From Hyphomonadaceae bacterium (GTDB lineage Bacteria > Pseudomonadota > Alphaproteobacteria > Caulobacterales > Aquidulcibacteraceae), in assembly GCA_009773395.1 (NCBI GenBank), contig WRPI01000002.1, forward strand, positions 48,413 to 112,412: a stretch of 64,000 nt of DNA, written 5' to 3'. Shown here piece after piece: positions 1 through 64,000 of the stretch. Numbering within the stretch: the stretch's first letter is position 1; each line of letters starts with the position of its first letter. A program made the translations under genes and the position numbers. Below the pieces are notes generated by a model, which searched no databases, was not told the DNA's origin, and worked only from the letters and a program-made list of their open reading frames with translations.

Positions 1-50
1 CGCAAATCGAAGATTTGCAAGGGAGGATAAACCCATATGCGATTGCCCTG
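1..50. repeat. Right end of a dispersed inverted-repeat element, truncated by the window edge
   Basis: cgcaaatcgaagatttgcaagggagga is the exact reverse complement of 25721-25747. The following ggataaacccatatgcgattgccct nearly matches 25895-25920. Confidence 0.8.
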
Positions 51-73
51 GTGCATTAGGGGGAGTCCAGCAC

Positions 74-625
74 CTAATCAGGAATATAACTCTGCACCCG
101 CAGTGCAAGGCCGTCTATGCTTTTGGTGCGTTTGCTTATTTTTGCTAATCGTTCTTCTTTATTCACGGCCGCATGGTTTCTCGAAAGCGTTTGGCGGTCT
201 TTCACAAAATCCATGAAAGGCACGCCCCAGCCGCAACTGGTTTGCACATTTTCAACTTCAAAAATGAAAATTTGCCGTGTGCCGGGCAGTCTTGGGAAAA
301 GCGGCGACATGGCTTCCCATTCGTCATCTTGCGGCAAAATTGCGCGTCCGCGCGTATAGAACCGCATGATAAGTGCTGGGCCATCAAACGCACAAAACAT
401 GATTGTCGCACGGCCATCTGCCGCGAGATGGGCTTGGGTTTCATTGCCCGACCCACCGACATCAAGATAGCCGACTTGGTTTTCACTTAAAATGCGAAAG
501 CAATCCATGCCTTTTGGGCTTAGATTTATTCGTCCATTCTTATGCGCCGTTGCGATGAAAAACACATGTTGTTTTGCGACAAAATCGCGATGCTCTTGGT
601 TGATTTTGTCAAAAAACTCAGCCAA
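74..625 (-). CDS. Pyridoxamine 5'-phosphate oxidase family (FMN-binding split-barrel) protein
   Basis: 183 aa; N-terminal FFIATAHKNGRINLSPKGMD..., typical of PNPOx-like proteins. Confidence 0.8.
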   Translation of the reverse strand: MAEFFDKINQEHRDFVAKQHVFFIATAHKNGRINLSPKGMDCFRILSENQVGYLDVGGSGNETQAHLAADGRATIMFCAFDGPALIMRFYTRGRAILPQDDEWEAMSPLFPRLPGTRQIFIFEVENVQTSCGWGVPFMDFVKDRQTLSRNHAAVNKEERLAKISKRTKSIDGLALRVQSYIPD

Positions 626-626
626 T

Positions 627-2093
627 TTAATTCGCTTTTTTGGCTTTGGTTTTTGGCGTCGGCGTCACTGCTGCCACTGTCACTGGCGGTAATGGAATTG
701 CATTGGCTGCAGCTTGGGTTTTGGGCAAGCCAGCATTAACCAGCGCAATTGCGCGCTGCAATTGATAATCGTCAGTGTCTTTCCAGCTTTCTGGCGGCAT
801 ATCGGCAGGCATGTGCGGCGCTTTGCGTTTTGCGCCACTGTCATTGCCCAAAGCATTTGGCAAATCTTCTTCGCCACGGAATTCGGCACGTTGCCTTTCA
901 ACATCAGCAGCAGTTACTCGTCTTGCTGCAATTTCAATGTCAGGATCAATGCCTGCGCCTTGAATTGAACGACCCGAGGGCGTGTAATAACGCGCAGTTG
1001 TAAGCCTCAAAGCGCCATCACGGCCATTTGACAAAGGAATAATGGTTTGAACCGAGCCTTTGCCGAAAGTGGTTGTGCCAATAATCACCGCGCGGCCTCT
1101 ATCTTGTAGCGCCCCTGCGACAATTTCCGATGCCGAAGCGGTGCCGGAATTGATAAGAATTGCCAAAGGCACGCCTGCAAGTTTTTCGCCTGCAGTTCCA
1201 TATAGACGCTCAACTTCATCAGGGTTTCGGCCACGGGTTGAAACAACTTCGCCGCGATCCATAAATACATCGGTAACGCCAACAGCTTGATCCAACATGC
1301 CACCGCCATTATTGCGAAGGTCAAGCACAACCCCTTTAAGGCGGCCACCCAATTGCCTTTGAATATCGTCAATTGCGCGGTTAAGCTCGGTAGTGGTGTG
1401 GCGGTTCACAAAAGTTGAAACCCTTATGTAGCCAACATTGCCTTCAATGCGGTGGGTTACTGGGCGCAACACAATTATTTCGCGTGTAATACGAACAATT
1501 TTGCGATCTTCGCCGTCACGAATAACTGTAAGTTCAATGGTTGTGCCGGGGCGACCGCGCATTTTTTCAACTGCTTGATCCAAAGGTAAGCCAATAATAG
1601 TAACGCCATCAATTGCGATAATTTTATCGCCAGAGCGCATTCCAGCGCGTTCACCAGGGCTACCATCCATTGGCGAAATAACTTTAACCGCGCCGCCTTC
1701 GGACGAAACTTCCAAGCCAAGGCCGCCATATTCACCATTGGTCGATTGCTGCATATTGGAATATTCATTGCTCGACATAAAGCTTGAATGTGGATCAAGC
1801 GATGAAAGCATTCCATTAATCGCTGCTTCAATCATTTTGTCTTGTTTTGGCGGAACTACATAGTCGATAGTTGCGCGCGCCAAAACATCGGCAAAAATGT
1901 CCAATTGGTGCAAAGTGGCTTCACGATTGCCATCAATTTTCAATTCCGCATGGCTGGCAGACCAAGCCACCGCGCCACCGCCCAAAATCGCACCAAAGCA
2001 AACCGAGCCAGCGATTACTGGTGCAATCAACCAACCGCGCTTAGTCGGCTTTTGGGCATTATCTTCGCGAATATTGTTTGGTGCTTGTATCAT
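627..2093 (-). CDS. S41 family C-terminal processing peptidase (CtpA-like)
   Basis: 488 aa; PDZ domain and LDLRNNGGGMLDQAV...SGTASASEIVAGALQD...GKGSVQ catalytic region. Confidence 0.93.
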   Translation of the reverse strand: MIQAPNNIREDNAQKPTKRGWLIAPVIAGSVCFGAILGGGAVAWSASHAELKIDGNREATLHQLDIFADVLARATIDYVVPPKQDKMIEAAINGMLSSLDPHSSFMSSNEYSNMQQSTNGEYGGLGLEVSSEGGAVKVISPMDGSPGERAGMRSGDKIIAIDGVTIIGLPLDQAVEKMRGRPGTTIELTVIRDGEDRKIVRITREIIVLRPVTHRIEGNVGYIRVSTFVNRHTTTELNRAIDDIQRQLGGRLKGVVLDLRNNGGGMLDQAVGVTDVFMDRGEVVSTRGRNPDEVERLYGTAGEKLAGVPLAILINSGTASASEIVAGALQDRGRAVIIGTTTFGKGSVQTIIPLSNGRDGALRLTTARYYTPSGRSIQGAGIDPDIEIAARRVTAADVERQRAEFRGEEDLPNALGNDSGAKRKAPHMPADMPPESWKDTDDYQLQRAIALVNAGLPKTQAAANAIPLPPVTVAAVTPTPKTKAKKAN

Positions 2094-2186
2094 TTAATTT
2101 TGCTTCCTGTTTCGTATTCAATCTTATCACAAATTTTGTCAATATTATGGTATAAATATTGACAATTAACTATTGTCTCATGCAGT

Positions 2187-3401
2187 TCAAGTCCCCGCTA
2201 ACCATTGCGAAGGGTCTAAGGTAGCTTCGCCGCGCCTTATTTCGACATAAAGATCGGGAATAATGCTGGCATCGCTGGTCATTTCGCCCAATGGTTCGCC
2301 TGCCAACACTTCTTGCCCAGCCTGCACATAAGAATTGCCAAGCCCCGCCAAAACCAAGCGATAATCAGTGCCGACATTGATAATCAACACCCGCCCATAT
2401 GAGCGAAACGGCGCAGCAAACTCGATGCGGCCATCATAGGGCGAAACCACTTGCGCGCGCGCGCGGGTGCGAATTGTTATGCCACTGGCTTTGCCGCCTT
2501 CTGCGAGATCCGCGCCAAAATTGGTCACAACTTGCCCATTTGCTGGGCGTAATAATTTACCGCGCGCAATTTCAAATCCGCGCGCAAAACTTGGGCCTGA
2601 TTTGTTAGTGCTGCTAATTACGTCGCCCAATTGAGCAATTAAATCACGTAGGCTTGAAGCTCGGTTTGCAATTTGTGATATTATGGAACGCTCGGCCTGC
2701 GCATCGCGGCGCAGACGAACTTCTAATTCCTGCCGTTTGGCAATAAGGCCGCCAACGCTTGCTCTTGCCGTGATAAGGTTTTGCGTGGCTTCACGATAAT
2801 CGCGATTGCTCATAAGAATATCTTGCCGCACTTGGCGCAATTGCCCAATTTCGGCTGCGATTTCGCGGGCCTTTTTGTCTAATTGTGGGGCGACCAAACG
2901 CATTAAAATTGCAACTCTTGCCGCTTCGGTGGCATTGGTTGGGCGGATTGCCAAGGCGGGCGGGCGATCGCGTTCTACCGCGATAAGGGCGATGATTACG
3001 TCTTCAAGGGCTTGGCGCCTCGCCATAAACCGCGCATTTGCCATGCTTTCATTTCGGCGCAAAGTTTTTAACCTTGTTTCGGATCTCTCAACACTTTTTT
3101 CCATACGGTCGCGCACCAAAGCCGCATTAACGAGTTGATTTCTAAGATTTATGATTTCTGCTGCGGCTTGGTCGGCAGTTTTTTCCAAAACTTGCGCGCG
3201 TTTTTCACGGGTCTGTCTTTCGACTTCAAGTTTTTGCAATTCTTGTTTTTGCCGCGATTGTCCGTGAGTTTGTAACGGGATTAGCGAGCATAGGATTGCA
3301 CCAGCCAAAGCTACTTGAAGCTTTGATGTCTTGGTGCAAAAACTAGCGGCTCTAATTCCCATTATCCCTGCTTCACTCGCGGTGATAAGGCGTGCCAGCA
3401 A
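2187..3401 (-). CDS. Murein hydrolase activator EnvC-like, coiled coil plus M23 domain
   Basis: 404 aa; long coiled coil, C-terminal SPYDGRIEFAAPFRSYGRVLIINVGTDYRLVLAGL (LytM/M23 fold). Confidence 0.88.
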   Translation of the reverse strand: MLARLITASEAGIMGIRAASFCTKTSKLQVALAGAILCSLIPLQTHGQSRQKQELQKLEVERQTREKRAQVLEKTADQAAAEIINLRNQLVNAALVRDRMEKSVERSETRLKTLRRNESMANARFMARRQALEDVIIALIAVERDRPPALAIRPTNATEAARVAILMRLVAPQLDKKAREIAAEIGQLRQVRQDILMSNRDYREATQNLITARASVGGLIAKRQELEVRLRRDAQAERSIISQIANRASSLRDLIAQLGDVISSTNKSGPSFARGFEIARGKLLRPANGQVVTNFGADLAEGGKASGITIRTRARAQVVSPYDGRIEFAAPFRSYGRVLIINVGTDYRLVLAGLGNSYVQAGQEVLAGEPLGEMTSDASIIPDLYVEIRRGEATLDPSQWLAGT

Positions 3402-3849
3402 TTATCGACACCGCCCGATATATTTGTTCGGCAGCCATTACGCGGCATAGCTTGTGAGGCCAAGTTAATTTACCGAAAGATAGCTGAAAATCTGCCCGAT
3501 TCTTTAGCGCAAGGCCATGGCCATCTGCGCCACCAAGCGCGAAAAACAGGGTTTTTGTGCCAATATCGCGAAGGCTTGCAATTTTTTGGCTTAATTCAAT
3601 CGAACCAAGATTTTGGCCATTTTCATCGAGGACAATTAAAAATGCGTTTTTGGGAATGTTATCAAGGAAAATTTGCGCTTCTTTGTCGGGATTTGGAGCA
3701 GCGTTTTTATTGTCGATTTCGTGCAATCTTATTGGGTTTAGCCCGAGATTGCGGCCAATGACTTGGGCACGTTCCAAATAATCCAGCGCCATTGCTTGTT
3801 CCGGCTCAGTCTTTTTGAATTTGCCAATTGTCGCGAGTGTTATGTCCAC
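3373..3849 (-). CDS. rlmH: 23S rRNA (pseudouridine1915-N3)-methyltransferase RlmH
   Basis: 158 aa; FALGGADGHG and LSFGKLTWPHKLCRVMAAEQIYRA signature. Confidence 0.93.
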   Translation of the reverse strand: MDITLATIGKFKKTEPEQAMALDYLERAQVIGRNLGLNPIRLHEIDNKNAAPNPDKEAQIFLDNIPKNAFLIVLDENGQNLGSIELSQKIASLRDIGTKTLFFALGGADGHGLALKNRADFQLSFGKLTWPHKLCRVMAAEQIYRAVSIIAGTPYHRE

Positions 3850-3870
3850 GCAACTACCCTCTTAGGCGCT

Positions 3871-4290
3871 CTATGCATTGCCCAAAAGATGCTTGCTTTC
3901 GCCTGTCCAAATCCGTTCAATCGCATAAAATTGCCGCACTTCGGGTTTGAATAAATGCGCAATCACATCGCCCGCATCAATTAATACCCAATCGGCATTT
4001 GTGAGGCCTTCAACCTTTATTTTGCCTGCGCCAGCATCTTTTAGTTTGGAAATTATGTGATCCGCCAATGCCGAAACATGGCGGCCCGAACGGCCTGAAG
4101 CGACAATCATAATGTCCGCAATCGAACTTTTGCCTTCCAAATCAATGGATATCACGTCTTCTGCTTGGTCTTCATCTAAAGATTTAGTGATAATATCACT
4201 TATTAGTTTCGCCGAAATCAGCCCAGTTTTTTTTGGCTTGCGCACTCGCTTTGCTGGTAGTTTTGGTGTTTCGATATTTTCTTCCGACAA
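3871..4290 (-). CDS. rsfS: Ribosome silencing factor RsfS
   Basis: 139 aa; DIMIVASGRSGRHVSALADHI...ADWVLIDAGDVIAHLFKPEVRQFYAIERIW. Confidence 0.93.
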   Translation of the reverse strand: MSEENIETPKLPAKRVRKPKKTGLISAKLISDIITKSLDEDQAEDVISIDLEGKSSIADIMIVASGRSGRHVSALADHIISKLKDAGAGKIKVEGLTNADWVLIDAGDVIAHLFKPEVRQFYAIERIWTGESKHLLGNA

Positions 4291-4406
4291 TGGAAAACTG
4301 GCCTTTCATGCATCAATTGCTCTTGACAGAAAACCCATAGCGCAAAACACAAACTATTTCACCATAATTATCCATTGAACCAAAACCACTTGCGTCACAT
4401 GCAGAT

Positions 4407-5519
4407 TTGGGTGACAAAGCAAATCGAAAATATGAGCCAAAATTGTTAAGACCCCATATCACCCAATTAACTGAACTCGATATTCGTGCCCGTGAAATAT
4501 TTCGCGGCATTGTTGAGACCTATCTTGCGACGGGCGAACCCGTGGGATCGCGGACATTGAGTTTGCAGGGCATTGGCCTATCGCCCGCGACAATTCGCAA
4601 TACTATGTCGGATCTTGCCAATATGGGTTTGCTTGATGCCGCCCATATTTCGGCGGGCCGCGCGCCAACCCATCAAGGCATAAGGCTTTTTGTCGATGGC
4701 TTACTAGAAGTTAGCGAAATTGACGAAGCGCAAAAAAGTGAAATTGATGCCCGCATGGAAAGTGCTAGTGGCGACATTTCAAATGCTTTAAGTGAAGCTT
4801 CGAACATTGTTTCAACTATTGCTGGTGCGGCGGGCCTTGTCACAACCCCAAATCGTGAAGCCGCAATTCGCCAAGTCGAGTTTGTTGCTATTGGCCATGA
4901 AAAAGTATTGGTAATTTTGGTGTTTGATGATGGCCAAGTTGAAAACCGTTTCATTGATACGCCTAACGGAATAAGCGCTTCGCAGCTTCAAGAATCTAGC
5001 AATTTCATGAATTTTCATTTGCGCGGGCGCACATTATCCGAAGCTTTGAACGAAACCATTACTCAATTAAAATTGGCCGAAAGGGAATTGGACGAAGTTG
5101 CGCAACGCCTTATTCAAGACGGTTTTGCGCAATGGGCGGGTGTGCAAAACAATGAAAAGCGCAAATTGATTGTTCGTGGTCGTGCCAATTTGTTGAACAA
5201 TCCCGACTTGCATCTGGACCTGGAACGAGTTCGTATTCTATTTGATGAATTGGAAAAAAAGCAAGATTTAATCCAAATGCTCGATGCAGCCAAAGACGGC
5301 TCGGCGATTAAATTATTCATTGGCGCCGAAAGCCCTTTATTTGCGCTCTCGGGCTCGGCTTTAATTGCTGCGCCTTATATGGACAGCCGCAATCGTGTGG
5401 TTGGCGCTTTGGGGGTTATTGGCCCAACCCATATAAATTACGCAAGGGTTATTCCGATTGTTGATTATACTGCGCAGATGCTGACAAAGATGCTATCTAA
5501 TCGCGGATTTATTACATGA
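4407..5519 (+). CDS. hrcA: Heat-inducible transcription repressor HrcA
   Basis: AREIFRGIVETYLATGEPVGSRTLS...LSPATIRNTMSDLANMGLL...; C-terminal VIGPTHINYARVIPIVDYTAQML. Exact start uncertain (TTG in the track). Confidence 0.93.
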   Translation: MGDKANRKYEPKLLRPHITQLTELDIRAREIFRGIVETYLATGEPVGSRTLSLQGIGLSPATIRNTMSDLANMGLLDAAHISAGRAPTHQGIRLFVDGLLEVSEIDEAQKSEIDARMESASGDISNALSEASNIVSTIAGAAGLVTTPNREAAIRQVEFVAIGHEKVLVILVFDDGQVENRFIDTPNGISASQLQESSNFMNFHLRGRTLSEALNETITQLKLAERELDEVAQRLIQDGFAQWAGVQNNEKRKLIVRGRANLLNNPDLHLDLERVRILFDELEKKQDLIQMLDAAKDGSAIKLFIGAESPLFALSGSALIAAPYMDSRNRVVGALGVIGPTHINYARVIPIVDYTAQMLTKMLSNRGFIT

Positions 5520-5585
5520 GCAAGGCTGGATTTTATGCGTGTAAGCACTATTTACCACTAGCTTGTTATTACAATTTAGGAAACC

Positions 5586-6155
5586 ATGATGCCCAATAAT
5601 GAAATTGAAACTTTAGACGATGAATTGCCCAATGATGTGGAAACTGAGGCGATGGCCAGCGAAACTGAAGTAGTGGCCGAAATGAGTGTCGAGGAAGAGC
5701 TTCTGGCTTGCCGTGCCGAAATCGAAAAGCTCAAAGATGCCGCTTTGCGCGCTATGGCAGAAGGCGAAAATATTCGCCGCAGATCCGAGCGTGATCGCAC
5801 TGATGCAAGGCTGTATGCAATCGACAAATTCGCGCGTGATTTATTGCCAATTGCCGATGTTTTGGCGCGCGCTTTGGGCGCGGTTACGCCAGAGCAACGC
5901 GCCGATGAAGGGTTTAATTCCTTTGTGGACGGCATGGAGCTTACCGAAAAAGAACTTTACGCGGCATTCGAACGCCATCATCTTTTACGAATTGGTATTC
6001 AAGGCGAAAAATTTGACCCCAATTTGCACCAAGCAGTAGCGCAAATCCCGTCCGCAATCCCCAAAGACCACATCGCCGAAGTGTTTCAACCAGGGTTCAC
6101 GCTTTCGGGGCGAGTCTTGCGGGCCGCAATGGTGGCGGTTAGCGCTGGGGATTAG
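5586..6155 (+). CDS. grpE: Nucleotide exchange factor GrpE
   Basis: 189 aa; ALRAMAEGENIRRRSERDR...FARDLLPIADVLARAL...GEKFDPNLHQAV. Confidence 0.93.
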   Translation: MMPNNEIETLDDELPNDVETEAMASETEVVAEMSVEEELLACRAEIEKLKDAALRAMAEGENIRRRSERDRTDARLYAIDKFARDLLPIADVLARALGAVTPEQRADEGFNSFVDGMELTEKELYAAFERHHLLRIGIQGEKFDPNLHQAVAQIPSAIPKDHIAEVFQPGFTLSGRVLRAAMVAVSAGD

Positions 6156-6167
6156 GAGAAAATTCCA

Positions 6168-8045
6168 ATGAAATTTGCTAAAGTTTGGATATTTATCGCT
6201 TCACTTTTTGGCCTTTTGGGCAATATCCCTGCTTTTGCACAAGCCGCCCCACCAATCGAACTTACCAACTCCCAATCTCGCAAAAGCCAAGACCTTTCGG
6301 GCGCTTGGCATTATTCTGTGGATCCTTATCGTGTGGGCGAAGTGGGGTTTCATGGCGGTGCTCCATCGCCAAATGCTCAGCGCTTTCGCGATGTTAATAT
6401 TGATGAGGCGCTAATTGCCAATCCGTTCACTTTTTTTGAACAAGACATGGACAAAGCACCCGAAATCACGCTCCCTGCTGCTTGGAATTCATCGCAAACC
6501 GAACTTAGATATTATGATGGCCTTATGTGGTATCGCCGCAATTTTGAGAATATTGGCGCGGCAAATGAAAGGGCATTTTTGCATTTTGATGCCGTAAATT
6601 ACAAAGTCTCGGCCTATGTAAATGGGCAATTGGTCGGTAGCCATGAAGGTGGGTTTACCGCATTTAATTTTGAAATCACTGATAAATTGCGGGCAGGGGA
6701 CAACCAAATTACGCTTGGTGTGGATTGCAAACACGATGAGCAATCAATCCCACCGCCAATAACCGATTGGGATCTTTATTGTGGCGTCACAAGGCCGATT
6801 AGCGTAATTTATACGCCGCAAACTTTTATTGATAGTGCGCGTATCAGGCTTGATGAAGGCGGCAAAATTATCGGATCGGCGCGCCTAAATGGTTCACAGG
6901 TCTCTGGGCAAAATGTCGAAGTTTCAATTGCTGAGTTGAACAAAACTGTTCGCGCATTGACCAATAATGAAGGCGTCGCGAGTTTCGAAATTCGCCCCCC
7001 GCGAACCCTTCAAAAATGGTCGCCCGATAGTCCGAAACTTTACGATGTTCGCTTCACAACCGCCCGCGACGAATTAAAGGACAAAGTCGGCTTTCGCACA
7101 ATAACCACGCGCGGCACGCAATTGCTGTTAAATGGGCGACCAATTTTCTTACGTGGCATGTCGATGCATGAAGAAGAATTGGGCGCAAACCCAAGTCGCA
7201 ATATGACGCCTGAAGCCGCCCGAGCCTTGTTTTCGCAATTGAAAAACGGCCTACACGGCAATTTTGTGCGCCTATCGCATTATACACATTCGGAAACAAC
7301 TTTGCGCATTGCCGATGAAATGGGGCTTTTGGTTTGGGGTGAAATCCCGGTTTATTGGACCGTGGACTTTAACTCCGCCCATTCAATGGAAATTGCCCAG
7401 CAAGCAATGCGCGAAAGCGTTAGCCGTGATTACAACCGCGCTAGTATAATTGTCTGGAGTGTCGGCAATGAAACCCCGATTGGCGATGCCCGCAACCTTT
7501 TTATGGGCAATCTGGTCAGGCATACGCGTAGTTTGGACGATAGCCGCTTGATAAGCGCCGCAATTATGGCGGGCCGCAAAACTGAAAACGGCGTGACTAC
7601 AATAACAGTCGATGATCCGCTTGGGGCGCAATTGGATTTATTGGCGGTAAACACCTATAATGGCTGGTATTCAGAAGACGAATTGGACGTTTTACCAAGT
7701 TTCAACTGGGCGTCAAATGCCAATAAGCCAATGATATTTTCCGAATTTGGTGCCGACGCCAAATTTGGTTTTCACGACCCCACAGGGCGAATTAAATTCT
7801 CCGAAGAATATCAGGCTCGTTATTATCAGCGAACCCTTGAAATGGCCGATAGAGTGCCATTTTTGGTCGGCCTGTCGCCGTGGATTTTGAAAGATTTCAG
7901 ATCCCCACGCCGCCAACACCCGATATATCAGGAAGGTTGGAACCGCAAAGGCCTATTGAGCGAAATTGGCGAACGAAAATTGGCGTTTGAAGTTTTGGCG
8001 CGCTTTTATCGCGACAAACAGCTGCAATATCAAACTTGGAGGTAG
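6168..8045 (+). CDS. Glycoside hydrolase family 2 protein (beta-galactosidase/beta-glucuronidase-like), secreted
   Basis: 625 aa; signal peptide, GH2 sugar-binding domain, WSVGNETP acid/base motif and FSEFGAD nucleophile motif. Confidence 0.9.
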   Translation: MKFAKVWIFIASLFGLLGNIPAFAQAAPPIELTNSQSRKSQDLSGAWHYSVDPYRVGEVGFHGGAPSPNAQRFRDVNIDEALIANPFTFFEQDMDKAPEITLPAAWNSSQTELRYYDGLMWYRRNFENIGAANERAFLHFDAVNYKVSAYVNGQLVGSHEGGFTAFNFEITDKLRAGDNQITLGVDCKHDEQSIPPPITDWDLYCGVTRPISVIYTPQTFIDSARIRLDEGGKIIGSARLNGSQVSGQNVEVSIAELNKTVRALTNNEGVASFEIRPPRTLQKWSPDSPKLYDVRFTTARDELKDKVGFRTITTRGTQLLLNGRPIFLRGMSMHEEELGANPSRNMTPEAARALFSQLKNGLHGNFVRLSHYTHSETTLRIADEMGLLVWGEIPVYWTVDFNSAHSMEIAQQAMRESVSRDYNRASIIVWSVGNETPIGDARNLFMGNLVRHTRSLDDSRLISAAIMAGRKTENGVTTITVDDPLGAQLDLLAVNTYNGWYSEDELDVLPSFNWASNANKPMIFSEFGADAKFGFHDPTGRIKFSEEYQARYYQRTLEMADRVPFLVGLSPWILKDFRSPRRQHPIYQEGWNRKGLLSEIGERKLAFEVLARFYRDKQLQYQTWR

Positions 8046-8459
8046 CTATTTCGCTTCCAACCGCAAGGTTAAATTCCCGCCGCCATCGCCATTGCCCGCA
8101 TCCAGAGCAATCGCGCGCGATTTTACTGCGGGACCCGAAGTTTCGGCAATCACAAAGTCACGCTCATTGGTTATTGCAAAACGCTGGCCGTCAACAATAA
8201 GGCTTGCGCCTTCGGCAACGCCGCTGGTGCGTGCCACAAGCCGATAGCCACTGCGGGCATTGCATAATTCTTGCGCCACGCCAATTTCGGCAATGCCATT
8301 TGCGCCAATTGTGCCAAATGCTTGGCCCAATTCAACTTTGCATACCAAAGGCACATTGCCACCAAAAGCAACATTAGTTTGGCTGGCGCTAAAACCCATT
8401 GAGGCAAAAGCACCCAAGGCAGCGCTCGCCATAATAAATAGTTTGCTTTTCATAATCAT
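8046..8459 (-). CDS. Small secreted protein, possibly a pilin-like/SCPU-like subunit
   Basis: 137 aa with signal peptide; paired Cys and GYRLVARTSG...GASLIVDG resemble fimbrial-subunit strands. Family assignment is tentative. Confidence 0.5.
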   Translation of the reverse strand: MIMKSKLFIMASAALGAFASMGFSASQTNVAFGGNVPLVCKVELGQAFGTIGANGIAEIGVAQELCNARSGYRLVARTSGVAEGASLIVDGQRFAITNERDFVIAETSGPAVKSRAIALDAGNGDGGGNLTLRLEAK

Positions 8460-8643
8460 ACCCCAGAATTATTTTGGGGTAGAATAGGATAAGAAGTCTA
8501 AGTTATGGCTAACTAAATCGATAAAATGCGATCTAATTTGGGGCTTAAGTGCTTGTTAATAAAGCGTAAACCAAGATAAAAATGCAAAAACAGAACTCAA
8601 AGATTATTTGAGCTACGAAAAATAATCGAAATATATTGCATAA

Positions 8644-8807
8644 TAGAGCGGTCTGCGTTTATCTAGAATCATTTACCCTCGCAATTTTGGGCAATCTTTT
8701 GCACCAATTTCTCCAGCAATATCCCGATATTGCTTGAGAAATTGATACAAAAACCTTTCCCAAAATTGCAGCGGTTAAATGAACCTATCTAAACGCAGAA
8801 CGCTCTA
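8644..8807. repeat. 164-bp near-perfect palindrome (element E1)
   Basis: Left arm TAGAGCGGTCTGCGTTTATCTAG... pairs with the right arm (RC TAGAGCGTTCTGCGTTTAGATAG...). Centre is GCAATATC-CC-GATATTGC. Arms ~80% complementary by eye over ~80 nt. Confidence 0.9.
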
Positions 8808-9926
8808 GCTCATGGTTGCCAATTCGAGTTGCGATTTGGCGCCAGTTTTCTTTCGAATGGATCGCAATTGCGTGCGAACGGTGGCGACGCTATTGCCGCG
8901 TTTTTGCGCAATTTGTGACGGGGCATTGCCGGCTCTAACTTCAAAGAGTATTTCAGCTTCGGCCTGCGACAAGCCATATCTATTTGCGATTAGATTGGGT
9001 TCGCCTTCTAATCCACGGCTTATTTCTTCAAAAACCAAGAGCAAATTGGTTCTACCATAATTAAACAGCCGCAAATTTTGGTTATTTTCATGCCTGTCAA
9101 TCGGTTTGAGTTTAATCGTCGCGAAAGCAGTTTCGAAAGTCGCAGAACCAAGGCGGACAGCTTGCCTTGCACAATTTTCCCAAGCTTCGCCATGAAAAGG
9201 GTAAGTGCCGTTTTGCGCCAATAATTTCTTTGCGTGACTATTAAGTGAAAGCATTTTGCCTACGCCATTGGCAATACCAAATGGCCCGTCTAAATTTTCG
9301 AGTGCTTTGTGATTTTGGGTTGGGTCGCGCGCGATTGCGGCACGAGTGTGAATTATGGTTCCGATGCGCCGTAAATCATCATAAATACTGCCAAATCTCT
9401 CGCAATCTTCATAAGTGAATGGTTCGCCATCATAGGGACGCATTATACCAATCACGTCCCAAAAGGGTTCTTCAGGCCTAATGAGCGCCAAAAAATGTGC
9501 GCTGTGCATGGGAAAGCCATCGCTTGAAATGCGGCGTTCCATGAATTTTTTTGAATAATGTAAATTGGAAGCCAAGGCGCATTTGGGAAAACTGAGCGCC
9601 AATACTTTCTTCATGCGGTTTACGATTAAATCTTCAAAAACGCTAATATCGCTGGCAGTGCAGCCATCGCCTTCAGTCAAGTAAATTTCAAAACCTTTAT
9701 TGGCAAAATTAACACAATAAAAATCGACACCAGTTCCGCGAAACTCAGCGCGTAAGCGCGCTAAAGCATGGTGCCATTTATCGTCATTGTTGCCCAAAGC
9801 GCATTGATAAAGCTCTGCCATAATATCGGCCAAAATCGGATCAATTTGGCTGGTTGAAGGCTTGGGTGCCGGCATATTGTCAGCAAAATCAGTCAAAGAA
9901 GCAATTGGGTAAAAATATTCTGGCAT
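8805..9926 (-). CDS. LuxR-type HTH transcriptional regulator (copy 1)
   Basis: 373 aa; C-terminal YGLSQAEAEILFEVRAGNAPSQIAQKRGNSVATVRTQLRSIRKKTGAKSQLELA. Confidence 0.85.
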   Translation of the reverse strand: MPEYFYPIASLTDFADNMPAPKPSTSQIDPILADIMAELYQCALGNNDDKWHHALARLRAEFRGTGVDFYCVNFANKGFEIYLTEGDGCTASDISVFEDLIVNRMKKVLALSFPKCALASNLHYSKKFMERRISSDGFPMHSAHFLALIRPEEPFWDVIGIMRPYDGEPFTYEDCERFGSIYDDLRRIGTIIHTRAAIARDPTQNHKALENLDGPFGIANGVGKMLSLNSHAKKLLAQNGTYPFHGEAWENCARQAVRLGSATFETAFATIKLKPIDRHENNQNLRLFNYGRTNLLLVFEEISRGLEGEPNLIANRYGLSQAEAEILFEVRAGNAPSQIAQKRGNSVATVRTQLRSIRKKTGAKSQLELATMS

Positions 9927-10939
9927 TATTTATTACGCACCAATGCAATTAGATCAATTTGGCTTTTAGTATTGGTTTTTTCCATAATTGTCCGCAATTG
10001 CCCCCTAACAGTGTCACGCGAACTACTGCGAATTTGTGCTATTTTGCTCGCGCTATGGCCTTCATTTAATTGTTCCAATATTTCGAGCTCAGCCTGGGTC
10101 AGGCCATATGCCAATTTGAATTTTGAAAAATTGCGGGAATTTTCTGCCTGCGCCCTTTGAAAATTTATCATAATTTTGGCAGAACTGGTTTCGAGAAATT
10201 CTGATGCCAAGCAATTAAGCCGCGCCACAAATTTTTCGCCATTTATCAGGAAATCATAAGTCATTTCTCCGTTCAAAACCGTTTGATTACACGCGCCGAT
10301 CCAAAAACCGTCTTTTTCGAAATCCTTTTCGCAATGCAATTTCAAAAAACTGAGACCAACACGATTTATGGCCAAAATTTCACCTTCTTTATTGGCAATA
10401 CCCAATGGCGCTTCAATCGCCTCAATTAGCTTGGTTAGTTTTTCGGCAGAATAATCTGCAAAGTTTAGATAGGCCGAAATATCTAGGCTGCGAGTAAAAT
10501 GTGGTTGTAATAATTCAAATTCATGCTTGGCGGCGTCATCAAAATCGTCACTTTGCCCACCGATAAACAAAATCAAGCTGCCAATAAGCACTTGATTGCT
10601 CGCTTTGCAATGAAGAAGTCGGCTTGGGTTGTTTTGGATTGTGGGTTGTAAATATTCAACTTCGCCAATTGCGCATTGAAAACACAATGATTGGTCGGCC
10701 CGATTTGAAATGGCCAGAAGAACGCCATCTGCGCCAAAATGTTCCTTGATTTTTTGCAAATATTGCTTGGCATTTTCCGGCGAAAAGGCGCAGCCATATA
10801 TTTGATCTACAATGCTGATAGGCTCAAAAACACTGATTTTGGTGGGTTTATTGACAGGCGTGTTTGTGTTTTGAACTTCTGACAAGTTCAAATTGGCGCT
10901 TGCAATTTGCGCGAAAATATTGCTGCCATTTTCGTCCAT
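9926..10939 (-). CDS. LuxR-type HTH transcriptional regulator (copy 2)
   Basis: 337 aa; C-terminal YGLTQAELEILEQLNEGHSASKIAQIRSSSRDTVRGQLRTIMEKTNTKSQIDLIALV. Stop overlaps the start of copy 1 (TAATG). Confidence 0.85.
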   Translation of the reverse strand: MDENGSNIFAQIASANLNLSEVQNTNTPVNKPTKISVFEPISIVDQIYGCAFSPENAKQYLQKIKEHFGADGVLLAISNRADQSLCFQCAIGEVEYLQPTIQNNPSRLLHCKASNQVLIGSLILFIGGQSDDFDDAAKHEFELLQPHFTRSLDISAYLNFADYSAEKLTKLIEAIEAPLGIANKEGEILAINRVGLSFLKLHCEKDFEKDGFWIGACNQTVLNGEMTYDFLINGEKFVARLNCLASEFLETSSAKIMINFQRAQAENSRNFSKFKLAYGLTQAELEILEQLNEGHSASKIAQIRSSSRDTVRGQLRTIMEKTNTKSQIDLIALVRNK

Positions 10940-11241
10940 TGCGCCCCGGCCCCGAAACTCAATTGCTATTACGAATTATCGCACAAAGCATATCATAAGC
11001 GACAAATCGACGCATACCGCAAATGAGGTATGACGTAAAGGTAAAGCGGCGATTTTTTGCCATTTCCAAGCCTTGGACTGCGTAATAATCGCAAAATCCA
11101 TCAAAATAAAATGCAGACCCATACCCAATTTGAGTGATGCGGTCGAATTAACCTGTTGTTAATAATCATTATCAAGCGATTCAGGGCCGCGGGATAGAAT
11201 TATTTTACCTCCAGAGTCCAATTGCGCGAAAATGCCGAAGA

Positions 11242-11865
11242 ATGGCCAAATGGCCACGCGGCAAATTAGTGGTGGGTGTTATGGGGTGTTTGCTTAGAAA
11301 AGCAATTTTGAAAGTGGTTTGTGTCGGTGCGGCTTTCGCTTGTGCGACCAATGCCCATGCCCAAAGCGTCACAATTGATGTGCAAGGCACTTTGGCCGCC
11401 GCTTGTGAATTAAATATTCCTACCACTAGCTATAATAATTTGAATATTACGGCTGCGGGTAGCCAAGTCATTCCGTTTAGTGTTGATTGCAATGCGCCAT
11501 TTGCCTATGCTCTGGTTTCAGCCAATGGCGGGCTGTTAAATGCTGCGGGTCTTGCCAATGTGGTTCCAGGATCCATGCAATTTACTGGGAATATTCCCTA
11601 TAAAGTAACCACAAATTTCACCACCGATATTGGCACTTTCGGCGATGTAAGCCTTGATGCCGCTACATTGAGTGCGGCCAATGCTTCGCCATGTATTGCC
11701 GCCACATATTCATCGACTTGCCCATTTGCGCATTCGGGAAGCGGCGCAGCAGCACAGGGGCAAAGCGCAAGCATCACGATTAACTGGCAACAAAACACCG
11801 GCGCGCCTTTGGTGGCTGGGACTTATTCCGACACGCTAACGCTGACCGTGAGGGTGCGGACATGA
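11242..11865 (+). CDS. Spore coat U (SCPU) domain pilin of an archaic chaperone-usher system
   Basis: 207 aa; signal peptide ending AHAQ; conserved Cys; C-terminal AGTYSDTLTLTVRV donor-strand-like motif. Start may be internal (MGCLLRK...). Confidence 0.8.
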   Translation: MAKWPRGKLVVGVMGCLLRKAILKVVCVGAAFACATNAHAQSVTIDVQGTLAAACELNIPTTSYNNLNITAAGSQVIPFSVDCNAPFAYALVSANGGLLNAAGLANVVPGSMQFTGNIPYKVTTNFTTDIGTFGDVSLDAATLSAANASPCIAATYSSTCPFAHSGSGAAAQGQSASITINWQQNTGAPLVAGTYSDTLTLTVRVRT

Positions 11866-11993
11866 CAACAAGATTTTGCGGCTTCGGGCGCAAATGTGGG
11901 TTTGGCTTGTCGCCAACCCAAAAGCAGGAGGGGATTATTTTTAGATAATTCCAAATTGTAACAAAGGGACAAAATGTCCAAGAGGAGAACAAA

Positions 11994-12611
11994 ATGAAAC
12001 GAATAATTTTTGCCGCAACATCATTTGCGGCGATGGCAATGGCGGGAAGTGCTTTTGCTGCCAACAGCCAAACAACTACCGCGTTTATGCAAGGCAATGT
12101 GCCAGATACATGTGTCTTAACCGCCCCGACAGTAACTGCGTCAACTAATGCGACTAATGTATTGCTTGGTGGTAATGGTGGTCAATCGACCATGTTACTT
12201 ACCTTAGCTGACGCAAACACCGCTAAACTTAATGCAGTTAGCTTCACCCTTACTTATGCGGATTCCTATTGCAATTATAATCATTCAGTTGGAATTAAAG
12301 CGACCAATGGTGGCCTAATAGCGTCTGATTATGATCCAGTGGCGACCAGTGGCGCATTTATCCGCCGTATTGGCTATGACGCCGATATAAAATGGATGGG
12401 TCCAGCTTTCGCGCAAGGCCCAAACCCCGGAACTTCAACAACCACTGATTTGGGCGATACACTTTCGACAGCCGCAGTGAATTTTCCAGTTGCTGGGGCA
12501 AATCGGGCAGACTTAGTGATTCAAGTTACAATTGATAATTCTAACCAGACACCAGTGGTTTCCGGTACTTACACAGAGTATTTGACACTCAAAATTGGCG
12601 CAACTTTGTAA
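11994..12611 (+). CDS. Second pilin subunit (SCPU-like)
   Basis: 205 aa; signal peptide MKRIIFAATSFAAMAMAGSAFA; C-terminal SGTYTEYLTLKIGATL. Confidence 0.78.
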   Translation: MKRIIFAATSFAAMAMAGSAFAANSQTTTAFMQGNVPDTCVLTAPTVTASTNATNVLLGGNGGQSTMLLTLADANTAKLNAVSFTLTYADSYCNYNHSVGIKATNGGLIASDYDPVATSGAFIRRIGYDADIKWMGPAFAQGPNPGTSTTTDLGDTLSTAAVNFPVAGANRADLVIQVTIDNSNQTPVVSGTYTEYLTLKIGATL

Positions 12612-12633
12612 TTTAACTTGGGTTTATTTTGCT

Positions 12634-12696
12634 CCTCGGCGCAATTTCTTTTCCGTCATTCGGTTTTGATTGATTGGGAAAGGGATTGCGCAAGGA
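12634..12696 (+). promoter_or_regulatory. Intercistronic RNA hairpin between pilin 2 and chaperone
   Basis: TCCTCGGCGCAATTTCTTTTCC pairs with GGGAAAGGGATTGCGCAAGGA across a ~21-nt loop. Confidence 0.55.
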
Positions 12697-12773
12697 CAAT
12701 GGTTTTGTGTCACCACTTCAACAAGCCACAAATTTCAACATATTTCACATCGAGGATTAAGGGCTAATCGATT

Positions 12774-13523
12774 ATGAAAAATCTAATAAACAAAATATTT
12801 TTGGGGTTGCTGGCAGTTTTTGCTACAACCCAAGCAATCGCAATGGGCGTTGCGCCAGTTGTAATTGATATGAAATCAAACGGGCGCGGTGCCAGAAGTG
12901 AAATCACCGCGTCCAATACTTCGGCTTCGCCATTGCCAATTGTAGTTTCAGTTTCTGAAGCGACTATTTCAAGCACCGGGGAAGTTACAACCACACCAGT
13001 GGAAGACCAGTTTATGATTTACCCTGCGCAAGCAATTGTTGGCGCGGGTGGTGTGCAACGCTTTCGTGTGCAGTGGATCGGTGACCCCGATATGCAGCGC
13101 GGGCGCACTTTTATTTTCTCAGTGGCGCAACAACCAGTGGCTTTGACCCCCGGCACTTCGGGCATACAAATCCTCTATAATTTTGAAACCGTGGTTAGTG
13201 TCTCGCCAGCTTCGGCGCAACCAAACTTAACCATTAGCAATTCGGACTTTCAAACCGTGGGTGGCAAACGTCGCGCAACCTTAACACTTTCCAATCCAAG
13301 TGCTGCTGTTGGCTATCTTTCGGGTAGCCGCGTCACTTTGCAAGGCAAGGATGCAAATGGTCGCGTGGTTTGGTCAAAAACCTTTGAACCAAACGAAATC
13401 ATGCAAAATATTGGCGTTGGAATTGTTTCACCTGGCGCCACCCGCCAATTTACATTGCCATTCGATCTGCCCGAAGGCGGTGAAACCTTAAACGCGAACA
13501 TCAGATATTATGGCCGTCAATAA
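12774..13523 (+). CDS. Pilus periplasmic chaperone (PapD-like)
   Basis: 249 aa; immunoglobulin-like chaperone pattern, EDQFMIYPAQAIVGAGGVQRFRVQW, C-terminal FDLPEGGETLNANIRYYG. Confidence 0.88.
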   Translation: MKNLINKIFLGLLAVFATTQAIAMGVAPVVIDMKSNGRGARSEITASNTSASPLPIVVSVSEATISSTGEVTTTPVEDQFMIYPAQAIVGAGGVQRFRVQWIGDPDMQRGRTFIFSVAQQPVALTPGTSGIQILYNFETVVSVSPASAQPNLTISNSDFQTVGGKRRATLTLSNPSAAVGYLSGSRVTLQGKDANGRVVWSKTFEPNEIMQNIGVGIVSPGATRQFTLPFDLPEGGETLNANIRYYGRQ

Positions 13524-16248
13524 AAACCATAAACGGCAAACGAAATCCCGGCCCTGGGATACCCCCACTGCGGTAAAACGCAGTGGGGGGACACGGCGGC
13601 TGTTGATGGGGACGGCGGCTTGTGTTGCTAATTTCATGGTCTTTGATGCAGCAATGGCGGCATCCACTGCGGCAGTGGACGCGGCAATATTTGAAACAGC
13701 AGCGGCAGTAGGAACATCCGCTGCCGATATCGAAAACGCATATGCCAATAACCCGAACTTCACTTCGCGCGCCCAAGAGCGAGCACGGCAACGCAATGCC
13801 AATTCCGAAGGTTATGAATGGCTGAGCCGTAATATGGACGTGCCATTAAGTTATTTTGACCCAGTTCAACTGGCACAAACCACCACTACTTTGCCGTTGC
13901 GATCATCAACCGCCGCACCGCGCCCCAATGCCCCATTGGAAACCGAAATCAGCGTGCCATTATCCGAGCGCGGACGTTATTTGGGCGATGTTCCAATTAT
14001 TGTGCGGGTTGATATACCCTATTTTGAAGCGGCCCGTATCGCCGAATTATTGAAAGACGTAATTTCGCCAACCGCCGCCGAACGCCTAAAAGCCCTCGGC
14101 CAAAGGGGACGGATTTCGGTTGGTGATTTAAGAGCGCTTGGCATCTCTACAGTCTGGGATCCAGGGCTTTTGACTTTGGATGTTGTGGTAACTGCGAGCG
14201 ATAAAACTGCGCGCGATATTGAACTTGCCGAAAATGAACGCACCGAGCGCGGGACTTTCACAAGACCCGCAAAATTTGCGCTTTTCACTAATCTTCGCTC
14301 ATCGCTTGATTACAATCATTTGGGCGCGGCGCAGGGCCTTAATGACCCTTATGTCGATGCCTATGTTGGTGGCCGCATTTTGGGTGTGGCATTTGAAAAC
14401 GAGCTTTCTTATGATAGTTCTGGCTTTGGCTTTCGCCGTAATGCATCAAGAATTGTGCTGGATAATGAACGCACCGCGACCCGCACAATTATTGGCGATG
14501 TAAGGCCGCAAGTTCGCGGTTATCAATATGGCGGCGATGTTTTGGGGGTATCGATTTTTTCGGCCTACCAATCAATTCAGCCATTGCGTAATTTGCGCCC
14601 ACGCGGTGAAGGTTCATTTTCGCTCAATGATCCGTCTAATGTTGATATTGTGGTGAATGGCCAAGTTGTGCGGCGACTGCGCCTTGATTCTGGGACCTAT
14701 AATCTAAAGGATTTTTCATTTCTTGACGGTCAAAACCGCGTCTCATTTGTGGTCGAAGATAGAACTGGCCGCCGCGAATTGGCGAAATTCGATGTGTTTT
14801 TTACTCGTGAATTATTGGATCCCAAACTAAATGAATGGGCGCTGACCATAGGTTCGACAACGGCGCGTGGTTTGCGTGGCCCAATTTATGATAATGGCCA
14901 AGCCTATGCTGCTGGTTTCTTGCGGCGCGGCATGAGCCAAAGCATCACCATGGGCGGCAATTTATTGATTGAAGGCCATTCGGGGATTGCGGGATGGGAA
15001 GCAGTTTTTGGCACAAAACTTGGGATTTTGTCATGGGACGTGGCGCGGTCATTTTCACAAAATGGCAATGGTAATGCGCTAAATCTTTCGTTCCAACGAT
15101 CCAATAATAATCAAAGCGGCGAACAAGGCAGCACTTGGGGCCTTGCAGCGAGCGCCAAAACCATCAATTTTGGCACTACTGATGACCAAATCACCAATAA
15201 TCAAGATATTGGAACCGCATCGGCATTTTGGTCGCGCAATCTTAATAGCCGTTCCAACTTGTCACTTGATGCGAGTTATAATTTCGCGCGCGACCGCAAT
15301 TTGGATAATTGGACGCTTCGTATGGGTTATGGCCATCGCATGGGCAATAATATCGGGCTTAGTGCCGATGTTAGCTATAATGCCAATCGCTTCACTGATA
15401 ATGTTACGTTCAGGTTGCAATTGAGCAAGCAATTTGGCCGCAATGGCAATGCCTCCGCCGCTTATGAAAGCCGCGATAGTCGCTATAGTCTAAATGCCCA
15501 AAGGTCAGGGCAGGGGGGTTTTGGCGCTTGGTCGGTTAGCGGTAATGTTGATTGCTCGCGCAATGCAAGCGGCCTTAATGCGGGTGCGTTTTTGGCGGCA
15601 AATCGCGGGGAAGTTGGCTTGTCGCATTCAACCAGTTTTTCTTCTGATTTTCAAACCAAAACCGATGAGCGCAGCTCACTTCGCTTTGCCACGTCACTTG
15701 GTTTTGCCGATGGCGCTTTTGCTTGGGGCAAACCTGTAACTGGCGGATTTGCGATTGCAAGGCCACACTCGAGCTTAAGGGGGCGTAAAGTCGTGATTGA
15801 TGGCGCAAATGGTTCGAGCCGCTTTTTTGGCCCAGCTTTGGTTTCTAATTTGCCAAATTATTCGCGGCGCGATTTGGCAGTTGATGTTGAAAATCTGCCG
15901 GCTGGTTATGATTTAGGGGCTGGTTCAATATCGGTGCGTGCGCCATATAATGCGGGTTATCGTTTGGTGGTCGGCTCGGCGGATAATTTGACTGTTATCG
16001 GGCGGGCTTTGAATGAACTTGGCCTACCAATTAGTTTCGTATCCGCCAAAGCCAAACGCCGCAGCGATGGCAAAGAAGTTGAATTATTTACCAATGCCAA
16101 TGGCATTTTTGCCGCAAATGGCTTGGGCCCCGGCGCTTGGGATATTTCGTTTAATACGGAACCCGAGACAACAAAAATTTCATTTGATTTGAATAACATC
16201 GGCGATGCGACACGCCGCTTAGGGGATTTGCGGGGCACAGTGGAATGA
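13510..16248 (+). CDS. Fimbrial outer-membrane usher protein
   Basis: 912 aa; GEGSFSLNDPSNVDIVVNGQVVRRLRLDSGTYNLKDF usher motif, beta-barrel repeats. Overlaps the chaperone gene end. Confidence 0.92.
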   Translation: MAVNKNHKRQTKSRPWDTPTAVKRSGGTRRLLMGTAACVANFMVFDAAMAASTAAVDAAIFETAAAVGTSAADIENAYANNPNFTSRAQERARQRNANSEGYEWLSRNMDVPLSYFDPVQLAQTTTTLPLRSSTAAPRPNAPLETEISVPLSERGRYLGDVPIIVRVDIPYFEAARIAELLKDVISPTAAERLKALGQRGRISVGDLRALGISTVWDPGLLTLDVVVTASDKTARDIELAENERTERGTFTRPAKFALFTNLRSSLDYNHLGAAQGLNDPYVDAYVGGRILGVAFENELSYDSSGFGFRRNASRIVLDNERTATRTIIGDVRPQVRGYQYGGDVLGVSIFSAYQSIQPLRNLRPRGEGSFSLNDPSNVDIVVNGQVVRRLRLDSGTYNLKDFSFLDGQNRVSFVVEDRTGRRELAKFDVFFTRELLDPKLNEWALTIGSTTARGLRGPIYDNGQAYAAGFLRRGMSQSITMGGNLLIEGHSGIAGWEAVFGTKLGILSWDVARSFSQNGNGNALNLSFQRSNNNQSGEQGSTWGLAASAKTINFGTTDDQITNNQDIGTASAFWSRNLNSRSNLSLDASYNFARDRNLDNWTLRMGYGHRMGNNIGLSADVSYNANRFTDNVTFRLQLSKQFGRNGNASAAYESRDSRYSLNAQRSGQGGFGAWSVSGNVDCSRNASGLNAGAFLAANRGEVGLSHSTSFSSDFQTKTDERSSLRFATSLGFADGAFAWGKPVTGGFAIARPHSSLRGRKVVIDGANGSSRFFGPALVSNLPNYSRRDLAVDVENLPAGYDLGAGSISVRAPYNAGYRLVVGSADNLTVIGRALNELGLPISFVSAKAKRRSDGKEVELFTNANGIFAANGLGPGAWDISFNTEPETTKISFDLNNIGDATRRLGDLRGTVE

Positions 16249-17219
16249 AGAAGTTCATAGCTATTTCAGCTTTTATGGTTTTGGCAATTCCAAATATTGC
16301 GTATGCAGTTGCTTGCCCCGGTGCGCCCGCAAGCACTTTGGGAACAATAAACTATGACCCACTTGCAACCACTGCGACAACCGCCAATTTCACGCTAACT
16401 ATTCTGCCTTCAAACCTTGCTATCTTCCCTTCAGACCTTGGCTTTGATCAAAGGTTGCGCGCTGTGACGGTAGTAAAACAAGTGGAGGGCGGTGAAGACG
16501 AGGGGATAAGGTTTAGTTTCGAATCAATGGCAAGTTCTTCATTTTCGATTTTTGGCGATGAGACTTTTAATGGTAATGCTTCGAGTTATTCAACATGGCG
16601 CATAAATGGGGCAAGGGATAGGGCTTTGGAACTTGGCTTTATATTAGCAACCCAAAGCGGCATCGGTTCATTTCAAATTTCGATTCCAGCGGGGCAAAAC
16701 CTATCCGCCGGTGCGCATGTGGTTGAATATCTTTCTAGGGGATATTGGGAAGAACTCTACAATACCCAAACTTGCCCATATGGTAGCGGCGGAGACACAG
16801 CTATAGAAGTGAAAACTTTTACCATAAATGTGCAATCGTCAATGTCATTGAATATGACTGGCGGCGGTGTTACGGGTCTTATTGATTTTGACAATCAAGG
16901 CGGATTGGCGACCAATGCTTCTCGCTCCACCAGTGTTCGGGCACGTTCAAGTGTGCCATATAAAATCACCATGGATAGCGCGTATAATGGCTATTTGAAC
17001 TTAGATAATTCGCCCACTGCAATCGAAAAAATCGCTTACACCGCTAAATTAGGCAATGTGGCGATTTCGGAGGCCGCGCCATATATTGTGAACACGGCAA
17101 CTGGCACAAATGGGCTGGATCTTGATTTGCCATTTGAAGTCACAATCGGCAATACCGCAAACGCGCGGGCAGGATTTTACAAAGACATCATCACCCTTAC
17201 AATTGGCACGCCGCCATAA
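16245..17219 (+). CDS. Two-domain SCPU-like tip adhesin/terminal subunit
   Basis: 324 aa; start overlaps the usher stop (ATGA); C-terminal ARAGFYKDIITLTIGTPP typical of SCPU. Confidence 0.75.
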   Translation: MKKFIAISAFMVLAIPNIAYAVACPGAPASTLGTINYDPLATTATTANFTLTILPSNLAIFPSDLGFDQRLRAVTVVKQVEGGEDEGIRFSFESMASSSFSIFGDETFNGNASSYSTWRINGARDRALELGFILATQSGIGSFQISIPAGQNLSAGAHVVEYLSRGYWEELYNTQTCPYGSGGDTAIEVKTFTINVQSSMSLNMTGGGVTGLIDFDNQGGLATNASRSTSVRARSSVPYKITMDSAYNGYLNLDNSPTAIEKIAYTAKLGNVAISEAAPYIVNTATGTNGLDLDLPFEVTIGNTANARAGFYKDIITLTIGTPP

Positions 17220-17997
17220 TCTTGCTGGCCGCTTCATTTACGTTAAGGATTTCAATATCTGCCACTTTTACGGCTTCAATGGCCTCGAGCAAAATCGCAG
17301 TGGTGGAGCCATAATCGCTGCAATCTTCGGCGACATCATGGGTGAAGAAAATTATCCAACCATTGGTTCTAATTGCTTCTTCAATATATTTATCCAAATA
17401 TTGTTTTGAATATCGGCGGTTTTCAAGTGGCACGGTTTTGAGATTGGCAAAATCCATCACAGTTTTATTCACACCGCGATAAACCCCGCGCGCAGTTTGA
17501 AATTTTTTACCCATAATTTTGCGGCTAAAAGCGTCAAATTCGCCATAGGGATAGGCAAAGCTCTGAAATTGAAAATCTGGGCCGAGAAGTTTTTGCGCGA
17601 ACACAAGGTTTTGCGATAAATCGGCTTCAATTTCACTTTGCGTCCTGCCTCTTAAGCGCGGGTGGGCATAAGAGTGGCAGGCGATTTCATGGCCAGCATC
17701 ATGCAGTCGTTCAATGTCTTCGGCGTCAAATTGCGCAATATTTTCAAAGTTTTTTTGGCAATTTGAACCTGTCAAATAATATGTCGCGCTTATTCCCGCA
17801 TCTTGCATTATTTTGGCGCCAATTGTTGCGGCTGATTTCGGAAAATCATCAAAACTAAAGCTCACAATGGGGGATTTCAATTTCGACGCAATTGGTTTTT
17901 CAGTGAAGAAATTAAGCATAGCCATTTTTGCCCGCGCAATTGCATTTGCGGGTGGCAGGTTTGGCATTTCACTAAGATTTGTCGGCTCTAATTGCAT
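17197..17997 (-). CDS. Polysaccharide deacetylase (NodB-like) family protein
   Basis: 266 aa; VSFSFDDFPKSA, HEIACHSYAHPRL, FAYPYGEFD, FFTHDV motifs. Confidence 0.9.
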   Translation of the reverse strand: MQLEPTNLSEMPNLPPANAIARAKMAMLNFFTEKPIASKLKSPIVSFSFDDFPKSAATIGAKIMQDAGISATYYLTGSNCQKNFENIAQFDAEDIERLHDAGHEIACHSYAHPRLRGRTQSEIEADLSQNLVFAQKLLGPDFQFQSFAYPYGEFDAFSRKIMGKKFQTARGVYRGVNKTVMDFANLKTVPLENRRYSKQYLDKYIEEAIRTNGWIIFFTHDVAEDCSDYGSTTAILLEAIEAVKVADIEILNVNEAASKIMAACQL

Positions 17998-18042
17998 AAA
18001 TCACTAATAATTGATTTTAGTTATTTTTGTGCAAACAGGAAC

Positions 18043-18206
18043 TAGCGCGCCTAACGCTCAAGTTGCACAGTTTTGCCGCGCCCTTTTGCACGATTTTCGG
18101 CAACAAATATTTAGCGAATACTCCAGTATTCACCGCATATTTGTCACCAAAACTCGCACAAAATTGCTGCGGCAAATTCTATGCAACTTGAACGTTAGGC
18201 GCGCTA
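18043..18206. repeat. 164-bp near-perfect palindrome (element E2)
   Basis: Left arm TAGCGCGCCTAACGCTCAAGTTGCACAG... pairs with the right arm (RC TAGCGCGCCTAACGTTCAAGTTGCATAG...). Centre is GAATACT-CC-AGTATTC. Confidence 0.9.
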
Positions 18207-19046
18207 TTCCGCTTCGGCGATATTCGGGGTAGGGGCCTTCAAAAATGCTGGAGCCTCGTCACCAAAGCCTGGGGCAGTGGAGACTGCGTCATTAGAATTG
18301 CGTGGGCCGCGCGGTGGCCGCGAACGCGGTGGACGGCGGCTTGGTTCGCGATTTTCGTTTGAAGTTGCTTCATTACGAGGCTCTGAACCTTGCTCCACAA
18401 CCAAATCTGATTGCGGCGCAAATGATTGTTGTTCTTGGGGCCGATAATTTTCGCCGCGCCCATTGTCATTTTCCTGGCCATTTTCGCCATTATTGCGATA
18501 ATCGGAACGAAAACGATTGCGATTGCGGTTATTGCGGTCACGGTTATTATAGCGGCCATTATTGCCATCATCAGGGCCACGTTCGCCATTATTGCGCTCG
18601 CCATTGTTGCGCTCGCCACGATCATTACGATCATAATTACGATTGCGATTGTCGCGCATTTCGTTTTGCGGACGAGGCTCGCGCGGTTCACGGGCTTGGC
18701 CTTCGCCGGCATCATCACCCGCTTCTTCAGCTTCGTTTTCGCCGCCTTCAAAATCATCATCTTCATCATAATCAGATGGCAGGCCAGCAATTGCCAGTTC
18801 CGAACGCGGTATGAAATTGGGCATTATGCTTTTGATGAGGCGCAAATAATGCTCGGCATGTTGCAAATAATTTTCCGCTAAAACCCTATCACCCGAACCC
18901 ATCGCATCACGACCAGCTTGTTGGTAACGCTCCAAAATCGTTTGTGCTGAGCCACGGACTTTCATGTCTGGACCAACGGATTCATATGCTCGATTTGGAT
19001 TATTATTTAAGGGCTTACCGCGCCCACGACTGCGTTGTCGCTTCAT
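18204..19046 (-). CDS. DUF4167 domain-containing protein with RN/NG-rich low-complexity region
   Basis: 280 aa; N-terminal QRSRGRGKPLNNNPNRAYESVGPDMKVRGSAQTILERYQQAGRDAMGSGDRVLAENYLQHAEHYLR. Confidence 0.93.
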   Translation of the reverse strand: MKRQRSRGRGKPLNNNPNRAYESVGPDMKVRGSAQTILERYQQAGRDAMGSGDRVLAENYLQHAEHYLRLIKSIMPNFIPRSELAIAGLPSDYDEDDDFEGGENEAEEAGDDAGEGQAREPREPRPQNEMRDNRNRNYDRNDRGERNNGERNNGERGPDDGNNGRYNNRDRNNRNRNRFRSDYRNNGENGQENDNGRGENYRPQEQQSFAPQSDLVVEQGSEPRNEATSNENREPSRRPPRSRPPRGPRNSNDAVSTAPGFGDEAPAFLKAPTPNIAEAE

Positions 19047-19324
19047 TTCTTATTCCCATTTTAGTTGCCCTACCGCTTCGCTGCTTGAGGGCGGTTATTA
19101 GCCCTATGATATCGCAGTGCGACCAAATCCAGTTGATGTAACCTTAATTTTTGAGTTAGGGCAGGCGTTGCTTTTATTGATGCGCCATCGATGCCAAATA
19201 TTTCAGGGGATACCCGAACAACAGCACCGCGATTTTGAAATTACACAATTCACTTGAATCATGCCTCAATTTCAAGACAACCCCTATTACCGCGCAATGA
19301 TTAAGGAATAAAGCCCTTCACTGT

Positions 19325-20176
19325 TTATTTTTCGGCCAATTGGCCAATAATAACCCGCTCTTTATCTGCAAGGTCTTTGATAATTGCCAAATTGGCAAAA
19401 TGGTTGCTGGATTTCGCAATTGCCATAATCGCATTCGCCTGGCCAATGCCAAATTCAAATGCAAATTTGCCATTTGGTTTCAACAAATTTGGCAATTGCG
19501 CAAATAAAATGTGATAAGGTTCAAGGCCGTCAGCGCCGCCATCAAGTGCCTGATGGGGATCATACTCCCTTACGTCTTTGTCGAGTGTGGCAATTATATT
19601 GGTTGGGATATAAGGCGGGTTTGAAGTAACAATATTAAATTTTTCGGTAATATTTTCTGCCCAATTGCCGATTTGAAAATGCGCACGTTCACTGAGGCTA
19701 TGCATTTTCGCATTTTCGCGCGCTAAATCAAGCGCTTCGCTTGAAATATCTATTCCCAAGCCTGTCCAATTTGGCCTTTCTGCCAAAAGTGCCAACAATA
19801 TCGCGCCAGTGCCAGTCCCCAAATCCAACACGGTCTGCGCGCTTTCGGGGCTGGATTTCAAAACATAATCGACAATGACTTCGGTTTCGGGGCGCGGCAC
19901 GAGGGCTCTTGCGTCGCACAATAATTCGAGATTCCAAAAGCCTTTTTTTCCGACAATATGCGCGACTGGTTCACGCAATTCACGGCGCGCCAAAAACTCG
20001 TTTAATTTGTCAATATCAGCCCGCGCAACTTCGCGGTAGGGATCGGTAATTAAATCATTGCGGCCAATGTTAAGGGCGCAAACCAATAGTATCCGCGCAT
20101 CAATTGTCGGGCTATCTATGCCTGCGGCCTCAAGCCGTTTTTTGGCATAAGTCCAAGTTTTAACGAGTGTGGTCAT
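19325..20176 (-). CDS. prmC: Peptide chain release factor N5-glutamine methyltransferase PrmC
   Basis: 283 aa; PRPETEVIVDYVL, VLDLGTGTGAILLALL, IVTSNPPYI motifs. Confidence 0.94.
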   Translation of the reverse strand: MTTLVKTWTYAKKRLEAAGIDSPTIDARILLVCALNIGRNDLITDPYREVARADIDKLNEFLARRELREPVAHIVGKKGFWNLELLCDARALVPRPETEVIVDYVLKSSPESAQTVLDLGTGTGAILLALLAERPNWTGLGIDISSEALDLARENAKMHSLSERAHFQIGNWAENITEKFNIVTSNPPYIPTNIIATLDKDVREYDPHQALDGGADGLEPYHILFAQLPNLLKPNGKFAFEFGIGQANAIMAIAKSSNHFANLAIIKDLADKERVIIGQLAEK

Positions 20177-20517
20177 TTTTCGGATTTCACTTTTTCAAGT
20201 AACCGAGGAATGTCCATCGCGCTGTGCAATACGCGAACAACATCAATTCCGTCGTCTTGAGGCAGATAAAATACAATATGATTTCGGACTGGGCATTTGC
20301 GAATACCTTTAGTCTTTGTACTTCTCGAAAAATACGCCTCTGCCGCAAATGGGTTTTGAGATAAGAATTCAAGCGTTTCTTCAAGGTCAATCAAATACTG
20401 ATCGGCCGCCGCGCGGTTTTTTTCAGCAATGTATGACCATATACCAATCAGATCTTCCTGCGCTTGCGGGCGCTTGTTGCACACGGCCAAGTTTATGCCC
20501 CGAGGCGTTCTAGGCAA
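20173..20517 (-). CDS. ParE/RelE-family toxin
   Basis: Core RPQAQEDLIGIWSYIAEKNRAAADQYLIDLEETLEFLSQNP...GIRKCPVRNHIVFYLPQDDGIDVVRVLHSAMD. True start probably internal; overlaps the prmC start. Confidence 0.85.
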   Translation of the reverse strand: MPRTPRGINLAVCNKRPQAQEDLIGIWSYIAEKNRAAADQYLIDLEETLEFLSQNPFAAEAYFSRSTKTKGIRKCPVRNHIVFYLPQDDGIDVVRVLHSAMDIPRLLEKVKSEK

Positions 20518-20849
20518 ATTCGCTTGATTTCGGCAAAATTTAATGGAGTTGATGCGCCGCTTTCAAGCCCTTCAATCAAAGCCGCTTCAAGTCGATCTGC
20601 TTTCCAATCCTCAATTATTTGATCCATCAAGCCGTCATTGGAGGCGACCAAATTGAGTATATCGGCGATGACTGCATCTTTTGACACAAATTGACCATTT
20701 GCTACATACTCATCAGCAATGATTTCAAGTTTTTGCGTGATTGGTTTCAGCAATTCATTACTCCTTGCGAGCATTATCAGTAAAAAAGAAAAAATGTCAA
20801 TCAATAGCAAATGGAGCGAGAAATCTGTTCCAAGCCTAATTGAAGGCAT
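20493..20849 (-). CDS. ParD-like antitoxin
   Basis: Small protein overlapping the ParE gene; FVSKDAVIADIL...IEDWKADRLEAALIEGLESGASTPL. Likely starts at MLARSNELL. Confidence 0.72.
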   Translation of the reverse strand: MPSIRLGTDFSLHLLLIDIFSFLLIMLARSNELLKPITQKLEIIADEYVANGQFVSKDAVIADILNLVASNDGLMDQIIEDWKADRLEAALIEGLESGASTPLNFAEIKRICLERLGA

Positions 20850-21066
20850 TCATATCATTTTCATCGACAATATATTCCAAAATATCACTAGGTTGGCACT
20901 CCAAAATAAAGCAGATTTTACTTATGGTTTCAAAACGCACGCCTTTTACTTTGCCGTTGCGCAATTGCGACATTTGGGTTTCGGAGAGGCCAATTTGTTC
21001 GGCCAAATCTTTGGCCCGCTTTTTGCGTTTTGCGAGCATTACATCGAGGGTTACATTGATGGGCAT
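20836..21066 (-). CDS. Small XRE/Cro-CI-type HTH regulator
   Basis: 76 aa; KRAKDLAEQIGLSETQMSQLRNGKVKGVRFETISKICFILECQPSDILEY. Confidence 0.88.
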   Translation of the reverse strand: MPINVTLDVMLAKRKKRAKDLAEQIGLSETQMSQLRNGKVKGVRFETISKICFILECQPSDILEYIVDENDMNAFN

Positions 21067-21578
21067 TAGACAATCTCGTCAAGTTCACGCTTAAGTTTTC
21101 GCGCAATAAAATTAGTAAAGATTAATGTTCCACCTATCACTCCGATGGTTAGAGACTCAATTGTGAAATTGAAAATGATTCGAGGCTCTGGGCTCGTCCA
21201 ACTAATTAGATTTGGCTCCAAAAATATTGCTGCAAAAGCTCCGAACCCGACGCATAACCCAATTTTCTCAAGGCTGTCATTTACAGTGTCGTCAAATTCT
21301 ACACCCTCACTAAACTTGCCGAACATATCCGCTGCGATAAAAACTGCTGAAATATAAGATATAGGCGAAAGTAGTGAAAACCAAAATTCCAAACGGTAAA
21401 TCGAATCCATTAGCCATAAAAACTGAAACACATTAACTTGATTGTTCGGCGCATTGTAAGTAACGCTAGATTTTTCAATGACAAGAAAAGCAATTAGCAA
21501 TAAAGCGATAATAATTGTTTTTATACGAGCAATTTTGGCGAGGTTTTTAATTCCAATTGTTTCGATTTGCTTTAACAT
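21066..21578 (-). CDS. Multi-pass membrane protein (DUF2975-like?), copy A
   Basis: 170 aa with several hydrophobic segments; stop overlaps the XRE start (TAATG); C-terminal KRELDEIV shared with copy B. Confidence 0.65.
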   Translation of the reverse strand: MLKQIETIGIKNLAKIARIKTIIIALLLIAFLVIEKSSVTYNAPNNQVNVFQFLWLMDSIYRLEFWFSLLSPISYISAVFIAADMFGKFSEGVEFDDTVNDSLEKIGLCVGFGAFAAIFLEPNLISWTSPEPRIIFNFTIESLTIGVIGGTLIFTNFIARKLKRELDEIV

Positions 21579-21625
21579 TTTAATTTTCTTTCTAAAGTAA
21601 TTTGTTTCAACTTTTGCCGAAATTG

Positions 21626-22132
21626 CTACACTATCTCATCAATTTCCTGGCGCATTTTTTTTCCTATTTGCGCAATAAAATAAAGCGCACCGCCGACTAT
21701 GAGAATTATGAAGCTTTCGGTAGATGTGTGAAACTTAAAACCGCCTCTAAAATGCAACCATTCGACGAGCGTCGGGGTTAGAAACATTGTTGCGCAGGCA
21801 CCAAACATCAGGTTTGAGCCCATGTCATTCAGACCCTTGATCATGGCCTCACTAAAATCATCACCTTTGGCGATGCGGCCAAACACTTGTGATGCGGCAA
21901 TTGCCACCGACAAATAACACACAGGCGCAATTATATTCACCCAAAATATCGGGCTTAGCATTGAAAGGAAAAATACCGATAATTGCTGGACCAAATCCAT
22001 TTGTGGAAAAATGCCCGCGGTTTCTTCGAACCTATCGCGTATTAAATATAATATGAGCAAGAAGGCAACCATGGTGCTTAATGCTTGCCATGTATATGCT
22101 TGTTTGCGAATGTCGAATGTTCTTGTTGGCAT
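21626..22132 (-). CDS. Multi-pass membrane protein, copy B (paralog of A)
   Basis: 168 aa; LSMLSPI..., FGACATMFLTPTLVEW..., C-terminal MRQEIDEIV align with copy A. Confidence 0.65.
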   Translation of the reverse strand: MPTRTFDIRKQAYTWQALSTMVAFLLILYLIRDRFEETAGIFPQMDLVQQLSVFFLSMLSPIFWVNIIAPVCYLSVAIAASQVFGRIAKGDDFSEAMIKGLNDMGSNLMFGACATMFLTPTLVEWLHFRGGFKFHTSTESFIILIVGGALYFIAQIGKKMRQEIDEIV

Positions 22133-22232
22133 TTTTGTTCCCTTAAATGAATTAACGTAAAACCGCTAATAATTTAAGTAAAACATAAAGTCAAGTGCAA
22201 AATTATTGGAAATTGGGAATTTGAAGCCGAGA

Positions 22233-22772
22233 CTAAAAACGAAGATATTTAGCCTCAACTTGCTTGGCCAACCACACGCCATTTTCCGCGCGAAAAAACT
22301 CATGGCCATCTTGCGCCATTTGCGCTGCGGCCACTCTTATTATTATTGGCTTACCGTGGCGGCTACCGACTTTTAACGCCGTTTCCTCATCGCTTGATAA
22401 ATGAACCATGTCTCGAGACATTGGCAACAATCCAAGTTGGGCAATTGCGTTTAGGTTTTTGCTTGCCGTTCCGTGATAAAGCATATCTGGTGGCGCGGAC
22501 GGTTTAAGCCCCAAATCAATATTTATCGAATGGCCCTGCGCTGCCCGAATTTTGCGTTTGTCATCGGATAGCGTGAACCGTTTTTTATCGTTGTTTCTAA
22601 CCACTTCAGAAATCATTTCGCGGGTCAGGTGTTTATTGTGCGATTTGGCCAATCGGCACAATTCATCAATTTCTACCCAGCCGTTTTCGTCTAGTTCAAT
22701 ACCAATTGCATCAGGGTTATGCCGCAATATATACGAAAGAAATTTGCTGTTTTTATGCTCTTCATTATTCAT
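22233..22772 (-). CDS. kptA: RNA 2'-phosphotransferase (KptA/Tpt1 family)
   Basis: 179 aa; SKFLSYILRHNPDAIGIELDENGWV...LYHGTASKNL...HLSSDEETALKVGSRHGKPIII. Confidence 0.92.
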   Translation of the reverse strand: MNNEEHKNSKFLSYILRHNPDAIGIELDENGWVEIDELCRLAKSHNKHLTREMISEVVRNNDKKRFTLSDDKRKIRAAQGHSINIDLGLKPSAPPDMLYHGTASKNLNAIAQLGLLPMSRDMVHLSSDEETALKVGSRHGKPIIIRVAAAQMAQDGHEFFRAENGVWLAKQVEAKYLRF

Positions 22773-22826
22773 AGCGCCGAATTATCACGGCAATTGGCAA
22801 ACCAAAAGCCAAAAACGCCATATTTG

Positions 22827-22854
22827 AAAAAAACGCCCCGCAATTGCAGGGCGC
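22827..22854 (-). terminator. Rho-independent terminator downstream of ctrA
   Basis: Minus strand GCGCCCTGCAATTGCGGGGCGTTTTTTT: GC-rich stem followed by a T tract. Confidence 0.8.
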
Positions 22855-22897
22855 ATTTTATTGTAAATCGACGACTTATCGCCAATAATATCTTATT

Positions 22898-23593
22898 TTA
22901 AGCAGCTTTTTCCTGCGGTGTTGGGTCGCGTAGCACATAACCGCGGCCCCAAACAGTTTCGATATAATTCGCGCCATCAGCAGCGGCGGCAAGTTTTTTG
23001 CGCAATTTGCAAATGAACACGTCGATGATTTTCAGTTCAGGCTCATCAAGGCCGCCATAAAGGTGGTTTAGGAACATTTCCTTGGTTAATGTCGTGCCTT
23101 TACGCAGCGAAAGCAATTCCAACATTTGGTATTCTTTGCCGGTCAAATGCACGCGCATTTGATTAACTTCAACCGTTTTTTGATCCAAGTTTACGACGAT
23201 TTCACCAGTAGTAATGGTTGCTTGGGCGTGGCCTTTTGAGCGGCGGACAACGGCATTGATGCGTGCAACTAATTCGTCTTTGTGGAAAGGTTTGGTGACA
23301 TAATCATCAGCGCCAACCCCAAATCCACGGACTTTGGTATCAATATCGGCAGAGCCAGTGAGAATTAGAATAGGAGTTCCAACGCGGCTGTTGCGCAATT
23401 GGCGCAAAACGTCAAAACCGTTCATATCTGGTAAGTTTAGGTCAAGCAAAATGATGTCATAGTCAAAATGTTTGCCCAAATCGATGCCTTCTTCACCTAA
23501 ATCGGTGGTATAGACGTTGAAACCTTCGGACTTTAACATAAGCTCAATTGCTTGTGCTGTGGCTCGATCATCCTCAATCAAGAGTACGCGCAT
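22898..23593 (-). CDS. ctrA: Cell cycle response regulator CtrA
   Basis: 231 aa; [59 protein letters not shown]..., OmpR-type winged helix. Confidence 0.96.
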
Positions 23594-23856
23594 TTCTACC
23601 CCCTAAAACGTCCCCAATTGGGGAAATATTCTCTAGAATCAGTTTGTAAACTGATTTGCTAATAATTAGTTAACGTGATTTCATCGGTTAACTACATTTT
23701 TTTACTTTTCGCTTGCTGTGGTTTAAGAAAAGTTAACGAAAGTGTCGAAAATGTAAGTATTCTGTTTATTTTTATTAAGAATCGGCTGGTAGATTACGAT
23801 TCACACTAAAAACTGAAAATTTCGGCAGTTTCGCCTTTTGGGAACGACAAAATCTT
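23594..23856. promoter_or_regulatory. Divergent ctrA/fliI regulatory region
   Basis: Three GTTAAC sites (23669, 23687, 23732), TTAA-N6-TTAA (23723-23736), GANTC at 23636, 23779 and 23798, palindromes at 23612-23623 and 23638-23655. Confidence 0.6.
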
Positions 23857-25185
23857 ATGCGGCTTTCAAGTCTTGCCAAAACAATTAGCAATTTGGAGAC
23901 CGCAAGGTTTGAGGGGCGCATTGCGGCGGTTAGTGGCTTGGTGGTCGAAGCAATTGGGCCAATGGCCGCCATGAGCCTTGGATCCCGCGCTTATGTCGAT
24001 GCCAGCCAAGGCATAGCCCGCCTTGAGGTGGTGGGATACCGCGATGGCCGCGCTCTTTTAATGCCATTTGATTCCGTCGAAGGTCTGCGCTCTGGTTCGC
24101 AATTAGTGTTCGAGCCTGCTGCCCCAACAATTTCCCCCGCGATGTCATGGCTTGGGCGAGTGGTTGATGCCTTTGGCAATGAAATTGACAATGGTCCGCC
24201 TTTGGCAAAAGGCGATGCGCCAATTTTGATAAAGGCAACACCACCGCCAGCGCAAACCCGCGTTCGCGTCGGTGAGCGTATGGAAACTGGCATTCGCGCG
24301 ATTGATGCGTTTTGTGCGATTTGCACGGGTCAGCGCATGGGCATTTTTGCAGGCTCTGGCGTTGGTAAGTCAGTGTTAATGTCAATGCTTGCCAAAGGTG
24401 CTAATGCCGATGTTGTGGTTATTGGGCTTATTGGTGAGCGTGGGCGCGAAGTGCGCGAATTTATTGAAGATACTTTGGGCGAAGAGGGGCTAAAGCGTGC
24501 AGTTTTATGCGTCGCGACTTCGGATGAATCCTCACTTAAACGCCGCCAAGCCGCTTATACTACTTTGGCAATAGCCGAATATTTTAGGGATCAAGGCAAG
24601 CATGTTTTGTGTTTGCTCGATTCTGTCACGCGTTTCGCAATGGCGCAAAGGGAAATTGGCCTCGCAACTGGCGAGCCGCCAACCACCAAAGGCTATACTC
24701 CAACCGTATTTGCGGAATTGCCAAAATTATTGGAGCGCGCAGGGCCGGGTGCCCCGCTTGAAAATGGCGCTGTTGGGGCGATAACTGGATTGTTCACGGT
24801 TTTGGTGGACGGCGGCGACCATGATGAGCCAATTGCCGATGCTGTGCGCGGTATTTTGGACGGCCATTTGGTTTTGGAACGCGCAATTGCCGATAGGGGG
24901 CGCTATCCCGCCATAAATATCCTCAAATCAGTATCGCGTTTGATGCCCGAATGTCATGCACCAGACGAGCGCAAATTAATTGCTGGTGCGAAGCGCGCAC
25001 TCGCAAATTATTCTGATATGGAAGAATTAATTCGCCTTGGCGCTTACCGCAAAGGTGCCGATGCCAATGTTGATCTCGCGATTGAATTGAATGAACCCTT
25101 GGAGAGTTTTTTGTCGCAAGCCAAAGACGAACGGTCGACATTTGAAAGCACATTTCAAAGTCTGGAGAGGATTTTGTCGCATTAA
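23857..25185 (+). CDS. fliI: Flagellar export ATPase FliI
   Basis: 442 aa; GIFAGSGVGKSVLMSMLA, VIGLIGERGREVREF, CLLDSVTRFAMAQREIGLATGEPPTTKGYTPTVF. Confidence 0.96.
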   Translation: MRLSSLAKTISNLETARFEGRIAAVSGLVVEAIGPMAAMSLGSRAYVDASQGIARLEVVGYRDGRALLMPFDSVEGLRSGSQLVFEPAAPTISPAMSWLGRVVDAFGNEIDNGPPLAKGDAPILIKATPPPAQTRVRVGERMETGIRAIDAFCAICTGQRMGIFAGSGVGKSVLMSMLAKGANADVVVIGLIGERGREVREFIEDTLGEEGLKRAVLCVATSDESSLKRRQAAYTTLAIAEYFRDQGKHVLCLLDSVTRFAMAQREIGLATGEPPTTKGYTPTVFAELPKLLERAGPGAPLENGAVGAITGLFTVLVDGGDHDEPIADAVRGILDGHLVLERAIADRGRYPAINILKSVSRLMPECHAPDERKLIAGAKRALANYSDMEELIRLGAYRKGADANVDLAIELNEPLESFLSQAKDERSTFESTFQSLERILSH

Positions 25186-25283
25186 TTCTAAATATTTTTG
25201 AAATTGCGCGTTTGATTAACCCTTATGTGTTAGGTTTAATGAAATAAGGGCAAATGCCCATTTCAAAAATCGGGGTTGGGTAA

Positions 25284-25697
25284 ATGAGATCTGGTGAAAC
25301 ACTAATAAAACTGGCGAAATATAAAGTCGATTCTGTGCAGAAACTTATATCGGCGGCCGAGCGAACCCATTCGGATCTAAACAAAAAATTGGAATCGCTC
25401 GATTGCGCCAAAGCCAAAGAGCTTGAATTGGTGTCTCATAACCCTGAACTTTGCGCGAACTATAACGCATTTCTCAAAGGCTGGAACATGCAACGTGCCA
25501 ATGTTGAGGCATCACTCGCGGGCGTGGAAGACCAATTGCGTGCTTTGGCAATTGATTTGGCCGAAGCATTTGAAGAACAAAAGAAATTCGAAACCATTGA
25601 AGAACGTAGGCAAGCCCGCGCTGCCGAGCAGGCCAAAAAGCGTGAACTTGCGCAAATGGACGAATTCGCAATAACCCGCGCGGCGAGGGCGAGTTAG
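25284..25697 (+). CDS. fliJ: Flagellar protein FliJ-like
   Basis: 137 aa coiled coil directly downstream of fliI. Confidence 0.75.
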   Translation: MRSGETLIKLAKYKVDSVQKLISAAERTHSDLNKKLESLDCAKAKELELVSHNPELCANYNAFLKGWNMQRANVEASLAGVEDQLRALAIDLAEAFEEQKKFETIEERRQARAAEQAKKRELAQMDEFAITRAARAS

Positions 25698-25921
25698 CAA
25701 GGAAATCGCATGTGACTTTGTCCTCCCTTGCAAATCTTCGATTTGCGGGGGAGGTGGCAGCACGAAGTGCTGACGGAGGGGGCATTAGGACACGAATTTG
25801 CGCAGCAAAAACAATAGCGTAAGCTCGCTACGCTCGCGCCCCCTCCGTCTCGCTACGCGAGCCACCTCCCCCGTAACGCTTCGCGTGACAGGGGAGGATT
25901 AACCCATATGCGATTGCCCTA
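25698..25921. repeat. ~220-bp composite inverted-repeat element (R1) between convergent fliJ and flhF
   Basis: Terminal inverted repeats AGG(A)AATCGCATGTG...TCCTCCC / AGGGCAATCGCATATG...CCTCCCC; two inverted modules, 25721-25783 and 25838-25898. Confidence 0.85.
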
Positions 25922-27031
25922 CACTTCCCAAGCTTCCAAAATAAGCTGCGCTAGCCGCTTCGGCGTTGCTGGCACTATGCCGCCGGAAATATAAGGGCTT
26001 GGCGCAAGTTGAGCAATTGCCATTTCGTGCTTGTGAAGGCCAACCAAGGGCCCAGCGCGGCGCAATGTTAAATCCATACGGGTAAGTATGGCGCGCTTGA
26101 CCCCGACTTCCTTAAATTCGCCAAATAAATCCGATAAATCATCACTTCGGCTATCGGTGGTGGCGCACAAAATAGGCTCGGCGCCAGTTTCATCAATCAA
26201 GCGCGCCAAAATCCGCATAGAAGATGGGTCAAACTGGCTGCTGGCTGCGGTGTCGATAAATACTGTCTTGCCGTCCGCCACAGCCTCAAGCGCGATTTCT
26301 TTTGCCATTTTTACGCTATCGGCGGAAGCGAATTGTGCGCCTAATTTATGGACCAAATTGCGCAATTGTTCCATTCCGCCTTGGCGCTCACAATCGGTGG
26401 AAAGCGCCATGACTTCACCGCCTTTAGCGATAGCGCGCGCCACCAATTTCGCCGTAGTAGTTGTTTTCCCGCAGCCCGAAGGGCCCGCAAGCAATATTAT
26501 GCCATCTGGCACTTGGGCAATTGGGCTATAATTAAATTCTTTTTCCAATATTTTGATGAAGGTGCGCGCGACGTCGGCATCGTCAAAATATTTGGCAAAA
26601 GGTTTTATTTGCGGCAAGCTCAATCCAGATTTTGCCAATATGCCAACCAAAGGATGGATTTTGGGCCTGGCGGCAGGCTTATTCGCCAAAATTGCCGCCT
26701 TTTTGGCCAAGATTTGTTCAGGCGGGATTTTGGTATTTACCACGCCTTTTACTAAGGCTTTGGTGCCTTTTTGCGGTGTCGGTTTTATAATCGGTGCGCT
26801 GGTTCTGGTTTGTGCAATTTCTTCCTCAGCCGCAAAAATATCATAGCGTGGCGCTTTATTTGCGCCCGTCGCGGTTTGCGGCTGGCTCCTATTTTTTCGC
26901 GCAGTCGCAGTAACTTCAATGCCAGTGCCCATATTGCGCCAAGAAATTATGGTCGCATCTGCCCCCAATTTGGAGCGGACTTTAACAACAGCGTCTTGCA
27001 GAGTATCGCCACTAAACCGAAATTGTTCCAT
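25919..27031 (-). CDS. flhF: Flagellar biosynthesis GTPase FlhF
   Basis: 370 aa; ILLAGPSGCGKTTTTAKL, SRP-type GTPase motifs. Confidence 0.9.
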   Translation of the reverse strand: MEQFRFSGDTLQDAVVKVRSKLGADATIISWRNMGTGIEVTATARKNRSQPQTATGANKAPRYDIFAAEEEIAQTRTSAPIIKPTPQKGTKALVKGVVNTKIPPEQILAKKAAILANKPAARPKIHPLVGILAKSGLSLPQIKPFAKYFDDADVARTFIKILEKEFNYSPIAQVPDGIILLAGPSGCGKTTTTAKLVARAIAKGGEVMALSTDCERQGGMEQLRNLVHKLGAQFASADSVKMAKEIALEAVADGKTVFIDTAASSQFDPSSMRILARLIDETGAEPILCATTDSRSDDLSDLFGEFKEVGVKRAILTRMDLTLRRAGPLVGLHKHEMAIAQLAPSPYISGGIVPATPKRLAQLILEAWEV

Positions 27032-29149
27032 TTACACCGTTCCAAGCGTCTTAAGTCTGGCTTTGGGGTGGATTTCATTTTGGCTCATAACCACAGTCTG
27101 CGCGCGGAAGCGTTCGACTAATGAGCGAACATAGGGCCGAATTGCGCCCGATGTGAGAACAACTGGAACTTCGCCCAATTGCGCGGCTCTATCAAGGGCG
27201 GTACGGACTGCGGCAACAAATTCATGCACTTGGGAAGGCGCGAGCGCGAGTTGGCGATCACCTTTTTCGCCAATAATTGCTTCACTAAACGCCTGCTCCC
27301 ATTGCGGTGAAAGCGCCAAAATTGGTAGCGAGCCATCACCAGCACGATTTTGCCAACAAATTTGCCGCGCCAATCTTGCGCGCACATGCTCGACCAATGA
27401 AACCGCGTCAAGCCCAGTGCCCTCCATAATCGCTTCAACAATTGTCGCCAAATCGCGAACCGAAATGCGCTCTTTAAGTAGGTTTTGCAATACGCGTTGG
27501 AACAGCGCCCATGAAACTTGGGCTGGAACCATATCTTCAACCAATTTTTGATGCTCTGGTGAAAGTTGTTTCACCAATTTCTGCACTTCGGCAATTGAAA
27601 GCAATTCGGACATATTGTCTTTAATTACTTCGGTTAAATGGGTGGTCAAAACGGTTGCAGGGTCAACTACGGTATAGCCGCGAAATACTGCTTCTTCGCG
27701 ATTGGCTTCGGCCACCCAGGCCGCTTGCAAACCGAACGCAGGTTCAGTGCATGGCTCACCCGGTAGGGACGGCGCATTGCCAGATGGATCCATCACCAAA
27801 AGCTGGCCTATGCGAAGTTCGCCTTCGCCAGCCTCCATTTCCTTGACCCGAATAGCATAGCCATTATTTGCCAAAGCCATATTATCAAGAATGCGAACTG
27901 CGGGCATAATAAAGCCCAAATCTTGCGCCAATTGCCGCCGCAGTGCTTTGATTTGATCTGTAACGCGCTTGCCTTGCACATCATTGACAAGGCCCAATAA
28001 GCCATATCCAAGTTCGATTTTCAATTCATCGATATTCATTATTTCATTGATTGGTTCTTCGACATCGCTTGTATCGGGCGGCGCGGCGGCAGCAAGCGCG
28101 GCTGCGGCTTCATCTAAATTTGCTTTTGTGGTTTTTTGCCAAGTCCTGAAAGCCAAATAGCCAGCGGCGATACCAATCGACCAAAACGCAAATTTTGGCA
28201 TTCCCGGCAATAAACCAGTAACAATCGCAGTCGCCGCGACCATTCCAAGCGCCTGTGGTGAGCCTGCTAATTGCCGCACTAATGCAACATCCACGGATTC
28301 TTCAACTCCAGCTTTAGAAACCAATAGGCCTGCAGCCACCGATATTACCAAAGCCGGAATTTGCGACACCAAGCCGTCGCCAACAGTTAATTGAGTATAA
28401 GTTGCGCCAGCTTCGGCAAAACCAAGGCCATTTTGCGCAACGCCAATTATGATACCGCCAATCATATTGATTGCGGTAATTAACAGCCCAGCTATTGCGT
28501 CACCGCGCACGAATTTGGACGCACCGTCCATGGCACCAAAGAAATTGCTTTCGCCCTCAAGTTCTTTGCGTTTTTTCTTGGCCTGATCTTCGGTCAATAG
28601 GCCCGATGATAAATCACTATCAATGGCCATTTGTTTGCCGGGCATCGCATCCAAACTGAAACGGGCAGCAACTTCGGCAATACGGGTTGAGCCTTTGGTG
28701 ATAACAATGAAGTTCACAATCACCAAAATGAAAAACACAATCAGGCCAATAACGAAATTGCCTTGCATTATGAATTGTCCGAAAGCCGCGATTATTTCAC
28801 CCGCGGACGATAGTCCTTCGTGCCCATGCCCCAATATCAAACGGGTTGATGCAATGTTCAGACCCAATCTGAACAAAGTTGCGACCAAGAGAATTGCAGG
28901 AAAAGCCGAAAATTCCAAAGGTTTGCGGATAAACAGCGCCGTCATCAAAATAAGCACTGATGACGTCACCGAAATTGCCAAAAAGAAATCGAGCAAAAAC
29001 GCAGGAAGCGGGATAATAAGCAGAACAATAAGGCCAACAGCGCCTATGCCAACCAAAACATCGCCGCGCAATACTCCGTTCAACACTTTGCCTAGATTAA
29101 AAGCTAAAGGGTCGGCAATATTAGATGGATTGGCGGCAGTTTCGGTCAT
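27032..29149 (-). CDS. flhA: Flagellar export protein FlhA
   Basis: 705 aa; LALPTR-type FHIPEP region MAIDSDLSSGLLTEDQAKKKRKELEGESNFFGAMDGASKFVRGDAIAG. Confidence 0.96.
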   Translation of the reverse strand: MTETAANPSNIADPLAFNLGKVLNGVLRGDVLVGIGAVGLIVLLIIPLPAFLLDFFLAISVTSSVLILMTALFIRKPLEFSAFPAILLVATLFRLGLNIASTRLILGHGHEGLSSAGEIIAAFGQFIMQGNFVIGLIVFFILVIVNFIVITKGSTRIAEVAARFSLDAMPGKQMAIDSDLSSGLLTEDQAKKKRKELEGESNFFGAMDGASKFVRGDAIAGLLITAINMIGGIIIGVAQNGLGFAEAGATYTQLTVGDGLVSQIPALVISVAAGLLVSKAGVEESVDVALVRQLAGSPQALGMVAATAIVTGLLPGMPKFAFWSIGIAAGYLAFRTWQKTTKANLDEAAAALAAAAPPDTSDVEEPINEIMNIDELKIELGYGLLGLVNDVQGKRVTDQIKALRRQLAQDLGFIMPAVRILDNMALANNGYAIRVKEMEAGEGELRIGQLLVMDPSGNAPSLPGEPCTEPAFGLQAAWVAEANREEAVFRGYTVVDPATVLTTHLTEVIKDNMSELLSIAEVQKLVKQLSPEHQKLVEDMVPAQVSWALFQRVLQNLLKERISVRDLATIVEAIMEGTGLDAVSLVEHVRARLARQICWQNRAGDGSLPILALSPQWEQAFSEAIIGEKGDRQLALAPSQVHEFVAAVRTALDRAAQLGEVPVVLTSGAIRPYVRSLVERFRAQTVVMSQNEIHPKARLKTLGTV

Positions 29150-29158
29150 TTATTGCAA

Positions 29159-30541
29159 TTATCCAATCGCAAATCTTGGTTCATTTGAATTGGGCGCAGG
29201 AACCGCAATTCCTTCGTCAGTATATTGCTTTAATTTATTGCGCAAAGTGCGAATTGAAATACCCAAAATCACTGCGGCATGGGTGCGATTGCCAAAACAA
29301 TGTTTCAATGTTTCCAAAATCATTTCTTGCTCAACATTTTCAATTGTGCGGCCTATAAGTGAAGCTGCTTTAACCGCACCAGCAGCCAAACTCGCTTGGG
29401 TAACTGCATCTTGGCCAAAAATTGGCCCAGCCGAAACTGGCCCTGAAACCACTCCGCCAAGATCATCCGTCTCAATTTGCGCACCGCGAGATAATAAAAC
29501 TGCGCGGTGAACAGCGTTTTCAAGTTCGCGCACATTTCCACGCCATGGGTTTTGCAAAATCGCGCTTTTGGCGTCATCGCTTAGGGTTTTTGCACTTGTG
29601 CCATTTGCAGCAGCGTATTTCTTGATGAAGAAATCTGCCAAAGGCACAATATCGGCTTTGCGGGCGCGAAGTGGCGGTAATTCCAAATTAATGACATTAA
29701 GGCGGTAAAATAAATCTTCACGAAAAGTGCCAGATTTTACCAATTCCATCAAATCGCGGTTTGATGTCGCGATTATGCGAATATCCACCGGCACTGATTT
29801 GGAACCGCCAACCCGATCAATTACCCGCTCTTGGATGGCGCGCAATAATTTGGCTTGCAAGCGCAAATCCATTTCGCTGATTTCGTCCAATAACAAAGTT
29901 CCGCCATTGGCTTCTTCAAACTTACCAATTCGCCGCGCAACTGCGCCAGTAAACGCACCTTTTTCGTGACCGAATAATTCGGATTCGAGCAAATTATCGG
30001 GAATAGCAGCGCAATTGACGCTGATGAAGGCTTTGTCGGCGCGGCGCGATTTGGAGTGAAGATATTTTGCCATCACTTCTTTACCAACGCCACTTTCGCC
30101 CGCAATCATAATTGATGCGTTTGATGGTGCGACTTGCTCAGCCAATGCAATTGCTGCCAACATACTGGCATCTTTTGCAATCATTGGCCTTGCGTCATCA
30201 ACCACCGCCGCGATAACTGCGGCAATTAGTTCAGGGTCAGGCGGCAATGGCACAAATTCACGCGCGCCAGCCCTTATTGCATCCGCCGCAATCCGTGGGT
30301 CGGTGGAAATGCCACAAGCAACCACTGGCACAATTATGTGCTCGCGCTCATTTTGCTCAATCAGTTTGGCGATGTCATGCGCGGTATCTACCATCAATAA
30401 ATCTGCACCGCGACCTGAACGCAATGCCGCAGTTGCAAGGTCGATATTATCGACTTGCATCACTTTGGCGCCTCTATCCATCGCAATTTTTGAAGCCACC
30501 GCCAGAGGCCCACTCATGGAGCCAACAATCATCAAGCGCAT
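29159..30541 (-). CDS. flbD: Sigma-54-dependent flagellar regulator FlbD
   Basis: 460 aa; divergent receiver, GESGVGKEVMAKYLH, ELFGHEKGAFTGAVARRIGKFEEANGGTLLLDEI, Fis-type HTH. Confidence 0.92.
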   Translation of the reverse strand: MRLMIVGSMSGPLAVASKIAMDRGAKVMQVDNIDLATAALRSGRGADLLMVDTAHDIAKLIEQNEREHIIVPVVACGISTDPRIAADAIRAGAREFVPLPPDPELIAAVIAAVVDDARPMIAKDASMLAAIALAEQVAPSNASIMIAGESGVGKEVMAKYLHSKSRRADKAFISVNCAAIPDNLLESELFGHEKGAFTGAVARRIGKFEEANGGTLLLDEISEMDLRLQAKLLRAIQERVIDRVGGSKSVPVDIRIIATSNRDLMELVKSGTFREDLFYRLNVINLELPPLRARKADIVPLADFFIKKYAAANGTSAKTLSDDAKSAILQNPWRGNVRELENAVHRAVLLSRGAQIETDDLGGVVSGPVSAGPIFGQDAVTQASLAAGAVKAASLIGRTIENVEQEMILETLKHCFGNRTHAAVILGISIRTLRNKLKQYTDEGIAVPAPNSNEPRFAIG

Positions 30542-30562
30542 TTTATTTTACTCCATATAATT

Positions 30563-30931
30563 CTAATTTGCCGCATCGCCGTCTTTAATAATTTCGGTCA
30601 TGGTCACACCAAGGTGATTATCGACCACCACTAATTCGCCGCGCGCGACCAATCTATCATTGATAAAAATATCAATCGCTTCGCCGACTTTTCTATCGAG
30701 TTCAATCAAGGAGCCAGTTGTAAGTTCCAAAAGTGCCGCGACATCCATTGATGCGCGCCCCAATATTGCTTTCACATGGACTGGCACGTCAAAAACTGGT
30801 GCCAAATCCGACGCGGATCTGCCAAGACCTGCGGCTTCGCCAATCGAAATATTGGCCGCTGGCGCGCCTTCGGCTTCGAGATCCGGTAAGTCTAAAGTAT
30901 CAGTTTCTTCACTCATTTTGTTTGCTTTCAA
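30563..30931 (-). CDS. fliN: Flagellar motor switch protein FliN
   Basis: 122 aa; LELTTGSLIELDRKVGEAIDIFINDRLVARGELVVVDNHLGVTMTEII. Confidence 0.94.
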   Translation of the reverse strand: MKANKMSEETDTLDLPDLEAEGAPAANISIGEAAGLGRSASDLAPVFDVPVHVKAILGRASMDVAALLELTTGSLIELDRKVGEAIDIFINDRLVARGELVVVDNHLGVTMTEIIKDGDAAN

Positions 30932-30942
30932 ATGGTTTTTGT

Positions 30943-31578
30943 TTAGGGTTCGAATAAATCTAATTGCATTTCAGTTGAGTCGGCGGCGTGCAACCATTCA
31001 GTCGCGGCTTGTTCAATAGCGGCAATTGTCGCAGCTTTATTGTGACTGATTGCCCCGCCTTGCCATTCAATTGCGCAATCATAATTTTGGGTTTCGGCAT
31101 CACTTTTGACGACCAATTTGCCATCATAACCCGCGTCTTTGGCAGCTTGTTCCAATTGCTCGCTTATTGACGCTGCAATTTCTGGCGAAGTTTTGACAAT
31201 GATTTTTGCGCTATCGGGCAAGTTTTTCGTCGCATCATGCAAATATTGTTTGATGGTTTCTTCACCGCATTTGGCAAGCGCCGCATCGGCGATTGCAAAA
31301 GCTGCGGCCATTGCAACATCAAGGGCGTCAGTGCGCAATTGCGTGGCTTCGGAATGCAATTTTCCCAATAATAATTGCATCATATGGGCGATCGAGCGCA
31401 AAGCATCGGCACTTTGTTTTGCGGCTGCGGCAATTGCTGATTGTTCACCTTCGGCAAAACCTTCGCCGCGCGCAGTATCAATGTCGGCTTGGGTGAGGAC
31501 AATTTTGCGACGCTTGGGGTCCGTTTGCACATTGCCATCAATGATAGGTTCAAAAGCGACGCGTTGGTATTTTTGCAT
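30943..31578 (-). CDS. FliH/FlbE-like flagellar assembly protein
   Basis: 211 aa; position between fliG and fliN; FliH-like C-terminal pattern. Confidence 0.8.
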   Translation of the reverse strand: MQKYQRVAFEPIIDGNVQTDPKRRKIVLTQADIDTARGEGFAEGEQSAIAAAAKQSADALRSIAHMMQLLLGKLHSEATQLRTDALDVAMAAAFAIADAALAKCGEETIKQYLHDATKNLPDSAKIIVKTSPEIAASISEQLEQAAKDAGYDGKLVVKSDAETQNYDCAIEWQGGAISHNKAATIAAIEQAATEWLHAADSTEMQLDLFEP

Positions 31579-31587
31579 GCCGCTCCC

Positions 31588-32619
31588 CTAATAAACCAAC
31601 TCATCATCAGCGCCGCCAGTGCTGAGGATAATTTCGCCATTTTGTGCCAAATCTTTGGCGACTTGAACCATGCCAAATTGGGCAACATCGACGTCTTTAA
31701 GGCGAACTGGCCCCATTGATGCCATGTCGTCCTTGAGGATTTTTGCCGCGCGTTCGGACATATTGGAGAAAAATAATTGCCGCAATTCATCGGACGCGCC
31801 TTTAAGCGCAAGCCCTAATTGGTCTTTATCAACCGCACGAAGTAGTGTTTGAACCCCGCCCGGATCCAATTTTTTCAAATCTTCAAACACAAACATCAAA
31901 GCGCGAATTTTTTCGGCGGATTCGCGGTTTCTTTCTTCAAGTGATGACAAGAAGCGGTTTTCAGTTGCGCGGTCAAAATTATTGAAAATATCGGCCATTA
32001 ATTCATGGCTATCGCGCTTTGAAGTGCGCGCGAGATTAGACATAAATTCAACCCGCAAAGTGTCTTCAATTTTTTCCAAAATTTCACGCTGAACCGGTTC
32101 CATATTCAACATACGGTTTATGCACTCAAGTGAAAACTCCTCGGGCAGCGAACCTAAAACCCTTGCTGCATGGTCGGCTTTTACTTTTGTGAGAATAACT
32201 GCGACAGTTTGTGGATACTCATTCTTGAGATAATTGGCCAAAGTTTGCTCGGACACATTACCAAGCTTGTCCCACATGGTGCGGCCCGCAGGGCCACGGA
32301 TTTCTTCCATAATCGCATCGACTTTGTCTTGCGGCAAAATCGAATTAAGCAATCTTTGGGTTTGTTCATAAGAACCCATAACCGCGCCAGTTGTTGACAT
32401 TCGGCTAATAAAATCGACAACCAATTCTTCAACTGTGGTTGATTGAACTGTTCCCAAACTTGACATTGCCTGCGAGATTTCTTTGATTTCCTCATCATCA
32501 AAATGTTCCCAAACATTTGAATGATTTTCGCCCAAAGCGAGCAAGAAAATTGCGGCTTTTTCGGCACCAGACATTTCATTATAGGAAGCGACCATTATGC
32601 GCGCCTCTCTTGTAACCAA
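31588..32619 (-). CDS. fliG: Flagellar motor switch protein FliG
   Basis: 343 aa; [10 protein letters not shown]...HPQTVAVIL-type [28 protein letters not shown]. Confidence 0.95.
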
Positions 32620-34223
32620 GCCCTAACCACTGAGACAGTTTGTTCGGGGTTTTCTCTTACAACGTCTGTGACTTGCTTCATCGCATTGGCATTCACCGAG
32701 CCTTGAATCCTTGCAATATCGACTGTCGCATTGGAACCACTATCGTCGCCACTTGATGGCAGCGCATCAATGCTGGCGCTTTGCGGCAATTGCATGTTCA
32801 TTGGTCCGCCAGCGAGCGCTTTATTCTTGCCGCCGCCACCCATAGAATCGCCAAAAATCCCACTTACTAATGGCTTGGCAACGAAGAAAATCATGCCCAT
32901 TGCAATTATGGTAAGCGCCAATAATTGAACGCCATAAATGATGTCATTTTTGTCAAAATCAAATTTTGAAGGCGCTTTGGAACCAGCCTCCATTGCGGCC
33001 TTCGCAAACCGTATGTTGGTTACTTCTAATTCGTCGCCGCGCTCATCACTTATACCAGCAGCAGCACGGACAAGCGCAGTAATGCGCGTCATTTCATCGG
33101 CAGGTCTGGGTGCCCATGTCGGTTGTCCGCCTGCTTTCGCCGCTGGCGTTGACACACCATCGACCGCAACAGAAACAGACAAGCGAGTCACAGTTCCCGG
33201 CGCAGTCAATTGTGTTTTTGTGGTTTTGGATATTTCGTAATTTACCGTTTCATCGGTGCGATTATTATTTGATTGGTTGCCGCTTGCCGCAGCTTGCGCG
33301 CCATCAGGCACATTTTGGCCTTGGGTTACTGCATTATCGCCATTGGTTTCGGCGCCAGTTTCTTCAATTGAGCGAGTTGAGCGCGGCACAACTTTGTCGG
33401 GGTCAAAACTTTCTTCGGTTTGGCTAATCTGCGACATGTCCATTTCCGCAGTCACTTGAACTCTGGCCGCGCCCGGGCCAACCAGCCCCTCAAGCATTTC
33501 TTGAATTCTTTGACGGGTTCTTTCTTCATATTGCGCACGGCGATCATCCATCGCACCGCTGGTCGCGTCCGCGCCAACTTGGGCATTTGCCAACATTTCG
33601 CCGCGTTCATCAGTTAAAGTGACTTTTTCGGCGGTAAGGCCGGGAACTGCGGCTGCGGCCAAATTGCGAATCGCCTGAATTTGCCGTGCCGACAAAGTGC
33701 CGCGTTCAAGGCCAATCACGATTGATGCTGTTGGCGGAGTTTGGTTTTCGCTGAATAATTGGCGTTCGGGGATAACCAAATGCACTCGCGCGTTATTTAC
33801 TGTGTCCAAACTATCAATCGAGCGCGCCAATTCACCTTCGAGGGCGCGAATGCGGTTGATGTTCTGCACAAAACTGGTTGAACCCAGCGCGTCTTGATTG
33901 TCAAAAATTTCATAGCCAACCGAACCTTGGCCTGGGACGCCTTCGGCAGCAAGTTTCATACGGGCTTCAGCGACTTTGGAACGGGGAACGAAAACAGATG
34001 AGCCATCGGGCGAAACTTGATATTTCACCGCAGCAACGTCGAGGGCTTCGGTAACTGATGACGCGTCTTTTGGTGAAAGACCTGAATAAAGCAGGGACTT
34101 CTCTTCGCCGCCCATGCGAAACATAATCGCGAATAAAGCGGCTGCGACAAGCCCGGTTACGCCCAAAGCCGCCAAAAGGCGGCTAGGCCCGATTGAGCCC
34201 AAAGAGGATAAAAAACGCTCCAA
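32595..34223 (-). CDS. fliF: Flagellar M-ring protein FliF
   Basis: 542 aa; [18 protein letters not shown]...[30 protein letters not shown]. Confidence 0.96.
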
Positions 34224-34341
34224 ACCAAATCTCCACCAAGCGCAAATCGTGAATTAAGGTTTCACGTTTTGACAACTAGGCAGCTTTTTCCCACCTGAAG
34301 CGTAAAGTTCTGATTAATTTTATGAATTAGAGCTGCAAAAA

Positions 34342-34626
34342 TTACCGATATGACTGCAAACGGGTAACCCTAAGGCCGCGCAAACCATGCCTATCGACCT
34401 GCCTTTGCCAGGAAAGAAATTCTTCCATCGACAAATTATAGCGATTGCAAACGTCTTCAAGACTAAGCAACCCACCGCGAACCGCCGCAACTAATTCCGC
34501 TTTGCGCCTTGCAACCCAACGCCCCGTATTTGGCGGTGGTAAAGTTGCCAAAGTCAAAGGTATCCCTTCGGGACCGATAACTGAAGGCTCGCGTGACAAT
34601 GTGTGATCCATATACCCATACTCCAT
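34342..34626 (-). CDS. sciP: CtrA inhibitor SciP (DUF1153 family)
   Basis: 94 aa; RWVARRKAELVAAVRGGLLSLEDVCNRYNLSMEEFLSWQRQVDRHGLRGLRVTRLQSYR. Confidence 0.94.
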   Translation of the reverse strand: MEYGYMDHTLSREPSVIGPEGIPLTLATLPPPNTGRWVARRKAELVAAVRGGLLSLEDVCNRYNLSMEEFLSWQRQVDRHGLRGLRVTRLQSYR

Positions 34627-34753
34627 ATCTTCTTATTTGGGAGAAGATACGCGAAACTTTTTAAGTTCAGCCTAAAAGACAGACTTAAATATTAGTAAGT
34701 AACAATTACGCAATTCTAGCGGCTTTGATGAAAATAAGAATTAAATCAGCCTA

Positions 34754-36166
34754 TTAGCGTTTCATTCTTATAAGTTCGTCCAACATTTCGTCAGCCGTTG
34801 TAATGATTTTTGACGAGGCACTATAAGCGCGCTGTGTGATAATCATGTTTGAAAACTCTTGCGCCAAATCGACATTTGATGCTTCGAGTGCGCCGCCGCT
34901 TATTGTGCCAGCGCCACTTGCGCCCGATGCTTTCAAAGTTGGGCTCCCTGAATTCGAAGTCATGCGATAATTGCCCGCAGTTTCGACTTGCAAATCATCG
35001 CCATTAACAAATGTTGCCAAAGGAACTTTGAACACTTTTTTGGTAAGGCCCGAATTGAAACTTGCAATTACAAAACCTTCTTTGTCGATTTGCAAATCAG
35101 CAAGATCGCCTGATGGCGAGCCGTCTGATGAAGTTGAGTTTAACGCAGTATCGGCGTCAAATTGGGTAATCGCACCAGTGCTGGTTGCGCTTTGGCCGAT
35201 TTGCAAACCAAATGTTTGCGCAGCCAAACCTGCCGATGTTGCCCATTTAGCAGTGCCAGCAGCCGGCGCGCCTGCGCTTGAAGCGCCAATCGCAAAAGGT
35301 GCAATCAATGCAGGTGTTGTCAAAGCAGTATCAATCGCGCCAGTTGGTGTGAAGGCCATTGTGCCAGTGGCAATTTGGCCATTCGCAAGCGGTGCGCCAC
35401 TTGTTATGTTTGAAGAAGGTGATGCATAAACTTCAGCATACCATTGGTTTGGCGTGCCAGATTTTAAGAAAGAAACCGTGAAATTTTTACGGCCGCCAAG
35501 GCTGTCAATTACTTGGTATTGCCAACTTGCATCGGGCTGAACTGCCCCCGAAGCCATATTATTTGTTGCTGCATTATATGCGCCGGGGCTTGCAGTTAGA
35601 ACCGCTGCCGCCGCCGCAGAAACTGCAGTGCTGGATTTCAAATTGCCAGTAATTGACGCGGAAGTTGTTGGCGATGCGGTATCGGCAATTGAATTAACAT
35701 TGATAGAAGTTAGCGAATTAATATCCGACGAATTACCAATAACCGCGCCACTTGAATCAACTTGCCAGCCGCGCAAAGCATAACCAGCATGATTGACTAA
35801 ATAGCCATCATCATTTGGTTTGAAAGTTCCGACTCGCGTGAATAATGTTTCGGGTGTTGAGTTCGCAACTTGGGCCGCTGGCGTTACTACAAAGAAGCCA
35901 TTGCCTTGCACCGCTAAATCAGTTGAAAGCGATGTCGAATTAACGCTGCCTTGTGCGCCAACCAACTGACGGGTTGATGCACTGGCACCGCCTGCATTAT
36001 AAGTGGTGCTTGCGCTTTGCGAGTTGACCAAGCGACTAAAGTCAGCACGGTTACGTTTGAATGCAATTGTATTTACGTTTGAGATATTATCGGAAATCAC
36101 CGCCATTGCAGAAGAATTTGCAACGAGACCTGATACTCCAGCTAGCATAGCGCTGTTGATTGACAT
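34754..36166 (-). CDS. flgE: Flagellar hook protein FlgE
   Basis: 470 aa; SINSAMLAGVSGLVANSSAMAVISDNISNVNTIAFKR and C-terminal SNVDLAQEFSNMIITQRAYSASSKIITTADEMLDELIRMKR. Confidence 0.94.
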   Translation of the reverse strand: MSINSAMLAGVSGLVANSSAMAVISDNISNVNTIAFKRNRADFSRLVNSQSASTTYNAGGASASTRQLVGAQGSVNSTSLSTDLAVQGNGFFVVTPAAQVANSTPETLFTRVGTFKPNDDGYLVNHAGYALRGWQVDSSGAVIGNSSDINSLTSINVNSIADTASPTTSASITGNLKSSTAVSAAAAAVLTASPGAYNAATNNMASGAVQPDASWQYQVIDSLGGRKNFTVSFLKSGTPNQWYAEVYASPSSNITSGAPLANGQIATGTMAFTPTGAIDTALTTPALIAPFAIGASSAGAPAAGTAKWATSAGLAAQTFGLQIGQSATSTGAITQFDADTALNSTSSDGSPSGDLADLQIDKEGFVIASFNSGLTKKVFKVPLATFVNGDDLQVETAGNYRMTSNSGSPTLKASGASGAGTISGGALEASNVDLAQEFSNMIITQRAYSASSKIITTADEMLDELIRMKR

Positions 36167-36201
36167 TTTTTGCTCCTAATTTATTTCTTGTTTTATTAAG
36201 A

Positions 36202-36217
36202 AGCATTCTGCCCACCA
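36202..36217 (-). promoter_or_regulatory. Candidate sigma-54 promoter upstream of flgE
   Basis: Minus strand TGGTGGGCAGAATGCT: GG-N10-GC spacing, ~35 bp from the flgE start. Confidence 0.5.
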
Positions 36218-36297
36218 TATTACCCGTTCCTTATATTGGAACATTGTTGATTATTCGTAATTTTTTTGACTATAAATAGTTAAAATACAGCACTTTA

Positions 36298-36963
36298 TCA
36301 GTTAGCCACAAGCGCAATTTTAGTTATCGCGCTAAGTGCGACGCTAGTTCCGCCGATTTTCACTTTTGGTTCGTCCCCTGACAAATCGACATCCGAAATT
36401 ATGCCAGTTTGGGAAATCGGAACAGCAATTGTGGATCCAGTAGCGTTTTTGGCTTCCACCACTAATTTATATTGGCCATCAACTGCGCGACCACCACTAT
36501 TAGTTACGCCGTCCCAATTGAAATCATGGCCACCCTGCGCCAAATTGCCTGACACACTTCTTACCAAACGATTATTGGCGTCGAAAACTTTTAGCGTCAC
36601 TTCTGATGCGCTGGTCGGCAAATTATATGTCCATTTTGCTGCGCCATTATTAAGTGCCGCCAAATCTGTTGTCGCAGTGGCTTGTTTGCCCAAATAAGAA
36701 ACCGCCATTGAACCTGCATTAAGCGAAAAATTCTGCGCCAAAGAACTTAGCAAATCATTGGTTTTCATTTGTTGCTCGACACCAGTGAACTGCACCAATT
36801 GGTTGGTGAAATCTTTGGTATCGAGTGGCGACAAGGGGTCTTGTGCCCGCAATTGCGCAGTCAGCAAAGTAATGAAAGTTTCAAAATTCGCGGCAAGGCC
36901 AGTCGCCGATTTACTTGCGGTGGCGGTTGAATTTGCGGCGGCTACTGCATTGACTGTAGGCAT
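36298..36963 (-). CDS. flgD: Flagellar hook assembly protein FlgD
   Basis: 221 aa; LLTAQLRAQDPLSPLDTKDFTNQLVQFTGVEQQMKTN. Confidence 0.94.
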   Translation of the reverse strand: MPTVNAVAAANSTATASKSATGLAANFETFITLLTAQLRAQDPLSPLDTKDFTNQLVQFTGVEQQMKTNDLLSSLAQNFSLNAGSMAVSYLGKQATATTDLAALNNGAAKWTYNLPTSASEVTLKVFDANNRLVRSVSGNLAQGGHDFNWDGVTNSGGRAVDGQYKLVVEAKNATGSTIAVPISQTGIISDVDLSGDEPKVKIGGTSVALSAITKIALVAN

Positions 36964-36975
36964 GTTTTCTTTCCT

Positions 36976-38400
36976 TTAAGCGACTAAAGACACGCGAATT
37001 CTTTGCCAAACTTGTGAGTGTGGCGAAAGAGTGCGCATTAAGTCATTGTTTTCATTTGCGGCTTTTGGTGCGGCTTGGATCGCGTCGGTTGATTTTGCGG
37101 TGCGGCGTTCTTGCTGTTGGTTTTCATTGGCGGCAAAACCAGTGAAATTATTTTTTTGATCGCTGGAATTTTCGAGGTTGAAACTAATGCCGTTTTCAGC
37201 AAGTTCCATACCAGCGTCAGCCAAACTCGCGGCCAAATTATCAAGCGATTGCGAAAGCTCAGTTAGGGTTTCAGGTTTCTCAACCGCAATTACAGCGCGT
37301 AGTTTTTTGTCTAAGCCCATTTTTAGCTCAATATTTATCGCGCCAAGTTCAGCGGGGTCGAGCCTTATGAAAAAGCTCTTCTCGCCATTTTGGAATTTGC
37401 GCATCATGGTTGCCGCCAAAGCTGGCGCATCAATAAAGCGCGGGGTTTCGATTGCTGTTGCATTTTGCTCAGGCTGGTTTGGCGTTTCGGTTAGTTGCAC
37501 CAATTCAAATTCGACGCTTTCAAATGCGTTGAAATCTTGGGCTAAAGTTTGTGGCGAGGTTTCTTCGTAGGGCTTATTGCCGAGGTTTGCATTGGTTTGG
37601 TTTTCATTGCTCACGACCGATGGTTTTGCAACTTCAATGCCCACTTCAGGATTTGCAACAAGTTCGTTTTGTTCTGACTCTGTCTCCACTTGCGCGGCAT
37701 TAGTCGGTGTGCGGACTTTATTTTGCGCGGGGATTTGGCTGATTACTTGACGTTCGGCAATTGCGGGCGCGCTATTTAATTGAACATCAGCAGTTCGCGA
37801 AACACCAATCGCCTCTAGCGCTTTAATGGCTGCTGGTTCCAAAACGTCAGAAGCGTTTTGGTTTTGAACGGTGGGATAGATTTCGTTGTTTGAATTTTCC
37901 GCCATGGCGACAGATGGTGACTGAAGATTAGCCAATTCAAGTTCAATGATATTTGCAACAATTGGCGGAGATTCAATTACGACATTATTCTTAGGATTAT
38001 TCGCGGAACTTGAAGTTATTTCATTTACCGTAAATTCAATTGGTGCCGCCTCTTGCGCGACATGAAACATGCCTATATCAAAATTTGCGGTGGCGGATTT
38101 CGCAAATTGCGAAATATCTTGAATTATTATTGGCGCAATTTGCGGTGAACTTGCATTAGCATCGCTTTCAACATTCGCGATTTTTGGTTTGGAAATCTCA
38201 TTATGATTTGGAGTATTGGGCGTATGGGCCTCGGCACATATTTGGCTTTCGTTCGCACAAACTTCAGCGGCGCCGATATTTACCAATATCGACATAAAAT
38301 CTTCAATTCCATTTGTGGAAGCCTGTGGCTTCTTCATTGCATTTCCTTTTGCCAAAATTGCTGACAATGGGCTTATTGCGGCCCCTAACAAATTTTCCAT
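36976..38400 (-). CDS. fliK: Flagellar hook-length control protein FliK-like
   Basis: 474 aa; C-terminal FFIRLDPAELGAINIELKMGLDKKLRAVIAVEKPETLTELSQSLDNL. Confidence 0.88.
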   Translation of the reverse strand: MENLLGAAISPLSAILAKGNAMKKPQASTNGIEDFMSILVNIGAAEVCANESQICAEAHTPNTPNHNEISKPKIANVESDANASSPQIAPIIIQDISQFAKSATANFDIGMFHVAQEAAPIEFTVNEITSSSANNPKNNVVIESPPIVANIIELELANLQSPSVAMAENSNNEIYPTVQNQNASDVLEPAAIKALEAIGVSRTADVQLNSAPAIAERQVISQIPAQNKVRTPTNAAQVETESEQNELVANPEVGIEVAKPSVVSNENQTNANLGNKPYEETSPQTLAQDFNAFESVEFELVQLTETPNQPEQNATAIETPRFIDAPALAATMMRKFQNGEKSFFIRLDPAELGAINIELKMGLDKKLRAVIAVEKPETLTELSQSLDNLAASLADAGMELAENGISFNLENSSDQKNNFTGFAANENQQQERRTAKSTDAIQAAPKAANENNDLMRTLSPHSQVWQRIRVSLVA

Positions 38401-38454
38401 TCAAATACCCAATTTTTGCCGCCACTTTGTCGGGCGACTTATATGCGGATTTAG

Positions 38455-38471
38455 AAGCAAGGAGCGTGCCG
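38455..38471 (-). promoter_or_regulatory. Strong sigma-54 promoter match upstream of fliK-flgD
   Basis: Minus strand CGGCACGCTCCTTGCTT; compare TGGCACG-N4-TTGCW. Confidence 0.75.
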
Positions 38472-38666
38472 CCCAATTATTGCAGTTAAGTTATTGAAAA
38501 ATAACGATTAAGTGGGCGTTAACTATAGCATTTTAAGTAAATTCTACCACCCATTAGGCACAGATTGCCGAGCAGACATCTGAGAAAGCAAATGCGCGTA
38601 AGTCCTTCCCTCAAGGGAAGCACGTATTTCAATCACCAACCCCATTAATTTCTCGCACATATTTCA

Positions 38667-38682
38667 TGGCTTAGAATTTGCA
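38667..38682 (+). promoter_or_regulatory. Candidate sigma-54 promoter upstream of flgK
   Basis: TGGCTTAGAATTTGCA: TGGC, GG-N10-GC spacing, TTGCA. Confidence 0.55.
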
Positions 38683-38910
38683 ACTATTTTTGAGGAAAAA
38701 TGATTAAGCACTAAACTCACTCCAGCAAGTTGGAAAAAAGTTAAATATATCAATGAAGTAAAGGAAGTATAATTTCTGTTGCGACATGAATCGGCAATCA
38801 TTGCACGCCAAAATTGACCGCTTCTCGGCATATTTGGCCTATCAACTGCCCAAGTATTAAAGTCACAGGATTTTCGTCCATAAGGTTTTGAAAGCCAAAA
38901 GGTAAAATAA

Positions 38911-41037
38911 ATGTCGATAAACTCAATTCTGAATATTGCGACCTCTGGCCTATTTGCCAGTCAATCTGGCATTAAAACAGTTTCGCAAAATATCGCCAAT
39001 GTTAATACCAAAGGCTATGTCAGAGTGGAGCAGCAGCAGGAAGCACTAAACCTTGCGAACAAAAATGCGGGCGTGCAGGTTTCGAGTTTGCGCCGTGCCG
39101 CCAATCGCTTTTTGCAGGCTGCGAGCATCAATGCCACGGGGGATTCGGGCAACCAAGCCGCAAAGTCACAATATTTAAGCGATTTGCAATCATTTTTCGG
39201 CGATCCAACCAGTGCAAGTTCGCTTTTTTCCAAAGTAAACACTTCGCTTGCGGTTTTTGAAACCGCAGTTTCCAACCCGGGTTCAGTGTCGGTTCGCCGC
39301 GACATAATTTCCAATATGCAAAGCCTCTTGTCGCAATTGGGGCAAACTTCGGTGCAAATTCAAAATTTGCGCACCCAAGCTGATAGTGAAATAGGTTCAA
39401 CCATTTCGCAAATCAATAAATTATTAGCCGATGTTGCTGCGATAAACGGCGAAATAACTCGTGGCACAATTCAAGGCGACGCGACTGGCGCGCAGGAACG
39501 GCAATCGCAAATTATCGACGAATTATCGCAACTAATCGATATACGCGTAGATTTTTCTGACGATGGTGTTGGCAAGATTTACACCTCCGATGGTCTGTTT
39601 TTGGCCGGCTTCGAAGCCAGCCAGCTTAATTATACGCCATCAAGCAGTGGCCAAACTTTTTACGACACAATCGGCATAACTTATGGCACCGACCCATTGC
39701 AACGCACAATGGAAACTGCGATCCAAAGCGGTAAGTTACGCGGGCTATTGGATGTAAGAAATCACGATTTGCCTGATATGGCCGAATATTTGGGTGAATT
39801 TGCCGCCAAATTCGCCGATGCAGTAAATGCGGTTCACAATGTTTCGGCGTCATTACCAGCTTTGGTAAACGCGCAAGGTGTTGATACCGGCCTTTTGTCG
39901 GGCGATGCTTTGGGCTTCACTGGGCAAACTGCGCTGGGGATTGTCGCAACCGATGGATCGTTGCAACGCAAAATAAATATTGATTTTGACCTTGGCACAA
40001 TAAGTGTCAATGGTGGCCCCACTTCGCCAATCGGCGCAAGCATCGGCTCCTTTGTAACCGCATTGAATACCGCGCTTGGCGGTGTCGGTAGCGCGAGCTT
40101 TTCGGGTGGCGCATTGCGTATAACCAACAGCGTTGCTGGCAATGGCGTGGTTTTTGATGAGCCTTTGGCCAACCAATCCTTGCGCGGTGACAAAGCTTTT
40201 GCGCATTTCTTTGGCTTAAATAATTTGGTCAATTCAAGCCAACAAACATCGTTTTCAACGGGTCTCAAATCAACTGACGCCCACGGTTTTACAGTTGGTG
40301 ATACATTTGAAATGCGCTTGGTTTCGCCCAATGGCGCAATTATGACCGATAAAACCATCACAATTCCTGCTGGCAATATTGGCAATATTATTACCAGCCT
40401 CAATAATGGCGCGACGGGTTTTGGTCTTTACGGCAGTTTTGGCCTCGATAACGGCGGTGCAATTCGTTGGACGCCAAATAGCGGCAATGAAGCCATGAAA
40501 TTGGAAATGACCAAAGACACTGCCCCACGAACTGGCTCGACACTGGCATTTGGGCAATTATTTGGCTTTTCGCAAGGCGCAAGAATGGCGCGCGGTTCGG
40601 CACTTAGCGTTAATAGCCAAATCGCAGCAGATCCGCGCAAATTGGGCTTGGCGATGCCAGATCTTACAAGCGTCGCAATTGGCGCAATTGCCTTGGGATT
40701 GGGCGATTCACGTGGCGCGCAAGCAATTTTTGATGTCACCAAATCGCGGTTAAATTTTTATTCGGGCCTTGGTGTGCAGGGCCGCAGCATGACTTTAGGT
40801 GAATTTGTTTCATCAATTGCCGGTGATTTGGGAACGCGCACTGCAAGTGCCGAAGCCAATATGAACTCGGCACAAAATATCAAAACCGAAGCCGACACGC
40901 GAAGGTCCAATATTGAAGGCGTCAATCTTGATGAGGAATTGATAAAACTAACAGCATTCCAACAAGCATATTCTGCATCAGCGCGGATGATTAAGGCCGC
41001 AGATGAAATGTATGCAGCACTATTGGCGGCAGTATAA
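38911..41037 (+). CDS. flgK: Flagellar hook-associated protein FlgK
   Basis: 708 aa; SINSILNIATSGLFASQSGIKTVSQNIANVNTKGYVRVEQQQ and C-terminal EELIKLTAFQQAYSASARMIKAADEMYAALLAAV. Confidence 0.95.
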   Translation: MSINSILNIATSGLFASQSGIKTVSQNIANVNTKGYVRVEQQQEALNLANKNAGVQVSSLRRAANRFLQAASINATGDSGNQAAKSQYLSDLQSFFGDPTSASSLFSKVNTSLAVFETAVSNPGSVSVRRDIISNMQSLLSQLGQTSVQIQNLRTQADSEIGSTISQINKLLADVAAINGEITRGTIQGDATGAQERQSQIIDELSQLIDIRVDFSDDGVGKIYTSDGLFLAGFEASQLNYTPSSSGQTFYDTIGITYGTDPLQRTMETAIQSGKLRGLLDVRNHDLPDMAEYLGEFAAKFADAVNAVHNVSASLPALVNAQGVDTGLLSGDALGFTGQTALGIVATDGSLQRKINIDFDLGTISVNGGPTSPIGASIGSFVTALNTALGGVGSASFSGGALRITNSVAGNGVVFDEPLANQSLRGDKAFAHFFGLNNLVNSSQQTSFSTGLKSTDAHGFTVGDTFEMRLVSPNGAIMTDKTITIPAGNIGNIITSLNNGATGFGLYGSFGLDNGGAIRWTPNSGNEAMKLEMTKDTAPRTGSTLAFGQLFGFSQGARMARGSALSVNSQIAADPRKLGLAMPDLTSVAIGAIALGLGDSRGAQAIFDVTKSRLNFYSGLGVQGRSMTLGEFVSSIAGDLGTRTASAEANMNSAQNIKTEADTRRSNIEGVNLDEELIKLTAFQQAYSASARMIKAADEMYAALLAAV

Positions 41038-41061
41038 ACAAGAATTGTAAAAGGCAGTAAA

Positions 41062-41985
41062 ATGACAAGAATATCCACTTATAATAATTTTATGTCGGGC
41101 ACTTCCGGTATTTTGGATGGGCAAACCAAAATGGCGAAGGCACAGGATCAAGCATCAAGCCAAAAAGTCGCCTCCGATTTGAAAGGCTATGGCACTGACG
41201 CAAAACGCCTTATCAATGCCAAAAACATGTCCGATAAATTGCAGACTAGAACCGACGAACTAAAAGCGATCGAGGCTCGCGCGTCAGTTGAAGCTACAGC
41301 TTTCACGCAATTTACAGATGCAGTCGATAGTTTGCGCCAAAGCATAAATGGTGCACTTGCCAACCAAAATGGTGCCGGCTTTGGCCCCGCCCTTGAAAGC
41401 GCACTGCAAGCAGCGATTAGTGCGGCGAATGTTGAATTTGCGGGGCAAAATATTTTTGGCGGCACAAGAGCTTATGATGAGCCGTTTGTGAATGCAGACC
41501 TAAATACTTTGGCTGGGCAAGTTACGACAGATGCCAATTGGATTGATACTGGCGAAAATCGTGCAATCACAATTGATGATGGCCGCACAGTTGAACTTAG
41601 CAAGTCCGCGAAAGAAGTTTTTCGCCCCTTTATTGACATGGTTGTGAACATCAGGAAATGGGAAAACTCCAATACGGCTCTTACGGGCAGGCTTAATGCG
41701 GCGCAAATCGCGTTTTTGCAAACTCAATCGGCGGCAATTGCCCCTATTCAACAAGTAGCGCTTGAAGACGAAGCCAAAGCTGGCATATTGGCCGCCGAAA
41801 TCACAAATATTCGTGACATGAACGAAACCAAAATCGCGGCGTTCGATAATATTGTTGGTGACATTCAAAATGTCGATTTGGCCGAAGTCGCCGCAAGACT
41901 TTCCGCAGCCCAAACCCAATATCAAGCCAGTGCAGCAATATTCAGCCAGCTAAAAGACCTTAACTTATTGGCGTATCTAAGATAA
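41062..41985 (+). CDS. flgL: Flagellar hook-associated protein FlgL (flagellin-like)
   Basis: 307 aa; N-terminal ISTYNNFMSGTSGILDGQTKMAKAQDQASSQKVASDLKGYG; downstream of flgK. Confidence 0.88.
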   Translation: MTRISTYNNFMSGTSGILDGQTKMAKAQDQASSQKVASDLKGYGTDAKRLINAKNMSDKLQTRTDELKAIEARASVEATAFTQFTDAVDSLRQSINGALANQNGAGFGPALESALQAAISAANVEFAGQNIFGGTRAYDEPFVNADLNTLAGQVTTDANWIDTGENRAITIDDGRTVELSKSAKEVFRPFIDMVVNIRKWENSNTALTGRLNAAQIAFLQTQSAAIAPIQQVALEDEAKAGILAAEITNIRDMNETKIAAFDNIVGDIQNVDLAEVAARLSAAQTQYQASAAIFSQLKDLNLLAYLR

Positions 41986-42086
41986 GGGACCATTTCGACA
42001 TATTTCGTTGCGAGCCTTGACCTCGCGAGGGAGAAGAAATGATGAGCGCAACAACCAACGCGACACAGCCATTGCCTTGCATAGCC

Positions 42087-42234
42087 TCCCCCCTATTCAT
42101 AGGGGGGTGCCGAGCTTCTGCGAAGGCGGGGGGTAGCGTCGGAAGACAGGTTTCTAAAAATCACCAAATAAACTGGCTATCGCCGCTACCCCCCAGTCTC
42201 GTTTCACTCGACAGCCCCCCTATTAATAGGGGGG
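42087..42234. repeat. Composite inverted-repeat element (R3) between flgL and mnmA
   Basis: tcccccctattcataggggggtgccgag...cgaaggcggggggtagcg (42087-42138) is inverted at 42184-42234 (RC cccccctattaatagggggg...ggggggtagcg). Confidence 0.8.
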
Positions 42235-42270
42235 CGGCTAAGCAAGGTTTGCTTGTGGCGGAGTTGGCTA

Positions 42271-43431
42271 ATGACAATCCCTGACATCGACCTTGGTTTC
42301 ACCAAACCGCGTGCGCAAACCCGTGTTGTGGTTGCAATGTCGGGCGGGGTTGATTCCAGCGTTTGTGCGGCTTTGGTTCATGCAGCGGGCTATGAAGTCA
42401 TTGGTATTACGTTGCAGCTTTATGATCACGGCGCTGCAATTGCCAAGAAAAACGCGTGTTGCGCTGGGCAAGATATTTATGACGCCAAGAATATTGCTGA
42501 TGTTCTGGGCTTTCCGCATTACACATTGGATTATGAAAGCCGTTTTCGGCAAAGTGTAATGGAAGATTTTGCCGATACTTATGTGCAAGGCGCAACGCCA
42601 ATTCCCTGTGTCCGTTGCAACCAATCGGTAAAATTTACTGATTTGCTCGAACTGGCGCGCGGACTTGGCGCGGATTGCATGGTAACCGGCCATTATGTCG
42701 CGCGGGTGGGCTTTGAGGCCGACGCAAAAATGCACATCGCCAAAGACAAAAACCGTGACCAATCATATTTTCTGTTCGCCACCACCCAAAAACAACTGGA
42801 CTTTTTGCGCTTTCCATTGGCTGAAATTGGCAAGGATGATGTGCGCAAAATCGCCCTAGATTTTGGCCTAAATGTCGCCGATAAGCCCGATAGCCAGGAC
42901 ATTTGCTTTGTCCCCGATGGCAAATATCAGGACATTGTAGTTCGTCTAAGGCCGCAAGCTGGAAAAGCTGGCGAAATTGTTCATATTGACGGGCGCATTC
43001 TCGGTAAACACCAAGGCATAATCAATTATACTGTGGGCCAACGTCGTGGTTTGGGGATTGCTGTTGGCGACCCGCTTTTCGTGGTGGCGCTAGATGCCGA
43101 AGATGCGCGGGTGATTGTTGGGCCGAAAGAGGCGCTTAAAGTTAAATCACTCACCCTCAAAGAAGTGAATTGGCTTGGCGAAAAATTGGCAAATGAAGAC
43201 GAATTAGAGGGGCGTAAAGTTTTGGCACGGGTGCGCTCTACTCGCCCGCCAATTCCTGCCACTTTATCAACCAATCTCGGTTGGCGCATAATTTTTGACG
43301 AAGCCGAAGAAGGCGTGGCCCCTGGGCAGGCTTGCGTGCTCTATGACCCTGAGAGCGCAATGGGCGATTTGGGCGAACGGGTTTTGGGCGGCGGGTTTAT
43401 TGCTTCGACGCAGAAGTTATTTGAAACATAA
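42271..43431 (+). CDS. mnmA: tRNA-specific 2-thiouridylase MnmA
   Basis: VVVAMSGGVDSSVCAALV...CVRCNQSVKF...GHYVARV...DSQDICFVPDG. Confidence 0.95.
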   Translation: MTIPDIDLGFTKPRAQTRVVVAMSGGVDSSVCAALVHAAGYEVIGITLQLYDHGAAIAKKNACCAGQDIYDAKNIADVLGFPHYTLDYESRFRQSVMEDFADTYVQGATPIPCVRCNQSVKFTDLLELARGLGADCMVTGHYVARVGFEADAKMHIAKDKNRDQSYFLFATTQKQLDFLRFPLAEIGKDDVRKIALDFGLNVADKPDSQDICFVPDGKYQDIVVRLRPQAGKAGEIVHIDGRILGKHQGIINYTVGQRRGLGIAVGDPLFVVALDAEDARVIVGPKEALKVKSLTLKEVNWLGEKLANEDELEGRKVLARVRSTRPPIPATLSTNLGWRIIFDEAEEGVAPGQACVLYDPESAMGDLGERVLGGGFIASTQKLFET

Positions 43432-43531
43432 AAGGCAAAAAAACACTTTCTTTGAAGCTTGGAATGAATTAGTTTCTGTTCTTAAGCTCGATTGGCCACT
43501 TTGGTAGGTTGATGAGAAATGGAGATTTTTC

Positions 43532-43870
43532 ATGAAAAAGTTTTTATTATTAGGTTTTTTGGCAATCGGCGCAATTGCCGCCACAACTGACGTAAAGGCG
43601 GCATCACGCACTGTGCAATGTTGGGTGACAGATGTCGGCGCATATCCATGCACCTTCACGCCACTTTACCGCGACGGTAGTTTCAAAATCAGTGCGCGTG
43701 GACATGACACATATATTGTCGAAATGAATGGCAGCGGCACGGCGCACGTTTTCCTGCAAATCCGCGGCCAAGGCAGAAACATTTCACTGCCCGGCATTTA
43801 TTATCGCGATAGAGCCGACCGCGCCTGCTGGGCCAATTACGACCCCGCATTCAGGATTTGCGCGCGTTAA
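43532..43870 (+). CDS. Small secreted hypothetical protein
   Basis: 112 aa; signal peptide MKKFLLLGFLAIGAIAATTDVKA, multiple Cys. Confidence 0.65.
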   Translation: MKKFLLLGFLAIGAIAATTDVKAASRTVQCWVTDVGAYPCTFTPLYRDGSFKISARGHDTYIVEMNGSGTAHVFLQIRGQGRNISLPGIYYRDRADRACWANYDPAFRICAR

Positions 43871-45381
43871 TTCCCCTTCGGCTGCGCTGGTGGTGGTTGG
43901 CAATTTGCGGTTTGCCCTGCTGCTGCCGTGCCGGCTGCACCGCCAATTGCATTGCCAGTAATTCGGCCCAATGTGCCGCCCCGATATTGCCCAATACCGC
44001 GCCCTATCGCTGCGCCAAGGCCGCCGCCAGTTTGCCGTGCATTTTCGCAGGCTGCATTATTATTTGGGTTAGTTTGTCCAGCTTGCGGGTTCGCATTGCT
44101 CGGCGCATCAGCTGGCTCATCACTTTCGTATGCGCTAGGATTGCCACGACCACCACTCATATCGCCCATACCAGGCATGCCGAGCATTAAGGTCGCCATA
44201 GTTTTATTGCGAAAACGCGCCGTCCATTCTTGTATCCAAGGAATATTTACGTCCGCTGGCCTTGCGGGATATACCAAATTGGTTTCGTCGCCATAGCCAA
44301 TGCCGCGCACCATTACCATTTGTGTATTGGCAAAAATCCCGCGTGGAATTTGGCAGCTTGTTTGCGTTGGCGGCAAAATCGCGCGCTCTTGCAAAAAGCG
44401 GGTGATGTTTGAAGGCCGCAAATAATTGACCAAGCCACTGCCCATATCGGGAACTTCGGATGCTGACCACATGATCATTTCGCCGTCATTTTGACCCACT
44501 CCGCGCATACCAAAAGCATTGAAGAAATAGGCTTTTGCACCCGAAACCGAATTCCAATTAAGGGTTATCACATCACTGGTAGCGCCGCTTGAGCGTAAAC
44601 CTAAATCGCCCATGAAATCTTGTGCCGCGCTGATTGCAAAATTAAGGCTTGCCGGGACATTGGCGCCGCTTAAAGTGTGATTGCCAAATAATGACGCATC
44701 AGTGGCAAAATCGCGCTTATCGCGGGCATTGGGCCAATTCGAATCCAGTTCATTGCTTCGATAACGCTCACTTTCACCGCGCGATTGCATGGCGGCCAAA
44801 GTTGAAGCCATTTGTCCGTTGCGTATTTCAAAAATCCTCGGTTGCCCTTGGCGGACAGTTGGGCCACAACCCCAATAAATGCTCATTTTGAAATTTGGCA
44901 TTTCGGCTGGTGCACGTGGCGTTTCGTCCTCATGCCTTGGCGCAGGCGCAGTGGCAGGAGTTGGAATCAAATTCAATGAATTGCCCAATTTTACACCTTT
45001 GGGGAGTGCTTGAACCGCATTGATTTGGCGCGGAAAATCCTTGTGCAATATTGACATATCGGCGTGTTTACCAGCACCGCCATTATATGCCTCACCAAAC
45101 ATATTATTATCACCGCCGCGCCCGAAACCAAATGGCATGGCTGGCATCATACTGGCACCGCCATTAGAAACATCCATCCAATAACTGACGGGAGCTGGCA
45201 CAACGCGCTGGGTAACCGCCTTCTTCTTCGCCGCCTGGCCAATTGCGGGGGACGCTACAAATGCCTGCGCCAAAATCAAGCCAAAGGCGCCAATTGCGGC
45301 AATTCCAAGAGCAGTATTGGTAAAAAGTCTGGCTTTTTGGTTTTTAGTAAAATCGCGCATTTGCTTAGCCTCCGAAATCAA
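43867..45381 (-). CDS. Exported hypothetical protein with C-terminal glycine-zipper-like segment
   Basis: 504 aa; N-terminal hydrophobic segment; C-terminal GGGLGAAIGRGIGQYRGGTLGRITGNAIGGAAGTAAAG. Confidence 0.7.
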   Translation of the reverse strand: MISEAKQMRDFTKNQKARLFTNTALGIAAIGAFGLILAQAFVASPAIGQAAKKKAVTQRVVPAPVSYWMDVSNGGASMMPAMPFGFGRGGDNNMFGEAYNGGAGKHADMSILHKDFPRQINAVQALPKGVKLGNSLNLIPTPATAPAPRHEDETPRAPAEMPNFKMSIYWGCGPTVRQGQPRIFEIRNGQMASTLAAMQSRGESERYRSNELDSNWPNARDKRDFATDASLFGNHTLSGANVPASLNFAISAAQDFMGDLGLRSSGATSDVITLNWNSVSGAKAYFFNAFGMRGVGQNDGEMIMWSASEVPDMGSGLVNYLRPSNITRFLQERAILPPTQTSCQIPRGIFANTQMVMVRGIGYGDETNLVYPARPADVNIPWIQEWTARFRNKTMATLMLGMPGMGDMSGGRGNPSAYESDEPADAPSNANPQAGQTNPNNNAACENARQTGGGLGAAIGRGIGQYRGGTLGRITGNAIGGAAGTAAAGQTANCQPPPAQPKGN

Positions 45382-45569
45382 ATTTCAATATTCGCAAAAC
45401 TAGCAAACAAATCCACCCTAATAAAGCGAAAAAATTGTGACGGATAATATGTCGCGGCACCCACCCATGCAAAGTGCCGACTCACAAGTCACAGTATTTC
45501 TTGCTTTTGAACTGGCGCGCCATTATCAATTAGCAATCGTCCGAAAAGACTTCACCGTAGAAACGCAAA

Positions 45570-46028
45570 ATGTATCAACAATTAAGATTCGCAGGTAGCT
45601 TCCAAACCAAGTTCCCAATGCCCAAATCGCGCAAGGAACAAGCGCAAGCAATTATTATGATCGCCATTGCCATTATTGCCGCGGGCCTTTTTGATCCGAT
45701 TCGTGAATTCACTACGATGGCTTTTGGTGACAGTGCCGATGCCCAATATATTGAACATTTTGAATATCGTAACCAAGGTCCACATTCTCTTGTTGGGGTT
45801 TATGCGTTCAAAACTGACGATGGCGGGACATATGCTGCAACCAGCAAAGTAAAACATAAATCCGAAGCCGCGATCCCCAAGACCGCAAAAGTTGCCTGGA
45901 AAATCGGAGAACCACAAAAGGCAATTGTTTTGCGCCAAGGGCCAAAAAATTATTGGACGGCTTTTGTTGGTATTTTATTATTGGCCAGTGGAATATGGCT
46001 TTTCAAAACCAAGGCTAAAATTGCTTGA
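45570..46028 (+). CDS. Membrane protein, DUF3592-like
   Basis: 152 aa; two TM segments flanking a soluble domain. Confidence 0.55.
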   Translation: MYQQLRFAGSFQTKFPMPKSRKEQAQAIIMIAIAIIAAGLFDPIREFTTMAFGDSADAQYIEHFEYRNQGPHSLVGVYAFKTDDGGTYAATSKVKHKSEAAIPKTAKVAWKIGEPQKAIVLRQGPKNYWTAFVGILLLASGIWLFKTKAKIA

Positions 46029-46876
46029 ATTATCGGCACTCATTTCACGCAGGTAATTTCGCCGATGTGTTAAAACACATTGTATTGGTCGCGGCGCTCG
46101 GAGCCATGCAAAAAAAGGACGCTGGCCTTTTTGTGCTCGACGCTTTTGCTGGTTGCGGGGTCTATGATTTGCACAGCGAGCAAGCGGCGCGAAGCCCAGA
46201 GTTTCTTGAGGGCATCAATAAAATATGGGACGCAAAAGCGGCCTTACCCGCTGCAATAAAAAATTATCTCAATGTCCTTGATGAAGCAACCGAGGGTAAA
46301 GAGCGCTTTTATCCAGGCTCGCCATTTTTTGTGGGTCAGATGTTGCGGGATCAAGACCGCGCAGTTTTTAACGAACTTCACCCACTTGAAAAATTGGAAT
46401 TGGATAAAAATCTAAGTGACTTACAAACCCGAAATGGCAAAAGGCGTGTCAAAACTACCCAAATTGACGGATATCTGGCAATTAAGGCCAATTTACCGCC
46501 GCCCGAGCGTCGCGGCCTGATTATTATTGACCCGCCATTTGAAATTGCTGGCGAGTTTGAGCGTATGGCCCTAGCCTTGCAGCAGGGCCTTAAGCGCTTT
46601 GCCACTGGGGTTTTTATGTTGTGGCATGCAGATAAGGATGAAAATGCAGTCAGGAAATATCGCCAGGCAATCAAAAGTATTGGCAAAGAAGCTTTGATTA
46701 TTGATTTGCGGATTGCGAAGGAGGATGGAACAACCGGCCTAAAAGCCAATGGCCTAACCATAATAAATCCGCCGTTTGGCTTGGAAGCGCAGATAGAAGC
46801 CACCAAATCCGTGATTTGTAAATTGCTCGGTAAAGACGAAAGCGCAAAAATGGTCATAAAACTCTTAAATTCATAA
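46025..46876 (+). CDS. rlmJ: 23S rRNA (adenine2030-N6)-methyltransferase RlmJ
   Basis: 283 aa; NYRHSFHAGNFADVLKHIVL...YPGSPFF...IIDPPFE. Confidence 0.95.
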   Translation: MNYRHSFHAGNFADVLKHIVLVAALGAMQKKDAGLFVLDAFAGCGVYDLHSEQAARSPEFLEGINKIWDAKAALPAAIKNYLNVLDEATEGKERFYPGSPFFVGQMLRDQDRAVFNELHPLEKLELDKNLSDLQTRNGKRRVKTTQIDGYLAIKANLPPPERRGLIIIDPPFEIAGEFERMALALQQGLKRFATGVFMLWHADKDENAVRKYRQAIKSIGKEALIIDLRIAKEDGTTGLKANGLTIINPPFGLEAQIEATKSVICKLLGKDESAKMVIKLLNS

Positions 46877-47137
46877 ATTAGAAGCTTCAAATAAATGTGT
46901 AAAACATGCCACAGTTGCTTTTGTGCGCAGGGTTTGCCATAGTTAATTGTCTGCTTGGGAATATTTGAGTGAATTTAATTGGATTTTGATAAGAAACGAA
47001 AATGAGGATAGAGCAATTATTTGCAATATCTGTGTTTTAGCATGTGGCAGATGAGAAGGGACCTTGCCAAAAGCGGGGTTTGAGTTGCAATCGGTGAAGC
47101 ACTATTGACGCGTTGCGCGATAGTTTTGGGGAAGTAA

Positions 47138-47860
47138 ATGAATTTCGACGACGATGATGGTGATTTTAAGCCAGAAGATAAGAAAAAGAAAAGCCGCGAG
47201 CGTGGCGGTAAAGAAGGATTTGATCCAAACGTAGAAGCGCCACCAAGTTTTGGTGACAGACCCCCTCGGCGCGATTTTGGCGGCGGCGGCGGTGGTAATT
47301 TTGGCGACAGACCCCCAAGGCGTGATTTTGGCGGCGGTGGCGGCGGCGGCGGCAACTTTGGCGATAGACCACCAAGGCGCGATTTTGGCGGCGGCGGCGG
47401 CGGCGGCGGCAATTTTGGTGACAGACCCCCAAGGCGCGATTTCGGCGGCGGTGGCGGTGGCGGCAATTATGGCGATAGACCCCCAAGGCGTGATTTTGGC
47501 GGTGGCGGCGGAGGCGGCAATTATGGTGATCGTCCACCGAGGCGTGATTTTGGCGATAGGCCACCAAGGCGCGATTTTGGCGGCGGCAATGAGCAAAATG
47601 CCAATCTTGAAACCATCAATGGCGTTGTGAAATTTTTTAACGGCGAACGCGGTTTTGGCTTTGTTTCACCTGAAGGCGGCGGCGCCGACGTGTTCGTGCA
47701 TATTTCGGCAGTGCAACGGGCGGGCCTAGAAGCGCTTGAGCCAAATCAAAAAATCACTTTCCAAATGTTGCCAGATAAATTCGGTAAAGGTCCAAAAGCG
47801 ATTAATATTGGTTTGATTGCTGAAGATGGCGGAACTGAAGCAGCTGCTGCGGAAGAATAA
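47138..47860 (+). CDS. Cold-shock domain protein with N-terminal (DRPPRRDFGGG)n repeats
   Basis: 240 aa; seven DRPPRRDFG units, then GVVKFFNGERGFGFVSPEGGGADVFVHISAV cold-shock domain. Confidence 0.93.
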   Translation: MNFDDDDGDFKPEDKKKKSRERGGKEGFDPNVEAPPSFGDRPPRRDFGGGGGGNFGDRPPRRDFGGGGGGGGNFGDRPPRRDFGGGGGGGGNFGDRPPRRDFGGGGGGGNYGDRPPRRDFGGGGGGGNYGDRPPRRDFGDRPPRRDFGGGNEQNANLETINGVVKFFNGERGFGFVSPEGGGADVFVHISAVQRAGLEALEPNQKITFQMLPDKFGKGPKAINIGLIAEDGGTEAAAAEE

Positions 47861-47882
47861 TCTGTTCCACAGCGCAATAATT

Positions 47883-47908
47883 AAAGGCCTCCCTCGGGGG
47901 GCCTTTTA
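47883..47908 (+). terminator. Rho-independent terminator after the cold-shock gene
   Basis: AAAGGCCTCCCTCGGGGGGCCTTTTATTTT. Confidence 0.88.
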
Positions 47909-48637
47909 TTTTGCCCGTGGTGCTTCAAGCCGATAGCCGCGCCTCGATACCAAGACATTCGGGAGCCTATGATTGCTCTCAAAAGCCCGATAAATCGGCG
48001 TTAATTGTTCAATAATTTGCCGATTGCTTTTAGTTCGTGGCTGCATTGAGTTGATGGCGTTTAGCTCATAAGGAAAAATATGAAGCGGCACCGCATTGTG
48101 ACGGTTTGCGAGTGCGGCATAAACTAAAACATAAAGCTCCTCTAAATCCGTGTCGGTTAATGAAATGCCTCCACCCTGGACGCAGGTCGCGCCAATAAAA
48201 AGCGGATTTTGCCCGCGCCCGCGTGCAGCATCAAAGGCGTTGGGATAATTTGTCCTTAACCGCAAAAAATTGTCCGAAGTAGTTTGCAATCCCGTACGCG
48301 CAATTGCATAAATGCCAATTGGGATATTGGTCCTCGCGTTTTTGCCTGATGGCGAGCAAAGCCGATAAGTGCGAACTAGACGATAAACTGATGCATTATT
48401 CGCCACCCAAACTTCGAGTTTTCGCCCTTGGGTGAATACCCGCAAAAAAGTTTTGCTGCCAAGCACGCGTCTTTGCCCGCGCACCATAAATTCCAAGCGA
48501 GAATAATTGCGCAAAATTGCTTGCCGAGCGACTTGGGAATTTGCCGTGCGTGCAGGCTGGGAAATAGAAGGGCTGGCAATTCCAATAAATATTGCCAAGA
48601 AAATAAGCCAAAAAATATGTTTCACACTGCGGTTCAT
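47906..48637 (-). CDS. L,D-transpeptidase (YafK/YkuD)-like exported protein with altered active-site motif
   Basis: 243 aa; [10 protein letters not shown]... and [26 protein letters not shown] resemble the YafK HGxCVSIGCYAMTD region. Confidence 0.65.
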
Positions 48638-49590
48638 GTGTTATTTGCGCCCGTTAAAATCTTTGGCAATTTGAAAACAATATCTTCGCGCTTCACTTCG
48701 ACTTCCTGTAAACTAACATCAAATCGCGCACGACATGCCTGCAATACTTCAAAAACCAGCGATTCAGGTGCGCTCGCGCCCGCAGTTAATGCCAGCACTT
48801 TGACATTGTCAAACCAGGCCCAATCAATTTGCCCCGCATCGTCAATCAGTTGCGAAATTGGCACGCCCTCTCTTTGCCCAACTTCCTTGAGCCGTAATGA
48901 GTTTGAGGAGGTTTGCGAACCAATAACAAGGAGCAAATCAGCAGTGCGGCTTAGCGCTTTTACTGCTTCTTGGCGATTGGTTGTGGCATAGCAAATGTCC
49001 TCTTTATGCGGCTTGGAGATATTGGGGAACCGCCGTTCCAAAATCGTCACAATCCCTTTAGTATCGTCAATCGACAAAGTAGTTTGCGTTACATAGGCCA
49101 AATTATCGGGCGAATTGGGCGTAAGGTTTTCGGCGTCCTCAGGAGTTTGAATAAGTTTAACTTGCCCTTCTGGCAATTGCCCCATTGTGCCAATTACTTC
49201 AGGGTGGCCAGCATGGCCAATAAGCAGTATTTCGCGCCCAGCGGAGTGATGGTGCGCGGCCTCCACATGCACTTTGGAAACCAAAGGGCAGGTGGCGTCC
49301 ACGAAAATCATATTGCGCGATTTGGCGTCTTCGGGCACAGATTTTGGCACGCCGTGCGCCGAAAAAATCACCGGCCTATCAACGGGGCATTCGTCCAATT
49401 CTTCAACAAAAACTGCGCCCATTTTGGACAATTTATCAACTACATATTTATTGTGGACAATTTCATGGCGCACATAAACTGGCGGCCCCCAACGAAGCAG
49501 TGCGCGTTCGACAATTTGAATTGCCCTATCAACCCCCGCACAAAAACCGCGAGGTGCTGCTAATAGGATGGTTAATGCCTTTCTTGCCAA
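48634..49590 (-). CDS. ispH: 4-hydroxy-3-methylbut-2-enyl diphosphate reductase IspH
   Basis: 318 aa; [21 protein letters not shown]...FSAHGVP...[14 protein letters not shown]. Confidence 0.96.
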
Positions 49591-49725
49591 GAATTAATCT
49601 CCCAATTGCGCTTCGGTCTTGTGGTAAAGCGGTCTTGCTTATAATGGATGATTTAGTTTACATTGTTTGTATAAAGTCCGCGTCATTATTATGCATAATA
49701 AGATGCGGTTTGTTTTCTGCACTGG

Positions 49726-50451
49726 TTGATATTAATGCGTAAGTTTGCCCTTTATTCGATTTTGGCGTCAGTTTTGCTGATTTCTTCGTGCTCGTCCTTT
49801 GGAAAAAGGGACAGGGCTGCGCAAGCTCCCGAGGCTGAAGAAGCTCTGCCAGCGCCATCTACCGCACCTGCCGATGGCACGGAACGGATTGATCATCACA
49901 AATTACCACCACCTAAAAAGCGTGGCTTTTTTTCGCGCGCTGCTAGGGCAATGGGCGGTGACAGCAATACCGCAAATGTGGGTCCATGTCCGGCAGTTCG
50001 TGTGCTTTATGACGCTTCAAGGTTTGTCGAAATTGATGGGCCCGAAGTTTTCGCCAATGTCGGCTTCACTGGTGAAATTCAAGATGTGGTTTCGTCATGC
50101 CGCTATATTGGCTCTGACCCGATTGAAATTGGGCTTTATGTCGATATGGCGCTGGGCCGTGGCCCAAAAGCGCAAGGTAATCAACGTGATGTTGGTTATT
50201 GGGTGGTTGTGACGCGTAAAGATCTTGCACCAATTACCAAACAGTCTTTCGTCGGTAGAGTGGTCTTCCCTGAAGGCTCAGACAGAGTGCGCCTTGTTAC
50301 GCCCGAAATCGCAATCAATATTCCGCGCGCCAATGCCGAAATTTCAGGCGCCAACTTCGAGGTTTTGGTAGGTTTTGATTTAACCCCGCAACAACTTGAA
50401 TTTAATCGTGATGGCAAAAGATTCCGCGTTGATGCGGGCTTCACCCAATGA
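49726..50451 (+). CDS. Putative lipoprotein of unknown function
   Basis: 241 aa; lipobox-like LLISSCSS; no family recognised. Confidence 0.7.
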   Translation: MILMRKFALYSILASVLLISSCSSFGKRDRAAQAPEAEEALPAPSTAPADGTERIDHHKLPPPKKRGFFSRAARAMGGDSNTANVGPCPAVRVLYDASRFVEIDGPEVFANVGFTGEIQDVVSSCRYIGSDPIEIGLYVDMALGRGPKAQGNQRDVGYWVVVTRKDLAPITKQSFVGRVVFPEGSDRVRLVTPEIAINIPRANAEISGANFEVLVGFDLTPQQLEFNRDGKRFRVDAGFTQ

Positions 50452-50465
50452 TTTTGAATTGAGCA

Positions 50466-52262
50466 ATGCAATTACAGCAAGGCCAATTGGCCAAAATTAT
50501 CGGCCTTAGCCTTGGCAATGCTTTTGTTGCCATTGGCTTGCCATATGAATTGGGCCAATCGGGCCGCGCAACAAAACGAGAATTTGGTGATTTTCAATGC
50601 AATGGCGCAATGGCTGGCGGCAAAACCTTGGGTAAAAACCCGCGCGAAATAGCAACCCAAATAGCGGCAATGATTGCGGGGCAGGCGGGAATCGAAAAAA
50701 TAGAAGTCGCTGGCCCTGGGTTTTTGAATATTTTCCTTGAACCAACCCTGCTTAATAATCGCGCCAATGAAATTCTCGATGATGACCGCGCTGGCGCTGA
50801 AATTGTGCCAGTTCCGCGCAAAATAATTGTCGATTACGCTGGTCCAAATGTTGCCAAATCCATGCATGTAGGTCATTTGCGAGCGACAATTATTGGTGAT
50901 AGCTTAAAACGCATATTCCGTTTTCGCGGCGATGAAGTGTTGGGTGATGCGCATTTTGGCGATTGGGGCTTTCAAATGGGGCTTTTGATTGCCAGTTTGG
51001 CGCAAGAACAGCCTGATTTGCCCTATTTTGATGAAAACCATACGGATGCGTATCCAGAAATTTCGCCAGTCACACTCGCGGATTTGGAGCGGATATATCC
51101 GCAAGCCGCCGCAAAAGTAAAAGTCGATGAAAATTACCGCGACAAGGCGCGTAAAGCGACTGCGGAGCTTCAAGCGGGTAGGGCAGGTTATCGCGCACTT
51201 TGGGCACATTTCGTAACTGTTTCGCGAGAGGCATTAAAACGCGAATTTGCAGCTTTGGGCGTAGAGTTTGACCTTTGGCTCGGCGAATCCGATGTTGACC
51301 ACCTTATCGCCGATATGGTTGAAGATTTGGCCAAAAAGGGCATTTTGGTTGATGATCAAGGCGCAAAAGTTGTGTTTGTCCATGATAAAATGGTGCCCGC
51401 CAAAGATGGTGGTGAGCGCCCAAATGTGCCGCCATTATTGGTGATTTCCTCCGAAGGCTCGGCGATGTATGGCACGACAGATTTGGCAACGATTTTGGAT
51501 AGAAAAAACCGTTTCCAAGCCGAATTAGTGCTTTATTGCGTGGATCAACGCCAATCGGAACATTTTGAAACTGTATTTCGCGCGTCAGACAAAGCAGGCT
51601 ATTTGCGGCGCGACCAATTGGAACATATTGGCTTTGGCACCATGAATGGCAAAGATGGCAAGCCATTCAAAACCCGCGAAGGCGGTGTGTTGAAATTGCA
51701 TGACCTTATCACAATGGTGCGCACTAAAGCTGCAGATAAATTGCAAGAAGCGGGTGTCGCCAAGGATTTGCCGGCCGAAGAACGCGCGCAAATCGGCGAT
51801 ATGGTCGGCATTGCCGCGCTTAAATTTGCCGATTTGCAGAATTTTCGTGGCACGTCCTATGTTTTTGATTTGGATAAGTTTTTATCTTTCGAAGGCAAGA
51901 CTGGGCCATATTTGCTTTATGCCTGTGTGCGCATAAAAGCGATTTTGCGCAAAGCTGCGGAGCAGGGCGTGATTGCGGGCGAAATTATGATTGCCGAGGA
52001 AGCCGAGCGAGAATTGCTGCTGACGCTGGACGGCTTTGAATTGGCATTATCGGGCGCATATGAAAAACGCTCACCCCATATTTTGGCGGATCACGCCTAT
52101 AATTTGGCCGGTGCATTTTCAGCATTTTATGCCAATTGCCCAATTTTGGCGGCAAGCGATGGCGCGGTTCGGGCTTCACGTCTTGCACTTGCAAGCGCAA
52201 CTTTGAAACAGCTTGAAATTGCTTTGGATTTGCTTGGGATACAAGCGCCTGAGCGAATGTAA
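50466..52262 (+). CDS. argS: Arginyl-tRNA synthetase
   Basis: 598 aa; [27 protein letters not shown]-terminal [25 protein letters not shown]. Confidence 0.97.
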
Positions 52263-52408
52263 ATTCGCGTGAAAATGGGCGACTAGTGCGTCAGTGTCGC
52301 TTTGCTGTATGTCCAATACAGCCTGCGCTAGCTTCCTGCTATTCCCCTCATTTTGGCGCGAATTGTTGAAGCCTGTGAAAATGGGCGCCTAGTGCGTCAG
52401 CATCGCTT
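52262..52408. repeat. Imperfect palindrome plus direct repeat downstream of argS (element E3)
   Basis: GTGAAAATGGGCGACTAGTGCGTCAGTGTCGCTT (52269-52302) recurs as 52375-52408. aattcgcgtgaaaatg... is inverted at about 52340-52364, around GCTGTATGTCCAATACAGC. Confidence 0.65.
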
Positions 52409-52440
52409 GCAAACTTCTCAATTGCGCATGTTCTAACGAG

Positions 52441-52926
52441 ATGTCAGAGCTAAACACGAGTATTGCGGACGAAAAAACTACCATACGCCACGGGCAAAAA
52501 ATGCCATGGTCACAGGTATTCATGCTGGCGTTCTTTTTGCTATTAATTTGTATTGATTTCATTTTTTCCAATCCAACTTCATTTGACGATGCAATCCGTA
52601 TCGCAATTTTCTTAGTCGTAGCAATTGCTTACGCGATTATTATTTTTCAAAGACTTAAGTTGACGAAGGAATTTGGCGCTTCGCGGTTCCTCGTAGAAGA
52701 TAAGGCTTCGAGGCAATTCAAAGAATCGAATGGCTGTGCACTAATGGTAGCTTGGATAGCGTTTTTCTTTTTCGCTAGCTTTTTTCTTGCGCCAAAAATT
52801 GATTTGGATTTACCGGACTATTCTGCGTTTCTGTTTATTTTGGTAATTGTCTATGGCGAATTTGTTGTTTTAGCGAAGGAAAAAAAGCGCTCGAAAGCCT
52901 CTCAGACGAAGATAAAGGGTTTTTGA
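52441..52926 (+). CDS. Small multi-pass membrane protein, unknown
   Basis: 161 aa with about four hydrophobic segments; no family recognised. Confidence 0.5.
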   Translation: MSELNTSIADEKTTIRHGQKMPWSQVFMLAFFLLLICIDFIFSNPTSFDDAIRIAIFLVVAIAYAIIIFQRLKLTKEFGASRFLVEDKASRQFKESNGCALMVAWIAFFFFASFFLAPKIDLDLPDYSAFLFILVIVYGEFVVLAKEKKRSKASQTKIKGF

Positions 52927-53028
52927 AAGCTGGAAATAGCATTATTTTCTAATCAATCGCGCCAATAAACCGCATTTGAATTGTCATCATTCCGCGCTAT
53001 GATTCCCCACCATAGCGAGAGGTCTCTT

Positions 53029-54039
53029 ATGCAAAATATCGAAAAGTTCATCAAAGGCTTGCCAAAGGCCGAATTGCATTTGCATTTAGAAGGCTCGCTT
53101 GAGCCTGAAATGATGTTCGAATTGGCCGCGCGTAATAATATCAAAATCCCGTTCAAAACACCCGATGAAGTGCGTGCTGCTTACAAGTTTTCAAACCTTC
53201 AAGAATTTTTGGACATTTATTACCAAGGCGCGTCGGTGCTGGTCACCGAGCAGGATTTTTATGATCTAACTTTTGCCTATTTAACCCGCATGAAGGCCGA
53301 TAATTGCAAACATATCGAGGTTTTCTTCGACCCGCAAACCCATACCGATAGGGGCATTGGTTTTGATGTGGTGGTGGGTGGTATTTCGCGCGCTTTGGCC
53401 GATGGCAAGGCAAAATATGGCATTACTTCGCGCCTCATCATGTGCTTTTTGCGCCATTTGCCAGAAGACGCCGCTTTCAAGACATTGGAACAAGCCAAGC
53501 CCTACTTGGACAAAATTATTGGCGTTGGGCTTGATTCTGGCGAAGTGGGCCATCCACCTTCAAAATTCGCGCGGGTTTTTGCGGCTGCGCGCGAACTTGG
53601 GCTTAAAATCGTTGCCCATGCTGGCGAAGAAGGCCCGCCCGAATATATTTATGAAGCGCTCGATTTATTGCATGTGGACCGCATAGATCATGGCAATCGT
53701 TGTATGGAAGACAACGCATTGGTGGCTCGGATTGCGAGTGCGGGTTTAACGCTTACGGTTTGCCCATTGTCCAATTTGGCATTGTGCGTTGTTAAAGATT
53801 TGAAAAAGCACCCTCTGCGCGAAATGATGGCGGCAGGGCTTAAAGTCACAATAAACAGCGATGATCCCGCCTATTTTGGCGGCTATCTAAACCAAAACTA
53901 TATTGAAACCGCACAAGCACTTGATCTAAGCCGCGATGAAATAATTACCTGCGCCAAAAACTCTTTTTTGGGTTCTTTCTTGCCCGATGATGAAATAGCC
54001 AAGCATTTAAGCGACATTGAGGTATATTGTTTTAGTTAA
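53029..54039 (+). CDS. add: Adenosine deaminase
   Basis: MQNIEKFIKGLPKAELHLHLEGSLEPEM...HAGEEGP...DRIDHG...NSDDPAYF. The ATG at 53029 is preferred over the TTG in the track. Confidence 0.93.
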   Translation: MQNIEKFIKGLPKAELHLHLEGSLEPEMMFELAARNNIKIPFKTPDEVRAAYKFSNLQEFLDIYYQGASVLVTEQDFYDLTFAYLTRMKADNCKHIEVFFDPQTHTDRGIGFDVVVGGISRALADGKAKYGITSRLIMCFLRHLPEDAAFKTLEQAKPYLDKIIGVGLDSGEVGHPPSKFARVFAAARELGLKIVAHAGEEGPPEYIYEALDLLHVDRIDHGNRCMEDNALVARIASAGLTLTVCPLSNLALCVVKDLKKHPLREMMAAGLKVTINSDDPAYFGGYLNQNYIETAQALDLSRDEIITCAKNSFLGSFLPDDEIAKHLSDIEVYCFS

Positions 54040-54045
54040 ATTAGT

Positions 54046-54720
54046 TCATTTAGGTTTTTGCCGGATTAACATAGGCACTCGGCATAGTTTCTTGGCCCAA
54101 TCGGCTGTCGGTGGGCAAAGCCAGTAATTGGTTTTCATTACTCTCGAATAATGCTCATGCAAGTTATCTTGAAAAATTGGTTCGTGGTGGGAAATTTTAT
54201 TTCTCAATGCTACTATTTTTGTTATTTCTTGACGAAGTTTCTTTCTATCAAATTTTCCCGTTGATTCGGTGAATATATTCACGAAATGTTTGCTCCAAAT
54301 GTATTGGTTATATCTATCGCCGAGCATTGCTGACCAAAAACCAAAACTTAGACCAGCCACGATACGGCGATTGTTAATTTGTTTATTTGAATTCATTATC
54401 CTTTGGATAGTGATTTCAAGGTCGCGCAACCGCTCGGATTCGATTGCCTTTCTGAATCTTGGATGCTCCCACCAATTTTCGCCAAAACTCGAGACAAGCC
54501 CAGCATTTATCTTGTTTCTTAAGTTGACTTCAACTGTTTGAATTATTATGTAGAAAGCCTCGCATAATAACGTGTTCCACATATAAAGTTTTAGTGCCCT
54601 CTGCTTATCTTGGGCGGCCACATAGAGGTATTTGGACAGCCTACCTTCGCTGATAGATTGGATTATTTGGTTAAGGTTATCCTCATCAGGTTCTTCGTAG
54701 CGTATCATGAAGTACCACAC
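54046..54720 (-). CDS. Abi-like (Abi_2 family) protein with HEPN-type RNKISHH motif
   Basis: 224 aa; LRNKINAGL...WW...ALRNKISHHEPIF. Confidence 0.78.
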   Translation of the reverse strand: MWYFMIRYEEPDEDNLNQIIQSISEGRLSKYLYVAAQDKQRALKLYMWNTLLCEAFYIIIQTVEVNLRNKINAGLVSSFGENWWEHPRFRKAIESERLRDLEITIQRIMNSNKQINNRRIVAGLSFGFWSAMLGDRYNQYIWSKHFVNIFTESTGKFDRKKLRQEITKIVALRNKISHHEPIFQDNLHEHYSRVMKTNYWLCPPTADWAKKLCRVPMLIRQKPK

Positions 54721-54848
54721 ATCTGCAGTCAGTTAATTAATTGTAATACCCTTATTATGACTTTTTTAATTGACAAGTGTTATTGATGTTATTAGGAATA
54801 GTTTCGTGAGCTGGAAGTTGTCACTGTTTCATACGACCCCAGACTGAA

Positions 54849-54884
54849 TAGATCCCCCGGACAGCGTAAGCCCTCCGGGGGTTT
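54849..54884. terminator. GC-rich hairpin, probable terminator
   Basis: CCCCCGGACAGCGTAAGCCCTCCGGGGGTTTCGCTTTT. Confidence 0.55.
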
Positions 54885-54974
54885 CGCTTTTGGATAAAGT
54901 TGCAACTAGTAAGTATCCGCAAACCCTGTATTCTCAACATCAATCGCCAAGAGTTTGATTGCTTATTCTCACTT

Positions 54975-55054
54975 AGGTTAATCAGGATTAACCTAGGAAC
55001 CACTCTTACTGAGCATTGCCGTGAGGTTAATCTAGGATTAACCTAGTAACCACT
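54975..55054. promoter_or_regulatory. Two direct copies of a palindromic motif
   Basis: AGGTTAATC-AG-GATTAACCTAGGAACCACT (54975-55004) and AGGTTAATC-TAG-GATTAACCTAGTAACCACT (55024-55054). Confidence 0.75.
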
Positions 55055-55136
55055 TTAACACTGCACGGCCATCGTCCAGTTGCTCTTTCAATAGCTTAAG
55101 ATAAGTATTAAACGTATCAACAATATCGGTTTATGG

Positions 55137-56270
55137 TTAAACCACCAATTCCCTAGTAATTTCACTAATATTTTTCGCACCGCAGAGTGCCATGTCGCGC
55201 AAAAGTTCGGATTTCAAGATTTCCAAAGCGCGTTCAACGCCAATCTGCCCAGCCGCGCCAAGGCCGTATAAATAAGCACGGCCAATTGCCACCGATGTTG
55301 CGCCCATGGCCAATGCTTTAACAATATCGGTGCCGCGCCTTATGCCGCCATCAAGGATTATCTCGGCGCGGCCTTTCACTTGTTCGGCAATTGCGGGTAA
55401 AGTGTCAATTGTTGCGGGGGAAGTGTCCAATTGCCGCCCACCGTGGTTGGAAATCCAAACTGCGTCCGTGCCAATATCGAGGCAATTTTGCGCGTCTTTG
55501 GCGGTTGAAATACCTTTAATTGCAAAATTGCCGCCCCATTCTTTGCGCATCCATTCTGCGTCTTTCCAAGTCACAGTGCGGTCAAATTGATTATTGATGA
55601 ATTCTATTATTCCACCACCATCGGTCTTAATATGTTTGAAATTCGCGGCATCGATTTTGCCGCTGCTGACCATATCCATCAAATAGGCAGGCCGTGACAA
55701 CATCTGGGTTATCACACTTAAGTTTGGTTTTGGTGGGATTGTGAACTTATTGCGGGGGTCACGCTCGCGATTGCCAGCAACTGGCACGTCGACAGTGAGG
55801 ATTATGCCGTCAAAGCCAGCGGCCTTTACGCGCGCTATGATGTCCTTCACCACGCCCCTATCTTTCCATACATAAATCTGGAAAAATTTTGGCCCCTTTG
55901 TTGCCGCCGCTACATCTTCAATCGAAGTTGAACCAATGGTCGAAATTGAATAAGGAATGCCGAATTTTTCGGCGGCTTTGGCGACCGCAATTTCGCCGCC
56001 TTTGGGGCTAAAAAGCCTTGAACTTGCGGTAGGCGATATAAAAAACGGCAATGCCGATTGCGCACCCATTACCTTGGCATTGGTATCAATTACCGAAATA
56101 TCGGTTAGCGCGCGCCACACCAGCGAGCGGTCCCGAAAACGAGAAATATTTCTCGCCAATGTGATTTCATCATCGGCCCCACCATCAATATAATCAAACA
56201 CCATTTTTGGCAGACGCTTTTTTGCCAATATGCGTAAATCGGCAATTGAAATTGCATTTTCTATAGACAT
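55137..56270 (-). CDS. FMN-dependent alpha-hydroxy acid dehydrogenase (LldD-like)
   Basis: 377 aa; FDYIDGGADDE, FFQIYVWKDRG, VWISNHGGRQLD, ILDGGIRRGTDIVKALAMGA. Confidence 0.92.
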   Translation of the reverse strand: MSIENAISIADLRILAKKRLPKMVFDYIDGGADDEITLARNISRFRDRSLVWRALTDISVIDTNAKVMGAQSALPFFISPTASSRLFSPKGGEIAVAKAAEKFGIPYSISTIGSTSIEDVAAATKGPKFFQIYVWKDRGVVKDIIARVKAAGFDGIILTVDVPVAGNRERDPRNKFTIPPKPNLSVITQMLSRPAYLMDMVSSGKIDAANFKHIKTDGGGIIEFINNQFDRTVTWKDAEWMRKEWGGNFAIKGISTAKDAQNCLDIGTDAVWISNHGGRQLDTSPATIDTLPAIAEQVKGRAEIILDGGIRRGTDIVKALAMGATSVAIGRAYLYGLGAAGQIGVERALEILKSELLRDMALCGAKNISEITRELVV

Positions 56271-56314
56271 GACAATATAAGTCTTTCAATAGGAACTGAA
56301 GTTGGCAACACATT

Positions 56315-57520
56315 ATGCTAAACGATCTAGTGAATACAAGTGCAAAGGGCAAAAATATGAACAAGCGTAATTTGTTAATTGGCGGCGCGGCAACAATTGC
56401 GGCGCTTGCAATTGGCGGCGGCATTTACATAAAAAAGAAAACCGCGCCACCGCCAATTGGTTTTGAGCCAGATCCTGAATATGTCGCCAAGGCGCAGGCG
56501 CTGATTGCCGCTAACCCGATGATTGATACCCATGCCCACCCGGGTCGCACTTTTATTCGCGATAATGAAAATACTTCGCTGCCGCTTTTATTGCGCCTTT
56601 TGTCTGGCAATCGGACTAGCGAAGATAAATCAGTTGCGGACATGAATGGCGCGGGCATGGCGGCGGTTGCATTTGCTGGTGTTGCCGATTTTAACGTCAT
56701 TGGCTTCCAAAAAGGCGGTGGGCTTGTATCCGCGCGCGAATTTAGAGAAGGCGAGGCCATCGCCAGCTATCGACGCCAAATTGATAATCTTCGTGATGCA
56801 ATGGGTGCGAATGGAGTTGATATTGCGCTAACGCCTGCTGACATTCGCGCAGCAACTGCGGGCGATAAAGTCAAAGCGATATTAACAATGGAGGGCGCGG
56901 ATTTCCTCGAAGGCAAATTGGAACGCCTGAAAGAAATATATGATGACGGTATTCGCTCGGTGACAATCGTGCATTACCGCGCCAGCGAAGTTGGCGATAT
57001 CCAAACCCAAGCCCCAGTGCGCGGCGGCTTAACTGCGTTTGGCATTGAAGCTGTGAAAGAAATGCAGCGCTTGGGCATGATAATTGATCTCGCCCACGCA
57101 TCGGAGCCAACTGCATTCAAAGCGCTTGAAAATATCTCGGTGCCAGTAATGCTCTCGCACACCCATTTGAAAGGCGGCCCTGCGGGGGATTTCCCACGCT
57201 TTGTCACTAATGAACTCGCGCAGGCAGTTGTCAAAAACGGCGGCATTATTGGCGCTTGGCCTACTGGTGTTGGCATTACCACGCTAAAAGGCTTTGTCGA
57301 TAGGGTTTTTGAACTTGCCGAACGGGTTGGCATTGACGGCATTGCAATTGGCACCGATATGGACGCAAATTACAAACCTGTTTTGACCAAATATGCTGAT
57401 TTGGTGTTAGTGGTATCCGAGCTGTTACGCCGTGGCTTGAGTGAAATTGACGTTGCCAAATTCATGGGCGGCAATTTCTTGCGGGTATTTGATAAAGTTG
57501 TAGCAGCTGCGGCGAAATAA
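56315..57520 (+). CDS. Membrane dipeptidase (peptidase M19)
   Basis: 401 aa; PMIDTHAHPG, ILTMEGADFL, IDLAHASEPT, GIAIGTDMD. Confidence 0.9.
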   Translation: MLNDLVNTSAKGKNMNKRNLLIGGAATIAALAIGGGIYIKKKTAPPPIGFEPDPEYVAKAQALIAANPMIDTHAHPGRTFIRDNENTSLPLLLRLLSGNRTSEDKSVADMNGAGMAAVAFAGVADFNVIGFQKGGGLVSAREFREGEAIASYRRQIDNLRDAMGANGVDIALTPADIRAATAGDKVKAILTMEGADFLEGKLERLKEIYDDGIRSVTIVHYRASEVGDIQTQAPVRGGLTAFGIEAVKEMQRLGMIIDLAHASEPTAFKALENISVPVMLSHTHLKGGPAGDFPRFVTNELAQAVVKNGGIIGAWPTGVGITTLKGFVDRVFELAERVGIDGIAIGTDMDANYKPVLTKYADLVLVVSELLRRGLSEIDVAKFMGGNFLRVFDKVVAAAAK

Positions 57521-58677
57521 TGCTGGCGACACAGAACCAAGGTGCATTGGCGGGCATAAAGGTCGTGGAAATGGGGCAGTTAATTGCTGGCCCATTTTGC
57601 GGACAATTATTGGGCGATATGGGCGCTGAAATTGCCAAAATTGAACCGCCATCGGGTGACCCAATGCGCGAATGGGGCCAAGGCGATGTGCCGACTTGGT
57701 TTCGGGTTTTGGGGCGCAATAAATATTCGGTGATGCTCGATTTGCGCACGAAAGAAGGCCAAGAAACTGCGCGCGATTTGATACTCAAAGCCGATGTATT
57801 GATTGAAAACTTTCGCCCTGGCACTTTGGAAAAATGGGGTCTTGCGCCCGAAGCTTTAATGAAAGCCAACCCAAAATTAATTGTCGCGCGTATTTCTGGC
57901 TATGGGCAAACTGGCCCTTACAAAGACGGCACTGGCTTTGGTGGGGTAGCTGAATGTATGGGCGGCTGGCGCAAAATTGTTGGTGATCCGGATGGCCCAC
58001 CAGCACGAATGGGGGTCTCAATCGGTGACAGCTTGGCTGCGTCTTATAGCGCTATGGGCGTTTTGGCGGCGCTTCATGTGCGAAATCAAACTGGTTTGGG
58101 GCAAATAATTGACACCGCACTTTATGAAAGCGTGCTGCAAGTCATGGAAGCAATGATTCCCGAATATGCCGTGACAGGGCATAAACGCACCCGCACGGGC
58201 GCAATATTGCCAAAAATCGCGCCTTCAAGTGTTTATCCATGTTTGGACGGTGAGTATATGATTGGCGGCAATGGCGATGCGATTTTTGCGCGGCTTTGCG
58301 ATGCCATGAATATGTCCGAACTTGCGCAAAATGCCCGCTATAAAACCCATTTGGCACGCGGCGAAAACCAATTGGAGCTTGACGAAATAATCGCAAGCTG
58401 GACCAAAACCAAAACCCTAGACGAATTATCGCAATTGATGCAGCAACATGGCGTTCCCGCAAGTCGGCTGTTTGATGCCGAAGATATGCTGGCCGACCCG
58501 CATTTTGCTGCACGAGAAGCCATCATCAGTGTGCCTGATGAAATATTGGGCGAAACCAAAATGCAAGGCACTTTCCCCAAATTATCGCGCAATCCAAGCT
58601 CAGTGCGCCGAGCGGCTCCCCGCGAAATTGGGCAAGACACTGAGGAGATTTTGGCGCGCTGGTTGGGGCAGGGCTAA
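57520..58677 (+). CDS. CaiB/BaiF family CoA-transferase
   Basis: 385 aa; GIKVVEMGQLIAGPFCGQLLGDMGAEIAKIEPPSGDPMR. Confidence 0.94.
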   Translation: MLATQNQGALAGIKVVEMGQLIAGPFCGQLLGDMGAEIAKIEPPSGDPMREWGQGDVPTWFRVLGRNKYSVMLDLRTKEGQETARDLILKADVLIENFRPGTLEKWGLAPEALMKANPKLIVARISGYGQTGPYKDGTGFGGVAECMGGWRKIVGDPDGPPARMGVSIGDSLAASYSAMGVLAALHVRNQTGLGQIIDTALYESVLQVMEAMIPEYAVTGHKRTRTGAILPKIAPSSVYPCLDGEYMIGGNGDAIFARLCDAMNMSELAQNARYKTHLARGENQLELDEIIASWTKTKTLDELSQLMQQHGVPASRLFDAEDMLADPHFAAREAIISVPDEILGETKMQGTFPKLSRNPSSVRRAAPREIGQDTEEILARWLGQG

Positions 58678-58714
58678 TAACTCCGATATGTTCGCCAAAA
58701 ATCAAGGAAATCTC

Positions 58715-59389
58715 TTACTCAGGTCTTTCACTATAAATCGGTTTTACTGCTTCGCATTTGACTCTATGCCTGCGCGAACCAATTGGAATAGCAAAATCAA
58801 TAATATGGCAATCAGAAAATGCGCCGATCGTTCCATTTAGAATGAAAATGTCGTCAAAATATCTGTGCTTGTCAAACACGGGAGTGCCCTCACTGTCGTT
58901 GAGGAACTTCCCATAGGCCAAAAGCCCCACACCTTCACAAAAAATGGCCCATTGTGTTTCATGCACAATGTCACCACCTTCTCTGCCGTCAGTTATGTCA
59001 TTGAACATCCGTACACACTGCTTCATAGTGGAAATTTCGATTCGAGCCGTTGAAACGTCGGATTTGATTGTCGGAGCCCAATCGTTGGGATCGAAAGACA
59101 AAATTGGCCTCCGCATTGAACTTTGACAAATTGAAAGTTCTTTCGATATAGAACAATATCCAATATTATTTGTTACAGACGGAAGCGTATCATTCTCACC
59201 AAACTCCATCATAAGCGGTCCAGTAACCATGATTTTTTCGTCTGCCGAAAAGCGAGCTGCTAATACGCGCATGACGCTAGTATATTTAATTGTGTCTAAG
59301 TGGGCTTCATTGACTTGTGCAGTATTACTACCCGAACATCCCAACATGAATCCTAGGGTTATTAGGGATGAGAAACGAGTAATCCGCAT
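58715..59389 (-). CDS. Putative lipoprotein, unknown
   Basis: 224 aa; lipobox LGCS. Confidence 0.5.
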   Translation of the reverse strand: MRITRFSSLITLGFMLGCSGSNTAQVNEAHLDTIKYTSVMRVLAARFSADEKIMVTGPLMMEFGENDTLPSVTNNIGYCSISKELSICQSSMRRPILSFDPNDWAPTIKSDVSTARIEISTMKQCVRMFNDITDGREGGDIVHETQWAIFCEGVGLLAYGKFLNDSEGTPVFDKHRYFDDIFILNGTIGAFSDCHIIDFAIPIGSRRHRVKCEAVKPIYSERPE

Positions 59390-59649
59390 TTTATCGCAAT
59401 TCTTTTCGGTGACATTTCGATGGCATGAAGTGAAATATAGCTAAATTTCTTTCCTTTCTTATTAGGGCTAGACACGCTGATATTCAAGTCGAATTGATAC
59501 TTAAGGAATTATTTCTCTACCGAGTTGCGATTTAAGAATTATGCAATTGCTAATGCTTCGTGTTAGCGAAAAATGAGATTTTTTGGCGACTTTGGTTACG
59601 CGCGACTTATCTCAACAACCGCCTCGCATTGGTTTTCGGAGAGGAATTT

Positions 59650-60237
59650 TCACTTTTGGAAATTTCTGCCTCCATAATTCCTGTTAGAAGGCAATTTTTC
59701 TATTTCAGGGCAATATCTTTCGATATATTTGATTTTTGCAGGATTAGTATTAAGTATGCGGGATACTAAATCACATTTTCCGCTTTCATCATTTTCGCTA
59801 TCGAATGAATTCATTGTTCTTAAAATTACCTCGTTGTCATTGCTATTCGCGATGATCTGACGCGACCATGCTGGCAGCGGCTCCATGTAAGAATTTGCGT
59901 CGTAAATAGTTTGCATATGAACCCCTGTGAACTTATTCAAATCACCAGCATGAAAATTAAGGCTATCTCCATGCTCTTGGTCATAAAGGAGCATTTCAAT
60001 TGTCTTAAGTTTGACCCTCGAGCCACTAAATATAGTCTCCTTCTCTGCAAGAATAAAACTAAAAAACCTGATTTGCGTTTTCGCTGGCAATATTGAAACA
60101 ACCGCTACCCGATGTTTAGGTAATACATAAATAAAAAATGATGAGTAAAATACAACACTTAACAGAAACGACCCGATTAAACTCGTAACTGCAACAAGCA
60201 TTCGTTTCATAATTTTGCGGTTAGATTTGAAGGACAT
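59650..60237 (-). CDS. Membrane-anchored hypothetical protein
   Basis: 195 aa; single N-terminal TM segment. Confidence 0.45.
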   Translation of the reverse strand: MSFKSNRKIMKRMLVAVTSLIGSFLLSVVFYSSFFIYVLPKHRVAVVSILPAKTQIRFFSFILAEKETIFSGSRVKLKTIEMLLYDQEHGDSLNFHAGDLNKFTGVHMQTIYDANSYMEPLPAWSRQIIANSNDNEVILRTMNSFDSENDESGKCDLVSRILNTNPAKIKYIERYCPEIEKLPSNRNYGGRNFQK

Positions 60238-60315
60238 GACTTTGGTATTGTTTCTAAACTAAGAACCCAAAAACTCCATTTGAAAATGTCTAATTCCAAT
60301 TGAAATCAAAGCGCT

Positions 60316-63300
60316 CTAATCCCCCACCCTGAACTGTCCAATTTCCACCCCTGCGCCGCGGCCCCTTTGGGTTACTTCAACTACAAAACTTTGTGAGCTT
60401 TCATTGGGCATTCCCCAATTGCGGAACAAGTGAACGGTTACCGAAGTTGGGCCATTGGGATCTAATCTATCTGCGGCAAAAACATTGGCCAATACTTTGT
60501 AATTGCCGTCGGGTGCGTTACGCAGCAAATATTCTTCGGGGCCATAACCACGGGTCATGTCATTTGACAAGCGCCCACCCAAAGCAGTGCGCGGGTTAGA
60601 ATATATTGCGCGCTCACCACTTGGTTCATCAACCCACAAGTCCATGTCGGTTTTATCGGTATTCCATTCCAAAATCACCCGAATATCAACGGCCAAAAGC
60701 GCGGTGAGCCTTGGGTCAAGTTTTTGCGCCAAATCTGCATTGCTAACGCCAAGTTCATGCATGCGCGCAATAATGTGGTTGGCCTCCATCAAAGATATCA
60801 ATTCGATGCCATCATAATCGCCACTTGTTGGTGTGAGGACAATGCGTTTTAGTAAGCCAAGTGCATATTCCAATTGGGCAATTGCGACTTCCTTATTGAT
60901 GCTGCGTGAAGCATATTTTGCGTCGGTTGCGGTGGCGATCGCCAAGGCCAAATTGCGCAAAGATTGCGGTTTATTGGGAGTGATTTGCAGGATTTGCTCA
61001 TTCAACCATATTGCATCATCATAAGCACCATAGCGCAATAAGCGCGCGGCAAGAATTATTTTGGTGTCGATTGTCGCGGATGAAAGTTCAAGTGCATTGC
61101 GTGCCATGGCTGCTGCGCCTGTTTTCATATTATTGCGCCACATCCATTCGGCGACATCGAAATAAAAGGCAGGTGCGTCGCCGTATTCGCGTTCTTGTGA
61201 CAGGAATGCAGCCCTGAACGCAGCACCATTTGTGCCCGATAGCGCCCGCAAATAGGGCCGATCGGGATTCCAAGTCGCGGTGCTTACCGCAATATTTGAG
61301 GTTTGGTTTCGCGGCGCAGCTCCACCGACACGGCTTACATCTCGAACGTCACTTTCGCCACGCGCTGGATTGGTTTGCGGCGCTGTCGCGCGTTGTTCCC
61401 TTGCGCTTTCGCCGCGTATCGTGCCGTCAATTGCGGAAGGCGATGGAGGAGGAGGCGGCGCTGGTGGCGGAGGCGGAGGAGGCGGAGGCGGCGGAGGAGG
61501 CGGAGGAGCTATTGCTTCTGGCGGAACCGGACTTGGACGCGGCGTATCATGCCTTGTGCCAGTCACAACAACGCTGTCTTCATCGCTGCTCGTCCGCCCA
61601 CGCCCAAGCGCATCTTCGGCGGAATTTGCTGGTTCGTTGCCACGATTTTTGCGAATTGTCGCAAGGTTCGGAAAATCACTATTCCACCAAATTTTTTGCT
61701 CATTCCAAGCGCTCAAAATTCGCCCAAAACGCGCATCAATTGCAATTTGCTCTCGTCGCGCAATTTGACCCTGTTCAATCACATAAGAGTCCCAAATTGC
61801 TTTGCTTATTGAGCGTGGGGGTTCGATTTTGTTTATCGCATAATCGCGGCCAGTTTCCAAAACGATAAAACTATAATCTGGCGTGGCGACATTATAGCGC
61901 CGTGCCAAAGCGAGCGTTCTTTCGCGGTCTGGGTTATCGCTGGCCATTTGTCTGTCAATTTGTTCGGCCCCCCAAATCGCGCCCGCGCCATTATTTTCAG
62001 ATGCGCGAATATTTGCCAAATCAAATGGTAATCTGCTGTCATTGATATTCACAACCAAGCGATTGGCTTGCGGTTTGGGGCCAATAATTCGATATTGATC
62101 ATCGCCAATTGGGGTAATCATATAATCGACTTCATCGCCAGCTTCAGTTTCGATTGAATAAAGCCGCAATGGCCTTGCAATTAGCCGTGCCAAAGCATCT
62201 TCAAGGCTTGTTGTGCGCAAATCAATGAAGCCGCCGCCATTGCGACCAGCAAGCCCATTCAATAGCCCGCCATTGGCACGCGCCGATGAGCTTATAGTTT
62301 GCACTCGGCAGGGCCAATGGCGCACGTTAAATTGATCAATATTTATTTGACCATCAGACACCAAAAGACAAATATCGGCGCGGGCAGGCAAAAGCCTATC
62401 AAGGCCGCGAAGCCGTGAAGCGCCTTGATATTCGACATTCGCCAATGCGCTTAATATTGTTTGCCCTGATGGCTTTTCAAAATGGGCAATTCGTGGTTCC
62501 CCATCGGAAAACAAAATCAAATCGAGGTTTTCAGGTTTCGCGCTGTCAATATAATTGGCGATTAATTGCGCTTCTTTTTGTCTGTCATCGTCGCGGCGTG
62601 ACCTCGATGCGTCCCAAAACACCCGAACGCTTCGCACATTTGCTGTTACGGCGGGTTCGGCGGACATAGTGAAGTCAAAAAATTCTTCGCTATTTTCGTG
62701 TTTTGAAATTGCGATTTGGTTGTTATTTGCAAGGCCACCAATAACCAAATTGCCCTCAAGTTTAATGTCGCTTTCGCGCACTAAATTTGTGGATGCGCGT
62801 GAGGTGGGTTCAGTTGAGCGGCGAATTACAAAAGCCATAGGCATATGCAATTTACGGGTATTTCTCGCGTCCACTCGTGCATTCAATGGAATTGCCTGTC
62901 CTCTATCCGATGTCAGTTCAACATTAACCGCGCCAACTTGGGCGGCAGTGGTTAGTGGCAATCTGTAAATTCCATCGGCACCAATTGGCGTAACATAAGA
63001 AAGCGTGATTTTGCGGCCATTATGCGGGAAAATTGGAAATACTCGTGCGCGAAATTGGTTGGCTGCGTTTACTTCGCCAAGGCTTGGATCCACGCCGCGC
63101 CTTAGGTTTTCTTCATAAGCTTCTTGGGCTTGCAATTTGGGCTGCAATACACCGTCAGTCATAACGCCGTTTACATCAAGGCCATAACCGATTACCCGGG
63201 CGCCAACTGGCAAATCAATTGTGAAATCGCCTTCAAGAGTTTGGCCAGTTGGGTTGGCGAAATCAATGACAAAAGTGGTTGTCGCCAAGCTGCCGCTGAT

Positions 63301-63531
63301 GTTGATTTTGATATCGAGGCTGCGAATTTGCAGCGAATTTGCAATATCGACTTGCCTATCGGAGGCAATATTATGCGCCTTCAAATCAAGGGCAGGGCGG
63401 GTGGGCGCGGTTTCATCGCGACTGGGCGCAGTCTCGGCTGCGGCATTTGCGGTAATTGGCGCGCCAATGCCGATTGCGACAAACAAGCCCAATGCGAGAA
63501 TAAGGTTCTTGTTTTTTATCGATTTAGGCAT
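60316..63531 (-). CDS. VIT/VWA domain-containing exported protein with polyproline linker and C-terminal YfaP-like domain
   Basis: 1071 aa; VIT-type N-terminus, VWA-like VRVFWDASRSRRDDD, P-rich linker, C-terminal IRVILEWNTDKTDMDLWVDEPSGERAIYSN. Confidence 0.85.
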   Translation of the reverse strand: MPKSIKNKNLILALGLFVAIGIGAPITANAAAETAPSRDETAPTRPALDLKAHNIASDRQVDIANSLQIRSLDIKINISGSLATTTFVIDFANPTGQTLEGDFTIDLPVGARVIGYGLDVNGVMTDGVLQPKLQAQEAYEENLRRGVDPSLGEVNAANQFRARVFPIFPHNGRKITLSYVTPIGADGIYRLPLTTAAQVGAVNVELTSDRGQAIPLNARVDARNTRKLHMPMAFVIRRSTEPTSRASTNLVRESDIKLEGNLVIGGLANNNQIAISKHENSEEFFDFTMSAEPAVTANVRSVRVFWDASRSRRDDDRQKEAQLIANYIDSAKPENLDLILFSDGEPRIAHFEKPSGQTILSALANVEYQGASRLRGLDRLLPARADICLLVSDGQINIDQFNVRHWPCRVQTISSSARANGGLLNGLAGRNGGGFIDLRTTSLEDALARLIARPLRLYSIETEAGDEVDYMITPIGDDQYRIIGPKPQANRLVVNINDSRLPFDLANIRASENNGAGAIWGAEQIDRQMASDNPDRERTLALARRYNVATPDYSFIVLETGRDYAINKIEPPRSISKAIWDSYVIEQGQIARREQIAIDARFGRILSAWNEQKIWWNSDFPNLATIRKNRGNEPANSAEDALGRGRTSSDEDSVVVTGTRHDTPRPSPVPPEAIAPPPPPPPPPPPPPPPAPPPPPSPSAIDGTIRGESAREQRATAPQTNPARGESDVRDVSRVGGAAPRNQTSNIAVSTATWNPDRPYLRALSGTNGAAFRAAFLSQEREYGDAPAFYFDVAEWMWRNNMKTGAAAMARNALELSSATIDTKIILAARLLRYGAYDDAIWLNEQILQITPNKPQSLRNLALAIATATDAKYASRSINKEVAIAQLEYALGLLKRIVLTPTSGDYDGIELISLMEANHIIARMHELGVSNADLAQKLDPRLTALLAVDIRVILEWNTDKTDMDLWVDEPSGERAIYSNPRTALGGRLSNDMTRGYGPEEYLLRNAPDGNYKVLANVFAADRLDPNGPTSVTVHLFRNWGMPNESSQSFVVEVTQRGRGAGVEIGQFRVGD

Positions 63532-63648
63532 TTTGGGCTCCCGAACAAAATATTTAATAGCCGAACATCGCGCCCAATTTTGTCAAGAATAAGTCACCTT
63601 TAGGGCAATTTCGGTCAAGGTCAGCTTCAACACCAAATTATTTGGTTT

Positions 63649-64000
63649 TTAAGAAGCCGAATATATTTTGAAAGCCCATGGTGCCAAGGTGTGAGTGTCA
63701 TCTGCACGAAATTCCACTTCGTCACCATTTTCAAAGTCCTTATATTTTCCATTCACGAATGCATCAGTCATTTTGAAGCTTACTGGCGAACGGGAAAAAT
63801 TGAAAACCGCAACGACCTTATTATTGCCTTTCATGCGTAAAAAGCTGAAAATTTGCTCTGGTTTATCATTTTCAATTTTTATCATACGCGCACCCCAAGC
63901 CCCATTATGCAAGGCAGGGTTTGCGGTTTTGAAGGCGGCGAGTTTTGTAAATAATGGTGCTAAATCGCAGTCTTTCCAGATAATTTCGTCTTTTTCAAAA
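63649..64000 (-). CDS. C-terminal part of an alpha-amylase/alpha-glucosidase-family glycosidase (truncated by window)
   Basis: Open frame to the edge: FEKDEIIWKDCDLAPLFTKLAAFKTANPALHNGAWG...; C-terminal beta-domain VVAVFNFSRSPVSF. Confidence 0.75.
   Translation of the reverse strand, partial: FEKDEIIWKDCDLAPLFTKLAAFKTANPALHNGAWGARMIKIENDKPEQIFSFLRMKGNNKVVAVFNFSRSPVSFKMTDAFVNGKYKDFENGDEVEFRADDTHTLAPWAFKIYSAS

Follow-up and report, generated by a model that had tools for sequence, protein, structure and literature searches.

The 164-nt imperfect palindrome E2, at positions 18043..18206 of the window (the whole stretch of 64,000 nucleotides of Hyphomonadaceae DNA analysed here), is probably a TA-targeted, non-autonomous, MITE-like copy that spread in trans and in which one strand has been kept foldable in single-stranded form. 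E2 and its relatives are short and non-coding, carry terminal inverted repeats and occur in many dispersed copies, as is typical of MITEs; their membership of this class rests on form (ends, target and dispersal), because a cognate transposase was not found.

E2 runs from TAG to CTA. Its left terminal inverted repeat (TAGCGCGCCTAACGCTCAAGTTGCA; 18043..18067, plus strand) starts with a TA presumed to belong to the duplicated target, and the right terminal inverted repeat (18182..18206, minus strand) is likewise TA-ended, its final CTA constituting the stop codon TAG of the minus-strand gene upstream of the element. This gene (18204..19046, minus strand), which takes its stop codon from E2, encodes a 280-aa DUF4167 protein with the C-terminus ...AEAE, and a polysaccharide deacetylase gene (PF01522; 17197..17997, minus strand) lies downstream, 45 nt past the element. 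The apex is a stem-loop, GAATAC-TCCA-GTATTC (18116..18131), with the central CC in its TCCA loop and with concerted changes in its stem among copies (TAATAC/GTATTA, AATAT/ATATT). The coordinates, length, TAG/CTA ends and CC centre given for a 164-bp palindrome in the preliminary description are all exact. Ungapped self-pairing involves 42 of 82 positions, gapped self-alignment yields about 65 Watson-Crick pairs out of 81 plus 9 G.U pairs, and comparison of E2 with its own reverse complement gives 78% identity across the full length (E about 1e-31). On RNA folding, the minus strand, which is the better-folding and selected strand of E2, forms one near-continuous hairpin of about -112 kcal/mol.

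The dispersed family that had been proposed from two palindromes in the window was recovered genome-wide. A DNA search of the element's own genome (G000; 2.63 Mb, 99.9% complete) located E2 relatives at about 30 places, and a covariance model built from 25 copies brought the total to about 35 copies and one remnant. These copies are spread across at least eight contigs; all are intergenic and they occur in both orientations, with orientation relative to neighbouring genes about random, and many lie at the 3′ end of a gene or in a convergent intergenic gap. At three places (L020, L024 and L027) the same 42-nt insert (AGCCGTAGCGCGTAGCGCGGAGACCTG..) occupies an identical internal position, as expected if copies beget copies. 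The second palindrome, E1 (8644..8807, minus strand), has the same layout as E2 and is a diverged lone member of the family; its end contains the stop codon (8805-8807) of a gene encoding a LuxR-type (GerE) domain (8805..9926, minus strand). A covariance model from 25 copies, with E1 excluded, recovered it at 92.9 bits (E=1.2e-21). Because structure alone gives any palindrome some score, E1 was also compared with 2000 controls obtained by permuting its own base pairs, which preserves both pairing and composition. A sequence-only HMM scored E1 at 43.9 bits versus 8.0 for the best control, and the global alignment of E1 with E2 scored 110 versus 55 +/- 8.4 (maximum 82) for controls with the ends held fixed. 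E1 surpasses the pair-preserving controls both in the HMM and in direct alignment; E1 and E2 are therefore homologous, as originally suggested from their layout and partial similarity. Inverted repeats at 42075-42247 and 25701-25918 of the window (CCTTGCATAGCC..GGCTAAGCAAGG and GGAAATCGCATG..CATATGCGATTGCC) may be further dispersed elements.

Outside its own genome the family is represented by one diverged copy in one congener (L054, G001:C5:1000603), detected with the covariance model, which returned no copies in the other three congeners or in 36 further members of the family or order. No E2-like sequence was found by DNA similarity in 60 relatives, and searching the GTDB genome collection, with the element's own genome excluded, for a 21-base core gave no exact match. 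The congener copy directly follows a gene whose ortholog in the E2 genome is followed by an element of the longer class described below and, 1.5 kb on, by an E2-class copy in the same orientation (both at L050/L082, contig C7). The gene before L054 matches a gene near L050, which would suit orthology of these two copies, but the elements sit at different points.

Nearly all copies end TA-G[AC]GC...GC[TG]C-TA, and the terminal ends of E2 type can be written TAGAGCGTYRGAYGTYCAARWTG. At about 10 copy ends, corresponding to about a third of the copies and including both copies in the window, the TAG of the element terminates the reading frame of the adjacent gene. The DUF4167 protein also ends ...AEAE in congeners G001 and G003, whose element-free sites are GAA-TAG or GAA-TAA; at another copy (L005), the end of an M16-type peptidase, recognised by sequence alone, falls no more than two residues from the ends of four congener proteins that have no element there. 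A third such comparison, at L008, gave no result, its gene having no match in the congeners. Thus the proteins of relatives end at the same place or within two residues without the element, a pattern explained by insertion into the TA of a stop codon in a way that leaves the protein whole. Duplication of TA on insertion is presumed: TA stands at both ends of nearly all copies, and the empty DUF4167 site of the congeners reads GAA-TA-R where E2 sits, but at the divergence of the congeners (65-80% DNA identity) true TA duplication and TA-rich ends are inseparable.

The E2-type ends are shared with a second, longer class of elements. A pattern comprising only the terminal repeat returned 54 matches (25 + 29), versus 0 for a control pattern, and among those examined the same terminal repeat bounds 5 elements of 339-393 nt. 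About 30 relatives in this size range (L067, L071, L074, L075, L076 and L078-L105) were identified in the same genome, mostly on contig C7, where they are dense at 250-530 kb. Their fold is a basal stem bearing three arms, and their conserved arms are GGAATGGTTTATGG..CCAAAACCATTC, GCGCCCTAGG..CCTAGGGCGC and GAATGGGCTTAAGG..CCATTCC; five loci tested against Rfam gave no match. Such sharing of ends between the two classes is what one would expect if they were unrelated passengers of a single transposition system. At around position 3300 of L068 (C7:323302), an E2-type end lies beside a hairpin unit of another kind (TGTCATCCCCGAAAA..GGGGATGACA); no second end to match it was found.

The hairpin of the E2 class is under selection, as the preliminary description had surmised. 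In an alignment of 31 sequences, 94.3% of the cells at 72 pairs hold standard pairs, and 52 of these 72 hairpin pairs have changed on both sides, a number that none of 500 shuffles approached; the covariation signal drops sharply and is lost when partner columns are slid by 1-3 positions. Covariation extends over all 164 nt, beyond the ends.

This selection is strand-polar, in that one strand only is kept foldable. A purely double-stranded constraint predicts equal numbers of G.U and A.C mismatches, because the two types swap when read on the other strand. With pairs taken from a strand-neutral self-alignment, the reverse strand shows 235 G.U versus 53 A.C mismatches; parsimony on a tree assigns about 65 events from Watson-Crick to G.U and about 15 to A.C, treating as independent changes in copies that are related and may recombine. 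The ratio of G.U to A.C events is 36:8 from G-C pairs and 30:8 from A-U pairs, and since the excess holds for changes of both origins the polarity is not a simple C-to-T bias; mutational bias was therefore judged an unlikely cause. The polarity is also present on terminal branches, the A-U part on core terminal branches alone (12:5) not being significant. The longer class, for which the count used pairs predicted from both strands, is symmetric (24:26) and acts as an internal control. With either RNA or DNA parameters the reverse strand is the more stable in 31 of 31 copies, and its hairpin carries two conserved tandem 5′-UG/GU motifs. Tandem UG/GU steps favour RNA over DNA.

The polarity points to a single-stranded form of one strand, RNA or ssDNA, in the life cycle of the element itself, with RNA the more likely of the two. 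The element would be a non-autonomous, TA-inserting sequence mobilised in trans by a putative transposase and inserting between genes, frequently within a stop codon, with its TAG ends leaving the host protein intact, as seen for DUF4167 and, to within two residues, for the M16-type peptidase. Double-stranded terminal repeats would not be the only form in which its hairpin is kept: one strand (at E2 the minus strand) would fold single-stranded during propagation or expression of the element, more likely as a transcript than as an ssDNA intermediate. Transposition by a transposase is what we infer from the form of the element. In the 99.9% complete genome there was no match to a DDE_3/IS630 transposase, nor to a Y1 (RAYT) transposase, for which control genomes were positive, and no autonomous element or transposase gene with E2-type ends was present among the end-pattern matches; the source of transposase may have been lost or may lie outside the assembly. 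That the element spreads via, or depends on, a one-strand RNA hairpin, for instance as an RNA recognised by the mobilising machinery, is a more specific proposal that we advance tentatively and regard as rather unlikely; if true, selection on a mobile DNA palindrome would act at the level of RNA and would not depend on host transcription.

The reading that every copy is retained because it serves the host, either as a functional RNA gene or as a 3′ regulatory hairpin (a terminator, an RNase III site or a stabiliser of mRNA), would accommodate the high stability of the copies (-74 to -112 kcal/mol), their frequent location at the 3′ ends of genes or in the gaps between convergent ones, and the persistence of polarity on terminal branches. 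We nevertheless consider it unlikely: orientation is about random with respect to neighbouring genes, relatives lack the element at the same sites, and the window containing E1 and E2 yields nothing above the Rfam gathering threshold. The polarity is, moreover, equally strong in copies antisense to the adjacent gene (18:3 G.U to A.C events) and in sense copies (14:5), and since it does not follow the direction of host genes, a single-stranded form belonging to the element explains it better than hairpins carried passively in host mRNAs. An in-frame coding insertion of the Rickettsia palindromic element type was rejected: the open frames running through L006 and L026 seem to be chance upstream reading frames, and several of the element's own frames contain stops.

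Constraint at the DNA level only, with a transposase that needs the two terminal repeats to match and with arm-to-arm repair, by template switching or conversion, perfecting quasi-palindromes, predicts the strand-symmetric pairing seen in the longer class with the same ends, and is also favoured by the fact that some of the covarying pairs show few G.U intermediates (AU to CG, column 4). Such a process is strand-blind, yet in the E2 class G.U exceeds A.C about 4:1 from G-C and A-U pairs alike, and covariation runs through the whole element rather than the ends alone, making this reading quite improbable for E2. Mobilisation of the hairpin as ssDNA, in the manner of REPIN/IS200-IS605 elements or attC sites, does predict strand-specific folding, in agreement with the greater stability of the reverse strand under DNA parameters, and REPINs show compensatory changes (PMC3116915). 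It is nonetheless highly improbable, given the missing Y1 match, TA-ended terminal repeats that are not a REPIN feature, copies that are dispersed and form no array, and attC-like GTTRRRY/RYYYAAC boxes that are not conserved and whose polarity flips among copies. An attC/integron identity, considered from the GCCTAAC...GTTAGGC of E2, was rejected on account of the same variable, flipping boxes and dispersed copies.

The closest known kinds of element are ERIC, Correia/NEMIS and RUP. The ERIC/IRU sequences of enterobacteria are likewise small, intergenic, TA-ended palindromes in many copies with no known transposase (PMC2229807), but measure 127 bp versus 164 nt for E2; highly folded transcripts and an orientation-dependent effect on mRNA have been reported for them (PMC2229807, reviewing De Gregorio 2005). 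The Correia/NEMIS elements of Neisseria (107/155 bp), likened to E2 by form, have TA ends, terminal repeats of about 24-25 bp and two size classes, and give a long stem-loop transcript (PMC2229807), whereas the longer class described here is three-armed and of 340-390 nt. RUP of S. pneumoniae (107 bp, IS630-Spn1) shares the TA target, inverted ends and intergenic location (PMC2229807), but for RUP an IS630 transposase in the same genome has been proposed as the source, and none was found in that of E2. REPIN/RAYT systems resemble the family in their hairpin repeat, compensatory changes and spread within a genome (PMC3116915) and differ in ends and size, and the missing Y1 gene makes a REPIN identity unlikely. 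According to the review, transposase-driven movement of ERIC-, Correia- and RUP-type sequences itself lacked experimental support (PMC2229807).

The E2 family belongs to a known kind of element and has an unusual strand-polar signature. For TA-ended palindromes such as ERIC and Correia, the mode of movement and the cause of hairpin retention have been an open question. Counting G.U against A.C mismatches in a strand-neutral manner provides a simple sequence test that distinguishes double-stranded ends from a single-stranded hairpin of one strand, and this one genome offers both outcomes in two classes with common ends, the short one being polar and the long one symmetric.
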